A DNA stretch of 64,000 bases from Pseudovirgaria hyperparasitica (taxonomy: Eukaryota; Ascomycota; Dothideomycetes; Acrospermales; Acrospermaceae). Below the pieces are notes generated by a model. It did not search any database. It saw nothing but the letters and a program-made list of their open reading frames with translations, and had not been told where the DNA came from. Location of the stretch: the NCBI RefSeq assembly GCF_010093815.1, contig NW_022985564.1, positions 540,590 to 604,589 on the forward strand. The letters are read 5' to 3'. A program made the position numbers and the translations under genes. Shown here piece after piece: positions 1-64,000 of this stretch (its first letter is position 1; the number at the start of each line of letters is the position of its first letter).

Positions 1-571
1 TGATGTGGATGTTCATCCCAAGACACCGTGCATGCAGATTAAACCCCTCATTAGCCTATCCTGGCGACTCTGCATCTATCAGACTAGACACGATCGCAGC
101 CGTGATCCCAAGCAGCTCTTTCGCGTCCGAATTGCCGTCTCAGGTTTTGCGGAACTGCGGCAGTGCAAAAGAGCGCCGCTGAGGCGAGGGAGCAGCGGCA
201 ATAGTCCATGGAAGCGGCTCTGTAGATCCACGACGGCAAGACATGTCACTGGGCGAGGCTGAGAAATGTGGCTGCGAGGATGATGAAACTTATGGGGATC
301 GAGATGACTCGAGGACCCTGAACGTCATCCAATCACTGCTCGACTACAGCGCTAGCCCTGAACCGGCTGTGAGTATAATTACTCTGTAGGGTGGGTTACC
401 GTGCGTCTATCAGGTCGGACATGCAAGGTCGCGTTAGGTGCTTTGATTTCCTCTGTGTGCTTTTTATATATCCTAGGGCATTACCATCCCATGCGACCCC
501 TAGATTCATGTAAGGCACCATATCCCGAAGTCCATATATGCACATATCTACAAGCATCATGCACTGTGCCT
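1..571. other. Left edge, no firm gene
   Basis: No gene can be supported. On the plus strand an ATG at 243 opens a short acidic reading frame that runs to a good donor-like GTGAGT at about 370, so this could be a small exon of a gene that continues elsewhere. I could not find a partner exon and the peptide is not recognised. The remainder lies downstream of the biotin synthase stop and probably holds its 3' untranslated region. Confidence 0.3.
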
Positions 572-1914
572 TCATGCCGCCACAGAGGCTGGCTCAGCAC
601 TTGTCTCCGCTGCTGATGCGCTCTCGACTTTCAAAGTCTTCCTTTCCGGTTTCAATTCCTCGCTCTCCATGGGGCGCAGCCCCCACCTATCGAACATAGC
701 CTTGTCCTCATCCCAACCATTGCAATCCGTCGTCAACATCTTCTCCCCCGTGAACACTGCATTCGCGCCAGCCATGAAGCATAGCATCTGCTTCTCCTCG
801 CTCATCACGACTCGTCCGGCAGCTAGCCGCACAATGCTGCCGGGCATGCACACTCGCGCCGTCGCAATCGTGCGCACCACCGCGTCGAACGCAATCGGCT
901 TCGTATCGCCCAGCGGCGTGCCCTTGATCGGAACCAGCGTGTTGATAGGCACACTCTCCGGATGCGCAGGCAGCGTCGCCAGCGTATACACCAGCCCGAT
1001 ATGGTCTTTCTTATTCTCGCCCAAGCCCAAGATACCACCCGTACATACATGTATGCCCGCGTCCGCAACATGCTGAATCGTCGCCAGCCGCTCGTCGTAG
1101 CTGCGCGTTGTAATGACGCTCGGGTAGTGCTCGCGGCTCGTGTCTACGTTGTGGTTGTACGCCGTCAAACCGGCATCTTTCAGCTCTTTGGCTTGCGCGG
1201 CGTCGATCATGCCGAGCGTCACGCAGGCTTCCATGCCGAGCTCGCGCACACCCGTCACCATGGCTTTTATGTTCTTGAGGTTTGTCTTGCGCCCGCGCAT
1301 GTCACGCCATGCGGCGCCCATGCAAAAGCGGTTCGAGCCGTTGGCTTTGGCGATGCGGGCCGCAGCAAGAACTTCTTCAACGGGGGAGAGCTTGGTTGCT
1401 TTGAGACCGGTGGAGTATCGGGAGGATTGTGCGCAGTAGGAGCAGTCTTCAGAACAGCCACCAGTCTTGATGTTCATGAGAGTGCAGAGTTGAATGGCCG
1501 AGGGTGGATGGAAGCGCTTGTGTATTTGGCTCTGTTACTGAGTCAGTCTGAAGCATATGCGTGTGTGTGCTTGTGCATTGGTTATAGACGATGGGCCATT
1601 GAACACTAAATGCACACAGACCAGGGTCCATGCCAACTCACAGCAGCACTGATGAGCTCCATGAGAGGCGTCTCATAGACCTCTTGAATTTCCTCCTTCG
1701 TCCAGTCATTTCTCGGTGCGATTGCATTCAACGCCTTGGCCAATTGCCCTGTCCTTTCGGCAGTGGGCGGGGCAGGTGGTTCTGTAGGAGGTTTGCTGGA
1801 AAACGGCGTGGCGGGGACATCGTGAACTGTGGAGAAGGTCCTAGGTGCGACGATCAAGCCGGGGTGTTGAAAGGTCACACGCTGTAATGATCGTAGGCCG
1901 TGACGTGAAGCCAT
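572..1914 (-). CDS. bioB: Biotin synthase (radical SAM), mitochondrial
   Basis: Biotin synthase inserts sulfur into dethiobiotin, the last step of biotin synthesis. The model has two exons, 1914-1642 and 1531-572, joined in phase 0 (donor GTGAGT, acceptor AACAG), giving 410 aa. The junction restores the family block SQIHKRFHPPSAIQLCTLMN. The radical-SAM cluster motif CSEDCSYC lies at about residues 117-124. Further conserved cysteines (FCMGAAWRD, EACVTLGMI, VCTGGILGLGE) and the arginine of RLAAGR fit the ligands of the second iron-sulfur cluster. The first 35 residues are basic, rich in Ser/Thr and almost free of acids, as in a mitochondrial presequence, which matches the mitochondrial Bio2 enzyme of yeast. 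The tail after about residue 385 is a weakly conserved Ala/Glu extension. It lies in the same locus as the bioF-type gene at 7824. Identity is secure; localisation is inferred. Confidence 0.95.
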
Positions 1915-2336
1915 AGCTATTTGCGCGAAGGAATCAAAGGAATGGAGAAGAACGGAAATAGGACACGATTGAGGGATATGATTGTTTGTTGAGTTCTGGA
2001 GCATAGGACTCGGTGTTCATGGATGGCGGGGAGCGCTAAAGACTGGAGGAGCTATTCTACATCTGCTGCTAGGTCTGGCCAATTGCAGGCTAAAAGTTAT
2101 TAAGTCCCCCAACATCCATGGGGGTTTTGCGTTAGGGAACGGTCCGGCCTGTGTCAGTAGCAAAATTGACTGGGATCATTCAGCCGAATTGAAGAGGGCC
2201 TAATGATTGATTGTGGTATTAAAAATTAACGCGTGGCACCACATGCCGGGAATAAGGACTAATCACGCCCACTTTGGTCTGCCGGTCGTATATCCGATCA
2301 TCTCGCTATCCGCCTTCGGCCATGGAGTATGCTGGC
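1915..2336. promoter_or_regulatory. Upstream region of biotin synthase
   Basis: These 422 nt separate the start of the biotin synthase gene from the stop of the acyl-CoA synthetase gene, both on the minus strand. They must carry the biotin synthase promoter and the 3' end of the upstream gene. I see no clear TATA box or repeat. Confidence 0.4.
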
Positions 2337-4431
2337 TCATATGCGTGCTTTGCCCGTCTTCAGCGCCTCGTAGTCTTCGTTTCGGAACGGAATGTACGTG
2401 TCTCCTTCGTATGGAAGCCAGTACATCACATCGTCTCCCGTGACTTTGGCGGGATCAATGCCCTCGCGTCTTATCTTTCCCTTTTGAATCTTGAACGTCC
2501 CGGTGTACTCAATCAGCTTTGTGACCCTGATGAATCCAGGCACGGCGTAGCGAGGGAGCTGCGTTAAACAGTGCTGTGCCAATCCCCTAAAGTCCACCTT
2601 GTCAGCCGTCACTCCAGGTTTGAGAACGACGGCCGCAAGACCACAACGGCCATCTGCCTTTGGCACTTCCACTCCCACGACATTCGATTCGTCGATTTGG
2701 CTGAATGTTCCGACAATGTCGCTGACTTCATTGGTTGATACATTTTCGCTGCGCCAGCGGAAAGTGTCGCCCAGTCGATCTACAAAATACACACGACCAT
2801 CTTTGTCCTGTCGCAGCAGATCCCCAGATCTGTACCATCTGTGCATGGCGGGTCAGCTTTGAGGTGTAGTCATGATCCTATATCAGCACTTACACGTCTC
2901 CCCGCTTAAAAGCATCGCGCAGCAGCCTCTTTTCCATAGCTTCTTTATTTTGGTGATACACTTCTTGCAATGGAGTTGATGTATCCATCCGATATATCTC
3001 TTCGCCAGGCTCGTTTACACCAACAACGACAGGACGTCCGGCTTCATCTTTTATGATCTCCTGAGTGTCCATGTCTATCTTGATCCTTTTAACACCACTT
3101 CCAGCCATGAGTTTGAAAATGAGACCTCGGACACCCACAGCGTATCTGGAGAACTCGCCTCGATTTGCATTCAGTGATGATTTGCCCAAGGAATCCGTGG
3201 CAGCATACAGTTCATTGATGGTCTCGATGCCAAATCTCTGACGGAATGGCTCCCACACGTCAGGACGCATCCCGTTGCCCCACGCCATCTTGACACTGTT
3301 TTGACAATCAAGCGGCGACGGTGGAGCATTTACTAGATATCGGCATAGCTCGCCGACGTACTGTAATATAGTAGCTTTTGACTCTCTAACTTCCGGCCAG
3401 AATGTTTTATGTGAGAATTTGCGACTGAGGACGATCGTAGATCCACCATGAATCGATGGAGTCACACACAAGCCATGACCAGTCCCATGGTATAATGGAA
3501 GGCAGGTGAACATGCGCTCACCGGGTTTCAGTTTAAGGTAGCGGGCCATAATATAGCCAGTCATTAATTCACGTTGTACTGTCACTCTCGTGGCTTTGGG
3601 CAGTCCCGTAGTTCCACTTGTGTACAGCAGGCCTCGAATATCATTCAAGCTTCCAGGAATCTGTCGTTCTTTCGGCACAGGAGCCATGATTTTCAGGCTG
3701 TCAATTAATTGGGGACCGTACAAGTGCAATGTGACCTGCAAATGAATTTAGTGGACATTTATGCAGATTTGTCGCACCTAGCCCACCTTGATGTCATCAA
3801 AATCTTTTGCACAAGTATTAATATTGCGATATGATTCCGAGTCATATAAGACGTAACGAGTGCCACAGAGCTGAGTTTCGAAGTTAGCCATTGAACATTG
3901 TTAAAGGCTTTGAACAATGTAGACCTACCTTAACGCAATGGAGGAGCCCATGACCAGTTAAGTTGCAGTTGAGGAAGCTCGGCGCACCTCCAATACATTC
4001 GAGCGCCATCCATAGCAAGATATATTCGGGAGTGTTGACGCCATATATTGCGACGACTTCATCCTTCTGCACATTGAGGTCATTGAGCAGCCAATTGGCA
4101 GCCTTGATTATCCTGTCGTAGAACTGTTTGTAGGTCCACGATTTTCCCTCGAAAATGAGGAAAAGTCGGTCACCATGATTGCGAGCCTGTTCCTCGAAGA
4201 TATGGAACGTAAATAGTCGTTGCTCTTTGGCACGTGTTTCGATGAACTTCACCACACTGCGATGTGTCGGAGAAAGCGGTGCCAGTGCTAAGTCGCTTGC
4301 AATGTGATATTTCGCATTGACATAGGCAGCTGCAGCCGTAAGGGCCGTTGCGCCTACGAGGGCGGATGAGGCTATGTATGAATATCAACGGAATCGTTCA
4401 AGCATATGTTTGCAGGTTACTTACCAGCCAT
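2337..4431 (-). CDS. FAT1/FATP-like very-long-chain acyl-CoA synthetase
   Basis: This enzyme activates long or very long fatty acids to CoA thioesters; the family (yeast Fat1, animal SLC27) also takes part in fatty acid uptake and sits in ER, peroxisome or lipid droplets. Five exons (4431-4425, 4371-3929, 3870-3787, 3735-2894, 2838-2337) give 625 aa in frame throughout. Exon 1 holds only ATGGCTG. The N-terminus is a hydrophobic Ala-rich segment (residues 2-22). The AMP-binding P-loop YTSGTTGLPKA, the ELYAATDS block and the FATP-type motif YFVDRLGDTFRW are all present. The protein ends in GKARI; ARI resembles a weak type-1 peroxisomal signal, comparable to AKI known in other fungi. The exact acyl substrate cannot be read from the sequence. 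Its place between two biotin genes suggests, but does not prove, a role in acyl-CoA supply for biotin. Confidence 0.92.
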
Positions 4432-5601
4432 CAGGTATCAACAAGACTGGATCGCGGAGAAATGCGGCGGGGGAGTGTCAGGTCAAACACAAAGGTTACG
4501 AAAGAGTGATTCTGGTCAGCGCCTTGACACGACAGAACGCATGGATGAGGCGTGGAGGACATGGAGGCGCCGCCAATGCCCACACGCATCCATGCAGTGA
4601 CAGAGGCCGATTGCCGTGAAACCCCGCACCGAGAGGCAATACTAAGTAGCAGTAAAGCATATTTCGAGTCAAGTAAGGCCGGTTGAAATTGCAAAGCTCA
4701 GACGTCGTTTGTCTACAATCATCTGTACCAGCCTCGGGTACCACCAGTCAGGTCCGTTTCCGTTCCTGAGTCGTGGGCAAAAATGACGATGCGTCGGCTA
4801 GTGCTCTTAAGCGGCTGGGGAACCCTGGACTTCGGTTTACTAGTCATGCGCCCTAGCGGGTTGATGCCGGTCGATGCAGCATCGTGACCATGGAATCGCA
4901 GTTGTCCTTTGTCTCTTTTAGGTAAGATATGCGAAGTAACAATATGAGAGAAGTCCATATGAACATATAGGCATCATGTGACCTTTTCTATTAATCGGAA
5001 AAAAGGTAGAGAGAAGGTGCATGACAGTTCGGTGTTAACATTCATGCCTCAGGTACACACGTCCGGACTTCTTCCAGGTTTCGATCATGCGCAGCAAGTG
5101 GGTCAATAAGTCTATTTCATCGTCAGCCTGACAATGGAGTGAATCATGTACATGAAAGTTTCCTGTTTAACCGAATATACAAAATACCAGGATCCATGTC
5201 CAACGGTACGGCCCGAAGCCGTCAAGGCCATGAATTGCCTGTGTTGCTGAGCCCAGAAATAACGCCGTCCCCAGGAGCCAGATATGCGATTACAGATTTG
5301 CGAAAATGGACATGGAAACATGCACAACGAGGTCATCATGTCACCGTTTCTCGAAACGACCACGTTGACGACCCAAAAGTAAGCGAAGCACTGCGAAAGC
5401 ACCTATAGCCGCCATGCATGTCAAGATGAGCAATGATGTCAATCGAATGGCGGAGAGCATGCGACCTGCGACAGACAAGGGGAATCTTAAAGGTAGAACA
5501 TTCCCAAGTCAGTGAGACTTCGACCTGCTGCGCAATGTGATGAGAAGTGGGATATAGGGAGGTACATGCGATGGTAATGCGGTGCAACCTTTCTGACTTG
5601 T
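4432..5601. other. Intergenic region
   Basis: This 1.2 kb carries the promoter side of the acyl-CoA synthetase gene and the 3' side of the mannosyltransferase gene. Short frames exist on both strands (for example plus 5139-5408 and minus 4719-4958) but show no family signature or consistent splice pattern. I see no repeat or RNA gene. Confidence 0.4.
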
Positions 5602-6990
5602 CTAGTGTTGCTCCTTCTCATACCCCTCTGGTTTTTGCATTCCATTGACATCAAAGAAACGCGATGTGCCTGATATTTTGGTAAGAACGGGATTTCGGGC
5701 ACCAGTTTTCGAGCAGACTTACAAGAGTATCCGTTCCAATCGAAATTGTCTTTTGGATTGCAATGGCACTTCAGCTTTAACCGCGTCTCCTCACCAGTAG
5801 GACAATGTGTGAATGGGACGTGATAGTAGGCAATATCGTTGAAGAAGTGAATCTCCTCCTTCTTTAGCATCAGAGATGCGGCGATCGAGTGGACAGGGGC
5901 GTCGCCCCAACGTTCGTAGAAGAAGCCACCGTCTCTGTCCAAGTGGTTAAAATAGTCAATGTAGGCTTGCGAGCGAAGCCAGTTTAGATTTCCAATCTCG
6001 AAATTGGACCACTGTGTCCCATCAGTCTTGGTTTCCGAGTTTGGAGATTCCAGGGTTGACTTACGAAATGGCAATGGTTGTAGGTACTACCCCCATCATC
6101 ACTGACAAAGCCCATGGTATTATCCTTCTCCAAATGTTGAGGGAACTTGGCCATAAAACCCTTGACGCTGTCCCACAAAGTGGGGATGGTTTCGACGTAT
6201 TCATACAAGCTGATGACAAAGCTGTACTTCTTACCGTGGTCTGCCATGAATTTGAATGTGTCATAGTGGATATCGCAGTACAATTCAACACTTGGCTCAA
6301 CGCGCCAGTACCATTCATAGTCAAGCATCAATGGGTGACGGAAGAAGAAACCAGACTCATAACGACACATGTGACGGTAGCTGACGGAGTCGCCGTAGAT
6401 GATCTTTTTGGCCTTCATGTCCTCGCGGACTTTCTCGGCTTTGCTCTGGTCAATCCACTCTGGGAACGACCAATGTTCTTTAGGAATGGTGCCATACTTG
6501 GTCTTCCCGGATACCAAGGATGTGGTGATCTTTTTGAAGTTGTCGTCAAACTCCTGGTCGTTCAAGAATACCCAATCGTAGTTGTACCTGCGATTGAAAC
6601 GGTCCTCGACATGGCGAATTGATTTTGCAATTTCCCAGATGTCAGAGTTCCGCGCCAAAGTAACAAATGTAGCATTCATGCGAGGTCCTTCAGCGCTTTC
6701 GTAAGGTAATGTATTTGGAGTATTCGGTGAAGTTCCGGGCTGAGTGTATGTGTCTTTGTCGAGAGATAAATGCGCTTGACTGCTGCTACCTCCAGCATTG
6801 GCCTCTTGCTCTTTGATAACATCTGATGCGTTTGTCAAGGGAGTGCCTCTGATTGGGGCGGAGGATGTGAAAAAGTAGACGATGGTGAGGCACTAGACCT
6901 GTGAGTTGATATTTAGGTGCTGTGAATTGCTGATGCACTTACTAAGAAGGCTAGGAGAATGTAGCGCACATAGCGCTGTGAGCCGGCCAT
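5602..6990 (-). CDS. Kre2/Mnt1-type alpha-1,2-mannosyltransferase (GT15)
   Basis: GT15 enzymes are Golgi type II membrane proteins that add alpha-1,2-mannose from GDP-mannose to O- and N-glycans. Four exons (6990-6943, 6892-6065, 6011-5723, 5669-5602) encode 410 aa. The first intron splits the membrane anchor: [16 protein letters not shown] joins CLTIVYFF, giving a short cytosolic tail and one membrane segment. The lumenal domain holds the family blocks [44 protein letters not shown] and [12 protein letters not shown]. The last exon gives the usual ending [18 protein letters not shown]. Length is typical of the family. Which paralogue (Kre2, Ktr1, Ktr4) it matches needs a tree. It is divergently transcribed from the bioF-type gene across an 833-nt spacer; no link to biotin is expected. 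Confidence 0.93.
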
Positions 6991-7823
6991 TATTGAAGAA
7001 CGATGCCGTGAGGGCTGAGAATCGTGGGTTTCTTTGGAGTCCGCCACGGTGACTGCTTTGCTGGCCAGAAGCGCTTTTGCGGAAGATGAAGGACGGCGAC
7101 GAGTGTTCGATTCTGTCACGGTGGTGATGTAAGAAAAGCAATGTGTGTGATGGAAGGTAGTACAAAGCGACTGCCGTTGTACTCGTATCAGACGACGTGA
7201 GAGCGAAGTAGCGGTGGCTCAGAGAACGCTGCAGACTGGATCAGGGAACGAGGCACAACGCATCTACTTGGTGGGCATCGCTTGTACGGCCAGTACGACG
7301 AGAGGCTGGGATCGTGGCAGGCAAAAAGGCAGACGAGGGAGAAGGCGTAATTGAAGAAAGGGGACCGAAAAGATATCGAAGTTCGGAATGGCTGCTTCTT
7401 GAGAGCCAAGAGCCCTAAAGCGGTTTGGCAGATCCATTTATCAATCCTGGCTTTTCGAGTTTCAAGGGTTGGTCGGTCTTGCTCGGAGCGTCGTAAGCCA
7501 AACCTGAAATCTCAGGCAACTTTTAGCCTTGCGGGCAATTCTCTAAGGCATCCAATGTGACCTTGAACTTTGTCAAAACAAGCTTTGAGCAATTGTCCAA
7601 GTACATCAAGAGGGAGATCCCTATCCATCAATACACCATCGCCATGTATTACATTTGCCTCAACAAAGCACGCAATGAATGCAAACCACGGGTGTCCCCG
7701 GTTGAGCCCTCGCCTGGCGCGATTTCTAGGTACGCGGGGCAGCAAAAGTGCCCAACCTTTTGAGCAGCAGCATGCTAAACATTGCGAATCATCATTCACT
7801 TTCTCGTTTCTGTTACTCGAGTT
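6991..7823. promoter_or_regulatory. Divergent promoter region (mannosyltransferase / bioF)
   Basis: This spacer lies between two genes pointing away from each other, so it should hold both promoters and both 5' leaders. Short frames inside it (minus 6893-7165, plus 7557-7763) lack any recognisable feature. I did not find a clear shared regulatory motif by eye. Confidence 0.5.
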
Positions 7824-9226
7824 ATGGAGCAGACTGCGGTCGAGAAGAGGCTTCAATCATTACTAGATCATCGGCAGTCGCAATCTCTTCTACGCAGATT
7901 AACCGTCGCGCCTCCAGGGGCTCCAGACTTTTCATCCAACGATTTCCTCTCATTATCAACAAACAAATCGCTACATACGGCCTTCTTCAACGAGCTCTCA
8001 AAGTCACAAGGAGACTTTAGACTTGGTAGTGGAGGCTCGAGATTGCTGGATGGTAACTCGAGCTTGGCCCAGGATCTGGAGCGTGACGTTGCCCTTTTCC
8101 ACAATGCACCCGCAGGGCTTCTTTTCAATTCCGGTTTCGACGCGAATTCTGGATTCTTTGCATGCGTGCCACGGTGTGGAGACTACGTCGTTTATGATTC
8201 GTATATCCATGCTTCAGTCCATGACGGCATGAGACTGTCAAGAGCATCTTCATGTTTACCTTTCAAGCACAACTCGGTAACAGATCTAAGGGCTCTTCTA
8301 GAGAGGTCAATCAAAACCGATAGGCTACTTGAGCAAGGCTCCCGAGATGTCTTTCTAGCTGTTGAAGCCATCTATAGCATGGATGGTGATTTAACACCGC
8401 TCCAAGAGATCATCGACCTTGTGGACCAGCTCTTCCCGTTCAAAAATTGCCACATCATCATTGACGAAGCACATTCAACAGGCGTCCTAGGGCCTTTAGG
8501 GAAGGGCTTGGTCTGTCAGCTTGGTCTCGAAGATCGCATGTTTGCACGATTGCATACCTTTGGGAAGGCCATGGCCTCTGCAGGTGGTATGTAACCTCAA
8601 CATCATATGCACCTCCTGCCACTGACCATCATCTAGCCATGATCTTATGCTCGCAAACTGTTAGACAGTATTTGATTAACTACGCTCGTCCCTTGATATA
8701 CACGACATCAATGTCATATCCATCTCTAATAAGTATCAAAGTCTCTTACGATTTCCTAGGTAGTGGAAAAGTCGAAGCAGTAAGTTTCGCCATCACTACC
8801 ACTACCAACCACCTCGTAGGACCAAAACAAATCTAACCCTCTCAGCTGCGCCGCCACCTTCAAGCCCTTCAAACCAGATTCTACAGGCTCCTCCAACAAC
8901 TCGTGACCAAACACCCTTTACAAGGTACCGGTATCCTCCCTCTAACCATCCCAGCATCCTGTCCAAGGTCCCCAATCTTCTCAATCCTCACCTCAGAACC
9001 CCGCAACTTGGCCGCGCACTGCCAGAAATCGGGCTTCGTCGTCAGACCGGTCGTGCCACCCACAGTCCCAACTGGCACCGAGCGTATCAGAGTGTGTCTG
9101 CACGCAGGCAACACATATGCGCAGATCGATGCCCTTGCTGCTGCCATCGAACTGTGGACTGTAAAGGAGATGCAGCGAAGGAAGGGGCTCTCCACGTGTA
9201 CATATGCAGATAGAGCGCGGCTTTGA
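7824..9226 (+). CDS. bioF: 8-amino-7-oxononanoate synthase, PTS1 ending
   Basis: This PLP enzyme condenses pimeloyl-CoA with alanine, the first committed step of biotin synthesis. Three exons (7824-8586, 8637-8779, 8846-9226) give 428 aa. I chose the ATG at 7824 because the next residues MEQTAVEKRLQSLL match the usual start of the family. Visible motifs are GSGGSRLLDG for substrate binding, IIIDEAHSTG (Asp214, His217) for the PLP ring, and HTFGKAMASAG with the PLP lysine at about residue 248. The last three residues are ARL, a standard type-1 peroxisomal signal. Peroxisomal placement of this enzyme has been shown in Aspergillus, so the tail is meaningful. It shares the locus with biotin synthase (572-1914). 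The bifunctional bioDA gene is not in the window. Confidence 0.94.
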
Positions 9227-9330
9227 TATAGGTCTTGTATAATGGTTGCTATCTTGTACTCTGCGTCGAGCTCGCCATAGTGGATATACGCCATACAGAA
9301 CCACTGGTTCTATGTATGGGGTGACGGGGA

Positions 9331-9353
9331 GGAAGGAAGGAAGGAAGGAAGGC
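9331..9353. repeat. GGAA microsatellite
   Basis: About five tandem GGAA units lie just downstream of the bioF-type gene, probably in or beyond its 3' untranslated region. Confidence 0.85.
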
Positions 9354-9528
9354 AAGAAATTAGTAAGCACTGTCCAAAGTCTACCATAATAGTATGACCT
9401 GTGACTACTCTACCGCATATAGTCAATGTTCTCTTGAAGGAGACTTATCAACAAAGCGCGCTGCTGGATAGATAGTGAGTGCAGTAAGAAAATAAAAAGC
9501 CCCAGAGATGTCATACTATAAGGTTATA

Positions 9529-9623
<95 letters not shown>
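9529..9623. repeat. (TCTG)n microsatellite at gap edge
   Basis: A perfect TCTG tetranucleotide tract of nearly 24 units ends exactly where the run of N begins. The true array is therefore probably longer, and it is the likely reason the assembly broke here. The open frame across it (VCLS repeats) is not a gene. Confidence 0.95.
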
Positions 9624-10438
9624 NNNNNNNNNNNNNNNNNNNNNNNNNNNNNNNNNNNNNNNNNNNNNNNNNNNNNNNNNNNNNNNNNNNNNNNNNNNNN
9701 NNNNNNNNNNNNNNNNNNNNNNNNNNNNNNNNNNNNNNNNNNNNNNNNNNNNNNNNNNNNNNNNNNNNNNNNNNNNNNNNNNNNNNNNNNNNNNNNNNNN
9801 NNNNNNNNNNNNNNNNNNNNNNNNNNNNNNNNNNNNNNNNNNNNNNNNNNNNNNNNNNNNNNNNNNNNNNNNNNNNNNNNNNNNNNNNNNNNNNNNNNNN
9901 NNNNNNNNNNNNNNNNNNNNNNNNNNNNNNNNNNNNNNNNNNNNNNNNNNNNNNNNNNNNNNNNNNNNNNNNNNNNNNNNNNNNNNNNNNNNNNNNNNNN
10001 NNNNNNNNNNNNNNNNNNNNNNNNNNNNNNNNNNNNNNNNNNNNNNNNNNNNNNNNNNNNNNNNNNNNNNNNNNNNNNNNNNNNNNNNNNNNNNNNNNNN
10101 NNNNNNNNNNNNNNNNNNNNNNNNNNNNNNNNNNNNNNNNNNNNNNNNNNNNNNNNNNNNNNNNNNNNNNNNNNNNNNNNNNNNNNNNNNNNNNNNNNNN
10201 NNNNNNNNNNNNNNNNNNNNNNNNNNNNNNNNNNNNNNNNNNNNNNNNNNNNNNNNNNNNNNNNNNNNNNNNNNNNNNNNNNNNNNNNNNNNNNNNNNNN
10301 NNNNNNNNNNNNNNNNNNNNNNNNNNNNNNNNNNNNNNNNNNNNNNNNNNNNNNNNNNNNNNNNNNNNNNNNNNNNNNNNNNNNNNNNNNNNNNNNNNNN
10401 NNNNNNNNNNNNNNNNNNNNNNNNNNNNNNNNNNNNNN
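9624..10438. other. Assembly gap (815 N)
   Basis: Unknown bases. The size is likely an estimate from linking data. Nothing can be said about content, though one side is a pure tetranucleotide repeat and the other is AT-rich. Confidence 0.99.
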
Positions 10439-10760
10439 TTAGATATATATTCCTTATATAAGGAATATTATATATCTATTTATACCTGCCCTTTTCACAA
10501 GAAGTAATACGATTAGGGAAGTCGTCTACTAGATCTTTTTAGGAGTTGATCATGATTCAAAAACTTATATCTAGTAAGGAGTGTTAGAAGGTAGTGTAGA
10601 TATTGTACTATAGTATAAGAGTTATAGTAATAAGATATCTGATAGTTTACTCTTTTAGATAATAATATATCATAATCTTAGTAGATGCTCTCGTCTAATA
10701 AGAAGTATTAGATCTAAGGGAGTTAGATATGAAAGGTAGAGAATTGATATAGTAAACCTG
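10439..10760. other. AT-rich segment with inverted repeat
   Basis: Right of the gap the DNA is strongly AT-rich, in sharp contrast to the flanking genes. At 10441-10477 two arms built from AGATATATATTCCTT pair almost perfectly around a short ATAT loop. This composition resembles DNA changed by repeat-induced point mutation, often the edge of an old mobile element, but no element family can be named from what is visible. Confidence 0.5.
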
Positions 10761-11247
10761 ATAAAGTGATTCGTAAACTCATTCAAGCGCTTTAATAACA
10801 AACTAGTAATTTCGTAGCGAGCAGTGAAGCGCCAACGCATGTCCAATCTCTCATTCTCGATCGTTTGAATTTTGGAAACAGGCGAGTAGGTAGCAATCAT
10901 ATCTCACTCATCTCACCTGTTCGTCCGTAACACTACTTAGCTATCTCCTGGAGCCCTGAAATGCGATGTCTACTCTGAAGAAGAATCAAGTTGTCATTTG
11001 TTTGCTATAAAATCTGCTACGCCATGGTGACAACTGAACGAGGGACATGCTGATATGAAAACACAAGGAGACCCTTTTTCATAGATCGTAAACCTATTCA
11101 GTGTCATGAAACAGCTCATATCCAATCACTCACGCATAATTGAGTTGAGTTAACGGTACATGCCTCCACAGGCACGCCTACATACTTGCCGCAGCTTTCT
11201 TATTACCTCGTTCATCTCGCGCTATCCCTCAACGCCCACACGCCCCC
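10761..11247. other. Intergenic region
   Basis: Base composition returns to normal by about 10800. A minus-strand frame at 10670-10900 has no recognisable family. I see no gene here. Confidence 0.35.
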
Positions 11248-11594
11248 TTATCTCGCCTCTCCCTGTCCCTCTACCGGCGCATCGCCATTCGTATTGTGCT
11301 TCCTCCCCGCATTGACAGCCTCTATCAAGCAGTCAGTCCCCGCCAGCGACAAGACAGAAACAGAAACAACAGCAACTCACGAATGGTCGCCGCCATCATC
11401 GGCTCGGCCAGCCTCCAACGGCGTATTTCTTCGTCCACAACGCGGTCCTTGCACACATTGTACACTGCCCAGTAGTGCGGTGGCTCGTCAGCAATGTAGT
11501 CTTCCCAGCCTTTGATCGAGAGCTCATGTGAGAGTGCCGGATCGCGGTGGTGGGTGGCCCATATTGTTGTTTCGGGTGTTTGGGGTTGAGACAT
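11248..11594 (-). CDS. Small conserved-looking protein, function unknown
   Basis: Two exons (11594-11381 and 11321-11248, joined with donor GTGAGT and acceptor GATAG) encode 95 aa. The first exon is acidic and aromatic, with DYIADEPPHYWAVYNVCKD followed by EEIRRWRLAEPMMAATI, which reads like a compact helical protein. The second exon adds a hydrophilic tail ending GQGEAR. There is no signal peptide or membrane segment. I do not recognise the family. The clean intron phase and the sensible residue mix favour a real gene. The region upstream on the same strand contains an apparent relic reading frame. Confidence 0.55.
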
Positions 11595-11619
11595 TGTGTC
11601 TGTTGGACGTGCGGTGATG

Positions 11620-12230
11620 GTTTGCGGGCAACCTTTGAAGTTGTTTTGCTTGGGGGTTCGCTGGTGCGCTGGGCGATTTCGGTGTATTTGAACGCGGTTA
11701 GCAGCCCGGTGTATATTTGTTCGATGTGCTATGGGGCTTCTGATAAAGCTGATATGAGATGTTGGAGATGGAGGAGGATGTTAGGCTGGTGGTATGTGGA
11801 TGTAGGAATGAGGAGCTCAGGTGTGAGGCAGGACAGGAGCGCGTGATGGAGGTTTCTAGCTAGCAGATCAGCAAGGGGCTTAGGGTTGAACGATGCAACT
11901 GGACGAGACGATTGCGCAGACACACATAGCTCCTCCAGCAAGAGGAGATCATTTCTCGTTGTTCAGAGCTGATTTATCTTCATAGCATCGTCTTGGTGAC
12001 TTCGTCCGGGGATGAGACGGAATGGCAAAGATGTGTTGCTCGATTGGATATTACGCAGGGACGATGAAAGTGAAGGGTCCTCGTGGTATGATGGGTTCAT
12101 GTGGAAACACTCCACGTGGGTGACAAGTGCGGGCAGATCCAGGTCAGGCACGTAGATGACGAGGCGAATATCAGGTTCGTATGTAGTTCTTGTGGATTCT
12201 GGAAGAGTGGAGCTTGAGAAGCACACTGAT
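11620..12230 (-). pseudogene. Possible relic reading frame with two in-frame stops
   Basis: One minus-strand frame stays protein-like for about 600 nt (for example PDIRLVIYVPDLDLPALV, then LADLLARNLHHALLSCLTPE, then QIYTGLLTAFKYTEIAQ) but is cut by TGA at 11965-11963 and TAG at 11731-11729. Both stops would be sense codons (CGA, CAG) if a single C had become T. No GT-AG intron removes them in phase. I do not recognise the protein and cannot place a start. It may be a decayed host gene, or chance reading through biased sequence upstream of the 95-aa gene. Confidence 0.3.
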
Positions 12231-14004
12231 AGAAGCAGCTGCAGACAACCTTTTCCCCATCTGCCATGTAAAAAATGCCATGAGCGTAAGGAATGCAAAC
12301 GGCGTCCTGGTCAACGCGTGGTGGCAAACACAGGTGGGACGGGAGTCGGCAGAGGAGATTGTTTTGATGCGTACCCCTGGCCTTTCATCATTCTCGGCGC
12401 ACCTCTCTTGCTTGACTGGACATCAGTGAACTGAGATTGGGGTCCTACACCTGAGTATGTGGTAGGTACCAATGGGCAAGGTATGTCTGTAACAAACAAA
12501 CCACAGGAGCGTCTACACTGCCACAATTGGGATTATAATGAGAGCAGTGATCCCACGGGCGTAGCACCAAAAGGGAACAATCTTGTCATTTCTGGCGTAG
12601 GGACTTTGCCATGAAGCAGCTCATCCATGTTCACGATATTGCGCAACGTAGACAAGATATTAGTGCCTCGATTCTCTGCCCTGTTCACCTCTACTATCGG
12701 GCCTGCCTGTTCAGTTCTTGCGACACTTGTGTCAAGTCCACTGTCCAGCCCGAACAGAGACAAAGCAGTGATGTATAGCGGTGGATACTTTCAAGGATCT
12801 GCCCTGTTAGATCATGCGCAATAATTCGAAACCTGTTCAGGGTAGATTGCAGAGTCTACCTCTATACCTAAAAACAAACCCTACTTTGAGTATTTCGAAG
12901 GCAGACAGACTATACGTCAAGCGCGAAGCATAATCTACCAGGCATGAGCCGACACAACAGGAACTGCAAGGCAAGAAAGCAAGGAATGCTATGTACAGAT
13001 CACAATACTCTCATGTAGCCTAGAATACTAGAAGTCATAGTAATTCAGTAACCGGGACCTATGCTAGACTCTAGGATGGAAGTCCTCCAGGCTACAAATA
13101 GTTTTCTGCACCGCCGAGTATTATGTATCTGTTCTTCCGAGAGTAATCACTGCTCTACGTCATCCTACCGCCTGTTAACACGTATTTCGGCATGCGGATG
13201 GTCGATGGAAGGACTGGATCGACTCTGAAGATGTCAATAATGAAGAGCGCTTCGCTAGGTCCAGACCGCTCCTTGGAAGGAGTCCCACGGTGGGAAGACT
13301 TTCCATTCCAATCAGCGTTACCAGTCATGATGCATAATACTCAAACATCATATCCAGTCCGGGGCTAGAGCGGCTCGAAACGGAGGACAGTTCGTCGACT
13401 TGCACTCTATATTGTAGGGGAGAAGGCTCGTGAAGAGAAGTTCCTGCACCGCCACAGGGGCCGGAGCAGGAAAACGACGCTCTTTTGTACCCAGACCAGC
13501 CCCAGACATGACGCACATGCACCATCGGAAAGGACTCCGATCACATCGTGCAGTCATGGGCCCCGCTCTTTCGAACGCATTTAGAATATCGATAGACAGC
13601 TTGGCTGAGTCATGCATGGGCTTCAGGAATGCCATGGAGGGAAAATTGAAGCCTGCTGGCATGTGTAAGGCATTCCACGACAGCCACCACACAACCACTC
13701 GGCGTCCAGCAACAGGCTTGAGGCTTGATCTCGGGAAGAATCGCACATATGCGCCGCACAGAATGCACTCAATCTTGTATGAGGTAGGAAACCGAACTCA
13801 ACTCAACCTTAGAGACTAGGCACATTACCTTATGCCTCATGTTTGGACTACACATCGCAAGAATGGATTTCACATCGGATTTACGGGGCAGGGAGGTGCA
13901 AAGGAAGGGTAAGTATGAGAGCCATAGTACATATACGTAGTCTAAGCGACTGTACGTTATTTGACACGGCAGATAGTCGTGCTCTCATATCGTCGGTCCT
14001 TCTA
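12231..14004. other. Intergenic region, no firm gene
   Basis: About 1.8 kb with only weak frames, such as minus 12533-12763 and the overlapping frames plus 13430-13819 and minus 13348-13746, which are open on both strands at once. None shows a domain or a convincing intron pattern. No RNA gene was seen. Confidence 0.35.
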
Positions 14005-14104
14005 ATCTTCTTATCCATCTTCTTATCCATCTTCTTATCCATCTTCTTATCCATCTTCTTATCCATCTTCTTATCCATCTTCTTATCCATCTTCTTATCC
14101 ATCT
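14005..14104. repeat. 12-bp minisatellite
   Basis: The unit ATCTTCTTATCC is repeated about 8.3 times without an error I can see. It lies about 110 nt beyond the stop of the transporter gene. Because the unit is a multiple of three it opens long false frames (LSIF or DKKM repeats) on both strands. Confidence 0.95.
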
Positions 14105-14216
14105 AGTCCAATAAACCTCATTGTACAAGTTCTAATATGGGTCTTCTATGCAATATCCGCCCACTATCTATACGACCAAACATAGGCTCCATAATATTAT
14201 CAAACACAATACCATG

Positions 14217-15842
14217 TCACGCCCTTCCCCAAACCCTCTCCAACCGCACACACAACACACACGCCATGCCTGCAATGCCCGCAAGGAAGATTTGCACCGC
14301 TGCGAACGAGCCGACGGCCGTATGGTCGGTGCTCGCCTCGAGCGGCGCGACTAAGAGAGGCACGAGGGCACCACTGGCGTTGAGAAGCCCGACGCCAGCG
14401 CCGAATGCTACGGTGACGATGTTATTGGCGTCGGAGGAGGAGATGCGATCTTCTGGTTCGTGTGTGGCCGTGCTTGTGGAGAGTGTGCTCATTAGCATGG
14501 ACGATGAGACAGAATCTCGAAGGTCGTCGTCTGCGTGTAGATTTGCGTCTGCGCTGACGTCGACATACTCGGCAGCCCCTACATCATCGTCGTGGTCGAG
14601 CACTCTGCTATATGCCCCGCCGTTCATGTCCACAACCTTCTTGCTTCCTCTGCCCACGCTCTGCGCGATGCCCAGCCCGAAAACGGCGCCGAAGCCAGCA
14701 CCACCGAAGCCGAGCATGACTAACGGGACGACGGCACCCAGCGCGCGCACGATCATAAGCGTGTGTCCGAGCAGCAGACAGGCGCAAGACAGCATGGCAG
14801 CGCGAGGCACGGAGGCCCAAGGCTTACTAAGGAGGTGGCCGAAAAACGGGACAAAGAGGACAGAGAGCAGGGGCATGACGGACAGGGCAGTGCCGGCGGC
14901 GACGTCGGAGCCATCGTAGAAGGTGGCTGCAACGTGTCGCTGGGCAACGACATGGAAGCCGGCGATGGCGGCGTAAAGTGTGACGGAGACGTGGGCGAAG
15001 GCCCAAAAGCGCGTAGGTAGGGAAAGGATGCTAGTGATTATGCCGGTTTGGATGAGGTTAGGTGTTCGAAGGGAGTTTGTGAGTGGTGTGACGAGGTTTG
15101 ACGGGGACCTAGACGATGGGGAGATGACAATCGATAGTGAAGCACAGCTGAGGATCAGGGGAATAGTTGACACCAGGGTGAGGATATTTGTCGCAAAGGG
15201 CACGGAGTGGACGAGGAGACGAGGGGTTGCAAGGGACGTTGTTGCGCCGCCGAGGCGGGATGCATCGTGGAGCATGGCGAGGGCGAGAGCGAGATTTGAG
15301 TGTCTGCAATCGTCAGCCATGGCTCATCAATGGAAACCCAAATCTGCCATAGCAAATAGATGAAACGTACTCAAACCATCTTGTAACGAGATCGTTAGTT
15401 ATAACACCCGTGATCTCGCCTCCTAGCCCATATATCACTCTTCCCAACGCGATAATCCAGATCTGTCGTTGAGCGACGGCCCACGAGAAGATCACCTGAC
15501 CAAGCACCATACAGGCTGACGTGCCGATCAAAACATTTCGCTGACCAAAGCGAGTGACAAGCGGGCCGGTACAGAACGGCAAGAAGATGTTCGGAATGGC
15601 GAAGGCTGTGTATACGGCTGAGATCAAGAACTCAAACTGAGCCTCTGAGAGTCTTAGATGGTCGCGTAGCGGGACGGATAGTGTCGCAGGGAGTGTATAT
15701 ACTGCAACTTGTGAGCTCCTAGTTTGCTTAACTTGCTAGATGGCTGTTTCTTACTGACGTCGGCGCCCCAGTTGAGCACGCACGCTCCAGCGAGATTGAG
15801 GATTCGCGCTGGCCGCGCCCAGGAGGCTGTTGTGAGAGCCAT
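14217..15842 (-). CDS. MFS transporter, MFSD1-like
   Basis: Major facilitator protein that moves an unknown solute across a membrane; MFSD1-type members are lysosomal in animals and probably vacuolar or endosomal in fungi. Three exons (15842-15755, 15701-15371, 15303-14217) give 501 aa. Splices use GTAAGA and GTACGT donors and join ADVIYTLPATL and WFEHSNLALALA in frame. The MFS signature between helices 2 and 3 is LVTRFGQRNVLIG, followed by GRVIYGLGGEITGV. A long hydrophilic acidic loop (around VLDHDDDVGAAEYVDV, residues 370-430) separates the last helices, unusual against shorter animal members. The N-terminal part MALTTASWARPARILNL is short. Neighbouring genes give no hint to substrate. Confidence 0.85.
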
Positions 15843-16191
15843 TACAGAACTCTTATAATCAGTGCGGAATGGTATTCAACATCTCGCTCGTACGGCCCCC
15901 CGTCTCTACTTGGAAGTTTAGCATAAAACTTGAGAACGCTCGTGACCCGTACACGAGCGCGGTGAGACAGACAGGCGAAGAAGTTGAGATGCAGGTTGCA
16001 GCTAGCCACAGCTGCCAAGATAACCTTAGCGGGAGATGAGCTGCAGCTAAGCCCCTAGGACTGCTTCGGACCGATTATGTGAAACATCTTGCTATCATTG
16101 AATGGTATGACCAAATCCGAATAAGGGCAAATAGCTTCTCGCTCCGAACGCCGTGAGCTTCTAGTAATGCCTTCACTTTCCTCCGAAGTAG
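15843..16191. promoter_or_regulatory. Upstream region of MFS gene
   Basis: This 349-nt spacer separates the transporter start from the stop of the zinc-finger gene, both on the minus strand. It should contain the transporter promoter. Nothing else stands out. Confidence 0.4.
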
Positions 16192-18620
16192 TCATCGCCC
16201 AGGAGGAGGAAAGGATTTATGAAGTACCTCATCGGGAGGTGGAGGAGCTGGACCAGTTCCCATAACTCGCATAAAGGCGTATATATCCATGTTCAGAAAG
16301 TCGTAATCATTCGCGGGACTCGGATAATGCGAAAGGGCTTCACCAGTACCAAGCAAGCTTTGGTTCATATCGGAATCGACGGCAGATAGCGACTGTGGTA
16401 CATCTTGGTCGGTTGATAGCTGCGGTTGAAGAGACGAATCTGGGAAGTAACCGACATTTGTAAGTCTGTCGTTATCATAGCCTGTCCAGTCATGATCTAA
16501 CTGGGTAGTAGGCTGTTGAGAAAAAGAGGTCGAAGGGCTATGTGCCGGCACCTGATGGGGGCCATACTGCTCGTGCTGCTGTGGCGGTCGCGCTTGTGGT
16601 GTCTGCATCGAAGGTGTAGTGTTAATTCTGCCTATGAAACCATGCTGCTGAGGTTGGTTTGTGCCAAGCCAAAGCTGGGAATTGTCTGTAGGAGTTGGCT
16701 CAAAAGCTAAGGGGTTGGGTTGAGGTATAGTTGAGGTAGACTGCTGGGCGCTGTACGTGCGACGGACCGGGACGACTGACGGCGTCAGTGACAAAAAGTC
16801 ATTGCTTACACTTGGTACTGGCAGACTTGAAGATGAAGTAGGATCCAGATTATGCGGAGACTGCTGCTCAATCTTTTGGATCTTCCGACGGAGAGGAGGA
16901 CGCCGCGGGCGAGTAGTGGTCATTTGTTGGTCTTGTCTCGAAAATGAGCAGCGTTCAAGTATTTCTCTGAAGATTGTAGGGACGTGGTCTCGTAAGAGCG
17001 GTCCATACTCTGCTTCATCAAGCTGCAAGCCTGTAGCGGCCAGCGTCCTCCTGGCGATCTCAACTCCTTCGGTCTGCAAGAACTCATTAAGTCCGTCTCT
17101 GACTACAACGATACGTGTATGATCTACATATACACTGGCCGGACGCTCCGCATTTGGGAATATGATACGATAAATCTCGTGCCACTGTTCAGGAGGAGTC
17201 ATTGAGGAAGAGGCATTTGGTTTGAGCAGCGCCTCTTGCTCTGCTGAAATATATTGCCAGTTCGGTCTTGGACCCGCCACTGACACACATCTACCTTGCT
17301 CTGTGTCCATGTGGGCGTACATGAGATCTAAATTGTCAAATATGACGTTGCAATATGGGCAATGGTAAGGCCTGAGATGACGCCTGTTCCTGAACAAATG
17401 CTGTTTCAGATGGGCAATGGTGTCGGCCCCGTATCCCAGACAATCTACATGATTGCTTGGGTCATACTTTGCAAATGGGCAAGCCAGTCTGTGGCCAACT
17501 GCTGTTGATCGTGGTCTGGCGTTGCCGCGTGGTGGGCCTTGTGAACCATCGTCGTCTCCATCCTCATTTTCTTGACCATCATCTCTAGCCTTTCTTTTGG
17601 ATGACGACGAGGCTTTCGAGCGCCGTGTAGCTGACTTTCGGGATGACTGGTTGGACGCAGGATTTTTAGAAGATTTGCCATGAGTCTCTGTATCGCAAGG
17701 CTCTTCGCTAGGTGCTGACTGCCGGGACCACCATTGGGCAAAGGCAATAATAAGAGTACTGATGATGTGCTCCGTCCAAGGTCCAAAGACGGTTGACAAA
17801 GACTTTGGTGTGGCGCTATCCTGGTATTCCCAAGACGCCTCCGTGAGCTCTGACGCGGTCGTGATGAGCTCGTAGCCTTGCGGACTCCTGAGAGCAGTAT
17901 CTTCCGAGGACAGGGGTGTATGCTCATGGGGTGACGGGGTCAATACAAGAGCCGACCGGCTGGAGGATGTTGGGCTGAAGGCAGTTGCTAGTGGTGGATG
18001 CAGCGCTGTGTCATCCAGAGACTGTGGGTCTGAAGAAGGAGGTTTTTCGATCCGGGGAAGGACCGTAATGTGATCGCCTCGGCGATGAAAGGCAAGCACA
18101 AGACATTTCTTCTGGTCGAGATGATACTTGAAAGAGTGAGATATGCTGTTGACAGTGTTGATATGATTGCAACTGGACTGACCTTGTAAGCCTTCTGCGA
18201 CGAAAAAGTACGTCCACAATCGTCGCATTTGACTAGATTGAGTCGACAAGCTAAAGTTCTGTCGATAGTATGGCGATTCTTGTGAGGCTCATACTCCGAG
18301 TACCTTAGACTAGAGCCACATTCGTCACACTCGACAAACAGCTCGTCAGGATGAGTATTAGGCCGGCAAGAGGACCATTGGGCAGAACCCGTAGAAGGCT
18401 CTGACACCAATCTGCAGAGGAAGTAATTCCATCTCTCTTTCTCGGGTACATTGAAGCCAGTGATCGGCTTACGGTCGACAACAACAGGCTGGCTCTCCTT
18501 GTCACTGGACTGGGACTTGGACTGTAGTGCATTTGCATCGTCTTTTGGCGACTTTGATTTGCTTTGCCGAAAGGGAAGAGGGAATGGAAGAGCTGACGGA
18601 GGGAGTTTGGAGTGTGACAT
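16192..18620 (-). CDS. C2H2-type zinc finger protein (fungal)
   Basis: Two exons (18620-18183 and 18126-16192; donor GTCAGT, acceptor TTCAAG) give 790 aa. The ATG at 18620 is the first in the frame. The intron interrupts a C2H2 finger: CDDCGRTFSSQKAYK joins YHLDQKKC. An earlier CDECG...H...H unit precedes it (about residues 92-116). Near the middle a second fungal-type block follows: CPFAKYDPSNHVDCLGYG, then HLRPYHCPYCNVIFDN and a downstream His/Cys group. This block is common in uncharacterised filamentous-fungal proteins. A basic stretch (RKSATRRSKASSSSKRKAR) before it could be a nuclear signal. The C-terminal third is low-complexity Gln/Pro/Ser, as in activation regions. A role in transcription is inferred; the targets are unknown. 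Confidence 0.8.
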
Positions 18621-19749
18621 GGCGAGCAAATATCAACAGAAGAGGGATATAATAGTGACAATTGGACTCAGACACTACGATATAAACAACCTAGAGTCCA
18701 AGAGAAGTGACAGCAACGAGCTGCTGGTACTATGTAGGTATATATGAACACTAGCTCTCTGTTTCTTACCCCTGCCCGCTTCACTCTCAAAAGAGCCTCA
18801 GGCTGTCACCAAGGCTGTATGTGGTGGCTATGTAGCCATCTCCCACAACAGTGCAACACCTACAGCGTGCGAATGCAAACCCTGCAACCAATAATACATC
18901 TAGATTTAAGCGCCCAATCTAATCTGGCAAATAGACCTCTAGCTCTCTTGATCTTATGTCGACAGTCCCATGGCCTCGTACACTCCTTATGGCGGTCGTC
19001 GCGGTGGCAAAAACAAGATAACGGCTGCAGAGTCGCACAAGGGCCGGTCAGCGTCAGTCGAAGACCGATACGTATACATTCCTACTACACACATGGGTTA
19101 ATAACCCCTCCTTCACTGCCAAACCTGATACTCACCCATGACATCTCACCCGCAACACGGACTGCTCACTATACCATGAAATTTCGAAACCACACGCCTC
19201 CTGACCCTTAGCTAGACACACCACTAATACTACGTTCGAGTGGGACAGTGCTCATTCCTTCGTCTTCTCTTAGGATGTATTCATAAGAACTAGTCTTGCT
19301 AGGATATTGATATGAATGTGTATAAACAAAACAAATGTGTCTATATACGAGCATATGCACTAGTATTGATATATCCTATCACACTTTGCTATGATCTCTT
19401 TGTACATCTCAGTACGTCCCATCTAGCGTCGGATATATTAGTATTGAGAGGCCCATAGCTCGACACACTCACATAATGGGAAGCTGGAAAACACATAAGA
19501 ATGCAGACGCAGGAGTGGAGATGATGCATTGTAAGTTGATGCTTATGTATGGAGTAAAGGTAGAGAGTAATGGCGATAAAGAATCGAGGGGCTTCCTATG
19601 TGCGTGAGACACAAAGGGCAAGGCTTCGACATATTCAACACTGCCATAATTATCCATAATTGATATCCATAGCCTACTCTGCTCTGCTACTGTCTATATG
19701 CCAGACATGACACCTGGAAACAGGGGTATAATGCAGCCATAACTGGCCC
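18621..19749. other. Intergenic region
   Basis: The first few hundred bases should be the promoter of the zinc-finger gene; the rest is the 3' side of the SLATT gene. A plus-strand frame at 18744-19211 has no recognisable features. No gene is supported. Confidence 0.4.
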
Positions 19750-20760
19750 TCACTTCGTTTCTTTCTTCTTCGATGACACAGCAGCAGCCGGGCTTTCGTC
19801 CTCGTCCTCTTCGTCCTTATCAACGTTTATCAAAGGGGCCTGCGCCGCCTCTGGCACTTTCGCAGCGTCCTTGCTCCCGTTGGCAGTATCCGCAGTGTCT
19901 TTTTTCGTCCCCGCGTCGGAAGATCGCGAACTCTGTGCGGCACCGTTAGCACTCTCATCAGCCTCTTTCTTATGCGCATCTTTCTTCGTGGCCGGACTCT
20001 GATCTTCTGGGGGCACAGGGGCTGTGGGCGCGGCGACAGCGCCCACATCTGCAGCCTCGGGCTCAGGGGCCGTCGGGGCGGCAGCAGGCGACGATCCTAC
20101 CGGACGAGCCCTCATGGCCATGGTGGCGTCCATGGCACCACCGCCCTGGTGCAGCTCAGGGTTGCTCTGTAGGTGGTTCTTGATAGCGCGATCGTACAGA
20201 CGCGTGAGGCGGGCGACCTCGCTGCGCACGCTGACCTCGTCGACGTCGATCTCGTCGTAGCCATGTACACCCTTCTGTATGCCCAGCCACATGATTTCGC
20301 TATTTTCTATCTCATCTACGACGCGCTCGAGGTCGTCGCGGAACATGCGAGCGCGCATTGGCTGGCCGCGAGAGCGCAGATAGGTGACCAGGCCTGCGAT
20401 GACGGTGTTCAGGGCGCCGAGGAAGGCAACAGTGACGTGGCTAATGTTGGCGGCACCGAGGGCGGTGAGGGCTGCGCCGATGACGATCTGGCTCAGTAGC
20501 ATCGTTGTCGATAGAGCGGCGGTGAAAGCATACGTTATCTCAGTCGTGGACCGCTTCCGGCGGGCTCGCTCATAGAGGGTGTTGCGTGATGGCTTGGCAT
20601 AATTGGCTCGTTGTTCTGGGGTCAGATTGCACGGAATCAGACCGACGAGGCGACAGTATTGCTGGTGAATGTCTGAGGAGGATGAGTCCGAAGTGCCGTA
20701 CAGCCAGTCTCGATCGCTGTCGTCGAGAAGGGGCGCACGTTCAGAGTCGCCGGTAGGCAT
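19750..20760 (-). CDS. Fungal SLATT-domain membrane protein
   Basis: Single exon, 336 aa. Residues about 45-200 match the fungal SLATT pattern (SMODS/SLOG-associating two-TM domain): a basic lead-in (YERARRKRSTTEITYAF), two close membrane helices (about 76-101 and 107-127), then an amphipathic acidic/basic helix region (RMFRDDLERVVDEIENSEI). In bacteria SLATT proteins act as membrane effectors beside nucleotide second-messenger and NAD-sensing defence genes; fungal copies usually stand alone and are not characterised. The N-terminus is acidic and Ser-rich. The C-terminal 120 residues are disordered, rich in Ala, Pro, Lys and Asp, and end with an acidic cluster and KKKETK. No SMODS, SLOG or NLR partner lies nearby. 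Domain identity is fairly firm; function is unknown. Confidence 0.82.
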   Translation of the reverse strand: MPTGDSERAPLLDDSDRDWLYGTSDSSSSDIHQQYCRLVGLIPCNLTPEQRANYAKPSRNTLYERARRKRSTTEITYAFTAALSTTMLLSQIVIGAALTALGAANISHVTVAFLGALNTVIAGLVTYLRSRGQPMRARMFRDDLERVVDEIENSEIMWLGIQKGVHGYDEIDVDEVSVRSEVARLTRLYDRAIKNHLQSNPELHQGGGAMDATMAMRARPVGSSPAAAPTAPEPEAADVGAVAAPTAPVPPEDQSPATKKDAHKKEADESANGAAQSSRSSDAGTKKDTADTANGSKDAAKVPEAAQAPLINVDKDEEDEDESPAAAVSSKKKETK

Positions 20761-21794
20761 GGTAGGATAATTTGAAATGATACGAGGAACAGAACGCTCA
20801 ATAGGAATTGCGAGGAGCGCTTAATTGCAGGAAATACGCTGAGTACAGGAGACTGACAGGAAACGAGAAAGAGATGCGCGAGGACAGAGGAAGGGGACGG
20901 ACAACGGAGGTCAAAGACAAGGAAAAGGAGAAACGAGGAAAGAGGGTTCATCTTATCGCGCCCCACGAATGTCCGCTCCTTACGCTGAGGCCAGCAGCGC
21001 GCCTTAGCACGATCAGCGCCGCTCAGCTCCAGCCCTCAAGTCGATGCGGAGATATGTAGGTACATATGGAATCTGTACGGTCTAGTGTGCCCATGACTCG
21101 GTGACGGAGCAACGAGATCGAGGCGGCGCGTGATAGGTAATACAGAAGTAAGTGTATCATGCGTGGTGGTTCGTGGTGTTTGTGCAATGTCGACGAATGG
21201 ATAAGGTTGTTTTAATCTATCCATCCATCCACGCCTGTGGTCCCCGCTTTTCAGATCTGTCCCGCTTCCCGCCCGATGCCCGCACCCGATCTCTTCCAAG
21301 AGACATAGTATTACATGTTGATATGGAACAACAACACGATAAATAAGAGACACTGATACACCATGCTCATGCTCTACGAGAGTCTATTACATTCACAGTA
21401 GTAGGGGTCTTAACCTTTCTATACCTCTATACTGTCTATGTTGCTCATGGAGATCCACGTATCTTTAATCATATAGTCGGAATAATTGGGTACGCCAAGC
21501 AGTTATCTAGGCACACTTGCGGACGGGCGACCGAGCCAATCCCATAGGTGCATATGATTAGATTCAACAGGGCAATAACATAGACTCGTAGCAGAAGTGT
21601 AGACGTAGATCAAAATCTACCCCAGTGTCCCGTCGAAAAGGCCTGGATACTTCTTCATTGGTTGCCTTCTTTGCGATGCTTCATAACCATGGGAGTTCAT
21701 GCTTGAGGATGATCCTTTGCCTGTGGTATAGGTTTAAGTGACAGACTGCAAATATAACCATCCGGATGTTCAAGACCCTGATTCATAGTCCTCT
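20761..21794. other. Intergenic region
   Basis: One kilobase between the SLATT start and the S9 peptidase stop. The right half of 20761-21060 should carry the SLATT promoter. Only short unsupported frames are present. Confidence 0.4.
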
Positions 21795-23966
21795 TTACGC
21801 CTGAGGCCCAATGTATTTATCACACCACCCCTTCACCCGCTTCACAAGATCTATCCAATGCTTCTGCTCGCCAAACGCATGCGGCTCCCTTGGGTACGTC
21901 ACAAATGTATGCTCCAATCCATAACTCTCCAGCGCTCTCCTCATGCCCCAGGCTTGCGTGATTGGACATCTCTCGTCCTTCTCACCATGCAGCATCAACA
22001 TTGGTGGCAAGCCCCTGTTCCACATTCCCTTCCCCCTTTGCATCGCGCCGTCAAACTCCCACAACGCACTCCCACTCCTACTTGTGACGTCCTCCTTACT
22101 ACTTCGCCATGGCGTAACCCCCGCTAGTTCCGACTCAATCGACGCGCCCAGATCAGATGTCAACGCCATTGCATCCCAGTCTGTGATCCCTGCACCTGGT
22201 ATACACGCTTTCCACATCCACTTCCTCTCAAAGCCTTCCTCTTTGAGATTGTTGTTGCGTACAGCGCATAGGTAGCTGAGGAATCCGCCCTGGCTCCATC
22301 CGCCGACGACCAGCTTGTGCGCATCCGCGTAGCCGGAGTCGATGGCGCATTGGGTCACAGCAATGATGTCGGGATACTCGTATTGTCCCATGCCGCCGCA
22401 AGCATATTGTGCGAAGCGGGCGCCGTAGGAAGAGGAGCCGCGGTAGTTTATGAGAAGGATCGCGTAGCCATGGTGCAGAAGGTATGGGGCAATGTAGTAG
22501 TAGTAGGCGTTGAAGCGGTCGGTGTTGCGGTCTGTTGGGCCACCGTGGGGGAGAACAATGGTTGGGAGAGCGTGTGTTGGTGTACCGTCGCTAGTGGTGT
22601 GCTGCGCCGGGGTAAGGAAGATGCCGTCGAGAGACTCTTTGCGGTCGAATGAGCGGGTTTTGATAACAGTGAATGTTCCAAAGCGCTTGGAGACGAAAAG
22701 TGAGCCGTGTTTTGATAGAGATACTGGTGACGAAGGTGAGGCTCTGGCTGCAGAGGCCATATCAGCGTTCGGAATAGCTGTGTACATTGCTGTGTACACT
22801 TCAGAAGGTGTGTTGATATCGGACTTAACAAAGGCGAGAATGGTCTTTCCTGTAGTTGAATCGAAGGCCACATCCCATTCTTTGATATCATTCTGGTACG
22901 ATAGCATAGTTACACCCCCAAACAGCTCGAAACACGTATCGAGAGCACGTTGTGTTCGGACCACAATAGTATCTCTATTAATGATCTTTGACTCAGCTGC
23001 GTCATCGACCTCACCATACGCCATGTGCTGGGGCTCCGTTTTGCCTCTTACGTCTACCTTATATAGCGCCGTCGCCGCAAGGTTTCCACTGGGGAACGAA
23101 GTAATGAAGTGGAGCATCCCATGGGATTCCCACGACAGGCTCTTGATCTGCGTATCACAAGTACAGAGACGTTCCAAGCCGATTCCTTCTTTGCTCATGA
23201 TGCAAATTTCACTCCCGTAGATGAACTCGTGTTCCAGGTACGGCGTACGTGCAGTCCATATTGCCAGGGACTGACTGTCTGGGCTCCAGCAAACACCCAG
23301 AACGTGATGATTCTTAATCCTGGCAGCCTCGTGTACATCAAAATTGAGCACTGTAATCTCTCCAGTCGCGATGTCAAGCAGCCGCACTTTGTTAAAAGCC
23401 AATTGCTGCCCCCAGACTGCCGCATCATCCTTCATTTCCTCTCTTTCCTTTTCTTCCTTCGTCTTCTCGTCTGCACTAACAAACGCGATGCTTGTTCCAT
23501 CCGGACTCCATTGAAGAGCCACGATTTGGCGCTCGTTCTCGGTATTTGCAGCTGAGCCTGGAATAGCCTCCCCTCCATCTTCGATTGGAAGAATATAGAT
23601 GGCACAGCTCTTTCCTGGCCTCGCGCGGTCAGAAAGGAAGGCAATACTCTTTCCATCGGGACTCCAGTGTGGCTCGAAGTCATTATACAGTCCAGAGGTC
23701 AGCTGACGAGTGGAATCCTTCTTGTCTGTGGCTGCCAGCCAAAGAGTAGAGCGAGGATGTTCACCCGTACGATGGCCCCACTCCAACGTAGTGCAGTAGG
23801 CAACTTGTGAGGTATTAGGAGAGACTTTAGGTGTTTTTGGAACCTGGAGGTTCATAAGGTTGTCTATGAGCTCGTTATCTGCAATCGAACCCATGCTTGC
23901 AGCAATCGAAGTCACTCCGGGAGATGCAGACTGGATAGGATTTCTGTTGACATAGTTTACTGTCAT
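21795..23966 (-). CDS. Prolyl-oligopeptidase family (S9) serine peptidase
   Basis: Single exon, 723 aa. The N-terminal two thirds form a WD40-like/PD40 propeller, visible as repeated SPDGKSIAFLSDR, SPDGTSIAFVSAD and SPDSQSLAIW blocks. The C-terminal alpha/beta-hydrolase domain holds the nucleophile motif GWSQGG (Ser about 558), the acid in HGEKDERCP (Asp about 664) and His in PREPHAF (about 696). The oxyanion block HGGPTDRN is also present. The layout matches acylaminoacyl-peptidase and DPP-V-like enzymes. There is no obvious signal peptide, so a cytosolic acyl-peptide hydrolase or dipeptidyl-peptidase role is more likely than secretion; the choice between these needs a tree. Catalytic residues are all present, so the enzyme should be active. 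Confidence 0.9.
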   Translation of the reverse strand: MTVNYVNRNPIQSASPGVTSIAASMGSIADNELIDNLMNLQVPKTPKVSPNTSQVAYCTTLEWGHRTGEHPRSTLWLAATDKKDSTRQLTSGLYNDFEPHWSPDGKSIAFLSDRARPGKSCAIYILPIEDGGEAIPGSAANTENERQIVALQWSPDGTSIAFVSADEKTKEEKEREEMKDDAAVWGQQLAFNKVRLLDIATGEITVLNFDVHEAARIKNHHVLGVCWSPDSQSLAIWTARTPYLEHEFIYGSEICIMSKEGIGLERLCTCDTQIKSLSWESHGMLHFITSFPSGNLAATALYKVDVRGKTEPQHMAYGEVDDAAESKIINRDTIVVRTQRALDTCFELFGGVTMLSYQNDIKEWDVAFDSTTGKTILAFVKSDINTPSEVYTAMYTAIPNADMASAARASPSSPVSLSKHGSLFVSKRFGTFTVIKTRSFDRKESLDGIFLTPAQHTTSDGTPTHALPTIVLPHGGPTDRNTDRFNAYYYYIAPYLLHHGYAILLINYRGSSSYGARFAQYACGGMGQYEYPDIIAVTQCAIDSGYADAHKLVVGGWSQGGFLSYLCAVRNNNLKEEGFERKWMWKACIPGAGITDWDAMALTSDLGASIESELAGVTPWRSSKEDVTSRSGSALWEFDGAMQRGKGMWNRGLPPMLMLHGEKDERCPITQAWGMRRALESYGLEHTFVTYPREPHAFGEQKHWIDLVKRVKGWCDKYIGPQA

Positions 23967-24232
23967 TTCTATTTATTCTCTGTTGTTTGCGTGACACATG
24001 GAGAAGTTGAAAGCTGACAAGGTCTGTTAGATTGGGGGCTAGTGCTGTTGACGAGAAGTCGACGTTCCATTATGGTTTTAGTGTGGCACAGCTCTACCAA
24101 TGACAGATCTGTGACGGGACGCCTACGCCGATCCATGCCGAACAACATCGAACATAACCCATACGAGCCTTCATCCAGTCTACATAACATCTATCAACAT
24201 TCTCTTGGGATCAACTGTCTCTCTTCCCCAGC

Positions 24233-25240
24233 TCACAGCGCAGCAGGATCGATCTGTTCGCCAGCGTCATCACAGTATAGCGGATTGCTGCCCAAGACTT
24301 GCGCGCATGCGGACATGCCATCAACCGAGAGATAGTGACCGAACCCTCCGTCTGGCGCGGCTTTGACGAATGTTGACTCGAGATCGAATGTCGATCCGGG
24401 ACCCAGTGTGACGTTGCCTGTCCGAAGCTGTGGATTTGCAGTTGCATTGTTCAAGTAATAGGTATTGAGAATACATTTGCCTTTATTCGTGATCGGCTCT
24501 TGAGTATTCAGTAGTACTGGCTGGTTCATGACTCTCTTCAGTTGTGCCAGTGTATACTTTGGCCGGGCAGCGGAGGTAAAGACCATGTCCGCCAGTTCGA
24601 GCTCAACACCTGGACCGGAGAGAGGGTTTGGCAGTATGGCGACTTTGGAATTTGCTGACATAACTCCATTTATATCAGTCTGGTAAGCCCCGTCAGTGGG
24701 TTTGAAATTGCCAATACCAAGAGTAGTGCCCCCGAAAAGAGTCGACACAAGAGCTGGCACAAGGCCGCCGAGTGGTGGCGAAGAATCCGTCGCCCCAATG
24801 ACGCCGGCGGTGTCGGCTTGCAGAGGCGTCCTGCTCCCATCCTTGCTAACATAAAGCGCAGAAACACTGGCTTGGAACAGAGCGCCCCAGATTTGGAGTA
24901 CATCTAGTCTGATGTCATCATTCCAACCGCTTTGCACCAGGACCGGGTGTAAATCGTTGCCTTGGAATCCAGGAAGCTCGCTTGCAGGAACGTCAAGAAG
25001 GCTCAAGCCAGTGACGAGCGGATTAGATTTCTGTACGGCTCTAAGAACAGCAGACTTCGAGATTGGTACAATGAACCATGCTAAAAGATGCATTAGCGCA
25101 ATTCCATGAATGGTGAGCAACCTACTATCATTAGCTGTCATTGTTCGCAAGTTTGGATTCCAACTAGCGAGCTGGTTTGTACATTGAGCAGTAGTCTGTC
25201 CAATGGTGCCGATGATGGCCATGATAGCGGAGAAACGCAT
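24233..25240 (-). CDS. Secreted protein of unknown function
   Basis: Two exons (25240-25126, 25080-24233) with a 45-nt intron (GTAGGT to TTTTAG) give 320 aa. An ATG eight codons upstream is also possible. The N-terminus MRFSAIMAIIGTIGQTTAQC looks like a signal peptide. The mature part begins with a hydrophobic TWFIVPISKSAVLRAV and has blocks LHPVLVQSGWNDDIR and NPLSGPGVELELADMVF, then a Cys-containing C-terminus ending near CDDAGEQIDPAAL. N-glycosylation sites occur (NAT, NVT). The arrangement recalls fungal secreted beta-barrel proteins distantly like acetoacetate decarboxylase, but that is only an impression. No catalytic residues can be assigned. Confidence 0.7.
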   Translation of the reverse strand: MRFSAIMAIIGTIGQTTAQCTNQLASWNPNLRTMTANDSRLLTIHGIALMHLLAWFIVPISKSAVLRAVQKSNPLVTGLSLLDVPASELPGFQGNDLHPVLVQSGWNDDIRLDVLQIWGALFQASVSALYVSKDGSRTPLQADTAGVIGATDSSPPLGGLVPALVSTLFGGTTLGIGNFKPTDGAYQTDINGVMSANSKVAILPNPLSGPGVELELADMVFTSAARPKYTLAQLKRVMNQPVLLNTQEPITNKGKCILNTYYLNNATANPQLRTGNVTLGPGSTFDLESTFVKAAPDGGFGHYLSVDGMSACAQVLGSNPLYCDDAGEQIDPAAL

Positions 25241-26414
25241 TTTAATAACAAGCCCTAGGTGCATTCTAATAAATGGCTCTAGGCGAATGGTGTTGAGGAA
25301 CGAAGGATAACAAGAAATATTCGAGGATATAGGAACGTATTAAAGAAACTGATGGATCAGAAAAGATGGCCAAGAGGTTGGCATTTCGAGACAAGGCCAC
25401 ACACGATGCGTAGGAAGTATATGCCCCCTATACCGATCGAACCTTCCAATAGACAACATAAGGCGAGAGTGATACACATATATGGCGCCACCAAACACAT
25501 TATGGATCACACGTGCACCACTATACCGCAAACTAGGAAGCTGCATACTGATGGATTTCAGCTGAGGGCACGCAGGAGCTTCCGACGTCTGGGACCAGCT
25601 ATGGTCATTGGTTTCGTGATACGGTTCTGTCTTCAGATCTGAATCGATCATTACGAAGCGCGAGTGATATTTCTCAGCGTTAAATTTGACGGCAGTGTCA
25701 ACACTTGATATGCAGGTGGCGTTTGTTGTGTTACTATGGATGTTGCCGGACGAAGACGAGGCTGCTGATGCAATTTAACCTTAGCCTCCACACGGAACGA
25801 ACAGTTCCGAGTGTCTTCACTAGATGAATGATTCTTCTCGATCCAGGAGATTGATGTATTCTCTCTACGATGATGATGGTGTTGATGCTACCTCGAGCCT
25901 GCAACTATACGCGAACTTCGACTGCTGATGAACTTATATACCATTAATGCATGATACAAAACATCTGCATGTTGCCATATCAATATGGCAAAATCACATT
26001 TAGATTCGTCCTTCAAAGAATGTCTCGTCTAAGGTTCCATTCGGTAAAGAAGCCGTTGATCTAACTGGGCACAGGCATTCGAACCGAAGACAAAAGGGTC
26101 CAGCCTTCTTTCACGTAGTACACATTACGATCCATAGGTGTTCGTCCAATGATGTGTCAGCTGCCTCACGAATCTTTCAGCTTTGGGTATATTCCAATTT
26201 CAGAATATGCGCGAGTCCTGTTATATCCTATAAGGTACATTGGCGCTCCTTGTCCTCCCTCGGAATCTCTCCGACTCAGAGAGGTGTATCACGTCGTATG
26301 CGAAGCTGCACAGAGGAAGATCGGTTTGGAAGCTCCTCCGGTCTCCGTTACATAAGACTGAACCCCCTGGACATTCAATGTAGGCTTTGATGCCCCAATG
26401 TAGTGTTCTAGAAC
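25241..26414. other. Intergenic region
   Basis: Contains the promoter side of the secreted-protein gene. A short plus-strand frame at 26149-26355 is not recognised. No repeat or RNA gene was seen. Confidence 0.35.
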
Positions 26415-27480
26415 ATGGTCTCAAGACGAATGTCTTATCCAGAGCTCATTTTCGATTCGGCACATCTTACTGAAGAAGACAGCGATACGAATGCATTCCA
26501 AATCGTCGACCGAATGACTTGCCCAACCGGAGCCCCCTTATGTCGCCTTGCTCCCTTTGAACTCAATAAACAATGTGAGGATCCATGGCAATCACTACGT
26601 TGGAGCATGGCGAAGCGATATTATTTTCACACGACGATTATTGTTGCTGGCCCCTTCATGCTCACTGATGGAATCAATGTACAACTTCAACGTATTTTTC
26701 AAGGATATCACATCCAAAACAAAATGCCATTCCTATTGGAGCTGCCTCGATTGATGAAACTGATGTTAGTATGGTCACGAGACGGATTATTTGATCTGAC
26801 TAGTAGAAGACAGCTTATCGGAGCAGTCGCTGATGAACGTTGTACGAGGATATATCATATCCTGAAGGATTCTCGCGCGCTTACATCGTGTGGTGGATGA
26901 CAGTACCAGTATTCTTGGCCTCAACTTCTTCTACTACCATATTCTTCATATTGGCCAGGATCGATGCTGTCGACACGACTGCGTACATCACAAGAGCAAG
27001 GAAATCTTGAATTCCTATGGCAATAATAGCTTTGCTTATAATGAGGACTTTCGGGACGAAGTTGGAGAAGCACCTTTTAAAACAAAGCGGTGAGGCACAC
27101 TCGTGTACTACCGCATCTATCTAAAAAGTTTCGTGCGCTACAATCGACGATGCATCAGTGTGCCCTTGCAAGGCGGAGCGAAAGACATTCACCACATATC
27201 GGCGAACCTCCGCTTTCCAAAACATAACAAGACTTGATGCCCGGCTTACGGTAGATCATCAGGAACATGGCAAGTATAACCGTCGAATTGCGCTTCCATC
27301 GACGATGAACCACCTGATCGGACTGGCTTGGCGTGAGTTTACGCCATGGACTGTCACCACTTGCATAAGGACGTTGTACAATTCAACAACTCTTAGAATT
27401 TATGGCTCGCCAAACTACGCCGAGCCATCAATTTCTGGAAGCTCTCTGATCAGACATCCAGTAGCTAGCTTGCATCGAGA
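26415..27480 (+). pseudogene. Decayed coding stretch, possibly cytochrome P450
   Basis: The longest open piece (26415-26900) and a later one (27158-27616) read like parts of a fungal P450 in the right order: a hydrophobic start, TDGINVQLQRIFQGYHIQNK and MPFLLELP, then FTPWTVTTCIRTLYNSTTLR followed by IYGSPNYAE, which resembles the segment ending in the G-x-P block. The pieces lie in different frames with stops between, and I could not join them with introns. The haem-binding Cys loop is not visible downstream. The P450 reading is weak; the decayed state is better supported. It might instead be an unusual multi-exon gene. Confidence 0.27.
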
Positions 27481-28765
27481 TCCAGCTCCAGCCATTTCGT
27501 ATGCCTCACACGGTTATTTTGACATATCTACAACAGAGGTTCTGTTGTACGACGGTGGTGTTGCTACAGGCTTGCGCTCAAATGTTGCACAGGATACTGC
27601 TCCTCGCCACCAATAGCTTGTCGTTGGAATCGGTGATCTCCATACACTTCCATCTCATGTTGGTCCGTCGGACTTCGGTGGACGGTCTTATATGACTCGA
27701 GCAGCAACAAGAAACTATTATACGAACTTACACATTACAGATCACAAAACATACCACCGCTCACAAGCAGGTGGTCCATTGCACGAGAAATACGGGTATG
27801 GTTGCTTATTGTATCAAGTATCACAACGTCTCAACTACTCAGGTTTCTCATCCAACGTATTACGATTAAGTACAATCCTTTCTCGTGGGGTTTTCCTGTT
27901 GAAACTATCAGGGGACGAAGCACATGGTACCCGAGCCAGAAGCATACGCTGTAAGCTATCACCCTTATCCTACACCCTCTCAACGACTCCTCACAGCCAC
28001 AAAAAACGAAGCAATCGAACACGAAGACTTCGAACTTACGAACGATCGCGATCGACTGCGGTTCCTAAACTATCATACCTCGCAACCATGCAGTTTTGCT
28101 CTTGTGAACTGTAATTTATCTCTCTTCCAAACTCTGTGTCGCCAATCCTTACGCGATGCTTATGAAGCTATATAGTTTCTGTATCAGCTTTTGGGCTCTC
28201 GATAAATGATATAATCTGCAGCGCAGAAGCAACGTGTGCACATTTTTAGTGTAATATAACATGTCCAAGGCTACGCAAGAGGCAACTGGTTTCTAGGACT
28301 GCTGCTCCAAACCAGACGCAGTTCATGACTACAAGGGGGACATATGGAAATGGATGGAGTACGTGCACTTCCCCGGTTCGGCTTGCGCTGGAGACAGTAG
28401 TTGGGTAATATGAGTTCTTTCTTTTAAGTCAAGATTCTGCCACATTCTGTGAATAGGTGCAATTCTCCCCGTCAAGCTATCACTAATCGTACCTGCAGTG
28501 GCAGCTAGTCTCACCGTCACCATAAAGCCGCGACTATGTCATACACTCTTTTGACCTAATACTAGCCGCGGACTCAGTCATGTCATGGCTAGACTCAGCG
28601 CTCAAAGATGACTGCCTGTCCGAAAGACCAATAGTCATACAGGGTATCAGCCCAGAAACAAGTCAGCAGGATACGCCATGCCATGCAAATCCCGGCACAT
28701 ATGAACAAACAATGTTAATGTCAAATAATACATAGAGTCTCCTCTTTAGAAAAAGAGAGGTACAA
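27481..28765. other. Intergenic or relic region
   Basis: Frames on the plus strand (27692-28114, 27924-28175) have no recognisable domain and may belong to the decayed stretch to the left. The part from 28250 to 28765 shows nothing of note. Confidence 0.3.
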
Positions 28766-31677
28766 TCAATAATTGTCCCAGACTTGTTCGGCGAGAGCTC
28801 GCTCGGCCCTGTACGAGCATGTCAGTCTCAGCTAGTTTGCACCGCGGTCGAGTGACTTACACGACACCGTTGCCAGAGAGGCCTTTCCGGGGCACAACTC
28901 CAGAGTTGCGCGGAATTTCTGGCTGATCAGGGTCAACCATTTTGCGCTCTTTGTGCTGACTGCGCATATTTGTACGGCGTTGAGCTGCCGGCTGCTTGTT
29001 CTTGGAAGAAATTGCTACACCCGATCGCTTCTTCCGTGGCGGACTGTCTTGAATAATGATTGGGTCCTCTGAGTTGCCATTGCGGATGCCTTCATTCCGA
29101 GCGGGGCTCTGCCTCGTGGCTCCCGATCTATACTCACGGGGCGTTATGAATGGTTCTTTCAGACGCACAGACGCGTGCCGGCCAGTATTTTGGCTCTGTC
29201 CGCTAAGCAAACGACGACTCTGGGAAGCCTGACAATTAGTATGAATGCGTTTCTCATTCTGATTGGTCATATATTGACGATGAGACTCATGCGCAGGACG
29301 ATAGTCACTTGGAGACATCAGTCGACGTGCCTCTTGCTCGAGCTCCTGAGGAGACTGAACATAATCACTTGGAGACATAAGTCGTCGTGCTGCTTGCTCA
29401 AGTGATCGTGTTGACGGAGTCTCTTCACCATGGATCTGTCCAGGTTCAGTGTAATAATCAGAATGATTCGGCCTATAGCGGCTTTGTGTCCGCGGACTCT
29501 CTGCAATCAAAGGTATGTAACTTTCATCATAATCTGGGACTAGTCCAGGCTTCTGGGGTACGATTTGGCGAGCCTGTATCTGTCCTGTTCGAGATGTTCT
29601 TACGTTGCTAGATATTAGACCTTTGTTTGTCACGTACTGAGGGGCTTTGCTTCGCCCAACATAGTAGTCTTGATGCGATTCATGAAATTGTTGGTTGGTA
29701 TGAGCCTCGTTTGGGATCGATTGCTGTTCTCGATGTGAATGCAGAGTCCGTCTGGACCCACTATGTTCGTGTCCATAAGCGTCTCTGCCTGGGCCATGTA
29801 ATAGCTGTGGCTCCACGGAGGTTGGCATCTTAGCTGCAAGTCGAAGATCACGCATTGACTCGTGCGCGTCTGTATCTTCAATGGATGGAATAGGCATGTC
29901 ATGATCCTTGATAGAGTCATCATCTCGCACATGGGAGTACTGGCTGCCTGCAATCCGGTCTGATACCAGGGCGCGCCGATGCTGCGGCTTATATTCACGT
30001 GATGGTCTGCTGTGATGAATTGGGGGCTCTGCATACTTGCTTGCGACTGGGTAATCTGCGTCTGTATGCTGTCTTCGCAGTATGACAGGGTCAGTGACCA
30101 TCATATTGGGACGCCTGTATACCACGTTTGTATTCGACTAGTGAATGTTAGGTTGAGTCAACACGGGTGCGCACTTGCTTGCAGGTAGCATGAACAGGAA
30201 AACCTACCGCCGGAACTGAGGGGAGAAGACGACCCTCAACGTATCTGCTATTAGGCTTCAGTTGATATCTCAGTGGAGCGCGAGGCTGATAAACTTACTC
30301 TCGAACATAGACAACCTCTCGTATTGGTTCCGCATACGCTGACGGATACGCTGTAGTCGGGGTCTCATATACTGAAGGGACATAGTCCTTTCGGTCTGTA
30401 TACTGCACAATTGACGGTCCAGGCTGATGGGGGCGAGTTCTGACTGTTCGGCCGTTCGTCACCGGACGCATATAAGATATATCAGGCTTTTGTGAGGATG
30501 GTACTACCACTATACGTCTGCGAGCTCGAAAGGAACGCGAATTTCCTGTATAGAAATCTTGCGGGTAATCTTCAGGTTGCAGATCATGCGCAGCAGCTTG
30601 TCTGGATACGATCTCAAGACTATGCCCTCTAGCGTGGCCATTGACGGATTCGTCGGCACTATCGTCGTCGTCATCGTCGTCATCATCATCATTATCAGAA
30701 TCGATAACAATAGTCTCGCGAAAGATGTCCTCGAATTCAGATTCGCCATCATCAATTTCGCCCCGCCACTCCATAAGTTGGTCTAGACACGGCTGTTCAA
30801 CTTTAGCTCGGGCTTCGAGATACGTACCAGATTTGAGCAGTTTATCATAATCGGTGTAGACGTGGCGGATATGAGCAATGACTGCCAATTGTACGCGTCG
30901 TGGAAGCGAAAGCTCTTGTGCATTACCGACTCGTTTGGTGCCCTGTCAGCGTAAGCTCAATCGACCCACGGCAGCTTCGTGATTATTATACTTTTCGAAA
31001 AGCATGTTGGACAATCTCGCCGAGATCTTTGTCGGGGATTTTTGGGAAAAGATCTCGGATCGCAGATCTGACTTGTGTCTTCGTGTCGTCCTCAGAGCCC
31101 TTCCCCTGGTCCAAGCCTAAACGCTTGCTGTGACCCGCAAGACTTCTGGCAAGGCGAGACGTGGCGAGAACATCCAAGTCTTTCCGATACTGACCTCCTC
31201 GGATACTATATCCTAGCCAGTCGCAAGCCTGATCCACAACGGCGTTTGGGAAATGATAACCAACACGATGTAGATGATGGGAGATCTTCTCAGGGTCCGT
31301 TGAGGCCTTGTTTTTCGGAGTGGCCTAAGACACGTAAGGAAAAAGTAGCATCAAGGAATGAAATGACAAACAGAGACAATGTGAACAACGAGGCTACGCT
31401 TCCGACATAGCTCTTTGCAAAACTCGGATAGCTCCGGAATTCCTGCTGGGACAAATGTGTACCCTTCAGGAGATTGCGCATCATATGATACCTGGTCAAC
31501 GACTTGTTAGAAGGGGAAACGTCGTCCAGATGTGAGACCAACAGCGGAGCGCAGCTTCTTCTTCTCTGCTGTCACAGACTCCAAGACAACCTTGTATGGT
31601 TTCTTTTTGCGATGTTCAACGCGACTAGGGGCTCGCGCTGAGCGCGCAGCCAGACCGCGACGCTCTACGAGCACCAT
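28766..31677 (-). CDS. DUF2293 protein
   Basis: Seven exons (31677-31543, 31491-31372, 31324-30992, 30942-30299, 30244-30208, 30137-28861, 28808-28766) give 862 aa; all phases agree. The exon 1 and 2 donors (GTTGGT, GTTTGT) are weak; they were chosen because they restore EGYTFVPAGIPELSEFC and HIVSATPKNKASTDPEKISH. The DUF2293 domain spans roughly residues 130-235: DTKTQVRSAIRDLFPKIPD, HAFRKGTKRVGNAQELSLPR, VQLAVIAHIRHVYTDYDKLL. A run of ten or more Asp follows, then a long disordered, Tyr/Arg/Ser-rich region carrying repeats EQAARRLMSPSDY and EQEARRLMSPSDY. A basic block PPRKKRSGVAISSKNK could be a nuclear signal. The last small exon ends AEQVWDNY, because an apparent stop TAA at 28859-28857 lies inside a GTAAGT donor. 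The function of the family is unknown. Confidence 0.82.
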
Positions 31678-32077
31678 GCCAGCCGCTGCTACTTCTCCTC
31701 CTCCCAACAATCCACTAGATGCCAGCTGAAGTCAAACCAGGCCTGGTAGGATGTACTAGTCATTAGTGTTGCAATACGTGTCTACAAATGTGATACAGGC
31801 ACTCCGGGACGAATAACCATGCCAAAGCAGTCGTTGTTGTGCCAGCCAGTGACTCTTCACTTAGAGATCCAGTGACAAGGGCTATTCCTGGAAAGTGCAA
31901 ATGACAGATGCCGATGCAGATGATGGACTGGTCAGGTCAAGTGTGTACGCGTCGAGACATCGGCGTCGGCTCCACGGGCCGGCTCCGGAAAAACCTGCAT
32001 TGCCGGTACCTAAGCGTCGAATACATGCCTTTATCATAGTCGCTGATTCAACAAACACTGTGACACTACTTGGATCC
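31678..32077. promoter_or_regulatory. Divergent promoter region (DUF2293 / DUF1763)
   Basis: 400 nt between divergent genes. The frame of the DUF1763 gene is open upstream to an ATG at 31895, so part of this stretch could be coding, but the peptide there lacks conservation-like features and I treat it as leader. Confidence 0.45.
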
Positions 32078-32655
32078 ATGCCAGATAAGATTGTTGCGGC
32101 ATACCGGAATCTCTTTAGGCATTCGCTGCGAGCAGTGCAGTTCTCGAAGCCTGCCCGATACATCTACCGCGATAGACTGCGGGAAGCGTTCAGAGATGGC
32201 GACCCTGCTGATTTTGATCAGTCAAAAATCGACAACACAGTGGAATTCTTGAAGGCTGCGACGCACGACACTGGACTGGAACACAAGATAGTAAAGAATC
32301 TTTGCAAGGTGTGGTGGGGCCAGGCATCCCGTTATCAAAGTTGCGCAGAGTAAGCCCACCATCCGGACACTCTGTCAGGAGGTTGCTTATATTGTACAGC
32401 CCGGTGCCATTTATACATCGCACTAAGCTGAATGCCTTCGAGCACTACGACCACAACATCAGAATGCTTAACGAAAGCTTGGGTCTATGCATTCCTACAA
32501 CAAAGCACTGGCAGCTTCTTCGATGGCGACAGGCGTCAGAGATAGTGACACCTAAGTCAGTACAAGGAAAGAAGTCACTACTCTTGAAGACACACTGGGA
32601 ACCTTATCCAGAACTTGTCATGGATACACATGGCAGTACAACGTTTGATCATTAA
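32078..32655 (+). CDS. DUF1763 / LYR-like small protein
   Basis: Two exons (32078-32310, 32379-32655) give 169 aa. The ATG at 32078 (MPDKIVAAYRNLFRHSLRAV) was chosen because the LYR-like helix begins right after it; an upstream in-frame ATG at 31895 would add 61 residues. Helix blocks are QFSKPARYIYRDRLREAFR, DNTVEFLKAATHDTGLEHK and, after the intron, NAFEHYDHNIRMLNESLGLC. The intron (donor GTGGTG, a weak one) was set by phase. LYR-like proteins are usually mitochondrial and help assemble respiratory or iron-sulfur complexes through the acyl-carrier protein; this role is inferred from the family, and DUF1763 itself is uncharacterised. The C-terminal 45 residues are basic and not conserved-looking. 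Confidence 0.68.
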
Positions 32656-32715
32656 TTTGATTAAAGAAGAAGAATCTACTACGAGCTACACGCTGATCCC
32701 CTTACACTGTTCTCC

Positions 32716-33165
32716 TCACGCGCCTTTCCTGTCACGAACGGTGTCCTGATCATCCTCTTCCTCTCCTGGAGCGCGATCAACTTCGGCTCCAGCTGATGCA
32801 AGCCGATCAAATGCCGAATTGTTATGGCGCATATGCTTTTCATAGCGATCATGTCCTTTGGCATCCGGCTCAGAAGGGTGGGTGTGTAAATTCTTGGTCT
32901 GCACGGTGGCTGGCAGCTGATCTCCTGTGCCGGTAATGACATCTGGGGCAGAGGTGCCAACGTCTTTGGTCGTGCGTGGGATATCGACGTTGTTCGAAGC
33001 GGCAGTGGCCTGGTCTGCTGCCTCTAGAGGGTTGCTAGAGTCTGTGTCTTGATAGGGGCGAGGGACTGATTTGATCAAGTTCATCTTGCCCGCATCACCT
33101 GGGATGGATGTGCCTGTTGCGGCCATATCGGAGAGGTCTCCGCCTTGATGAGGGTCTGGCGCCAT
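32716..33165 (-). CDS. Hypothetical hydrophilic protein
   Basis: An open frame of 149 codons from an ATG at 33165 (MAPDPHQGGDLSDMAATG) to a stop at 32716. The same frame is open upstream to 33369. The product is hydrophilic, Asp/Thr/Ala-rich and probably disordered, with a His/Arg stretch (GHDRYEKHMRHNNSAF) and an acidic C-terminus. There is no signal peptide or membrane segment. I do not recognise it. It is tail-to-tail with the DUF1763 gene (about 60 nt apart) and head-to-head with MOZART1, which fits a real gene in compact DNA. Confidence 0.45.
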   Translation of the reverse strand: MAPDPHQGGDLSDMAATGTSIPGDAGKMNLIKSVPRPYQDTDSSNPLEAADQATAASNNVDIPRTTKDVGTSAPDVITGTGDQLPATVQTKNLHTHPSEPDAKGHDRYEKHMRHNNSAFDRLASAGAEVDRAPGEEEDDQDTVRDRKGA

Positions 33166-33550
33166 GGTTCGGAGGTAGTGAAGTAGATTGTCTCTCAACA
33201 CAGGGCTCAATAATGTAGTCAAGTTCTGATGACGACTTATGCGATTGTTGTACATGAACGGAACACTGCCAGTTGACACAGCATCTATATATGCATAACG
33301 GCCACACGATTTACCCGATGACATCTGTTGACCCATAATTGCGGAGGACAATGTTGTCAATGCCGTCATGATGAATACAACAAATCACCTACACCCTGAC
33401 CTAACAATCCCAGCACACCTACGCTCCCCAGCAATTTCCACTGCTCCCTAGGGCCCCGCACCCGAAGCATCTCCGCGTTAACATCGACAACGCGTCGTCC
33501 CAAGGTACGCTCCGATCCCATGCTCTCGCAATCCTCTAGTCCTCATAACA

Positions 33551-33935
33551 ATGCCCCCCCAAGATCCTCCTCCCGCAGTTGACAAGCGCGTCGCAGCCCG
33601 CGAAGTCGTCGACATCCTCCACGAAATCTCGACTCTGCTCGTACGGCCCACCTGTTCCCCCTCCCGCAGGCACTGCCTCTTTTGATCCGTCCGCTAACAC
33701 CCGCTGCCAAAATACAGAACACGAATCTATCGCGGCCACAGCTGTCGTTTTGCATCTCGCTGATCGAGAATGGTGTTCACCCGGAGGCATTAGCTGTGAG
33801 TGAGGGTTTTCGTGACTGGGGCATCCCCATAAAATATGCCTGAGAAGCTGATCATTTGTGCTGCGACAGACTGTGATCAAGACGCTGCGGAAGGAGTATC
33901 CCGAGTCGGACATGACGGAGAGTGAGGATGGGTAA
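33551..33935 (+). CDS. mzt1: Mitotic-spindle organizing protein 1 (MOZART1)
   Basis: Three exons (33551-33640, 33718-33795, 33870-33935) encode 77 aa, typical for MZT1. The protein reads AAREVVDILHEISTLLNTNL, then QLSFCISLIENGVHPEALA, then TVIKTLRKEYPESDM, matching the three-helix family throughout. All junctions are in phase 0 with good donors (GTACGG, GTGAGT) and CAG acceptors. MZT1 binds the N-terminus of GCP subunits and helps recruit and activate the gamma-tubulin ring complex at spindle pole bodies. The gene is so short and split that automated annotation easily misses it. NUF2, another spindle gene, lies about 6 kb away, probably by chance. Confidence 0.93.
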
Positions 33936-34407
33936 TGAGTTGTTTGGCTGCGATATAGAGGCTGTGGCCTTGCGTTGTGCTATTGAGGCGATAGGAGATT
34001 TAAAGAGATCGCGTCTTGATTGGAAGCTTCGCTGTGCGACCAAGCCGCTTACCCGTGCATGAAGCTCTATATGTCGAGTATGCCACGGTATTCAAGACTA
34101 CCAGCAAGTCGATACGGAGACTGGTATTGCAGGAAGGGTGGCGCACGTCGCAATGTTTTGGCGAGCATGCTCAAGAGCAAGACGACGAACGCAGAGGTTA
34201 GGCATGTGGTCAGAGAGGCTATCCCTGAGATGCAGTCGTCTTGGAGAAATACGCAGCAAGGTTGCAGAGCCTACCAAAACGCAGCATCTAGACTCACGCA
34301 CCTCATGTGCATCAAAACTGCTGAGCAAAGCGCACATCACGGTTCATATAGAAACATGAACGTTCATCGCTCACTCGCACAGAAGATTCTCTCACTATCT
34401 CCCGAAA
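33936..34407. other. Convergent 3' region
   Basis: This 472-nt stretch lies between the converging MOZART1 and CCDC25-like genes. A plus-strand frame (34020-34415) covers much of it but has no family features and ends inside the neighbouring gene. Probably 3' untranslated DNA of both genes. Confidence 0.4.
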
Positions 34408-35594
34408 CTACATAAAATCATCCTCCCAGTTCGGATCCCGATCCTGGTTACTCTGCGCCGCTAGTGCATCCTCACTAAACATATCATCGTACGCATGCTC
34501 CTTCTCCCACTTCTTCTCCTTCCGCTCCTTTGCAATGCGTGCCTCTTCCTTGGCTCGCGCCTGCTGATTGACTCGGTCCCGCTGCCGCAGCTCCTTGAGA
34601 CGATCTTCCTTTTCCTGCAGCAGGTTGGGATAGGATTCGGTGCGGGTTTTGTTAAGGCGATTTACGATTGGGTTCTCGCGCGCAGCGACATGGATCTTCT
34701 TAACCTGTCGGGGGAATTGAGCTGTGTGTCCTTTGCCCTGACCACTCGATCATATCACATGATATATAGGGGACCGCTGGTGTTGGGAGCGGAGAGAGAA
34801 GATGAAAAAGCATAATTACCTTCTTCTGGTCCTTAAACCCGACCTGCCCAACGGCCATACTTCCATCCTTCTTCAAGTTCGACCACGGCGTGTATATCAC
34901 CGTGATGTTATCCTTCTTATTGCCTGTTCATCAAGGGGTTTTATACCTCAGCCTCGTGAACCCCCTTTCTTAAGCCAAGCGTACACGGAAAGAAGAAAGA
35001 ATTAAAAAAACACGCGAAGCGAAGAATTGAGCATACCTTCAATCGAATTCGCCTTTGTCAGCTGTGCGCAATCAACCAACAAGTCCTTCTCAATCGCATC
35101 CCAGGTCTCGCCGTCGCGCAGACGCACGTAGACATGCGCCGAGGACAGATTGTCAACGTGAAACTATCCGGCCATTGCGCCCATCAGCCTTCCTGACCGC
35201 CCCTCAAACGACGAAAAGAACCATGCATAATTACCCTGAGAGTAGCACAATATTAGTATCGATTTCTCACCCCGCGAGTTCCCCCCACCCCAATTTTCTG
35301 TGTTTGTTTATGGATGCAGGGGGAACGGTAAGGGGAGAAAAAGAAAAGGGGGAATTTATTTACCAGACATCTTCGTCCCAGCCGTACTTTATCAAATCTT
35401 CGTCTAACACGCGCTCAGTCGATTCAGTCCATATGTGCCTTTTTTTACAAAGGGCTGTCCGGGTAGCTGACTGGCTGGCTGGAGCTAGTCTGCGCGCCCG
35501 AGGGAAAAAAAGCCTACGTACTTTCGACTTTGTCCTTGCCCATGTAGATGTATGCCGAGGGCTTGACGACGTTGCTTGTAAAGTAGTACACCAT
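34408..35594 (-). CDS. CCDC25-like protein (NFACT-R/DUF814)
   Basis: Exons 35594-35522, 35403-35364, 35235 (one nucleotide), 35163-35037, 34923-34820 and 34704-34408 give 213 aa, close to human CCDC25 (208 aa). Conserved order: [94 protein letters not shown], then a charged coiled coil and the ending NWEDDFM. The NFACT-R fold is shared with proteins of ribosome quality control; human CCDC25 is described as a DNA sensor at the plasma membrane, while the fungal role is unclear. Exon 2 ends with TG and the next large exon starts with TTT CAC, so one base is missing. A lone G at 35235, with an acceptor before and a donor after, completes the invariant Trp codon. Confidence 0.88.
35235..35235 (-). 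other. Predicted 1-nt microexon of CCDC25-like gene
   Basis: Minus-strand reading around this base is CTACTCTCAG | G | GTAATTATGC. The left intron (35363-35236, 128 nt) starts GTAAAT and has TACTAAT about 17 nt before its acceptor. The right intron (35234-35164, 71 nt) starts GTAATT, has GCTGAT before its acceptor GGATAG. Inclusion of this G gives V-W-F-H-V-D, as in animal homologues; without it the frame is lost. Confidence 0.7.
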
Positions 35595-36078
35595 ATCTGC
35601 CCCTTTTGCTGATAATAACTCAAGGATCCGTTGCGGGGTGAGCGTCTTGAAAGAAGAAGGCTCAGAAACGAGCTGATGGTTGTTAGTCATATTCGCATTG
35701 GAAGGCGAAGCTTCCACCACGTCTTGGCGGGATGGATCTACTTATTTCGAACACGTGACGGCAAAAAGTGGTCAGGTGCTTTTTGTAACTATTTTTTGCA
35801 TTTCTATTCCATGGAGCTATCAATCTATTTAACAGTAATCTATTTCTCATATTGGAGAGAGAGAGAGAAGAAAAGAATCAATGCCCGCGCCGAAATGATC
35901 TGTTACCTTCCTAATCCTCTGCCTCCCTCCGCCTCCTATATACCTCTTAATCAGTAAACTAAACCTACAAAGGGAAAAAAAATATCTATAATCATCCCTG
36001 CACAAGACGAAGAAGGGATTGTATATACCCCTCAGTCGATATCAAAACGAAAGAAAAAAAACAAGAATGCACATCCCG
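35595..36078. promoter_or_regulatory. Upstream region of CCDC25-like gene
   Basis: 484 nt between the CCDC25-like start and the stop of the GPI-protein gene, both on the minus strand. It contains AT-rich, A-tract DNA around 35850-36060, likely the 3' end of the GPI-protein transcript, and the promoter of the CCDC25-like gene. No gene is seen. Confidence 0.4.
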
Positions 36079-38121
36079 TCAAGCAACAAACCACAGTCCC
36101 GCCACAAGAGCAACAGCAACAGCCATCACAGCCCCACTCGCACCCTCCATCCTCACTGCTCCAGACCCAAGCACAGGCGTCTCCGTAGACTGCGAAAACC
36201 CGCTCGTCTTCGCACTCGTACTATTCTTCGTCGTTTTGCTTGGCGTAGGTAGCGCAGATGACCTTGTCGAGGAGGTGGTGCAAGGCGAGGACGAGGACAA
36301 GGGCGGTGGTAGCGCAGTCGTAGGGGGAGAAGGAACGGCGGATGATGGGGCGGGAGGGCTGGACTCGTGCGTTGCCACGGGCACTGTGGAGATCAGTGTC
36401 ACGCCGGTGGTGAGGGTGATGACGGTGGTGACGTCGGCGCATTTGGGGCAGGGCTTTGTGATGATTGTGGTGCAGGGTTGCGTGACGACTGCAGGTGGAG
36501 GAGGGCTTCTGCTGGGTGGTGGTGGCTGCGGGATGATGCCTTCTGGACTGTGCGGTTTGGGGTGGTCGGATGTGGGTGCTGGGGTGCTGTGTGTGGAGGG
36601 TGATGGTGTGATGAGGGTGGACAGCGTGCTGGAGGGACACGGTGTGCTGGATGGGGGCGGAGTGTGGATGGTGGTGCTGGATGGTGATGGTGCGATGAAG
36701 CCTCTGGACGCTGTGCTCGACGGAGTCGTGCTCGTGGAGCATGGGGTGGAAGAGGGAGTTGGAGTTGTCGTGCATGGGGTCGACGATGACGGTGACGGCG
36801 ATGGAGTGTCTCTGGTCACTTTCGGGGTCGTCGTGCATGGGGTCGATGACGATGGTGACGGCGTTGGTGACGGAGTGCCTCTGGTCAGTGTCGGAGTTAC
36901 GATGGCCTCCATGGTAGTTGTGCTCACTAATTTACTCGTGGAGCACGGAGTCGAGGATGGAGTTGGAGTAGTCGTGCATGGAGTCGACGACGAAGGCGAC
37001 GGCGATGGAGTGCCTCTGGTCAATTTCGGAGTTACGATAGCCTCCAAGGTAGTTGTACTTATTGGCGTGCTTGTAGTGCATGGTGTTGATATATGTGATG
37101 GTGCTCGTTCGCCACCGTGCAGTTGTCTCTTACCGCCATCGTATGGTGCCGGAGCTGGAGGGGCTGACTCTTCGTTCTCGATGTTCTCGTCTTCTTCTGT
37201 CGGGGACGACGGCGAAGAGGTGGGTGTCGCGTAGGTATTTGGCGGAGGTGCGTACGAAGGGATGCCAGGTTCCTCGTCGTTTTCATCTTGATCCTCATCG
37301 TTGTTATTGTCGTCGTCGTCATTGGTGTTCTCATCGTTGTTGTCCTCGTTCTCATTATCGTTATCTTCATCCTCTTGAATATCAGGTACCGTGGTAGGCG
37401 TTGGCTCTTCCAGATCGACAGGACCTCCAAGCGTAAACTGCACAGCCGTGACCGTCGGTGCCGACAACGGAAACAACGGCGTCCAAACCGGATTGTCATC
37501 AAGCGGAGGTGGCAAGACCTGCAACACAGCCCGCGTAGTTGTGACCGGCACCACAGGTTTCTGGGTGACGCTCGCTGACTGAGAGACTACTTGGGGCACT
37601 CCTGGTTTAGGGGGAGATTGATTGATGGGTGGTGCAAAGGGTTGGACAACGTGAGGTCCCTGTGGAGTCCATGGGCTCACAGGTTTGGGCGTTGCCCCGG
37701 GAGGAGCATACTCGTCAAAAGGCTGACCTGGGAACAGGACTGGCCTGGTGACATAGACGGTAGTTGGCTCAGGGGCATCGGATTCGTCGAAAGGCTGCCC
37801 CGGGAACAAGACTGGTCTGGTGACATAGACAGTGGTTGGTTCGGGGGCAGTGAGTTCGTCAAAAGGTTGGCCTGGGAACAGAACTGGTCTAGTAACAAGC
37901 ACCCAGACGACCTCGTTAGTAGAACCTTGGGCAGTACTGGTAGAAGTTGTGCATGGCGTCGATGAAGTACCGTGGCCCCTTCTGGCTACATCGGGAGGAC
38001 CTGCAATAGTCAGTATGGCGACGACTGTATAAGAGAACATATAAGACGTACTTCCAGGAGCCGCCGAAACTGACGACAGTAGTAAGACTAGCGTCAGGGA
38101 TATGGCTTTCATTGAGGCCAT
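36079..38121 (-). CDS. GPI-anchored mucin-like cell wall protein
   Basis: Two exons (38121-38052, 38000-36079; donor GTACGT) give 663 aa. MASMKAISLTLVLLLSSVSA is a signal peptide, and the intron falls just after it. The C-terminus has small residues (GASG) before a hydrophobic tail AVMAVAVALVAGLWFVA, the pattern of a GPI attachment site. Between them lie three near-identical 24-aa repeats starting VTRPVLFPGQPFDE (37896-37711), a very acidic Asp/Asn/Glu run (around EDNDNENEDNNDE), and a long Ser/Thr/Pro region with recurring STPCTTTPTPSS units that carry paired cysteines. Such proteins are heavily O-mannosylated and linked to wall glucan; a surface or adhesion role is inferred. The opposite strand is open for 332 codons only because of the base bias. 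Confidence 0.8.
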   Translation of the reverse strand: MASMKAISLTLVLLLSSVSAAPGSTSYMFSYTVVAILTIAGPPDVARRGHGTSSTPCTTSTSTAQGSTNEVVWVLVTRPVLFPGQPFDELTAPEPTTVYVTRPVLFPGQPFDESDAPEPTTVYVTRPVLFPGQPFDEYAPPGATPKPVSPWTPQGPHVVQPFAPPINQSPPKPGVPQVVSQSASVTQKPVVPVTTTRAVLQVLPPPLDDNPVWTPLFPLSAPTVTAVQFTLGGPVDLEEPTPTTVPDIQEDEDNDNENEDNNDENTNDDDDNNNDEDQDENDEEPGIPSYAPPPNTYATPTSSPSSPTEEDENIENEESAPPAPAPYDGGKRQLHGGERAPSHISTPCTTSTPISTTTLEAIVTPKLTRGTPSPSPSSSTPCTTTPTPSSTPCSTSKLVSTTTMEAIVTPTLTRGTPSPTPSPSSSTPCTTTPKVTRDTPSPSPSSSTPCTTTPTPSSTPCSTSTTPSSTASRGFIAPSPSSTTIHTPPPSSTPCPSSTLSTLITPSPSTHSTPAPTSDHPKPHSPEGIIPQPPPPSRSPPPPAVVTQPCTTIITKPCPKCADVTTVITLTTGVTLISTVPVATHESSPPAPSSAVPSPPTTALPPPLSSSSPCTTSSTRSSALPTPSKTTKNSTSAKTSGFSQSTETPVLGSGAVRMEGASGAVMAVAVALVAGLWFVA
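37711..37896 (-). repeat. 72-bp coding tandem repeat
   Basis: Two full copies and one 42-bp partial copy of a 72-bp unit inside the GPI-protein gene, each beginning with codons for VTRPVLFPGQPFDE. Copies differ at a few sites only, so copy number may vary between strains. Confidence 0.9.
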
Positions 38122-39052
38122 CTGAGTCGTGCGAGACGATTGATGCTGTCCGAGATTGGAATACGTGCGACGCAAAGAAGGACTGATCTATTTCGAAACA
38201 GTGGTGCGTTCCAGGCGACTGTGTAGGAACTGAGTGAGGAAAACGAATGACCAAACAGCCATCTCAACTGCCACAGATATGCGTTCTTATATACAACCAT
38301 GATGGCAACTCGCCAGCCCACAAGAACTTCATGGCAGGGGGTGGCTGCAGCACGCCCAAATTCTCATGATGACCCTCAGGTCCCAGAGGCCAATAGCGAA
38401 GGTTGATATCTGGCTGTTTCAGCCCTGTACCGTCTAGACACGGTATTTCATTGTGTATGAGGTTGGCTTTGAGCATCTTCTTTTGGTCGTGGCGGAGAAT
38501 AGGGCTGGGCCGACCCTTCGTACCAAACTTATACGGTCCGTAGGAACTGTGGTTCGGAGACCCACTATCCTCAAAAACGAAACAAGACGACGGAAGCGCC
38601 GGAAAACAGCGCACTTATGACGTTCCCAGCTACAATTACTCCAGCAACATGGCTTGCTAGTCCCACAGCTAGCAAGCTTCAGGACTTCGAGCCATCCCCT
38701 AGCAACGACGCTCTCCTATCACCAACCAGCCCCTTGGCAGGGCTAGTTTGCTGCATAGCCAAAGAAGGGTCAGCACCCAACCACAAAGGAAATGGCAGAC
38801 GTGACATCACCAATCAGATTTTCCAAATAATAGTCCATCTCTCGTTCGGCTGGACCAGCCACTGGTGACCGCGAAGGACCCTAGGTTTTGATCTTCTGGC
38901 AAAAGAGTGGTGAGTAAAGGGAGATGGATGTTTCGCTGTGATGTACGTGACTACCAGCCAGTCTCTTGGTCATCTCGTCAAGAGGGTGGTGAGTGGCGCA
39001 GAGAGGCGCACCTGGGAGACGTCGGATCTTCGCGGAACAGCAACCGGCCAAG
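38122..39052. other. Intergenic region
   Basis: Promoter side of the GPI-protein gene and downstream DNA of a doubtful small gene. Two frames (minus 38264-38614, plus 38617-38868) show no family features. Confidence 0.35.
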
Positions 39053-39389
39053 TCAGAGACAAGACATACTTCCAGGAACATTGACAATGAGGATAACGCG
39101 CTGCCAAGTTGTGGTGAGAGTCTGTGTGGTGATCAGCAATCCTAAACGCCCTGGCTATGATATATACCGTTCGTTGCATCGTGTCAATACCTGAAATTTG
39201 ACCTCCAAGTCGATCGTATACACGAGCTAAAGCAACCCATAATGCGGAAAGACAAATGATAGCAGCTCGGGAAAATTGATCGGTTGAATAGATAGTCTTC
39301 ATAATGTTCGTGGTGCCGAACCTGAGAAACACCAAAACACCACACACCACGCCAGCCAGGTATACCCAAGTGCAGTCCTCATGAAACAT
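39053..39389 (-). CDS. Doubtful small membrane protein
   Basis: Two exons (39389-39191, 39141-39053) joined by an intron starting GTATTG and ending TTTAG would encode 95 aa: MFHEDCTWVYLAGVV, a membrane-like segment, then RAAIICLSALWVALARV as a second one, and a mostly polar tail TTTWQRVILIVNVPGSMSCL. It starts 22 nt after the NUF2 stop on the same strand, so it may be only the 3' untranslated region of NUF2. I do not recognise it. Confidence 0.27.
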
Positions 39390-39410
39390 CAAGATAAAGC
39401 AGTTAAACAA

Positions 39411-40981
39411 TCACGCCAGGTGTTGCTCCATCTCCGTGATATATAGTTTAATATGACTCTCCATCTTAACGTACTCCTCATTCGCGCTCTGTACTTCATT
39501 TTCGATGTTCTCTTTCAGATCAGCCATCTGAAGATGTGGTTAGCCACAACACACAAGAAAACACCGCAGAAAATGGGGCGACTTACCTTCTTCTCGGTTT
39601 GCTCGATTCTCACTCTCCTCCGTTCCATCTCACGTCCTTTCTCGCTGCGTTCGTCTGCGATTTGCTTGTGCACGGCCCTGAGCTCTTCCATACGGGCTTT
39701 TGCGTTGTAGGCTTTCTCCTCAGCATTTGAGCGCAATTTGTCTGTCCGGGTGTTGATCTTGCTGAGTTGGTTCTGCAGGAGCCGCTCTTGTCGCTCGACG
39801 TCGCGCACATTGTTACTCCGCTCTGATAGTGCGTCGCGGTACCTCGAGGCCTTGACAATCTCCTCCTCTTCCTTCGCAAGGTCACCTTGGACTTCTGTGA
39901 GAAGCTTCGTGCACGAGGTGACGTCTGCTGTGACGACGGTGAATGTATCTGCAGAGGTCTGTAGAGCACGCGCGCGGCGGTCGAGAGTCTCAATCTGCGC
40001 TTTGTCTGCAGTCAGATTGTTGCTTAGGTCTGTGAGGGCATTCTCCAGTGTCTCTCGCGATTGCTGGGTGTACGGGCGCAATTTATGCGCTTCTTGCTTC
40101 ACTTGGAGTGTTGTCTCTGTCTTCTCTTGCAGAATGCCTTTCAATCGTTGTTGGTCCTCTTTGACTCGTTCTAACTTCTCCGCAACTCGCTCTTGGCCTT
40201 TCTTGAGCTCGAGCAGGCGTTGCTTGAGCTCGTTGTTTCGTCTTTCCCTGTCCTTCATAGCTCTCTCTGTCGCCTGACGAGTGCGATTCAGTTCGTGGAG
40301 CTGCTCCTCCTTCGCTTGATTCTCATGGTACAATTGCTCAATGCGCAACTTCGTACGCTCTGACTTGTTGAAATGCTCATCGATGACACCAGTTTGTGAC
40401 TCTCGGAAACGAATGAAGTTTATTATGTAGGAGAAGATCTTGACGAGTCTTTGGTGAGTTGGCCTATATAGGTCCTGGAATGAAAAGTCGTTGATTCCAC
40501 ACTGCTCGCTCCGACATTAGAACATGATAATAGAGGCAAGTCTACAATTGGAAAGTCTTACCTCCACCAACAGCCGTCGTAGCATCACAAAGAAGCCCAT
40601 CAGGTCTCGAGTATCCGCAGTGAATATGCGATCGGCATCTGGACCACAGAGCTCTTCCGCAGCGGCTTTCATTGCCGGTGCGACGACTTCTCGACTGAGA
40701 TTCAACAGCACTTCGGAGAATTTCTCGAAGATGGCCTGAATCTGCTGGGGATTTGGCTTTTGTAGGTCTGCGACGGTGAACTGGGTCATTCCGGGGGGAC
40801 CAATGTCGTTTATACATGATGCGATTTCTCTATCGGGCTTCATATGTCAGTCTCAAGGTGTCGCGCTTGAATGCGTAGAGCATACCAGCGTCATGAAGGC
40901 GTCCTCCTCCTGCTGTCGATTGCGAGATTGGGTATTAGCGACGACGCCGCGCGCCATGCTCATGCGTGGGTTGAAGTCCAT
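39411..40981 (-). CDS. nuf2: Kinetochore protein NUF2 (Ndc80 complex)
   Basis: Four exons (40981-40886, 40837-40562, 40501-39587, 39527-39411) give 467 aa, near the yeast length of 451. NUF2 pairs with NDC80 to bind spindle microtubules at the kinetochore. The N-terminal calponin-homology part reads [34 protein letters not shown] and [20 protein letters not shown]; then [19 protein letters not shown] leads into a continuous coiled coil (about residues 165-467) with heptads such as [20 protein letters not shown]. All splices are in phase 0 with GTAAG-type or GTATGC donors. The short last exon continues the coil and ends EMEQHLA. Identity is firm. Confidence 0.95.
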
Positions 40982-43900
40982 GGCGAAGGCTCGGAGAGTA
41001 TGAACGTATATGCAATGCGAATTGAGAGGCGCACTATGGAGAATGTGCGAGCGGGAGTCGAAGTCGAAGTCGTACCTAGGTACTTGGCAAACAGGTAAAC
41101 AACAAACAAACCTAGATCGGCGGCTTTGGTCAGCCACGCGAAACTACATCAGCCACGGCTAGCCTTGTAACAGACTAGCGTCACAGTAGGAGACAGATGT
41201 CGGATGTCCACTCCTGCCAGGGCACCGACCACCAGACTGGAGAGAGTCACAATAAGCTCAATGAAAGAGCGATTCATGTTTACATGAGCCTACTACAGTG
41301 CTCCATCTGTGAGTCTCTTCACAGAACGTCGCATCGCCAAGTCTTAGTCAGCATTAATCCAAAGCGACGTACCAGTAAGTAGCTGAATGCGGTGACGGTA
41401 TTACTAAGACTTCAATTCGCTTCTATTGCTGAGCGAAGGTATCAAACATCAAACCCAATGATGTATGCCCGGTGCCTACTGTCTGCTTACTGTTGCGCAT
41501 CAACAGCAAGATAGCAGCACTGCGGACGAGGGGAGCTATATCTGTCGAATCTGCCAGGAACTATTCCGTCCCAAGCACATGAGAAGTGACAAGTCCCGTC
41601 TGACAAGAAACGGATACTCTGCGCCGCCAAGCACCACTTTCCGTACATTTTCAAACAAAGGAGAAGGTCAGCTTGAGCCGGGGAAGTTCCCGCTGAACGG
41701 GTGGCAGTTGGGCTTTGAGGAGTGGAAGGCGGAGGTTAGGAAGAGGTGGAAGTTTTGATGCGCGGAACGATAATTTTGTGTCTCTCAGGTTACATTGGCA
41801 TTCGTGAAAGGCGGACTAACATGGCAATTGTTCTCACGCCTGACGAGTATGGCGCATGTATGGATGAATGGATAGACAGCTTCACGCTACACGTCTGGCA
41901 GTGGCAATGGCACGCGTCTGCGCGTGACGCAGTCCATTATTGGAAGCGCGGTATCACAAGACACCCGAACTGCAGTGTAAAGTACGGGGTAGAGTTGTTG
42001 ACAGCAGCGATATGTGGAGGAGGAGAATATTGGATTCTGGCCAGGCCTACCATCAATGCACACAGAAAGAAATACGAGCTGTCGGCATGAGTTGGTCGTA
42101 TGTACTGTGGTAGTCCGCCCTCCTAATACCTACCTACTGCATGCAGCTCCATTAATTAGTAGCTACTGTACCTGTGTTATAATTAGTCGAGAGGAGAGAA
42201 GGAATGACAAGCAAGGCACATCCACAAGAAGAAAAAAAGCATGTGAGACCGCCTCTCCATTGTTACAGGATGTTGTGCACGCAGCACAGGCATAACATAT
42301 AACCAAGAAAAGGGTTGAGCAAGAAAGAAGGGGAAAAAAGAAATTTGATATTCGGGATGGCTGATGAGAGGAGTGCGGGAGGGGCGTTGAAGGTGTAATT
42401 ATGGTATAGCTGAGGTTTGGTGCACGAGGAGGATGTAATTATGGTGCACGAGGAGGGCGGGAGCGTGAGTATCCATGCTATGCCGCCCATGATGATGATG
42501 ATGTTGATGATCATCATCATGCGACACCGAACGCCGTGCGCTGGCTGTGTTCTGCAAGGATCCAAGGTGCACTGGGATAGGATGGCAGTGGTTGCGATGG
42601 AATGGGTTGTTCGTTGTTTGGCTGGTGTGTGTCTGCATGCATAGAGCTTAGGCACTGCATAGGTAGGTATGGATCGAGCCGAGTCTTTGCAGTGAGAAAA
42701 GAAGCGAGTCACAAGCATGATCGATGCATCTCTACTACGCACATGTAATTATTCAATATGACAGGAACCGAGTTTAGACTTCCCAGGAATTCTAGCATAA
42801 TTACGCCACCATGAACGACGATCCCGGGTCATGGATGAGATGTGTATCATTGTCAAAGAAGCTTTCAGGTGGCGGTTCGTTGGCGGGCTACTGACTGTAT
42901 CAGGGGCAATAGACTCACTGACTGACAGACAGACGGACAAAGGTTCAAGCGATGCAGAGATTAATTAGACCTGGAAGACTGTCCAAGACTAATAATAACA
43001 CTAGATACTGCTGTACATGCTTAGCTGTATTACTTACTCCACACTGGGGAAATAGATGGTCACGTAGGAATGGTGGGGATTTTTCATGTCGGATGCTGCA
43101 TGACCATGTAGTGTAGTGATCCCTCCCCACCGCCACTCAGGCACTTGCAGCGGACGTCCGAGACTGACGATCACCCGTCTGTCCAGGCTTCGTCTTGAGT
43201 GAATGTTGTCAAGTATGATTATTAGCATGAATAGAATGTGTGCATCTTCACAATCGTTATCTCGACGTCGACCGTGCACGGGATAATTGATTCAATAGCC
43301 AGACAGTCCGACAGGTCGGTCGGTCGGGCAGCGGGTCAGGGAGGGCAAGCCAGAAGACAGAAGTACAGGACTAACTAAGCCAACTCAGGCCGACTTTTAG
43401 CTGACTCTAGCTGACTCTAGCCAGCTTTGGGGGCACTAGAGGCGGCTGATGGCAGCTAAGGGCAGCTAAAAGTGTGGAAAATGGGCGGGTGAGGTCGGTA
43501 CTGGGTCCCCTCAGTCGGTACTAAATAGGTGGCTTGCGTGTTTGCGTTGTGGCTAACCGGGAAATGTCTAGCTGGCTAGGGATTCATTGTAGGGGCTTGG
43601 GCTTGTACAGTATTATGGAAATAATCATTACGCTCTCGAATCCTACCATCCAAACGATGCCAACTATTGACAAGCCTGGTCTGGCTATCGAGTTTGATCA
43701 TTATTACTATTAGTAGCATGTACTACGATGTATCTATAGTCCCAAGTCTGAGTCTGTGTCTGTATCTGCCCTCTGCAATTAGTCTGTCGTCTGTAGTGTG
43801 GATTGCTGCCAAAGGTGACCAGAGAAGGCCCGGTGTCACGCCTTTTTCACTGATTGACACGCTTCCACTGCTTGTTGCTTCCACATCCTTCTTCCACCTC

Positions 43901-44414
43901 CCCCCCCTCCCCTTACCTATTTACGTCCAACTTTATCTTGGATGTTCTCTGAAACACTGCCCAGTCATCATCATCAACATCCTCATCATCACCACTTCGA
44001 CTGTCTACGACGACGACTACGACGACGAAATCCACGACAGAGACGACCTCTACTCACTGCCAGTCCTGCCCACGGCCTTGTCCTTCCTTCTAGCTCGCTT
44101 CCCATCTATCGAGGCGCGACCTGCACTCGGCACCGTCAGACCAATTGCGCGCGCAGCAACATCACGCCTCCACTCAGCCAACGCAACACCAGAAGCATGC
44201 ACAGCAGCTGTTGTCGTCGTACACCTAGATAGCCCTCGCTGAACCTCTACTCTTTCGCTTTCCATCTTCGTCCTCGCTTTTTCCACCACAATTCATCAAT
44301 CCGTTCATCACCTCGCCACCATTCTGCATGTTTCCACCCGTCTCCCGCCTCTGAGCCTCTGCGCTCTTGCGCCCCACGGTCAAACCTTGGAACGCATCAC
44401 TTCCATTTTCAAGC
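40982..44414. other. Gene-poor region of 3.4 kb
   Basis: No gene can be firmly placed. Plus frames at 41465-41758 (with CRICQELFRP and a Trp-rich end WQLGFEEWKAEVRKRW) and 41746-42090 may be remnants or exons of an unknown gene. A (GAT)n-type tract with a palindromic centre lies at about 42488-42519. Related AGCTGACTCT/GCAGCTAA words recur at 43385-43475. The final 700 nt before 44415 are pyrimidine-rich on the plus strand, as expected of a promoter and leader; a 191-codon frame there has no protein-like character. Confidence 0.4.
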
Positions 44415-47207
44415 ATGCCGATGTGGCCCTTTGGTCGGCGTCGTCGCAACACAGAGGGTCCGCATTCCACTGCCGCCGAACGCAAGCCAATTTCGGAGCA
44501 TGTCCGCCCAGGAACCCCAACATCCCAGTCACCAGGCCTGGCGCGTAAAAATAGCTCGAGGCATAGTCGCAGGAGAAGAAGAAAGTCGTCGCCCCACAGT
44601 ATTCGAAACCTTGCGGCTGCAAAAGAAAATCATCATCATCAACCCGACACTGCCCATGCCAACAACCCACCTGCAGACTACGACACTTCCTCCTCCCATT
44701 CACCGACTCGTGAGAGGAACGCGCGCGATAAACGTCTAACTGCCTTGCCCTCTTCACCTGTCCTCGCCACCAGTCCGCATTTGCGACCCATTACTCTGCG
44801 CGAAACACCATACAACTTCAGTCTTGACAACAATGCTGATTCGGCCATGAGTCTTCCCAACGCCCGCGAACGGGGCAAGTTGCAGCGGCCTCAGTCGCTG
44901 CGAACACCCGACACTCTTACTCGGCGCAAGTCCATCAAGAGGAAGCCAGACCCTGTACGAGAAGAAGAGATTAGACAGATGATGGCGCCGGTTTCTATCA
45001 AACGACCTGCGACTTTTTCTGGGAGCATCCTACGACGTGACACAAAAAAGATGAGAGGCGGCCTGAATAGAAATTTCGAACGTCCCCCATCCGAGGTGTC
45101 TCTACCAATGCAGGGCTCTGTTCACTCGTCCATGTCAGGCTACTCAGAACTCAAGGGATTCAGGGTCTCTGCCCTTGATGTGTTTTCAGCCCGTCCCAAG
45201 CTTCGCTATTCTGCAAGCGTTCAGCTCGATTCGACTGCGCTTCAGCGAGCATCTCCACCTCCGACCAGGACCAGTTCGAGGAAAGACAAGCAGCCCGAGT
45301 CGCGCAGGGATAGCAACGAGATGGACCGCATTGGTGAGCTAGCCGAAGACATGGACGCTAGTGAGCTGAGAGACGTCATGGAACGAGACGCCCGTAGGCG
45401 TGCGAGAAAGAAGGAGCGCGAAGAAGAAAAGCTGAGACGCAAATTGGAGCGAAGAGCAGAAAAACAACGAGCCAAAGAGGCCAGAGCAAGAGAGCCGAGG
45501 AGGGAGCCCGAGACTGGTGCACTCGAGAGAAGGTATACAGCTCCGCAGGGTCTGGCGATCGAGCATGCCGTTTCACCAGTACCTACCACACCGCAAAGCC
45601 ACATACGACATGAGACCTTGGATGTCACGATGCAAAACTCGGCTCATCATGACGATGATACCTATGAGGCTATCGAACAGCATTATGATGACTCGGCGGT
45701 CCCTGAATTCGCGCATCCAGTACCTCGCTCGCCTTCGCCTCTCCGAACGCCCACAGAGGAGCCAATCATCGGTACTGCTCAAGCAATCAACATTAGATTC
45801 TCCAGAGGGAGTATGCAGCAATCTCCTCCCCCACAGGATATCCATGCTCGTAACATTTCAAACATCTCATATCTACCTGACCTCATCTCTGAGGTTCAAC
45901 CCCCGCCTGTGGAAGACCATCCCGCTTTCAGAACCCAGCCGACAGACCAGTCAAATGAACAGTCAAGCGATGATCGGCGTAGTGGTGCGGATGGAAGAAG
46001 AGGCTCTGTATCCAGCGCTAAACGAATGGGTGGTTGGGCATCCATACTGCGCAAGGCGACGTTTTCAAGAAAGAAACCCTCAAATATAGTACGCTCGTCG
46101 CCATCCCAGGCCTCATTCTCCAACACCTCGAGGGAATCTATGTCTAGACAGCCTTTACCAGCACACCTCGTCCAGTCGAGTGCCGCCACGCCTCCGCCGC
46201 GGTCGGTCTCCAGGGCTTCAGGCACGCCTTCACGAACGATGTCCAAATTCCGTGAAGACCTCCCGGAATTACCTCTGTCACCACCAGATTCCAGAATGCA
46301 ATCTCCAGAGGCCCTTGATCTGACACCTCATGTGCCTCAATTATCAGAAAGAAGAGGGATGAAAGCGCCTGCTAAGATTGAGACCGAGCCAACACATCAG
46401 CAGGCCACGCCAGAGCCAGAAGAGACCATCTCTGAGGAAATGCCCGACTCGCCCTGGAATGCGAGTCGACGCACCTCACGACTCAAGTCTCTCTCCATGG
46501 CCTCGGTCGATTCGGAGGCCTCGTGGCTCTCTGGAAGGCCAGTCAAGAGAGCTGCAACGCAGCGCTACAGAGGTAGCATATCTTCGAGACAGCAGACCGA
46601 GGCGTCTGCAGAGGATGTCTTCGAGACGGCGAATGAGTCGAGTGAAGAGCATGATGTACACGAGGACGAGTTCTTCCAACGACTGTCGCCCACGCACGAC
46701 CGTCGCATGTCGTTGTCCTCTGATCCTCTCAATCGAAAACCTAGCAGCACCATGCTCGGCACGATCGCAGCCGCACAAGAGGCGGAGGCATTAGCGCTTG
46801 CTGATGCCGTGCAACATCCTGTAGGTAGACCACTATCCGGCGACGAAGTGCTGCATACCGGAATTGCGAGAACGCCAACTGTCGTTCACCGAATATCGAC
46901 TGCTCGAGTCAAGTCTAGTGAGGGTCTTGTGAACCTGTACGAAGGCAGCGACACGGCCAGATCCACGCCGTCTCCCTTTGACCACGAGGCTGTTGCCGAA
47001 GAGCCGCCTGAGGGGCCTTCGGAGGCACAACAGGCACAAGCAATTATTCTTGAACGAGCCAAGAGTATCGATCTCGGACGACGACATGGGCGGCACGTAT
47101 CAGCCGGATCAGCGAAACTTTTGGACATCAAGCGACTCTCAGCCAACCCTCCTGTTCCCGACAGCCCACGCACGCCAGCACCTGACAGCGCGTATCAACA
47201 TGAGTGA
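44415..47207 (+). CDS. Large disordered protein of unknown function
   Basis: Single exon from the ATG at 44415 (MPMWPFGRRRRNTEG; a second ATG two codons on) to a stop at 47207, 930 aa. The start MWPFGRRRR is strongly basic. Most of the sequence is rich in Ser, Arg, Pro and Glu and probably disordered. Residues about 305-375 form a highly charged helix or coiled coil (RDARRRARKKEREEEKLRR and following). Short recurring phrases such as PPPRSVSRASGTPSRTMSK, RTSRLKSLSMASVDSEAS and ERAKSIDLGRRHGR look like basophilic-kinase phosphorylation sites and are likely the conserved patches. No membrane segment is seen. The family is not recognised; a regulatory or cortical scaffold role would be a guess. 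Confidence 0.78.
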   Translation: MPMWPFGRRRRNTEGPHSTAAERKPISEHVRPGTPTSQSPGLARKNSSRHSRRRRRKSSPHSIRNLAAAKENHHHQPDTAHANNPPADYDTSSSHSPTRERNARDKRLTALPSSPVLATSPHLRPITLRETPYNFSLDNNADSAMSLPNARERGKLQRPQSLRTPDTLTRRKSIKRKPDPVREEEIRQMMAPVSIKRPATFSGSILRRDTKKMRGGLNRNFERPPSEVSLPMQGSVHSSMSGYSELKGFRVSALDVFSARPKLRYSASVQLDSTALQRASPPPTRTSSRKDKQPESRRDSNEMDRIGELAEDMDASELRDVMERDARRRARKKEREEEKLRRKLERRAEKQRAKEARAREPRREPETGALERRYTAPQGLAIEHAVSPVPTTPQSHIRHETLDVTMQNSAHHDDDTYEAIEQHYDDSAVPEFAHPVPRSPSPLRTPTEEPIIGTAQAINIRFSRGSMQQSPPPQDIHARNISNISYLPDLISEVQPPPVEDHPAFRTQPTDQSNEQSSDDRRSGADGRRGSVSSAKRMGGWASILRKATFSRKKPSNIVRSSPSQASFSNTSRESMSRQPLPAHLVQSSAATPPPRSVSRASGTPSRTMSKFREDLPELPLSPPDSRMQSPEALDLTPHVPQLSERRGMKAPAKIETEPTHQQATPEPEETISEEMPDSPWNASRRTSRLKSLSMASVDSEASWLSGRPVKRAATQRYRGSISSRQQTEASAEDVFETANESSEEHDVHEDEFFQRLSPTHDRRMSLSSDPLNRKPSSTMLGTIAAAQEAEALALADAVQHPVGRPLSGDEVLHTGIARTPTVVHRISTARVKSSEGLVNLYEGSDTARSTPSPFDHEAVAEEPPEGPSEAQQAQAIILERAKSIDLGRRHGRHVSAGSAKLLDIKRLSANPPVPDSPRTPAPDSAYQHE

Positions 47208-48955
47208 AGTGGGAAACGTGTTCATGAACCGTGCAGATAGATCCAAAGAGCATGCATCCTGTTGTCGAGTTAGCCACTCTTTTGATTTTCTTTTGTTCTT
47301 ATTTGTCCTACGACACTCCTTGACTCTTCTTTGCGTTTATTCGGATTCTGTTTTGGCACATGATTCATGCTCTTTGGCTATCCGTACACGGTACGGAGCT
47401 CCTGGACACGTTTACCACAAGCAACCATTTCAAGCACGGGTATTGCTCACGTGCTGTCTCTTCAGCTATCACAATCTAAACTCCAGGGTCCCGGATCAAG
47501 CTCTCACACAGCAGAAATTCGCACTCCCTCCTTCGACTGTACACACTTCATCGGCCCCCAACGAGCGCTAAATTTCTTACACTACTGGTCCATTGTCCAT
47601 ACGCGAATGTTGCTTATCAGCACCTCCTTGAACGCGGTGTCTTCTTTTGTTCAACATCATATTATAGACGGCTTTGGTATTTCTGGCATGATATCCGGCC
47701 ACGGCGGCGAACAGTCCGTGGCTTTGTATGTATTTGACTTTTTCTTTCTTCATTATTTGGCTATCTGAAATTTTGGTTGGCAAGCGGTTTGTGTGTGTGT
47801 TTGTGTTGTATGTGCTTTGGCAGGACTGCATCGAGCGCGGCTTAGCTTTCATTGCAGGCGTCGTGGAAAGCATATTATTGTTCACAAAAACGCCAACCCC
47901 TCCATATCCGCGTACCGCCGCGTAGCAATCTTTGTTGTATTTTGAGCACGCACAAGCGAACGGTGGTGGTACATGGGGATGATATCGCGTAGATCAAATC
48001 CAAGTTTGAGCGTCGTTCGAGGGAGGACGACGGGCATGTCTGTGCGCTACATATAGGCGCGTACCTAAGGCTACAATACAATATGAGTAAGAAACAAACA
48101 ACTCTATTAACGTGCTTGGGATTGTCGTGCAACGAGTCTCGGTACTCCCCAAAAGCATACCGGCATCACTATTATATGGTTGATAGAGGCTACGGTCGTG
48201 GCATACATAGTTCATGCATGCATGATGTGTGCTCGTGCCTCCAACGTTTAGACTGGTGTTCTAGAAGGCACTGCAGAGGTGGTGGATGTACCTGCGTAGC
48301 ATCACTGCAGACTGAGTGCGGGCGGTGTGTCAACATGTCAATATATGGATGTTGTTGACTATGCAATGTTGATTGGGCTGGGCCAAGGTGGGGCAAATGG
48401 AGTGGTGCAGTGAGACCTGAGCTGCCCACCCCCACCATGAATGATGTGATGAGAGAGAATGCACTGCTTGGCAGGCAGAAACGTAAGGCATTAGTACCCA
48501 TCTATCCTTCTCTTCAACCTCGTCCTCTTCTCTCTCTTTCTTCTCCTCGCAATCTCCACTCTCGCGCAGCGACAGACGTTCAGACTGTAAGTGCTCTCTG
48601 CTTCTCGTACCGATCCATCTCCTGTGTTGTTCGCCAGCCGAGTCCCCGGGCGCCGTCCGAGACGTCGCCGAAATTGACCTTTCGGTCGCATCATCGCGTA
48701 AGCGTCAGAGCTTGCAAAATCCATCCGAACTGTCAGGAAGTTTTGTCGCATTCGACAGAACGTATACAACAACGGCCGAAGTCGTGCAGTCTCGTCGCTT
48801 CGATCGTTGATACCAACAGAATCCGGTGTTACGTGCTTTGTCATCCGTCTCCTTCATTCCAGAACATCATTGATTGCTCAGCACGTCCCTGGCATTGCAC
48901 GACTACGTCACTCTTCACATATCTATCAGGCTCCGACCCTTCATCCTAACCCACC
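47208..48955. other. Intergenic region
   Basis: 3' side of the large disordered gene and, from about 48500, the promoter and leader of the thioredoxin gene, where C/T-rich stretches (around 48500-48560) are typical of fungal promoters. Frames in this stretch show no domains. Confidence 0.4.
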
Positions 48956-49565
48956 ATGTTCCAAACATCATCTTCAATCATCTTCAGAAGATCAAGCTTG
49001 CTAAGAACAACTGCTCGTACAGTAGCCCGATCGACCGCCAGACAAGCATCCACAACAACGCCCTTTGCGCACCCACTAACAACACCGAGATCAACCCTCC
49101 CGAAACCACCACACACCTCCTCAACCCGTCTCTTCACCCAGACCTCCAAGATGAGTGGCAAGGAAGGCGTGCACAACCTCCAGAAGAAAGAGGACTGGGC
49201 CAAGGCCCTCGAGGAGAGCAAGGAGACCGTCCTCGTGCTCGACTGCTTCGCCACCTGGTGCGGACCCTGCAAGACCATTGCGCCGTTCGTCGTCAAGTAA
49301 GTCTCTCTCTCCTCCCCCTGTTGCATAGCCAGCATATATACAGCATATCTAACAATTGCCCCCCCAACATAGACTGTCCGAGAAGTACCCGACGGCCAAG
49401 TTCTACAAGATCGACGTCGACGAGCTTCCCGAAGTCGCCGAGGAACTCGAGATTCGCGCCATGCCGACATTCTTGATCTACAAGAACGGCGTCAAGCAGA
49501 CGCCCGTTGTCGGTGCTAACCCGTCTTCGCTCGAGAAGGCGGTTAAGGAGGCTGTGGAGGGATGA
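48956..49565 (+). CDS. Thioredoxin, mitochondrial with possible cytosolic form
   Basis: Two exons (48956-49296, 49373-49565; GTAAGT to CATAG) give 177 aa. The active site is FATWCGPCKT (Cys102, Cys105), followed by YKIDVDELPEVAEELEIRAM with the cis-proline loop AMPTF. The C-terminus is a normal thioredoxin end. The first 65 residues are basic and rich in Ser/Thr/Arg with no acids (MFQTSSSIIFRRSSLLRTTA), a clear mitochondrial presequence. An internal ATG at 49151 (MSGKEGVHNL) begins exactly where a cytosolic thioredoxin would, so two protein forms are possible. It reduces disulfides with thioredoxin reductase and NADPH. Confidence 0.93.
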
Positions 49566-50583
49566 TGATGAAGATGATTACTTGTCCACGTGACTGGGAT
49601 TTTGTACGGTCTTCTTGATGGGACTGTGAGGCTGTGAGGGTGTGATACAGGCCGTATGTAGAGAAATACAAAGACTGTTGGCTTGATTGTTTGTTTGGAC
49701 CTGCGTAGTGCATACTTTGCTCCCTTGCTTCTTGCCCCTTCTTGCTTTTTTGCTATACATGTATGCGTAACATGCCATACCCCGTGTCATTTGATCTACC
49801 CGCACGCTCTCCCTCTATCAGTCTTATCTCCTCTCCTTCTCTCTCATCCCGAGCGAGCCCAGATCAACCTCCCCTAGAACGCCGCCCCCTTTCTAAACCC
49901 CATTTTGGGAGATAGAGATCCCATCTTCTGCTTTTGCTTTTACTTTTGCATTTGTCTTTCTTTTTTTTGCATTGTATAGTTGTGCATTCTTATATCTGCG
50001 GGGCTTATATGTAGTTCTATGTTGTTTATGATTAGTGGTGGGTGTAGGTGTACTCTTGAGAAGTGGGTAGGAAGGAGTTGGGAGTTGGGAGTGACAGGGT
50101 ATTGAAAAGTGGGGAGTGTGGAGTGAGGCGTGGGGTGTGAGGGTGTAAGAGGGTGTAAGATGGAGATGTACTTTGGTAGTGTTGGTGGTGGTTATGGTAG
50201 TAGTGGTGGTGGTGATATAAGGGGCTGAAGTAGCTTGTAGGCTGTGAGCTGTGAGATGCTAGGCTGTGAGCTGTGAGATGCTAGGCTGTGGGATCATGAG
50301 GAGTAGATGGTGCGGGGTATCATGGTGTGCTATGGCTTGAAGTGACATACCACATTCCTGAGTTGGATCTGTGATACGGATTCATAAAATTAAAACTGGT
50401 GGGGTTATGATATATCATATGATATGTGTTTGTGGTATGGATCTATGATATGGATTTATGATATGGATTTATGATATGTGTTTGTGATATGGATTTATGA
50501 AATGGAGTTATAATCTTGAGCTCAGTGTGTTTCTGATATAGATTCCATAATGCAAATTCCTAAATCCATCCCATCCCCTTAGG
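49566..50583. other. G/T-rich gene-poor DNA
   Basis: After the thioredoxin gene, the plus strand from about 50030 to 50340 is strikingly rich in G and T, with many GGGAGT, GTGGGG and TGGTGG words and a 24-bp unit (CTGTGAGCTGTGAGATGCTAGG) repeated at about 50246-50290. From 50400 to 50510 a loose GATATGGATTTAT repeat takes over. No gene is seen. Confidence 0.5.
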
Positions 50584-50672
50584 CCCCAATCCCCATCTCC
50601 CAATCCCCATCTCCCAATCCCCATCTCCCAATCCCCATCTCCCAATCCCCATCTCCCAATCCCCATCTCCCC
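50584..50672. repeat. 14-bp minisatellite
   Basis: The unit CCCCATCTCCCAAT is repeated about six times almost perfectly. The minus-strand frame across it ([11 protein letters not shown] repeats) is produced by the repeat and is not a gene. Confidence 0.92.
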
Positions 50673-51032
50673 AATTTCACACTCTTACCAATCCACTCCC
50701 TATCATCTCCTGATTCCTTCCATTTTTCGAAGTGTGCCAGTCCTACTAGTAAGCAGGCTGTTTGACTTGCCATGTATAAATCTCGCCGATTCATGGGTTG
50801 ATGGATTGGTGGCTTTGGGAACTTCTTTGGAAACTTCTTTGGGAACTTGGGAAGAATGGGGAAGAAGAAGAATAGGGAAGAATGGGGTATGCGGTAGAAG
50901 GGTGTGCGTATGGATGGGAAGAGATGTCGTGGATTTGGGAGTATGACAGGTTTTGAATTGGAGGTTTGATGGGGTGTGTGTCTGTGGGTACTATTGGTGT
51001 CGGGTTGATTCAGGATCAAGTTCATGTTAAGC
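50673..51032. other. Gene-poor DNA
   Basis: Between two tandem repeats. A direct repeat of GGGAACTTCTTTGGAAACTT type occurs near 50820-50850, and GGGAAGAATGGGG recurs at 50850-50885. No gene. Confidence 0.4.
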
Positions 51033-51110
51033 CGAGTCGAGTCGAGTCGAGTCGATTCAGTTTCAAGTCAAGTCGAGTAAAGTCGAGTCAAGCCAAGCCA
51101 AGCCAAGTCA
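51033..51110. repeat. 5-bp repeat tract (GAGTC/AAGCC)
   Basis: A run of GAGTC pentamers that degenerates through AAGTC into AAGCC units. Probably a mutating microsatellite. Confidence 0.85.
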
Positions 51111-52068
51111 ATTATGCCGTGTTCATGGCCGTGGATCGTAGCTAGATACTCCAGATATTGGATTTGTGAGCGGAGGATCAAAGGCAAAGTAAGGGGTACA
51201 TGGACAAAGATAGAGACTGAGAGCAATGGACACGGAGGACACTAGTCGTGGACATTCTAGTGGTGATTCCAGTGGCAGTTCAAGCTCAAGTGTGCTTTAT
51301 GAGCTTGGGCTGCGTGTGCCTGATCTGTGAGGTCGTGTTTGAGTGTGGAGATGGGGTTGGTACATGGTACAGTTCAGGGCCAGGCTGCAATGGAACACTG
51401 CTTGCTGGCGAGCGCTTGTCGACGAGGGCTTGATGAGATGCATTAGGGCCAGATGGACTTGGTAATCACGCAGTGGAAAGCGTAAGGCGTTGGACTTACC
51501 TGATTATACGCGCAACCTGAGTACAGTACGTGAAGAAGGACAGTATTTTGTCGTGTTATGGGCATGGACATGAACGTGGACATGGACGTTGGCTTGAACT
51601 TGGACATGGACGTTGGTTTGAACATGGAATGCAACAGAGGCAACAGGTAATGCAGTACCAGCAGGTTCAGACGCTCAAGATGTCACGCGCGAGGTGTCCC
51701 AGTAGCATGAGCGGTCATAGAATACAAGCTGAACAGTGACACACGTTGATAGGAGACATAGCAAGACAGGTCACTGACAAAGACGCAAAGTATGAGCGAG
51801 TATGATCTTTGTATTAATCATTGTATATACTACGAGAAGACATTCGCCAGAAATGAAGACAGAGAGCGAAGTTATTGCGATCAGAACCCAAGAAGCTTTA
51901 CCTCTAACCTACAGGAGAACAACGAGCAGCAAAGAATGTCTAAACCGCTCAAAGTCCTCCAGTAAGCCCTGACCATGAGTAGCATTTTTCTGGGTACCCA
52001 TAAGATGGGCATTCATCATCTCGCATGTGCTCAAAAGGAATCAATGAAGACTTACCAGTGGTATGTAA
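51111..52068. other. Gene-poor DNA with a 30-bp repeat
   Basis: At 51563-51628 a unit of about 30 bp (GGACATGGACGTTGGCTTGA) occurs twice with a partial third copy. Other short frames (plus 51248-51433) have no features. No gene is supported. Confidence 0.4.
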
Positions 52069-52450
52069 GATCTGCTATAAAAAGGAAGTGAGAAGTTAGC
52101 ACAAGCCGCAAAAAGGAGAAGGGTGTGTGGTGTGTTAGATCTGCAGTAAGGAGTGAGAACTTAGCATAGGCCATGAATAACATATGAGTTTCAGCATTTG
52201 TCTGTGGTGTGTGGGATCTGCCAAAATAAGGGAAAAGTTAGCAGGGGCCACGAGGGAGAGAAGACTTATCTGCATTCGGCATGTGTTTGAGGCGTGTGGG
52301 ATCTGCCATAAGAAGTGAGAAGTCAGCAGAGTCTATAGAGAAGGGAAGGGTATGTGGTGTGTTAGATCTGCCATAAGAAGTGGATGGAAACTTAGCATGT
52401 GTTTGAGGCGTGTGGGATCTGCCATAAGAAGTGAGAAGTTAGCAGAGATC
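52069..52450. repeat. Irregular repeat of about 35-bp core, six copies
   Basis: A core reading GATCTGCCATAAGAAGTGAG then AAGTTAGCAG occurs from 52069, 52138, 52215, 52300, 52365 and 52416, spaced 69, 77, 85, 65 and 51 nt apart. Several copies are preceded by TGTGTGG or TTTGAGGCGTGTGG. Cores are better conserved than the linkers. There is no open frame through the array. Confidence 0.8.
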
Positions 52451-53858
52451 ATGACGAAGAGAAGAGTATGAGCAGGTGTAAGCATCAGTCAAAAATCAGA
52501 AAAAAGGGCAGTCCCTGACAGGGCGACCACCAACCAACAACATCCATTGGTCTTCAAGCCGACGTGAGCCAGCCGTCAGTAACCCAATTTTTTTGTGGAC
52601 AGGAACGAGGCGGCAATTGGTCAAAGTGAAACACTACAAAAGACAAACAATTGCAATCTCGAAACGAGACCCAAAACCAAAGAGAGAGGATGAATCATCA
52701 TGTGAGACTGGAGAATGGAGTGATGTGAAGTGTGATGGTTGAACTTACTTGAGTGGATCTGATGAAGAGCGGCGAGTGATGTATGAAGGGAAGTCTGGTG
52801 GTGGTCAGCCTTAGATGCTGACAGGAAGGAGAGAAGGAAAGCAGATGCCAGGAAGCGAAGCTGCTGTTGGAGCTGAATCCGGTTTGAAGCTGTGGGATGA
52901 AGGAGGAAGAGATTTTTAGTAGGGGAGAATCTCTTATATACTTTTCCAGACAATCAGGGTCCTGATCCGTGCTTTCTCGCCTCTGGCAAGACATCGGCAG
53001 CTCTCTAGCGCTTCGAGTGTATAGGTGTAGCCAATGGGAGGGTGGCAGGAAGGGATGTGTAAGCAGGGAATGGGAGGATTGGGGGGTGAAGGACGAGGAC
53101 GGACGATGAGAGAGCTGGAAGCGATTTCTGGCGGCGGCAAAACGAGGCTGGACCGTCACAACCACGGGGGATTTTCACGTAGAAAGTAGATTCAGTTGTA
53201 GACATAGACCAGGGCTACAAGCCCGTATACTTTTATTGATAGAAGAAGACGTTGTCGTGGCGGCGTCGACGTGAGAGCGGATGAAATCGAGTTTGACAAA
53301 GTTGCCGCAGTGAAGACTATGATCCCACACTGAGTTTGCACATCATGAATTCGGGGATAACCACCATGAAAACTATATGCATCGCTTCGTCTATCTTGTA
53401 GCTAGCCCCTCATGATTTTCCCCTGAGGATATTATTTTGTTGTTGATGTCCAGTGGCCGGGGAGGTGTGAGGGCATGTGGAGGGCATTCGCGGCGTCGGG
53501 AGGACAGCTTGGGAGACCGGCGACAGGAAGGCTGCAGATGGCAATGCAAGACGGAATAGATGTATTATCCTACAGACAGTAAGCTATAGACAGATCCAGA
53601 CCTTCATTCGACGACAATATCTAGAGAATTCGTCGTCGTAGGGGCTGAAGACACTGCCGGGCGTGGACATACAATCCCACACCGTATAGTGGGCAAGGCC
53701 GACCTGCAATTTCGCACTTTGATATCGTCGTTCCACCCACCACGAACCTTCAACATTCCTTCATCCCCAACACCACACGACAACCACCACCATCAACACC
53801 ACCACCAACAACAACAGCAACGACAACACCAACAACAACACCACCACCAACACCACCA
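52451..53858. promoter_or_regulatory. Upstream region and CA-rich leader
   Basis: No gene is supported; minus frames at 52621-52953 and 52698-53165 have no recognisable domains. The last 90 nt (53769-53858) before the ATG at 53859 are almost only C and A (ACC, CAA and CAC triplets), nearly free of G and T, as in an unstructured mRNA leader. Confidence 0.45.
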
Positions 53859-54146
53859 ATGGCTGCCAGCAGCCAAGCAACAGAGAGGGGGGAGAGGGCG
53901 CCACCAGTTGGCAAGGACCCCTCCTCTATCCAGCAATGGATAGAGGAGGTGGAGAGCGAAGAAGAAGAGGAAGAAGAAGAAGACGACGACGATGGGTCGC
54001 CGCAGGAGTCGGAGGGGGATGAGAATCCCACCGAAGACGAAGACGAAGAGGACTGTGCCTGGGACTGCTGTCGCTGCTCCTCCGAGGCACAGGAGGGGGA
54101 CTCCTGCGGTGCCTGTCAGCACGAGCGGTGTTTGGCGTGTCTTTGA
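53859..54146 (+). CDS. Small acidic protein with C-terminal Cys cluster
   Basis: Single frame of 95 codons starting at the first ATG after a CA-only leader (ACCAATGGC is a good context). The N-terminal third is polar, the middle is a long Glu/Asp run (after SIQQWIEEVESEE), and the C-terminal 30 residues are cysteine-rich: CAWDCCRCSS, then CGACQHERCLACL. The spacing W-x-C-C-x-C ... C-x-x-C-x-H-x-x-C-x-x-C could bind one or two zinc ions. The very end is at the last Cys-Leu. I do not know the family, though similar small fungal proteins exist in my memory of the phylum. A GTAAGT 20 nt after the stop suggests an intron in the 3' untranslated region or an alternative end. Confidence 0.62.
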   Translation: MAASSQATERGERAPPVGKDPSSIQQWIEEVESEEEEEEEEDDDDGSPQESEGDENPTEDEDEEDCAWDCCRCSSEAQEGDSCGACQHERCLACL

Positions 54147-54366
54147 TACCCATACCTGACGCAAGTAAGTAAACTCCAGACATATCCAAGGACTAGCACC
54201 GAGCAGTAGACACACAGAAACACATGAGGAAAGGGAATAGTACAAGGGTGGAACCTTACAGTCTCCATAGCTATCAAAGGGAAAGCCAATTCCGCCAGGA
54301 ATTGAGCCTACATCCCTGGCATACCACACGAACTTGAAGCAGTTCTATCAGTCATCGATTGCTAAT

Positions 54367-57300
54367 TCACAAATTCGCTCTAGGCTTTCCCATCGTCGTA
54401 CGTCTTCTTCGTTGTTTCTTGTCCGGCTCCGGGCCCAGCGGGGCCACCGGTTTGGCGGCGGCAGCAGCATCGTCAAACAACTGCTGACCACAAATCTCGA
54501 CCAGTGCCAGTACACGTGTTTGCACCGTCGCCCCGTCTCGCCTGTTCTTCCTAAAAAAAAAATCAGTAAAAGTACCGTGGGCAATTCCGCTCACATACCC
54601 TTCTCTCCTACTCTGCGAAATCATCTCCGCCCAGTCCCACAGCTTGCCCTTCGCCAGAATACGACCAGTCTTGGGGTCGCGAGAGGGCCTCCAGTCGTCA
54701 GCAAGTCTCAGCGTTGGCGGGACTTTCGAGTCTTTCGTCTTCGCTGACGATACTATAATCCCCTCTTCCTCAAAGCGTTGATAGGCGTTTTTGAGCGTCT
54801 CCTTATTCACAGCCTCAAAATACGACAGGTCGCCCTGATGGTATAACGTCTTGCCGAGCTAGAAAAGGAGGAAACGTCAGGCAAACAGATCTTCACACAC
54901 ACACAACGCTACACCACAGCACAAACATAAGAATCGTGAGACATACCAGTTGTGCTTGATCCTGTACCTTCTTCGTCTCGAGCCAGACCTGCGACGATGC
55001 AATAGGGGGCGTGAGCATTATAAGACTCACGGCACCCAGCCAACTCGCCTCAATGAATGGCCAGATCAAGAAACAGTAGAAATCGAAATTTTCGCGGCCC
55101 CTCTCTCGTTCCCTCTCGCTCAGCTCAACGAAGCGGATCTCACCTTGCGGTAGCGCTGAGAGCTCAGAAGCACCATCTGATGGAGCCACAGGAGATGGCC
55201 CATCACGAACAACAGTCACCACATCGTCATTTTCGAGAGAGCGAATAGTCTTGCCCAAGTTGGCCTCGAGACCTTCCGTTGGGAAAATGAACTCGCCGCG
55301 GAAGAGCTGCATACTACATTAGATACTGGCAAGAGCTGTAAACATGCAGGAAGACGACATACCTGAGAAAGAAAGTACACATGATCACGCAACTCCGTGT
55401 AGGAGATCCTCTGTTCTTGACGCCCGCCGCCCTGCTTGACACGTATATACATGCTAGCACTGGTAAGAGCCTGGAGAATGAAGAGATGGATCGTCATATT
55501 GCGGTAGAATGAGAGCTGGAACCTGAGCATCATCAGCAAGGCATTCCAAACGTGCGCTGGCAAAAACAGCATACCTGTCGACTGCGTAGTATGTATCTTC
55601 AGGCAGTCCTTGGACGACACCAACAAGATCAGCACCAAGAACATCTAATCCTCTCTCAACGACGACACTTGTTGGCAGACCCGAGAAATGTGCAACACGA
55701 CCTCCTTGAGAACGCACACGGTCGCTTAGCCATTCGACACGACGTATCAATTCTGATTTCCCAACACCACGACCTCTCAGGGTCAAGAGTACGGTGCCGA
55801 TCAAGGCCGTAGGCATCACAACAGACACTTCATTGATCTCCGACAGGACACGGTACCCCAGAGTTCTTAGAAGACGGAGCCTCGTCTCCTTATCATCGAT
55901 ACGCTTAGGCATCTTGCTGTAGCGTGCGATTTGCTGATCAATGAAACCCCTCAAACTCCACGGCTCATGAAAGCGAACATCGACACGTCCAAGTTTGAGC
56001 GAGAGGATTGAAGATGCAGACAGGAAGTCCATCAGGTTCTCTTTTTGCTTCGGCTGCCCGAGGAGCTCACTTATATATGAACTGAAGAGCACGATCAGCA
56101 CCAATTGAGTCGCTATACCCGCGAGATGAGCACTTACTCTACTTCAATGACTTTGTCATACTGCGTGCTGACAGGACATATTATGGTGTCCTTGACACGA
56201 CCAGACAGTACACTATCGAGGATATAGCTGAGCACACCGAATTTAGGAGGAAGAAGCTTTCCGGTTCTCGAGCGCCCGCCCTCTGTATCTTATTAGCAGG
56301 TGCATTTGCATTCATGCGAGATCATCCTACTCACCAACAAAACATTCGAAGTTGAAACCATCCTGAAGCAATACGTCGATATAGGCTTGCACCATCGTAA
56401 CGTAGAGCTGATCGTCACCAAAGCTCCTGCGAATCCACATAGCGCCTACAGGGATAATTGTGTCAGCTCACATGTCTCTCATATTCATGCTTTGGCAACA
56501 GTCCAATAAGTTCTGATACACACGACTCTCCACGCAGCACTCATGAACGCCACCATGAAGTCTGCCTCCAGGAGTACCAATGCTGTTTCCTTCAAATCAA
56601 ATCGAACAATGTACATTGGCTACACATGCCACCGCATGTATCGTAACAATGAGGACTTCGCCATGCGACAGGCATACTGAGAGATGGTCAACTTACCTGC
56701 ATGCTGCAGAAATGTTCCAACAAGAGGAAAATTCAAGTTGTCGCCAGCTACCACGGTTGGAAGCGCAAGCCCAAGCCGATAACAGACCAATTGCAACGAG
56801 ACGTAGTCAACGTGTGATCTATGACAAGGCAGGAACACAATCGACTGCTTATTCTTGGCCGCCTCTGTAGCCACTGCTCGTAGACGAAGGACCTCCTCGC
56901 TGGACACATGGATGCCTGTCTCAGATCAGCCCTGTACAGCCATGTCACAACACAGTATCATGGACATTTATCTGACCTTGATGGTATGCCCTCGTCAACA
57001 GCTGTGTCGCCAGATAGTAGGCCCCACGGATAAAGCTTTTACTCTCCATCTTGCAAATCATATTATCCGTAATATCCTCCGCAACCTCTCTGATCTGCTC
57101 GCCAATCTCTTGCCTCCTCCTGGCGCGATCCTTCTTCCCCAGAGTCCCTTGCTCAATCTCAACATCCACTCTTCCGCCCGCAAGTTTCGCGATTCTCTCT
57201 TGTACCCGCACATCCTGCATCACCCGGTTCTTCATCCGCTCGCTGAAGCCAGAGTAGAAAATTGGCTGACCCACGATCGAGTCGTATGATCGCCACCCGG

Positions 57301-57511
57301 TCCCGGATACGTACAGCGAGACCTCGCGTAGGAAGTCCATGGGCGAAGTCCGGAATCGTGCCATGTTGTCTATCAGGTTTTCCTCGGAGCTGGGCGCGTC
57401 GTAGCCCGCGGGGTGGAGCGCGACGTGGTCGCCGCGGATCGAGATGTCAGGAGCAGCCGTGGAGGCATCGCGTGCTGCCGCTGCAGGTGAGGAGCTTCTT
57501 GATGACGGCAT
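54367..57511 (-). CDS. GNPAT/PlsB-type glycerol-3-P or DHAP acyltransferase
   Basis: Nine exons (57511-56977, 56915-56697, 56445-56335, 56282-56138, 56081-55575, 55522-55363, 55306-54947, 54858-54599, 54550-54367) give 826 aa in a consistent frame. Acyltransferase motifs in order: LPCHRSHVDYVSLQL (HX4D), VAGDNLNFPLVG, CFVEGGRSRTGKLLPPK and ICPVSTQYDKVIEV. This is the mitochondrial-GPAT/peroxisomal-DHAPAT/bacterial PlsB family, different from the yeast Gat1/Gat2 type. It acylates glycerol-3-phosphate or dihydroxyacetone phosphate, the entry to glycerolipid or ether-lipid synthesis. Hydrophobic segments (SVVMPTALIGTVLLTL; FYCFLIWPFIEASWLGAVSL) suggest membrane association. The protein ends in PRANL; ANL also ends human catalase and works there as a peroxisomal signal. 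Which substrate it uses is open. Confidence 0.9.
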
Positions 57512-59353
57512 TATGGTTGAGGGGAGGTTGTGCTGTGGTGTGGGTGATTTTTTTGTTGTGCAATCGCAGGTTGTGGGATTCGTGGTGCGGTTTTGGGGCT
57601 TCGACGTTGCGCAGAGAGATCTACACGAATGCTTTCTTTTCCCCCCTGGGTCTATCAAGCGCAGGGTACTCGGAATTTTGAAAGGAGATGCGCTTGGTGC
57701 TGTTCGTTGTCGAGGATATTCGCGAGGGTGGGCGTCGCTGGGAATTCGAGTCTTGACGAAGCTATGGTATGCGAAACAACCCGAGTCTTTTGGCAGTCTT
57801 CCTCGGAGAAGATATCTACTACAAGGTTACCTCGACCGAAGTGCCTTCCTCTCCAGCCCAGCAAGGCAAGGAAGCCGTAATCGAGTGTCGTCGCGAGGTC
57901 CGCTTGTTACCTAGGTAGATGCGTATAGGTGATGAAATGCGAAATGAAGCAGTCCTTTTATCTTCTTCAAAGTTGCGAACCTTTCAATCTCGACCAGACA
58001 ACCTTGTCGCCAGGTCTCCGCTTGCTCTGCACGAAGACTTGACAAGCAGGAGCATGATGATATCAAGCATGGTGGTATGGCGTCCAATGAGGGGGGTGAT
58101 ATACAGAAGGTTAGTTCGGATTATTAGCTTCTGTGCTTTGGCCCCGATCACGAAACCTTGGAAGGGAGGGAGCCGCGGCACGATGGGATGTCGTCTCTCC
58201 TGTGGGGAAAACTTTCCAGCCAGAGCCCTGTGGGTCTGTCTCCCCTAACCGAAACAGACTTTACCACATTTGCTCAAACGTGAGCGAATATGCACTGCTA
58301 TGTTAATACACCTGCAGACGAGGTTCGTGATATCTTACATATTGAACCAGGAAAAATGGAGAAGAGTCCTTGTATGTGCTCTCTTGCTTTCTTTTCCTAT
58401 AACCCCCCTGCCAACTTCTGACATGGCCGTGAATCTACTTGATGAGAACATCACCCTAGACGCTACGACATGATTAGGGAGAAAGTATCGTACCTAAACT
58501 AAATAAGAGCACATAATTCTCGCATCTTAACGTCCATGACAGACACGAGGCAGGAATTCGCCAATATCAATACTGCTCTTCGTAGCGAAGAACGGAATGA
58601 CAAACATAATACATTGATGTGTCTACTGCCTTGGGGCCTGGTGTCTAAAGCGGACTCTCAAGCAGAGAAAAGCCTACTAATATAGCAGAGCGAGAATGAG
58701 ACGCTAAATTAAACGCATACTAGCATGTCCATGCTGCTGAGTTATATTATCTGGACATATTGCGTTTGTGGTGGTCATGATGATGACAATGATGATGGTG
58801 ATGATAACAACAGTCTTCCTGGACTCGAGACTTGAGCCGGCTTCTATCCCTCCAAGACCCTGCGCGTGAGGAGTCTGAGCAGGTAATAAGCCATCAAGGC
58901 ATGTGCTTGAAGGTCTCAAATTTCAAGGATTGTGATCCAAGTAACTCGATGATTTTGGGCGTGACATAAATAGATGGATGATCGATTGGTTAGCAATAGA
59001 GGGACTGTGCGGAGGATATATTTAGCTTGTTGATTCGGATATATAAGTAGGGATTGGGTCAATTTTGTGACCAAATTGCATTATATTTGTCATCTCCATT
59101 TGATTCGACATGGTCGACTCTATGCTGTTTCGTATACGAAGTACAAGTCTACAAGACCAGCCCACAACCACATGAATCATCCACACATCAAGATATCTAC
59201 GAGAATATAGTAAACAACCGAGCAAACGCCTCTAAATGCAGTTGAATCATGGATGATGTCCTCCACGCCTGAATATGCCGCACCGAATAGGATTTGTGGT
59301 TCCCAGGATCATCTCTTCCGTTCATGGTCGCCTAGGGTACCAGGGTATCTGAA
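57512..59353. other. Intergenic region of 1.8 kb
   Basis: The left part is the promoter of the acyltransferase gene. Frames between 57650 and 58480 have no domains. At 58770-58815 a GATGAT/GATAAC microsatellite-like tract occurs. The right part is the 3' side of the phosphatase gene. No gene is supported. Confidence 0.4.
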
Positions 59354-60436
59354 TCAAAGGAAATACTCAGTCTGCACCTCTTTGCCTTGCTGGTTCTGTT
59401 GCTCGGCTCGATGTACATCATTTTCTGGAGCTGCTTCAAAAACATTAAAAAATCGTGCTCCTGTGTCGCTGACTTCTAGAACGGAGGCCATGTTACCGCA
59501 GCGATAGCAGTAATTTGGTGCACTCCAGACTGTACTGAGTCGATCTTCGTACAAAACTTGGTATCCTTCTTGACACAGTTGGTGAGCGCGTAGTATATGG
59601 GACATGTTGTTGACCTCCAGAAACTTTTTCACCACTTGAGCACCGAACGTGTATCCGGCACCTCTTGGCGACAGGCTGAATTCATCGCGCTCGGAGTCTG
59701 GATCACTCCACACTAGATCAGCCATGGGCCCCTCGTGAGGAATCTCTCGGAAGCGGTCGATAATCTTGATCTGGTCGATCGAATGTATACTTGGCGACAG
59801 ACCTCCGTGTACGCAGAATATCTGGTCATTGATCACCACGGACAATGTGAGGAAGTCAAACATATCTGTGAAGTAATGCCATACGTTCGCATTGCCATAT
59901 TTTCGACTGCATTCGGTGTAGAATCCGTATGACTGTGTCACTCCTCGAGATTCATGATTACCACGAATAAGGTGTACGCGCTGTGGATATCGAAGTTTGA
60001 GGCACACGAGTAGGGATATTGTTTCGACGCTGAAGAGACCACGGTCAACGTAGTCACCTAAATCGATAAACACCTGTTAGGAGATAGACGCTTTAGCAGT
60101 AGCCTGTGTCGTTACGTACCGAGGAATAGGTAGTTGGTATCTGGGGGAAAGCCGCCAATCCGAAAGATCTCTATCATGTCGAAGAATTGTCCATGTATGT
60201 CGCCCACCACTGTGACTGGAGCCTTGATGTGTACCACATTGCTCTCCTTCATTAGCAGCTCTTTTGCTTTGGCGCATATTGCCTCAATGACTGATTCTGC
60301 GAGGAGCTCTTTCTTGTATAGCCGTTGTATGCATTCGTCGAGGTCCAGGGAGTCTATCGCAAAAATATCAGACCCACTGCAAATTTCATGAGAGTACGAA
60401 CGAGCGAGGAAGAAACTCACTTGGTAGGCCAGGCAT
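59354..60436 (-). CDS. ppg1: Ser/Thr protein phosphatase PPG1
   Basis: Three exons (60436-60421, 60353-60120, 60057-59354) give 317 aa. The first exon is only 16 nt: MPGLP then LDLDECIQRLYKKELL. The metal-site blocks GDIHGQF, LGDYVDRG and RGNHESR, the HGGLSPSI loop and the SAPNYCYRCGN block are intact, so the enzyme should be active. The combination IDQIKIIDRFREIPHEG, SPRGAGYTFG and RAHQLCQEGYQ is typical of PPG1 rather than PP4 or Sit4/PP6. The C-terminus EYFL is the PP2A-like tail that can be methylated. In yeast Ppg1 acts with the Far/STRIPAK-like complex and affects glycogen and mitophagy. The second splice removes a 62-nt intron to give LFLGDYVDRG. Confidence 0.92.
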
Positions 60437-61681
60437 AGTTGGTAGCTCTCAGACAGCACACCGGAAAAGAGGAAGGATGAAGACGCTCTAGTAGAGCAGG
60501 ATGGATGTGTTTTAGTATGAAACCATTCTCCAGGTAGACAATAGTCTAAGACAGACTGAGGACTTATACCACAGTGAAAGGAGCCTGTATAGAAGGACAA
60601 TGCTTGGGAGAAGCTGACAACATAAATGCCCTGAGGCGTCACCTACCTATCTAGAAGGAAGTGCGCCAAGGGTAGTGGTGCCTGGGGCAGAAGTACCTAG
60701 GTATCGCCGGGACCAGGGGAGGTCGGTTGGTGAAAAGACGCCAAACCACTTGCGACGTCCGTTAGAAGCTTCCCTTTTCCTCCAAATCCATCCCTTCCTA
60801 CATCCCAACGGGTACGACGCCACAACCATAGTGTACAAAAGTCTCTCCATATATATATAAAGCCATCCATTCGTTGTCTATATCTGCACACCTGACCCTT
60901 CGGTCTATGCACATATGTCTACCGTTTCAAAGCTATAGAGCTCGTCGCCACCAGGCATCAGACCATATGCCATCTGTCCCAACGTCGATTAATTGTCCGC
61001 CGGGCCTCAATTGCTCACCAGGTAAGCTGAAACACGTTCTTTGGAAAGTCAGTACTGTTCCGCTCCTCATATGTGACTCTTGAGTTATTTCTAAACCAGA
61101 CCAATCTCGTTATCCTCAGTCATGAAGCGAAGTAGGATATGGAGTGAACCAAGTCCCGTTGAGTCTACCAACCTAAACACGCTACCTCTGCATCATATCT
61201 TGTCTTTTCTCAGGGTGTCGTGCCGTTCTTTGAAACGGCTTTTAAGTAAGCACAGAGGTCTCGATTGTACAGGTTGCATCTTCTTTTTCCACAGCGAGCC
61301 GATGCGGGTTTGGCTTCATCAATTATTGGCTGCTTTTCTGTATCCCAGAAATGTCCTACTTGTTTATTGCTGTTCTCTATACATCCTCTGTCCATCCACT
61401 GTCATCTGCTTTGCAAGGTAGACACGCAAACGACACTGATCGCGTTGTTCTTGGTTGAGTGCTCAGTCGGGAGGCATGAAGGGTCACCTGACTAGACCTC
61501 CTTCCGCTCCGCACCACTCAATCTACCCACTCTTCCTCACGCTCCATCTGCATTCTCTGGCCGCCATCGTCTCTTCATGTCTAACTCATGTCATCTCAGA
61601 ACATCCTCTGTAACAACAAGAACTCTGATCTTCTTCAAAAGCATACCTGCCTACGAGTAGGTCGCACCTTGCGACCTGCTG
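60437..61681. promoter_or_regulatory. Divergent promoter region (PPG1 / Q-P-rich gene)
   Basis: 1.2 kb between divergent genes, holding both promoters. A TATATATATA stretch at 60851-60860 is the only obvious core-promoter-like element. Frames here (plus 61122-61421 and others) show no domains. Confidence 0.45.
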
Positions 61682-63776
61682 ATGGCCATGTACCAGCAGC
61701 AAGGCCATAGACCGTAAGTCATTTCCATATATCACTACAGCCATGTATCAGCATGATATACTGCGCGTCTATCTACCTCCTCTGCTATAATTGCAGGTAC
61801 ACGGCACCTCATCAGGTCGGCTGTGGATCGCTCTCGGTGTTTATTTCTCTCTATTTTCAATCAAGCTGTCGCTAACTCGTAGATGTCTGATGTACAGGGG
61901 AGGCTTTCCATACAAAAAGAAAAACAACCCCGTGGTCACTCGCTACCCTCCTCCACCGGGCTACCAACCAGGCTACCAGCAAACTGGTTACCAACCCCAA
62001 TGGCCTCAAGGCCAGCAAGCTCCAGCTCCCAGTACTCAACAGGCATATTCCTATCCAAATCAAGTGCATCAGTCTCCCCAACACCAGAGTCAGGGATATT
62101 CCCAGCAGTCACCGTATGGCACGTATCCACAGGCGGCCCCCCAGCATTACACCCACCCTTCCAACCATAGTGGCTACTATCAACCGCCTCCCCATAATCA
62201 ATACACACCGCAGGTAGTACAACAACAGCAGCAGCAACCTGTGCATCCCCAACAGTATCAACACCAACATCAGCACCAGCCAGCCCTGCAGCACAATTCC
62301 TCGTCTTCCTACACAGGCAATTCCCCTCAATCTACATTCTACCCTACATATTCGAGTCATGTGTCAGCCTCACCCCAGAGCGCACACAGTGCACAAGGAT
62401 CATCCTCATTTACACATCACAAAGGTATGCAAAATGGCCATCCTTATGGTCAAACTTATCCTCCCCAAACGCACATCCAGAGCCATCATTCGCGGGCCTC
62501 GCAACCACCTGGTCCGCAGTATCCTCAAAGCCAAGGATACGACTGGCTCGGTGGTGTCTATGCGGATGACATGGGTACTGACGCTATTATTCCGCATGTC
62601 GATGAAGCTCCGCCACCACGAAAGCTTCCTAAAGAAGGACCGTGTATCTTTGCCCCCGAGGATGAGCATGTTTTCTGGGATTTCGAGAACTCTGTCGGAG
62701 CATTCTGGCCAAAGGCCGGAGACTACGTAAACCCTCGAACAAGCATAGGTGTTCAAGGTATTTGATTAATTTGATGTAACATGCATAATCACTAAATCAT
62801 TATAGTTTGGCGGTCTGCTCAAAGGCTCACGCGGCCGCTACCAAGCTTATGGAAGGAAGCCGAAGAGCAAGCACAAGCACCTCCTAAAGAACCACTCAAC
62901 TATGGCAACTCTGTTTCAGAGTATCATACTGCTGAGAATGCTCACGAGTCTCAACTTGACGTTCGGCAGACAGACTTTTGGGAAGAGGTAAAACACTTTT
63001 CAGAGTTCAAAGAATTACAGATACCACGGACGTCAAATCCTAGAACCATATCCAAGGATGAATGGAGCATCATGGACTCTTTAGACCAAGCATTGAATAC
63101 CTCAATAAATTCTCAGCCCCCGACATCTTTAAGCCTACAAGGTGGAGAAAAGCAAAAAACCTTTGGATTTTCAGTTGACAGCAACCACCGTACCAGTAGT
63201 CAGTCATCGAGCAATGGAAAGCGTCGGTCTCCCGGACAGGATTATAGACAGACGAAGCCCCCTACCGATCTAACACAAAATGCCGAGCTAGACGCTGCCC
63301 AGGAGGAGATCCTCGCCCGATTAGGTGTCTCAGGGCCAGCGAAACCTTCTGTTTGGACGCCTGCTGATGTTGTGCCTGGGTCTATACCAGGTGCTCCACC
63401 TCCGCCGCCGCCGCCACCACCACCGGAGCCCCAAATGAGGCGCTCACCGTCAATAGATCCCTGGGCGGAGAATCGAGACCGACGTTCCCCCTCACGACAG
63501 TCTTCTGGCAGCCACAAAACAATTGCTGGTTCGGACTTTGATCCAGACGGCCATGACTCTCGTGTACTGAATGAAGAATCGATCAAGACCGAAGATGTTA
63601 CGCATAAAACGGAAACTTCTCTCCTTCGCAAGCGATCACGAGGTAACGACCTTTCGCTGTATGCCGCTTCGGACCTTGGCCGTAATCAAGAGGATGATGG
63701 CGGCAGACAAGCTGATGATGGTGGTAAGAAGAAGCGGCCTAAGCTGAACGGCCGCATCAGCTCCGTATATGGGTAA
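61682..63776 (+). CDS. Gln/Pro-rich protein of unknown function
   Basis: Three exons (61682-61713, 61898-62757, 62806-63776) give 620 aa. The first exon encodes MAMYQQQGHRP and joins GGFPYKKKNNPVVTRYPPPP in phase; the ATG at 61682 lies in GATGGCCATG. Residues 20-225 are a low-complexity Gln/Pro/Tyr/Ser/His region like prion-like or RNA-binding-protein tails. A folded-looking block follows: EDEHVFWDFENSVGAFWPKA and QGVWRSAQRLTRPLPSLWKE. The rest is disordered, with a run of eleven prolines (about residue 500) and a basic nuclear-signal-like end GGKKKRPKLNGRISSVYG. No known domain is recognised. A role in nuclear or RNA biology would be a guess. Confidence 0.75.
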
Positions 63777-64000
63777 GCTGTTCTTCTCTAGTCCATTATA
63801 TTCCTAACGAACAAGTAGCCGCCGTTAATATACAGACTCGCAACCTTGAAATGTTTTCATGGACTTCTTGCACATACCATGTCACGGCTGTGCAACGCAT
63901 TGTGTTTCAAAGGCACTCTCACTTCACGAGTGTCTTAAGTCGTTCCGTCCCTACACAGACATAACTTAGAATAGCACTTTGCAACTTGTCTTGTAATTGT
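63777..64000. other. Right edge
   Basis: 3' side of the Q/P-rich gene. No further feature is visible before the end of the window. Confidence 0.4.

Follow-up and report, generated by a model that had tools for sequence, protein, structure and literature searches.

How a conserved tryptophan codon is read in a small gene of Pseudovirgaria hyperparasitica is the question raised by the locus described here. The two exons that carry the codon and its downstream neighbours do not join in frame, and a single G, which is flanked by AG and GT, stands between them. The gene is read from the minus strand within a 64-kb stretch of DNA, which is called the window in the following; 49.6% of its length is G+C and 815 positions are N. 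A TGTC-type tetranucleotide microsatellite runs into N, that is into an assembly gap, at approximately 9490-10500, and the minus-strand ORF at 19753-20820 matches the SLATT_fungal domain (PF18142, E 4e-33). This match and the style of the introns point to a fungal source. The gene model comprises six exons, which together give 642 nt and a protein of 213 aa with no internal stop. Its features are as follows, in window positions and in the order of transcription.

35522-35594, minus strand: exon 1, ATG...GTC GAA A
35404-35521, minus strand: intron 1, 118 nt, GTACGT...TAG, phase 1
35364-35403, minus strand: exon 2, 40 nt, AC GAA...GTC TG
35236-35363, minus strand: intron A, 128 nt, GTAAAT...TACTAAT...CTCTCAG
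35252-35258, minus strand: TACTAAT, branch-site element of intron A
35235, minus strand: G, predicted exon of one nucleotide in the context AG-G-GT, completes the conserved Trp codon as its third base
35164-35234, minus strand: intron B, 71 nt, GTAATT...GCTGAT...GATAG
35037-35163, minus strand: exon 4, TTT CAC GTT GAC...GAA G
34924-35036, minus strand: intron after exon 4, 113 nt, GTATGC...CAG
34820-34923, minus strand: exon 5
34705-34819, minus strand: last intron, 115 nt, GTAATT...CAG
34408-34704, minus strand: exon 6, stop codon TAG included

The 213-residue product matches the NFACT-R_1 domain (PF05670) over the full profile (E 5.7e-34, positions 1-112 of 112) and also matches the solved CCDC25 chains 7eof (E 6.1e-60), 8woh (9.6e-60) and 7eoe (1.2e-59). 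The alignment begins at the Met of CCDC25, so that a CCDC25-type N-terminus is found together with a full-length NFACT-R_1 domain. In the alignment with 7eof the junction in question is ungapped from K-x-E-N-E-D-L-I-K through W-F-H-V-D, and W-F-H-V-D is identical. Exon 2 is only 40 nt long, because the acceptor is GTGTTAG|AC, which gives K-V-E-N-E-D-L and thereby matches CCDC25. The match to the bacterial RqcH is weak (E 0.071), and the Trp is retained there as well (DDIWLH). Judged by these sequence matches, the product is a fungal relative of CCDC25 with a conserved Trp codon (TGG, in D-V-W-F-H-V-D).

According to the sequence-only reading of this DNA, exon 2 ends with GTC TG, the next long exon starts with TTT CAC and a direct join of the two is out of frame; all of this could be confirmed in the minus-strand sequence, and the shortness of exon 2 is a point that this reading had left unmentioned. 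The direct GT-AG join, which removes 200 nt and skips the G, yields D-V-C-F-T-L (DEDVCFTLTI...) in a shifted frame with a stop later on. If the single G at 35235 is kept (TG, 128 nt removed, G, 71 nt removed, TTT), V-W-F-H-V-D is obtained. We enumerated GT-AG combinations from 35403 to 35037 on the condition that exon 1, the point where exon 2 begins and the point where exon 4 ends did not change; introns had to measure at least 40 nt, a single intron at most 260 nt and an inner exon at most 80 nt. Among the 78 in-frame models (one with a single intron and 77 with two introns) V-W-F-H-V-D is kept in exactly one, namely the one in which G 35235 separates a 128-nt intron from one of 71 nt. The remaining 76 two-intron models contain longer microexons, and in each of them residues of the conserved stretch are missing, exchanged or inserted. 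Retention of either intron brings in a stop codon, directly after the Trp in the case of intron A and 16 codons past the Trp in the case of intron B. The proposal that this G is an exon, with two introns of these lengths and ordinary ascomycete splice elements at its sides, is thus supported against the other GT-AG models that were enumerated.

The splice elements were scored against the Aspergillus nidulans consensus GURWGY, RYURAY and YAG, as printed in the papers on stwintrons. Intron A has a donor GTAAAT (5 of 6 positions), a branch site ACTAAT (6 of 6, with its A 17 nt from the 3' end) and CAG as acceptor; intron B has GTAATT (5 of 6), GCTGAT (6 of 6, with its A 20 nt from the 3' end) and TAG. 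Each of the two donors thus deviates from the consensus at one position, and for a standard intron of A. niger GUAAAU is named as an imperfect donor (PMC6616335). For the other three introns of the gene the donors score 5, 6 and 5 of 6, and the best branch candidates in the last 60 nt score 5, 5 and 4 of 6, so that a perfect RYTRAY in that region is confined to introns A and B among the five. TACTAAY occurs ten times on both strands of the window, the element of intron A included. A lone base between AG and GT, which is needed for the frame, is consequently flanked on both sides by an intron whose donor, branch site and acceptor are suitably spaced, and the predicted one-base exon of the CCDC25-like gene is probably real.

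The donor GTAATT is used by intron B and also by the last intron of the gene, and the two have their first 10 nt, GTAATTATGC, in common. This 10-mer occurs three times in the window, always on the minus strand: at 34810-34819 and 35225-35234, which are the two intron starts in this gene, and at 42795-42804. In local alignments of all ten pairs of the five introns, each with 300 mononucleotide shuffles, intron B and the last intron are the sole pair below 1% (0.7% of the shuffles, uncorrected for the ten pairs, and with six of the ten shared bases belonging to the donor). When the introns were compared one by one with the window by BLAST, each gave, besides itself, just matches of 11 to 22 nt. 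An origin of intron B by duplication or as an introner, for which these comparisons were made, was not adopted.

How often such an arrangement would appear by chance was estimated by shuffling the 200-nt stretch 20,000 times with its dinucleotides preserved and with the first six and the last three bases fixed. A bare AGGGT at an allowed place was found in 13.5% of the shuffles and YAGGGTA in 0.72%. The combination of a CTRAY branch site with YAG-G-GT was seen in 0.35%; this falls to 0.035% if a further branch site is demanded ahead of the final AG, and TACTAAY with YAG-G-GT was seen in 0.01%. These graded patterns were picked after the site had been seen, and the figures therefore overstate the surprise. 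On both strands of the window AGGGT occurs 94 times and CTRAY with YAG-G-GT six times, while the pattern CTRAY-8..30-YAG-G-GTRNNT has one match, which is this site. If the central base is left free, the sole other match of a branch site followed by YAG-N-GTRNNT lies at 377-413 on the minus strand, where the base is A (CTACAG-A-GTAATT). Since bare AGGGT is common, the argument rests on its coincidence with the branch sites, the donor and the frame.

The most serious alternative is that one base is absent exactly at the donor or the acceptor boundary, either from the assembly or by a real loss in the strain, in which case the true intron would be about 200 nt long and AG-G-GT would be there by chance. 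The flanking codons are intact on both sides, and for that reason such a slip could hide only at a boundary. The assembly is unfinished, as the 815 N in the window indicate, the branch site GCTGAT at 20 nt and the TAG acceptor fit a single 200-nt intron just as well as intron B, and bare AGGGT is no rarity in the shuffles. However, a slip leaves unexplained why TACTAAT stands 17 nt before CTCTCAG, why the one base that follows is the right one and why it is followed by a donor that is reused in the same gene; the shuffle frequencies of 0.35% for a branch site with YAG-G-GT and of 0.01% with TACTAAY also speak against it. An intron of 200 nt would furthermore be longer than the 118, 113 and 115 nt of the gene's remaining introns, and longer than five introns from other genes of the window (55-110 nt). 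An ab initio collection of introns from the window, with 175 candidates before filtering, was too noisy for a splice-site profile; the five were picked by donor consensus, a choice biased towards consensus donors, and they are therefore informative on length only. For two of them (AMP-binding and GPAT) both flanking ORFs match the same protein, while the other three (biotin synthase-like, MFS and phosphatase) have a Pfam match on one side only. A 200-nt intron is long yet possible, so the lengths help only a little. Taken together we consider a missing base unlikely.

A biotin synthase-like ORF (Radical_SAM, BATS) is found at 575-1534 on the minus strand of the window, and an aminotransferase class I/II ORF follows at 7779-8591 on the plus strand, approximately 6 kb apart; from their sequences the two are possibly biotin genes.

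A second alternative places the donor further upstream, at the GTCTGG at 35368, from where a single intron or a [D5,6]-type stwintron of 205 nt would extend to the acceptor at 35164 and leave a protein of 211 aa that lacks V-W. It is the sole in-frame single GT-AG join found in the enumeration. A search for split-donor arrangements ending at acceptor 35164 (split acceptors and split branch sites were judged by eye only) revealed four in-frame routes to the same product. Their outer donor is GTCTGG or GTCTGA, intron A serves as the inner intron in one of them, and all four lack V-W. However, GTCTGG agrees with the consensus at four of six positions and has no purine at +3, and the Trp that would be deleted is kept in CCDC25 as well as in the weak RqcH match, which makes this reading very improbable. 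A non-canonical splice of 199 nt, with its ends read as GT-TA or TA-AG, that would cut out the whole interval from TG to GTTT is hardly credible, for although it would yield the same V-W-F-H-V-D because the same G stands at both ends, it has no canonical ends, such terminal dinucleotides not being known as normal for U2 or U12 introns, and it leaves the elements TACTAAT, CTCTCAG and GTAATT with no role.

We therefore return to the one-base exon and consider it very likely that the Trp codon is split by two adjacent U2-type introns, which leave one exonic G between them and are probably spliced one after the other. Each intron would be recognised as a unit by the spliceosome, i.e. by intron definition, which is described as the mode of splice-site pairing in ascomycetes (PMC12403724). 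Under this mode a one-base exon should be easier to tolerate than under exon definition. Introns A and B would be removed successively, and either order would give the same mRNA. A stepwise removal is likely because a distance of one base would not allow the factors at the acceptor of intron A and the U1 at the donor of intron B to bind simultaneously. As to the origin, an intron at the Trp codon may have been joined later by a second intron one base away, or a cryptic AG-G-GT may have been adopted after the loss of one base, as was proposed by the authors of the Fusarium CYP621A study for their gene (PMC12940212). The sequence elements, the frame and the fact that of the 78 enumerated models this one alone keeps the motif were observed directly; the course of splicing, its stepwise order and the way in which the arrangement arose are inferred.

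The sequence-only reading had also related the arrangement to the twin introns of ascomycetes. In these stwintrons an inner intron splits the donor, the acceptor or the branch element of an outer one, and the whole stretch is removed (PMC5639578, PMC6616335, PMC12403724). The stwintrons of Pezizomycotina resemble the present case in that two U2 introns share one stretch and are removed in succession, as would be expected here, in ascomycetes that use intron definition. In contrast to stwintrons, the second intron has an uninterrupted donor, GTAATT, in the precursor, and one base is retained. The arrangement is not a stwintron as these papers define it, because the donor of intron B is contiguous before the removal of intron A and because of the base that is kept; full removal of the 200 nt with no base kept shifts the frame. 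The kinship in the strict sense was consequently given up, and what remains is that the arrangement probably works stepwise, similarly to stwintrons. The shift of introns by a single nucleotide is the title topic of PMC5587772, and the idea is also treated in PMC5639578.

Single-nucleotide exons had been called extremely rare, with a plant APC11 case as the example. The APC11 precedent stands, but further cases are published, namely VPS55 in plants and CYP621A in Fusarium. The closest of them is CYP621A, whose one-nucleotide exon with an AGGGT core is presented by its authors as the first fungal case (PMC12940212, 2026). It is supported by 20 orthologues (24 genes) and by 18 listed SRA reads, one of which is noted with intron sequence. 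As in the present case an ascomycete gene has one base between AG and GT in an AGGGT core, and a conserved motif is restored. The apparent intron is also long in both: in CYP621A it measures 139 nt, which is over twice as long as usual, the median being 56 nt. The two differ in the gene and in the codon, since the base in CYP621A is the middle one of a Gly codon and here the third one of a Trp codon, and while CYP621A has orthologues and SRA reads at its side, the case described here is known from one genomic locus alone (PMC12940212).

In Arabidopsis the single-nucleotide exon of APC11 was demonstrated with cDNA and with base substitutions examined in protoplasts (PMC4674806, 2015). It resembles the present one in being required for the frame, and it is described as constitutive; in contrast to that plant gene, where the base is A and the proof comes from cDNA and protoplasts, we deal here with a fungus, a G and sequence only (PMC4674806). 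One-nucleotide exons of both APC11 and VPS55 are reported for land plants (PMC8831610, 2022). The VPS55 microexon likewise lies between two introns and was missed by annotation; it differs from the one described here in that it belongs to plants, is well conserved across diverse members of them and is absent from isoforms in some species (PMC8831610). Among filamentous fungi, a functional and regulated microexon is known from Xlr2 of Trichoderma virens (PMC11121469, 2024), which is a case from another gene and differs in its regulation. A search of titles and the first parts of abstracts brought up, besides CYP621A, no spliceosomal single-base exon of a fungus, and a search on CCDC25 introns in Aspergillus found nothing. 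The corresponding terms also appear in papers on mitochondrial genes of a placozoan (PMC5436844) and of fungi (PMC12308204, PMC8208691).

We also looked for relatives of the protein in collections of viruses, phages, plasmids, E. coli and prokaryote genomes. The search of viral contigs gave seven pattern matches with no confirmed relative, and among 78 matching stretches in the genome contigs one was confirmed, a fragment of 20 residues. This fragment, at the contig end of a planctomycete MAG, is useless for a comparison of introns. It consists of about 20 CCDC25-like codons (QDLIKYGLPHDVWFHVDNLS) at positions 3001-3060 of a Schlesneria MAG contig (L001), in frame with an upstream ORF which we take to be HslU-like from its appearance, and it is probably the end of a chimeric assembly. 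PF05670 was not found in the one genome from which the contig comes. Of the 14 genomes used as controls 10 contain it, and these are named as bacteria and archaea.

With a second fungal gene, which encodes an unrelated and widely conserved protein and shows the same AG-G-GT core, it may tentatively be suggested that one-base exons are tolerated, and perhaps generated, repeatedly in ascomycetes. It is known from recursive splicing that introns abut at AGGT. Terminally overlapping introns are described for alternatively spliced stwintrons (PMC5639578), and AGT could be their shared core, which was derived here and is not taken from that paper. If the suggestion is true, AG-G-GT could be one state among overlapping and abutting introns, through which an intron moves by a single base while the protein stays intact. 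One-base exons define how small an exon the spliceosome can still process, and gene finders miss them. A further fungal case that shares the AG-G-GT core but lies in a gene other than CYP621A would argue for recurrence and for a search by pattern, and the CCDC25-like gene, being small and conserved, is one in which the order of splicing is directly testable.
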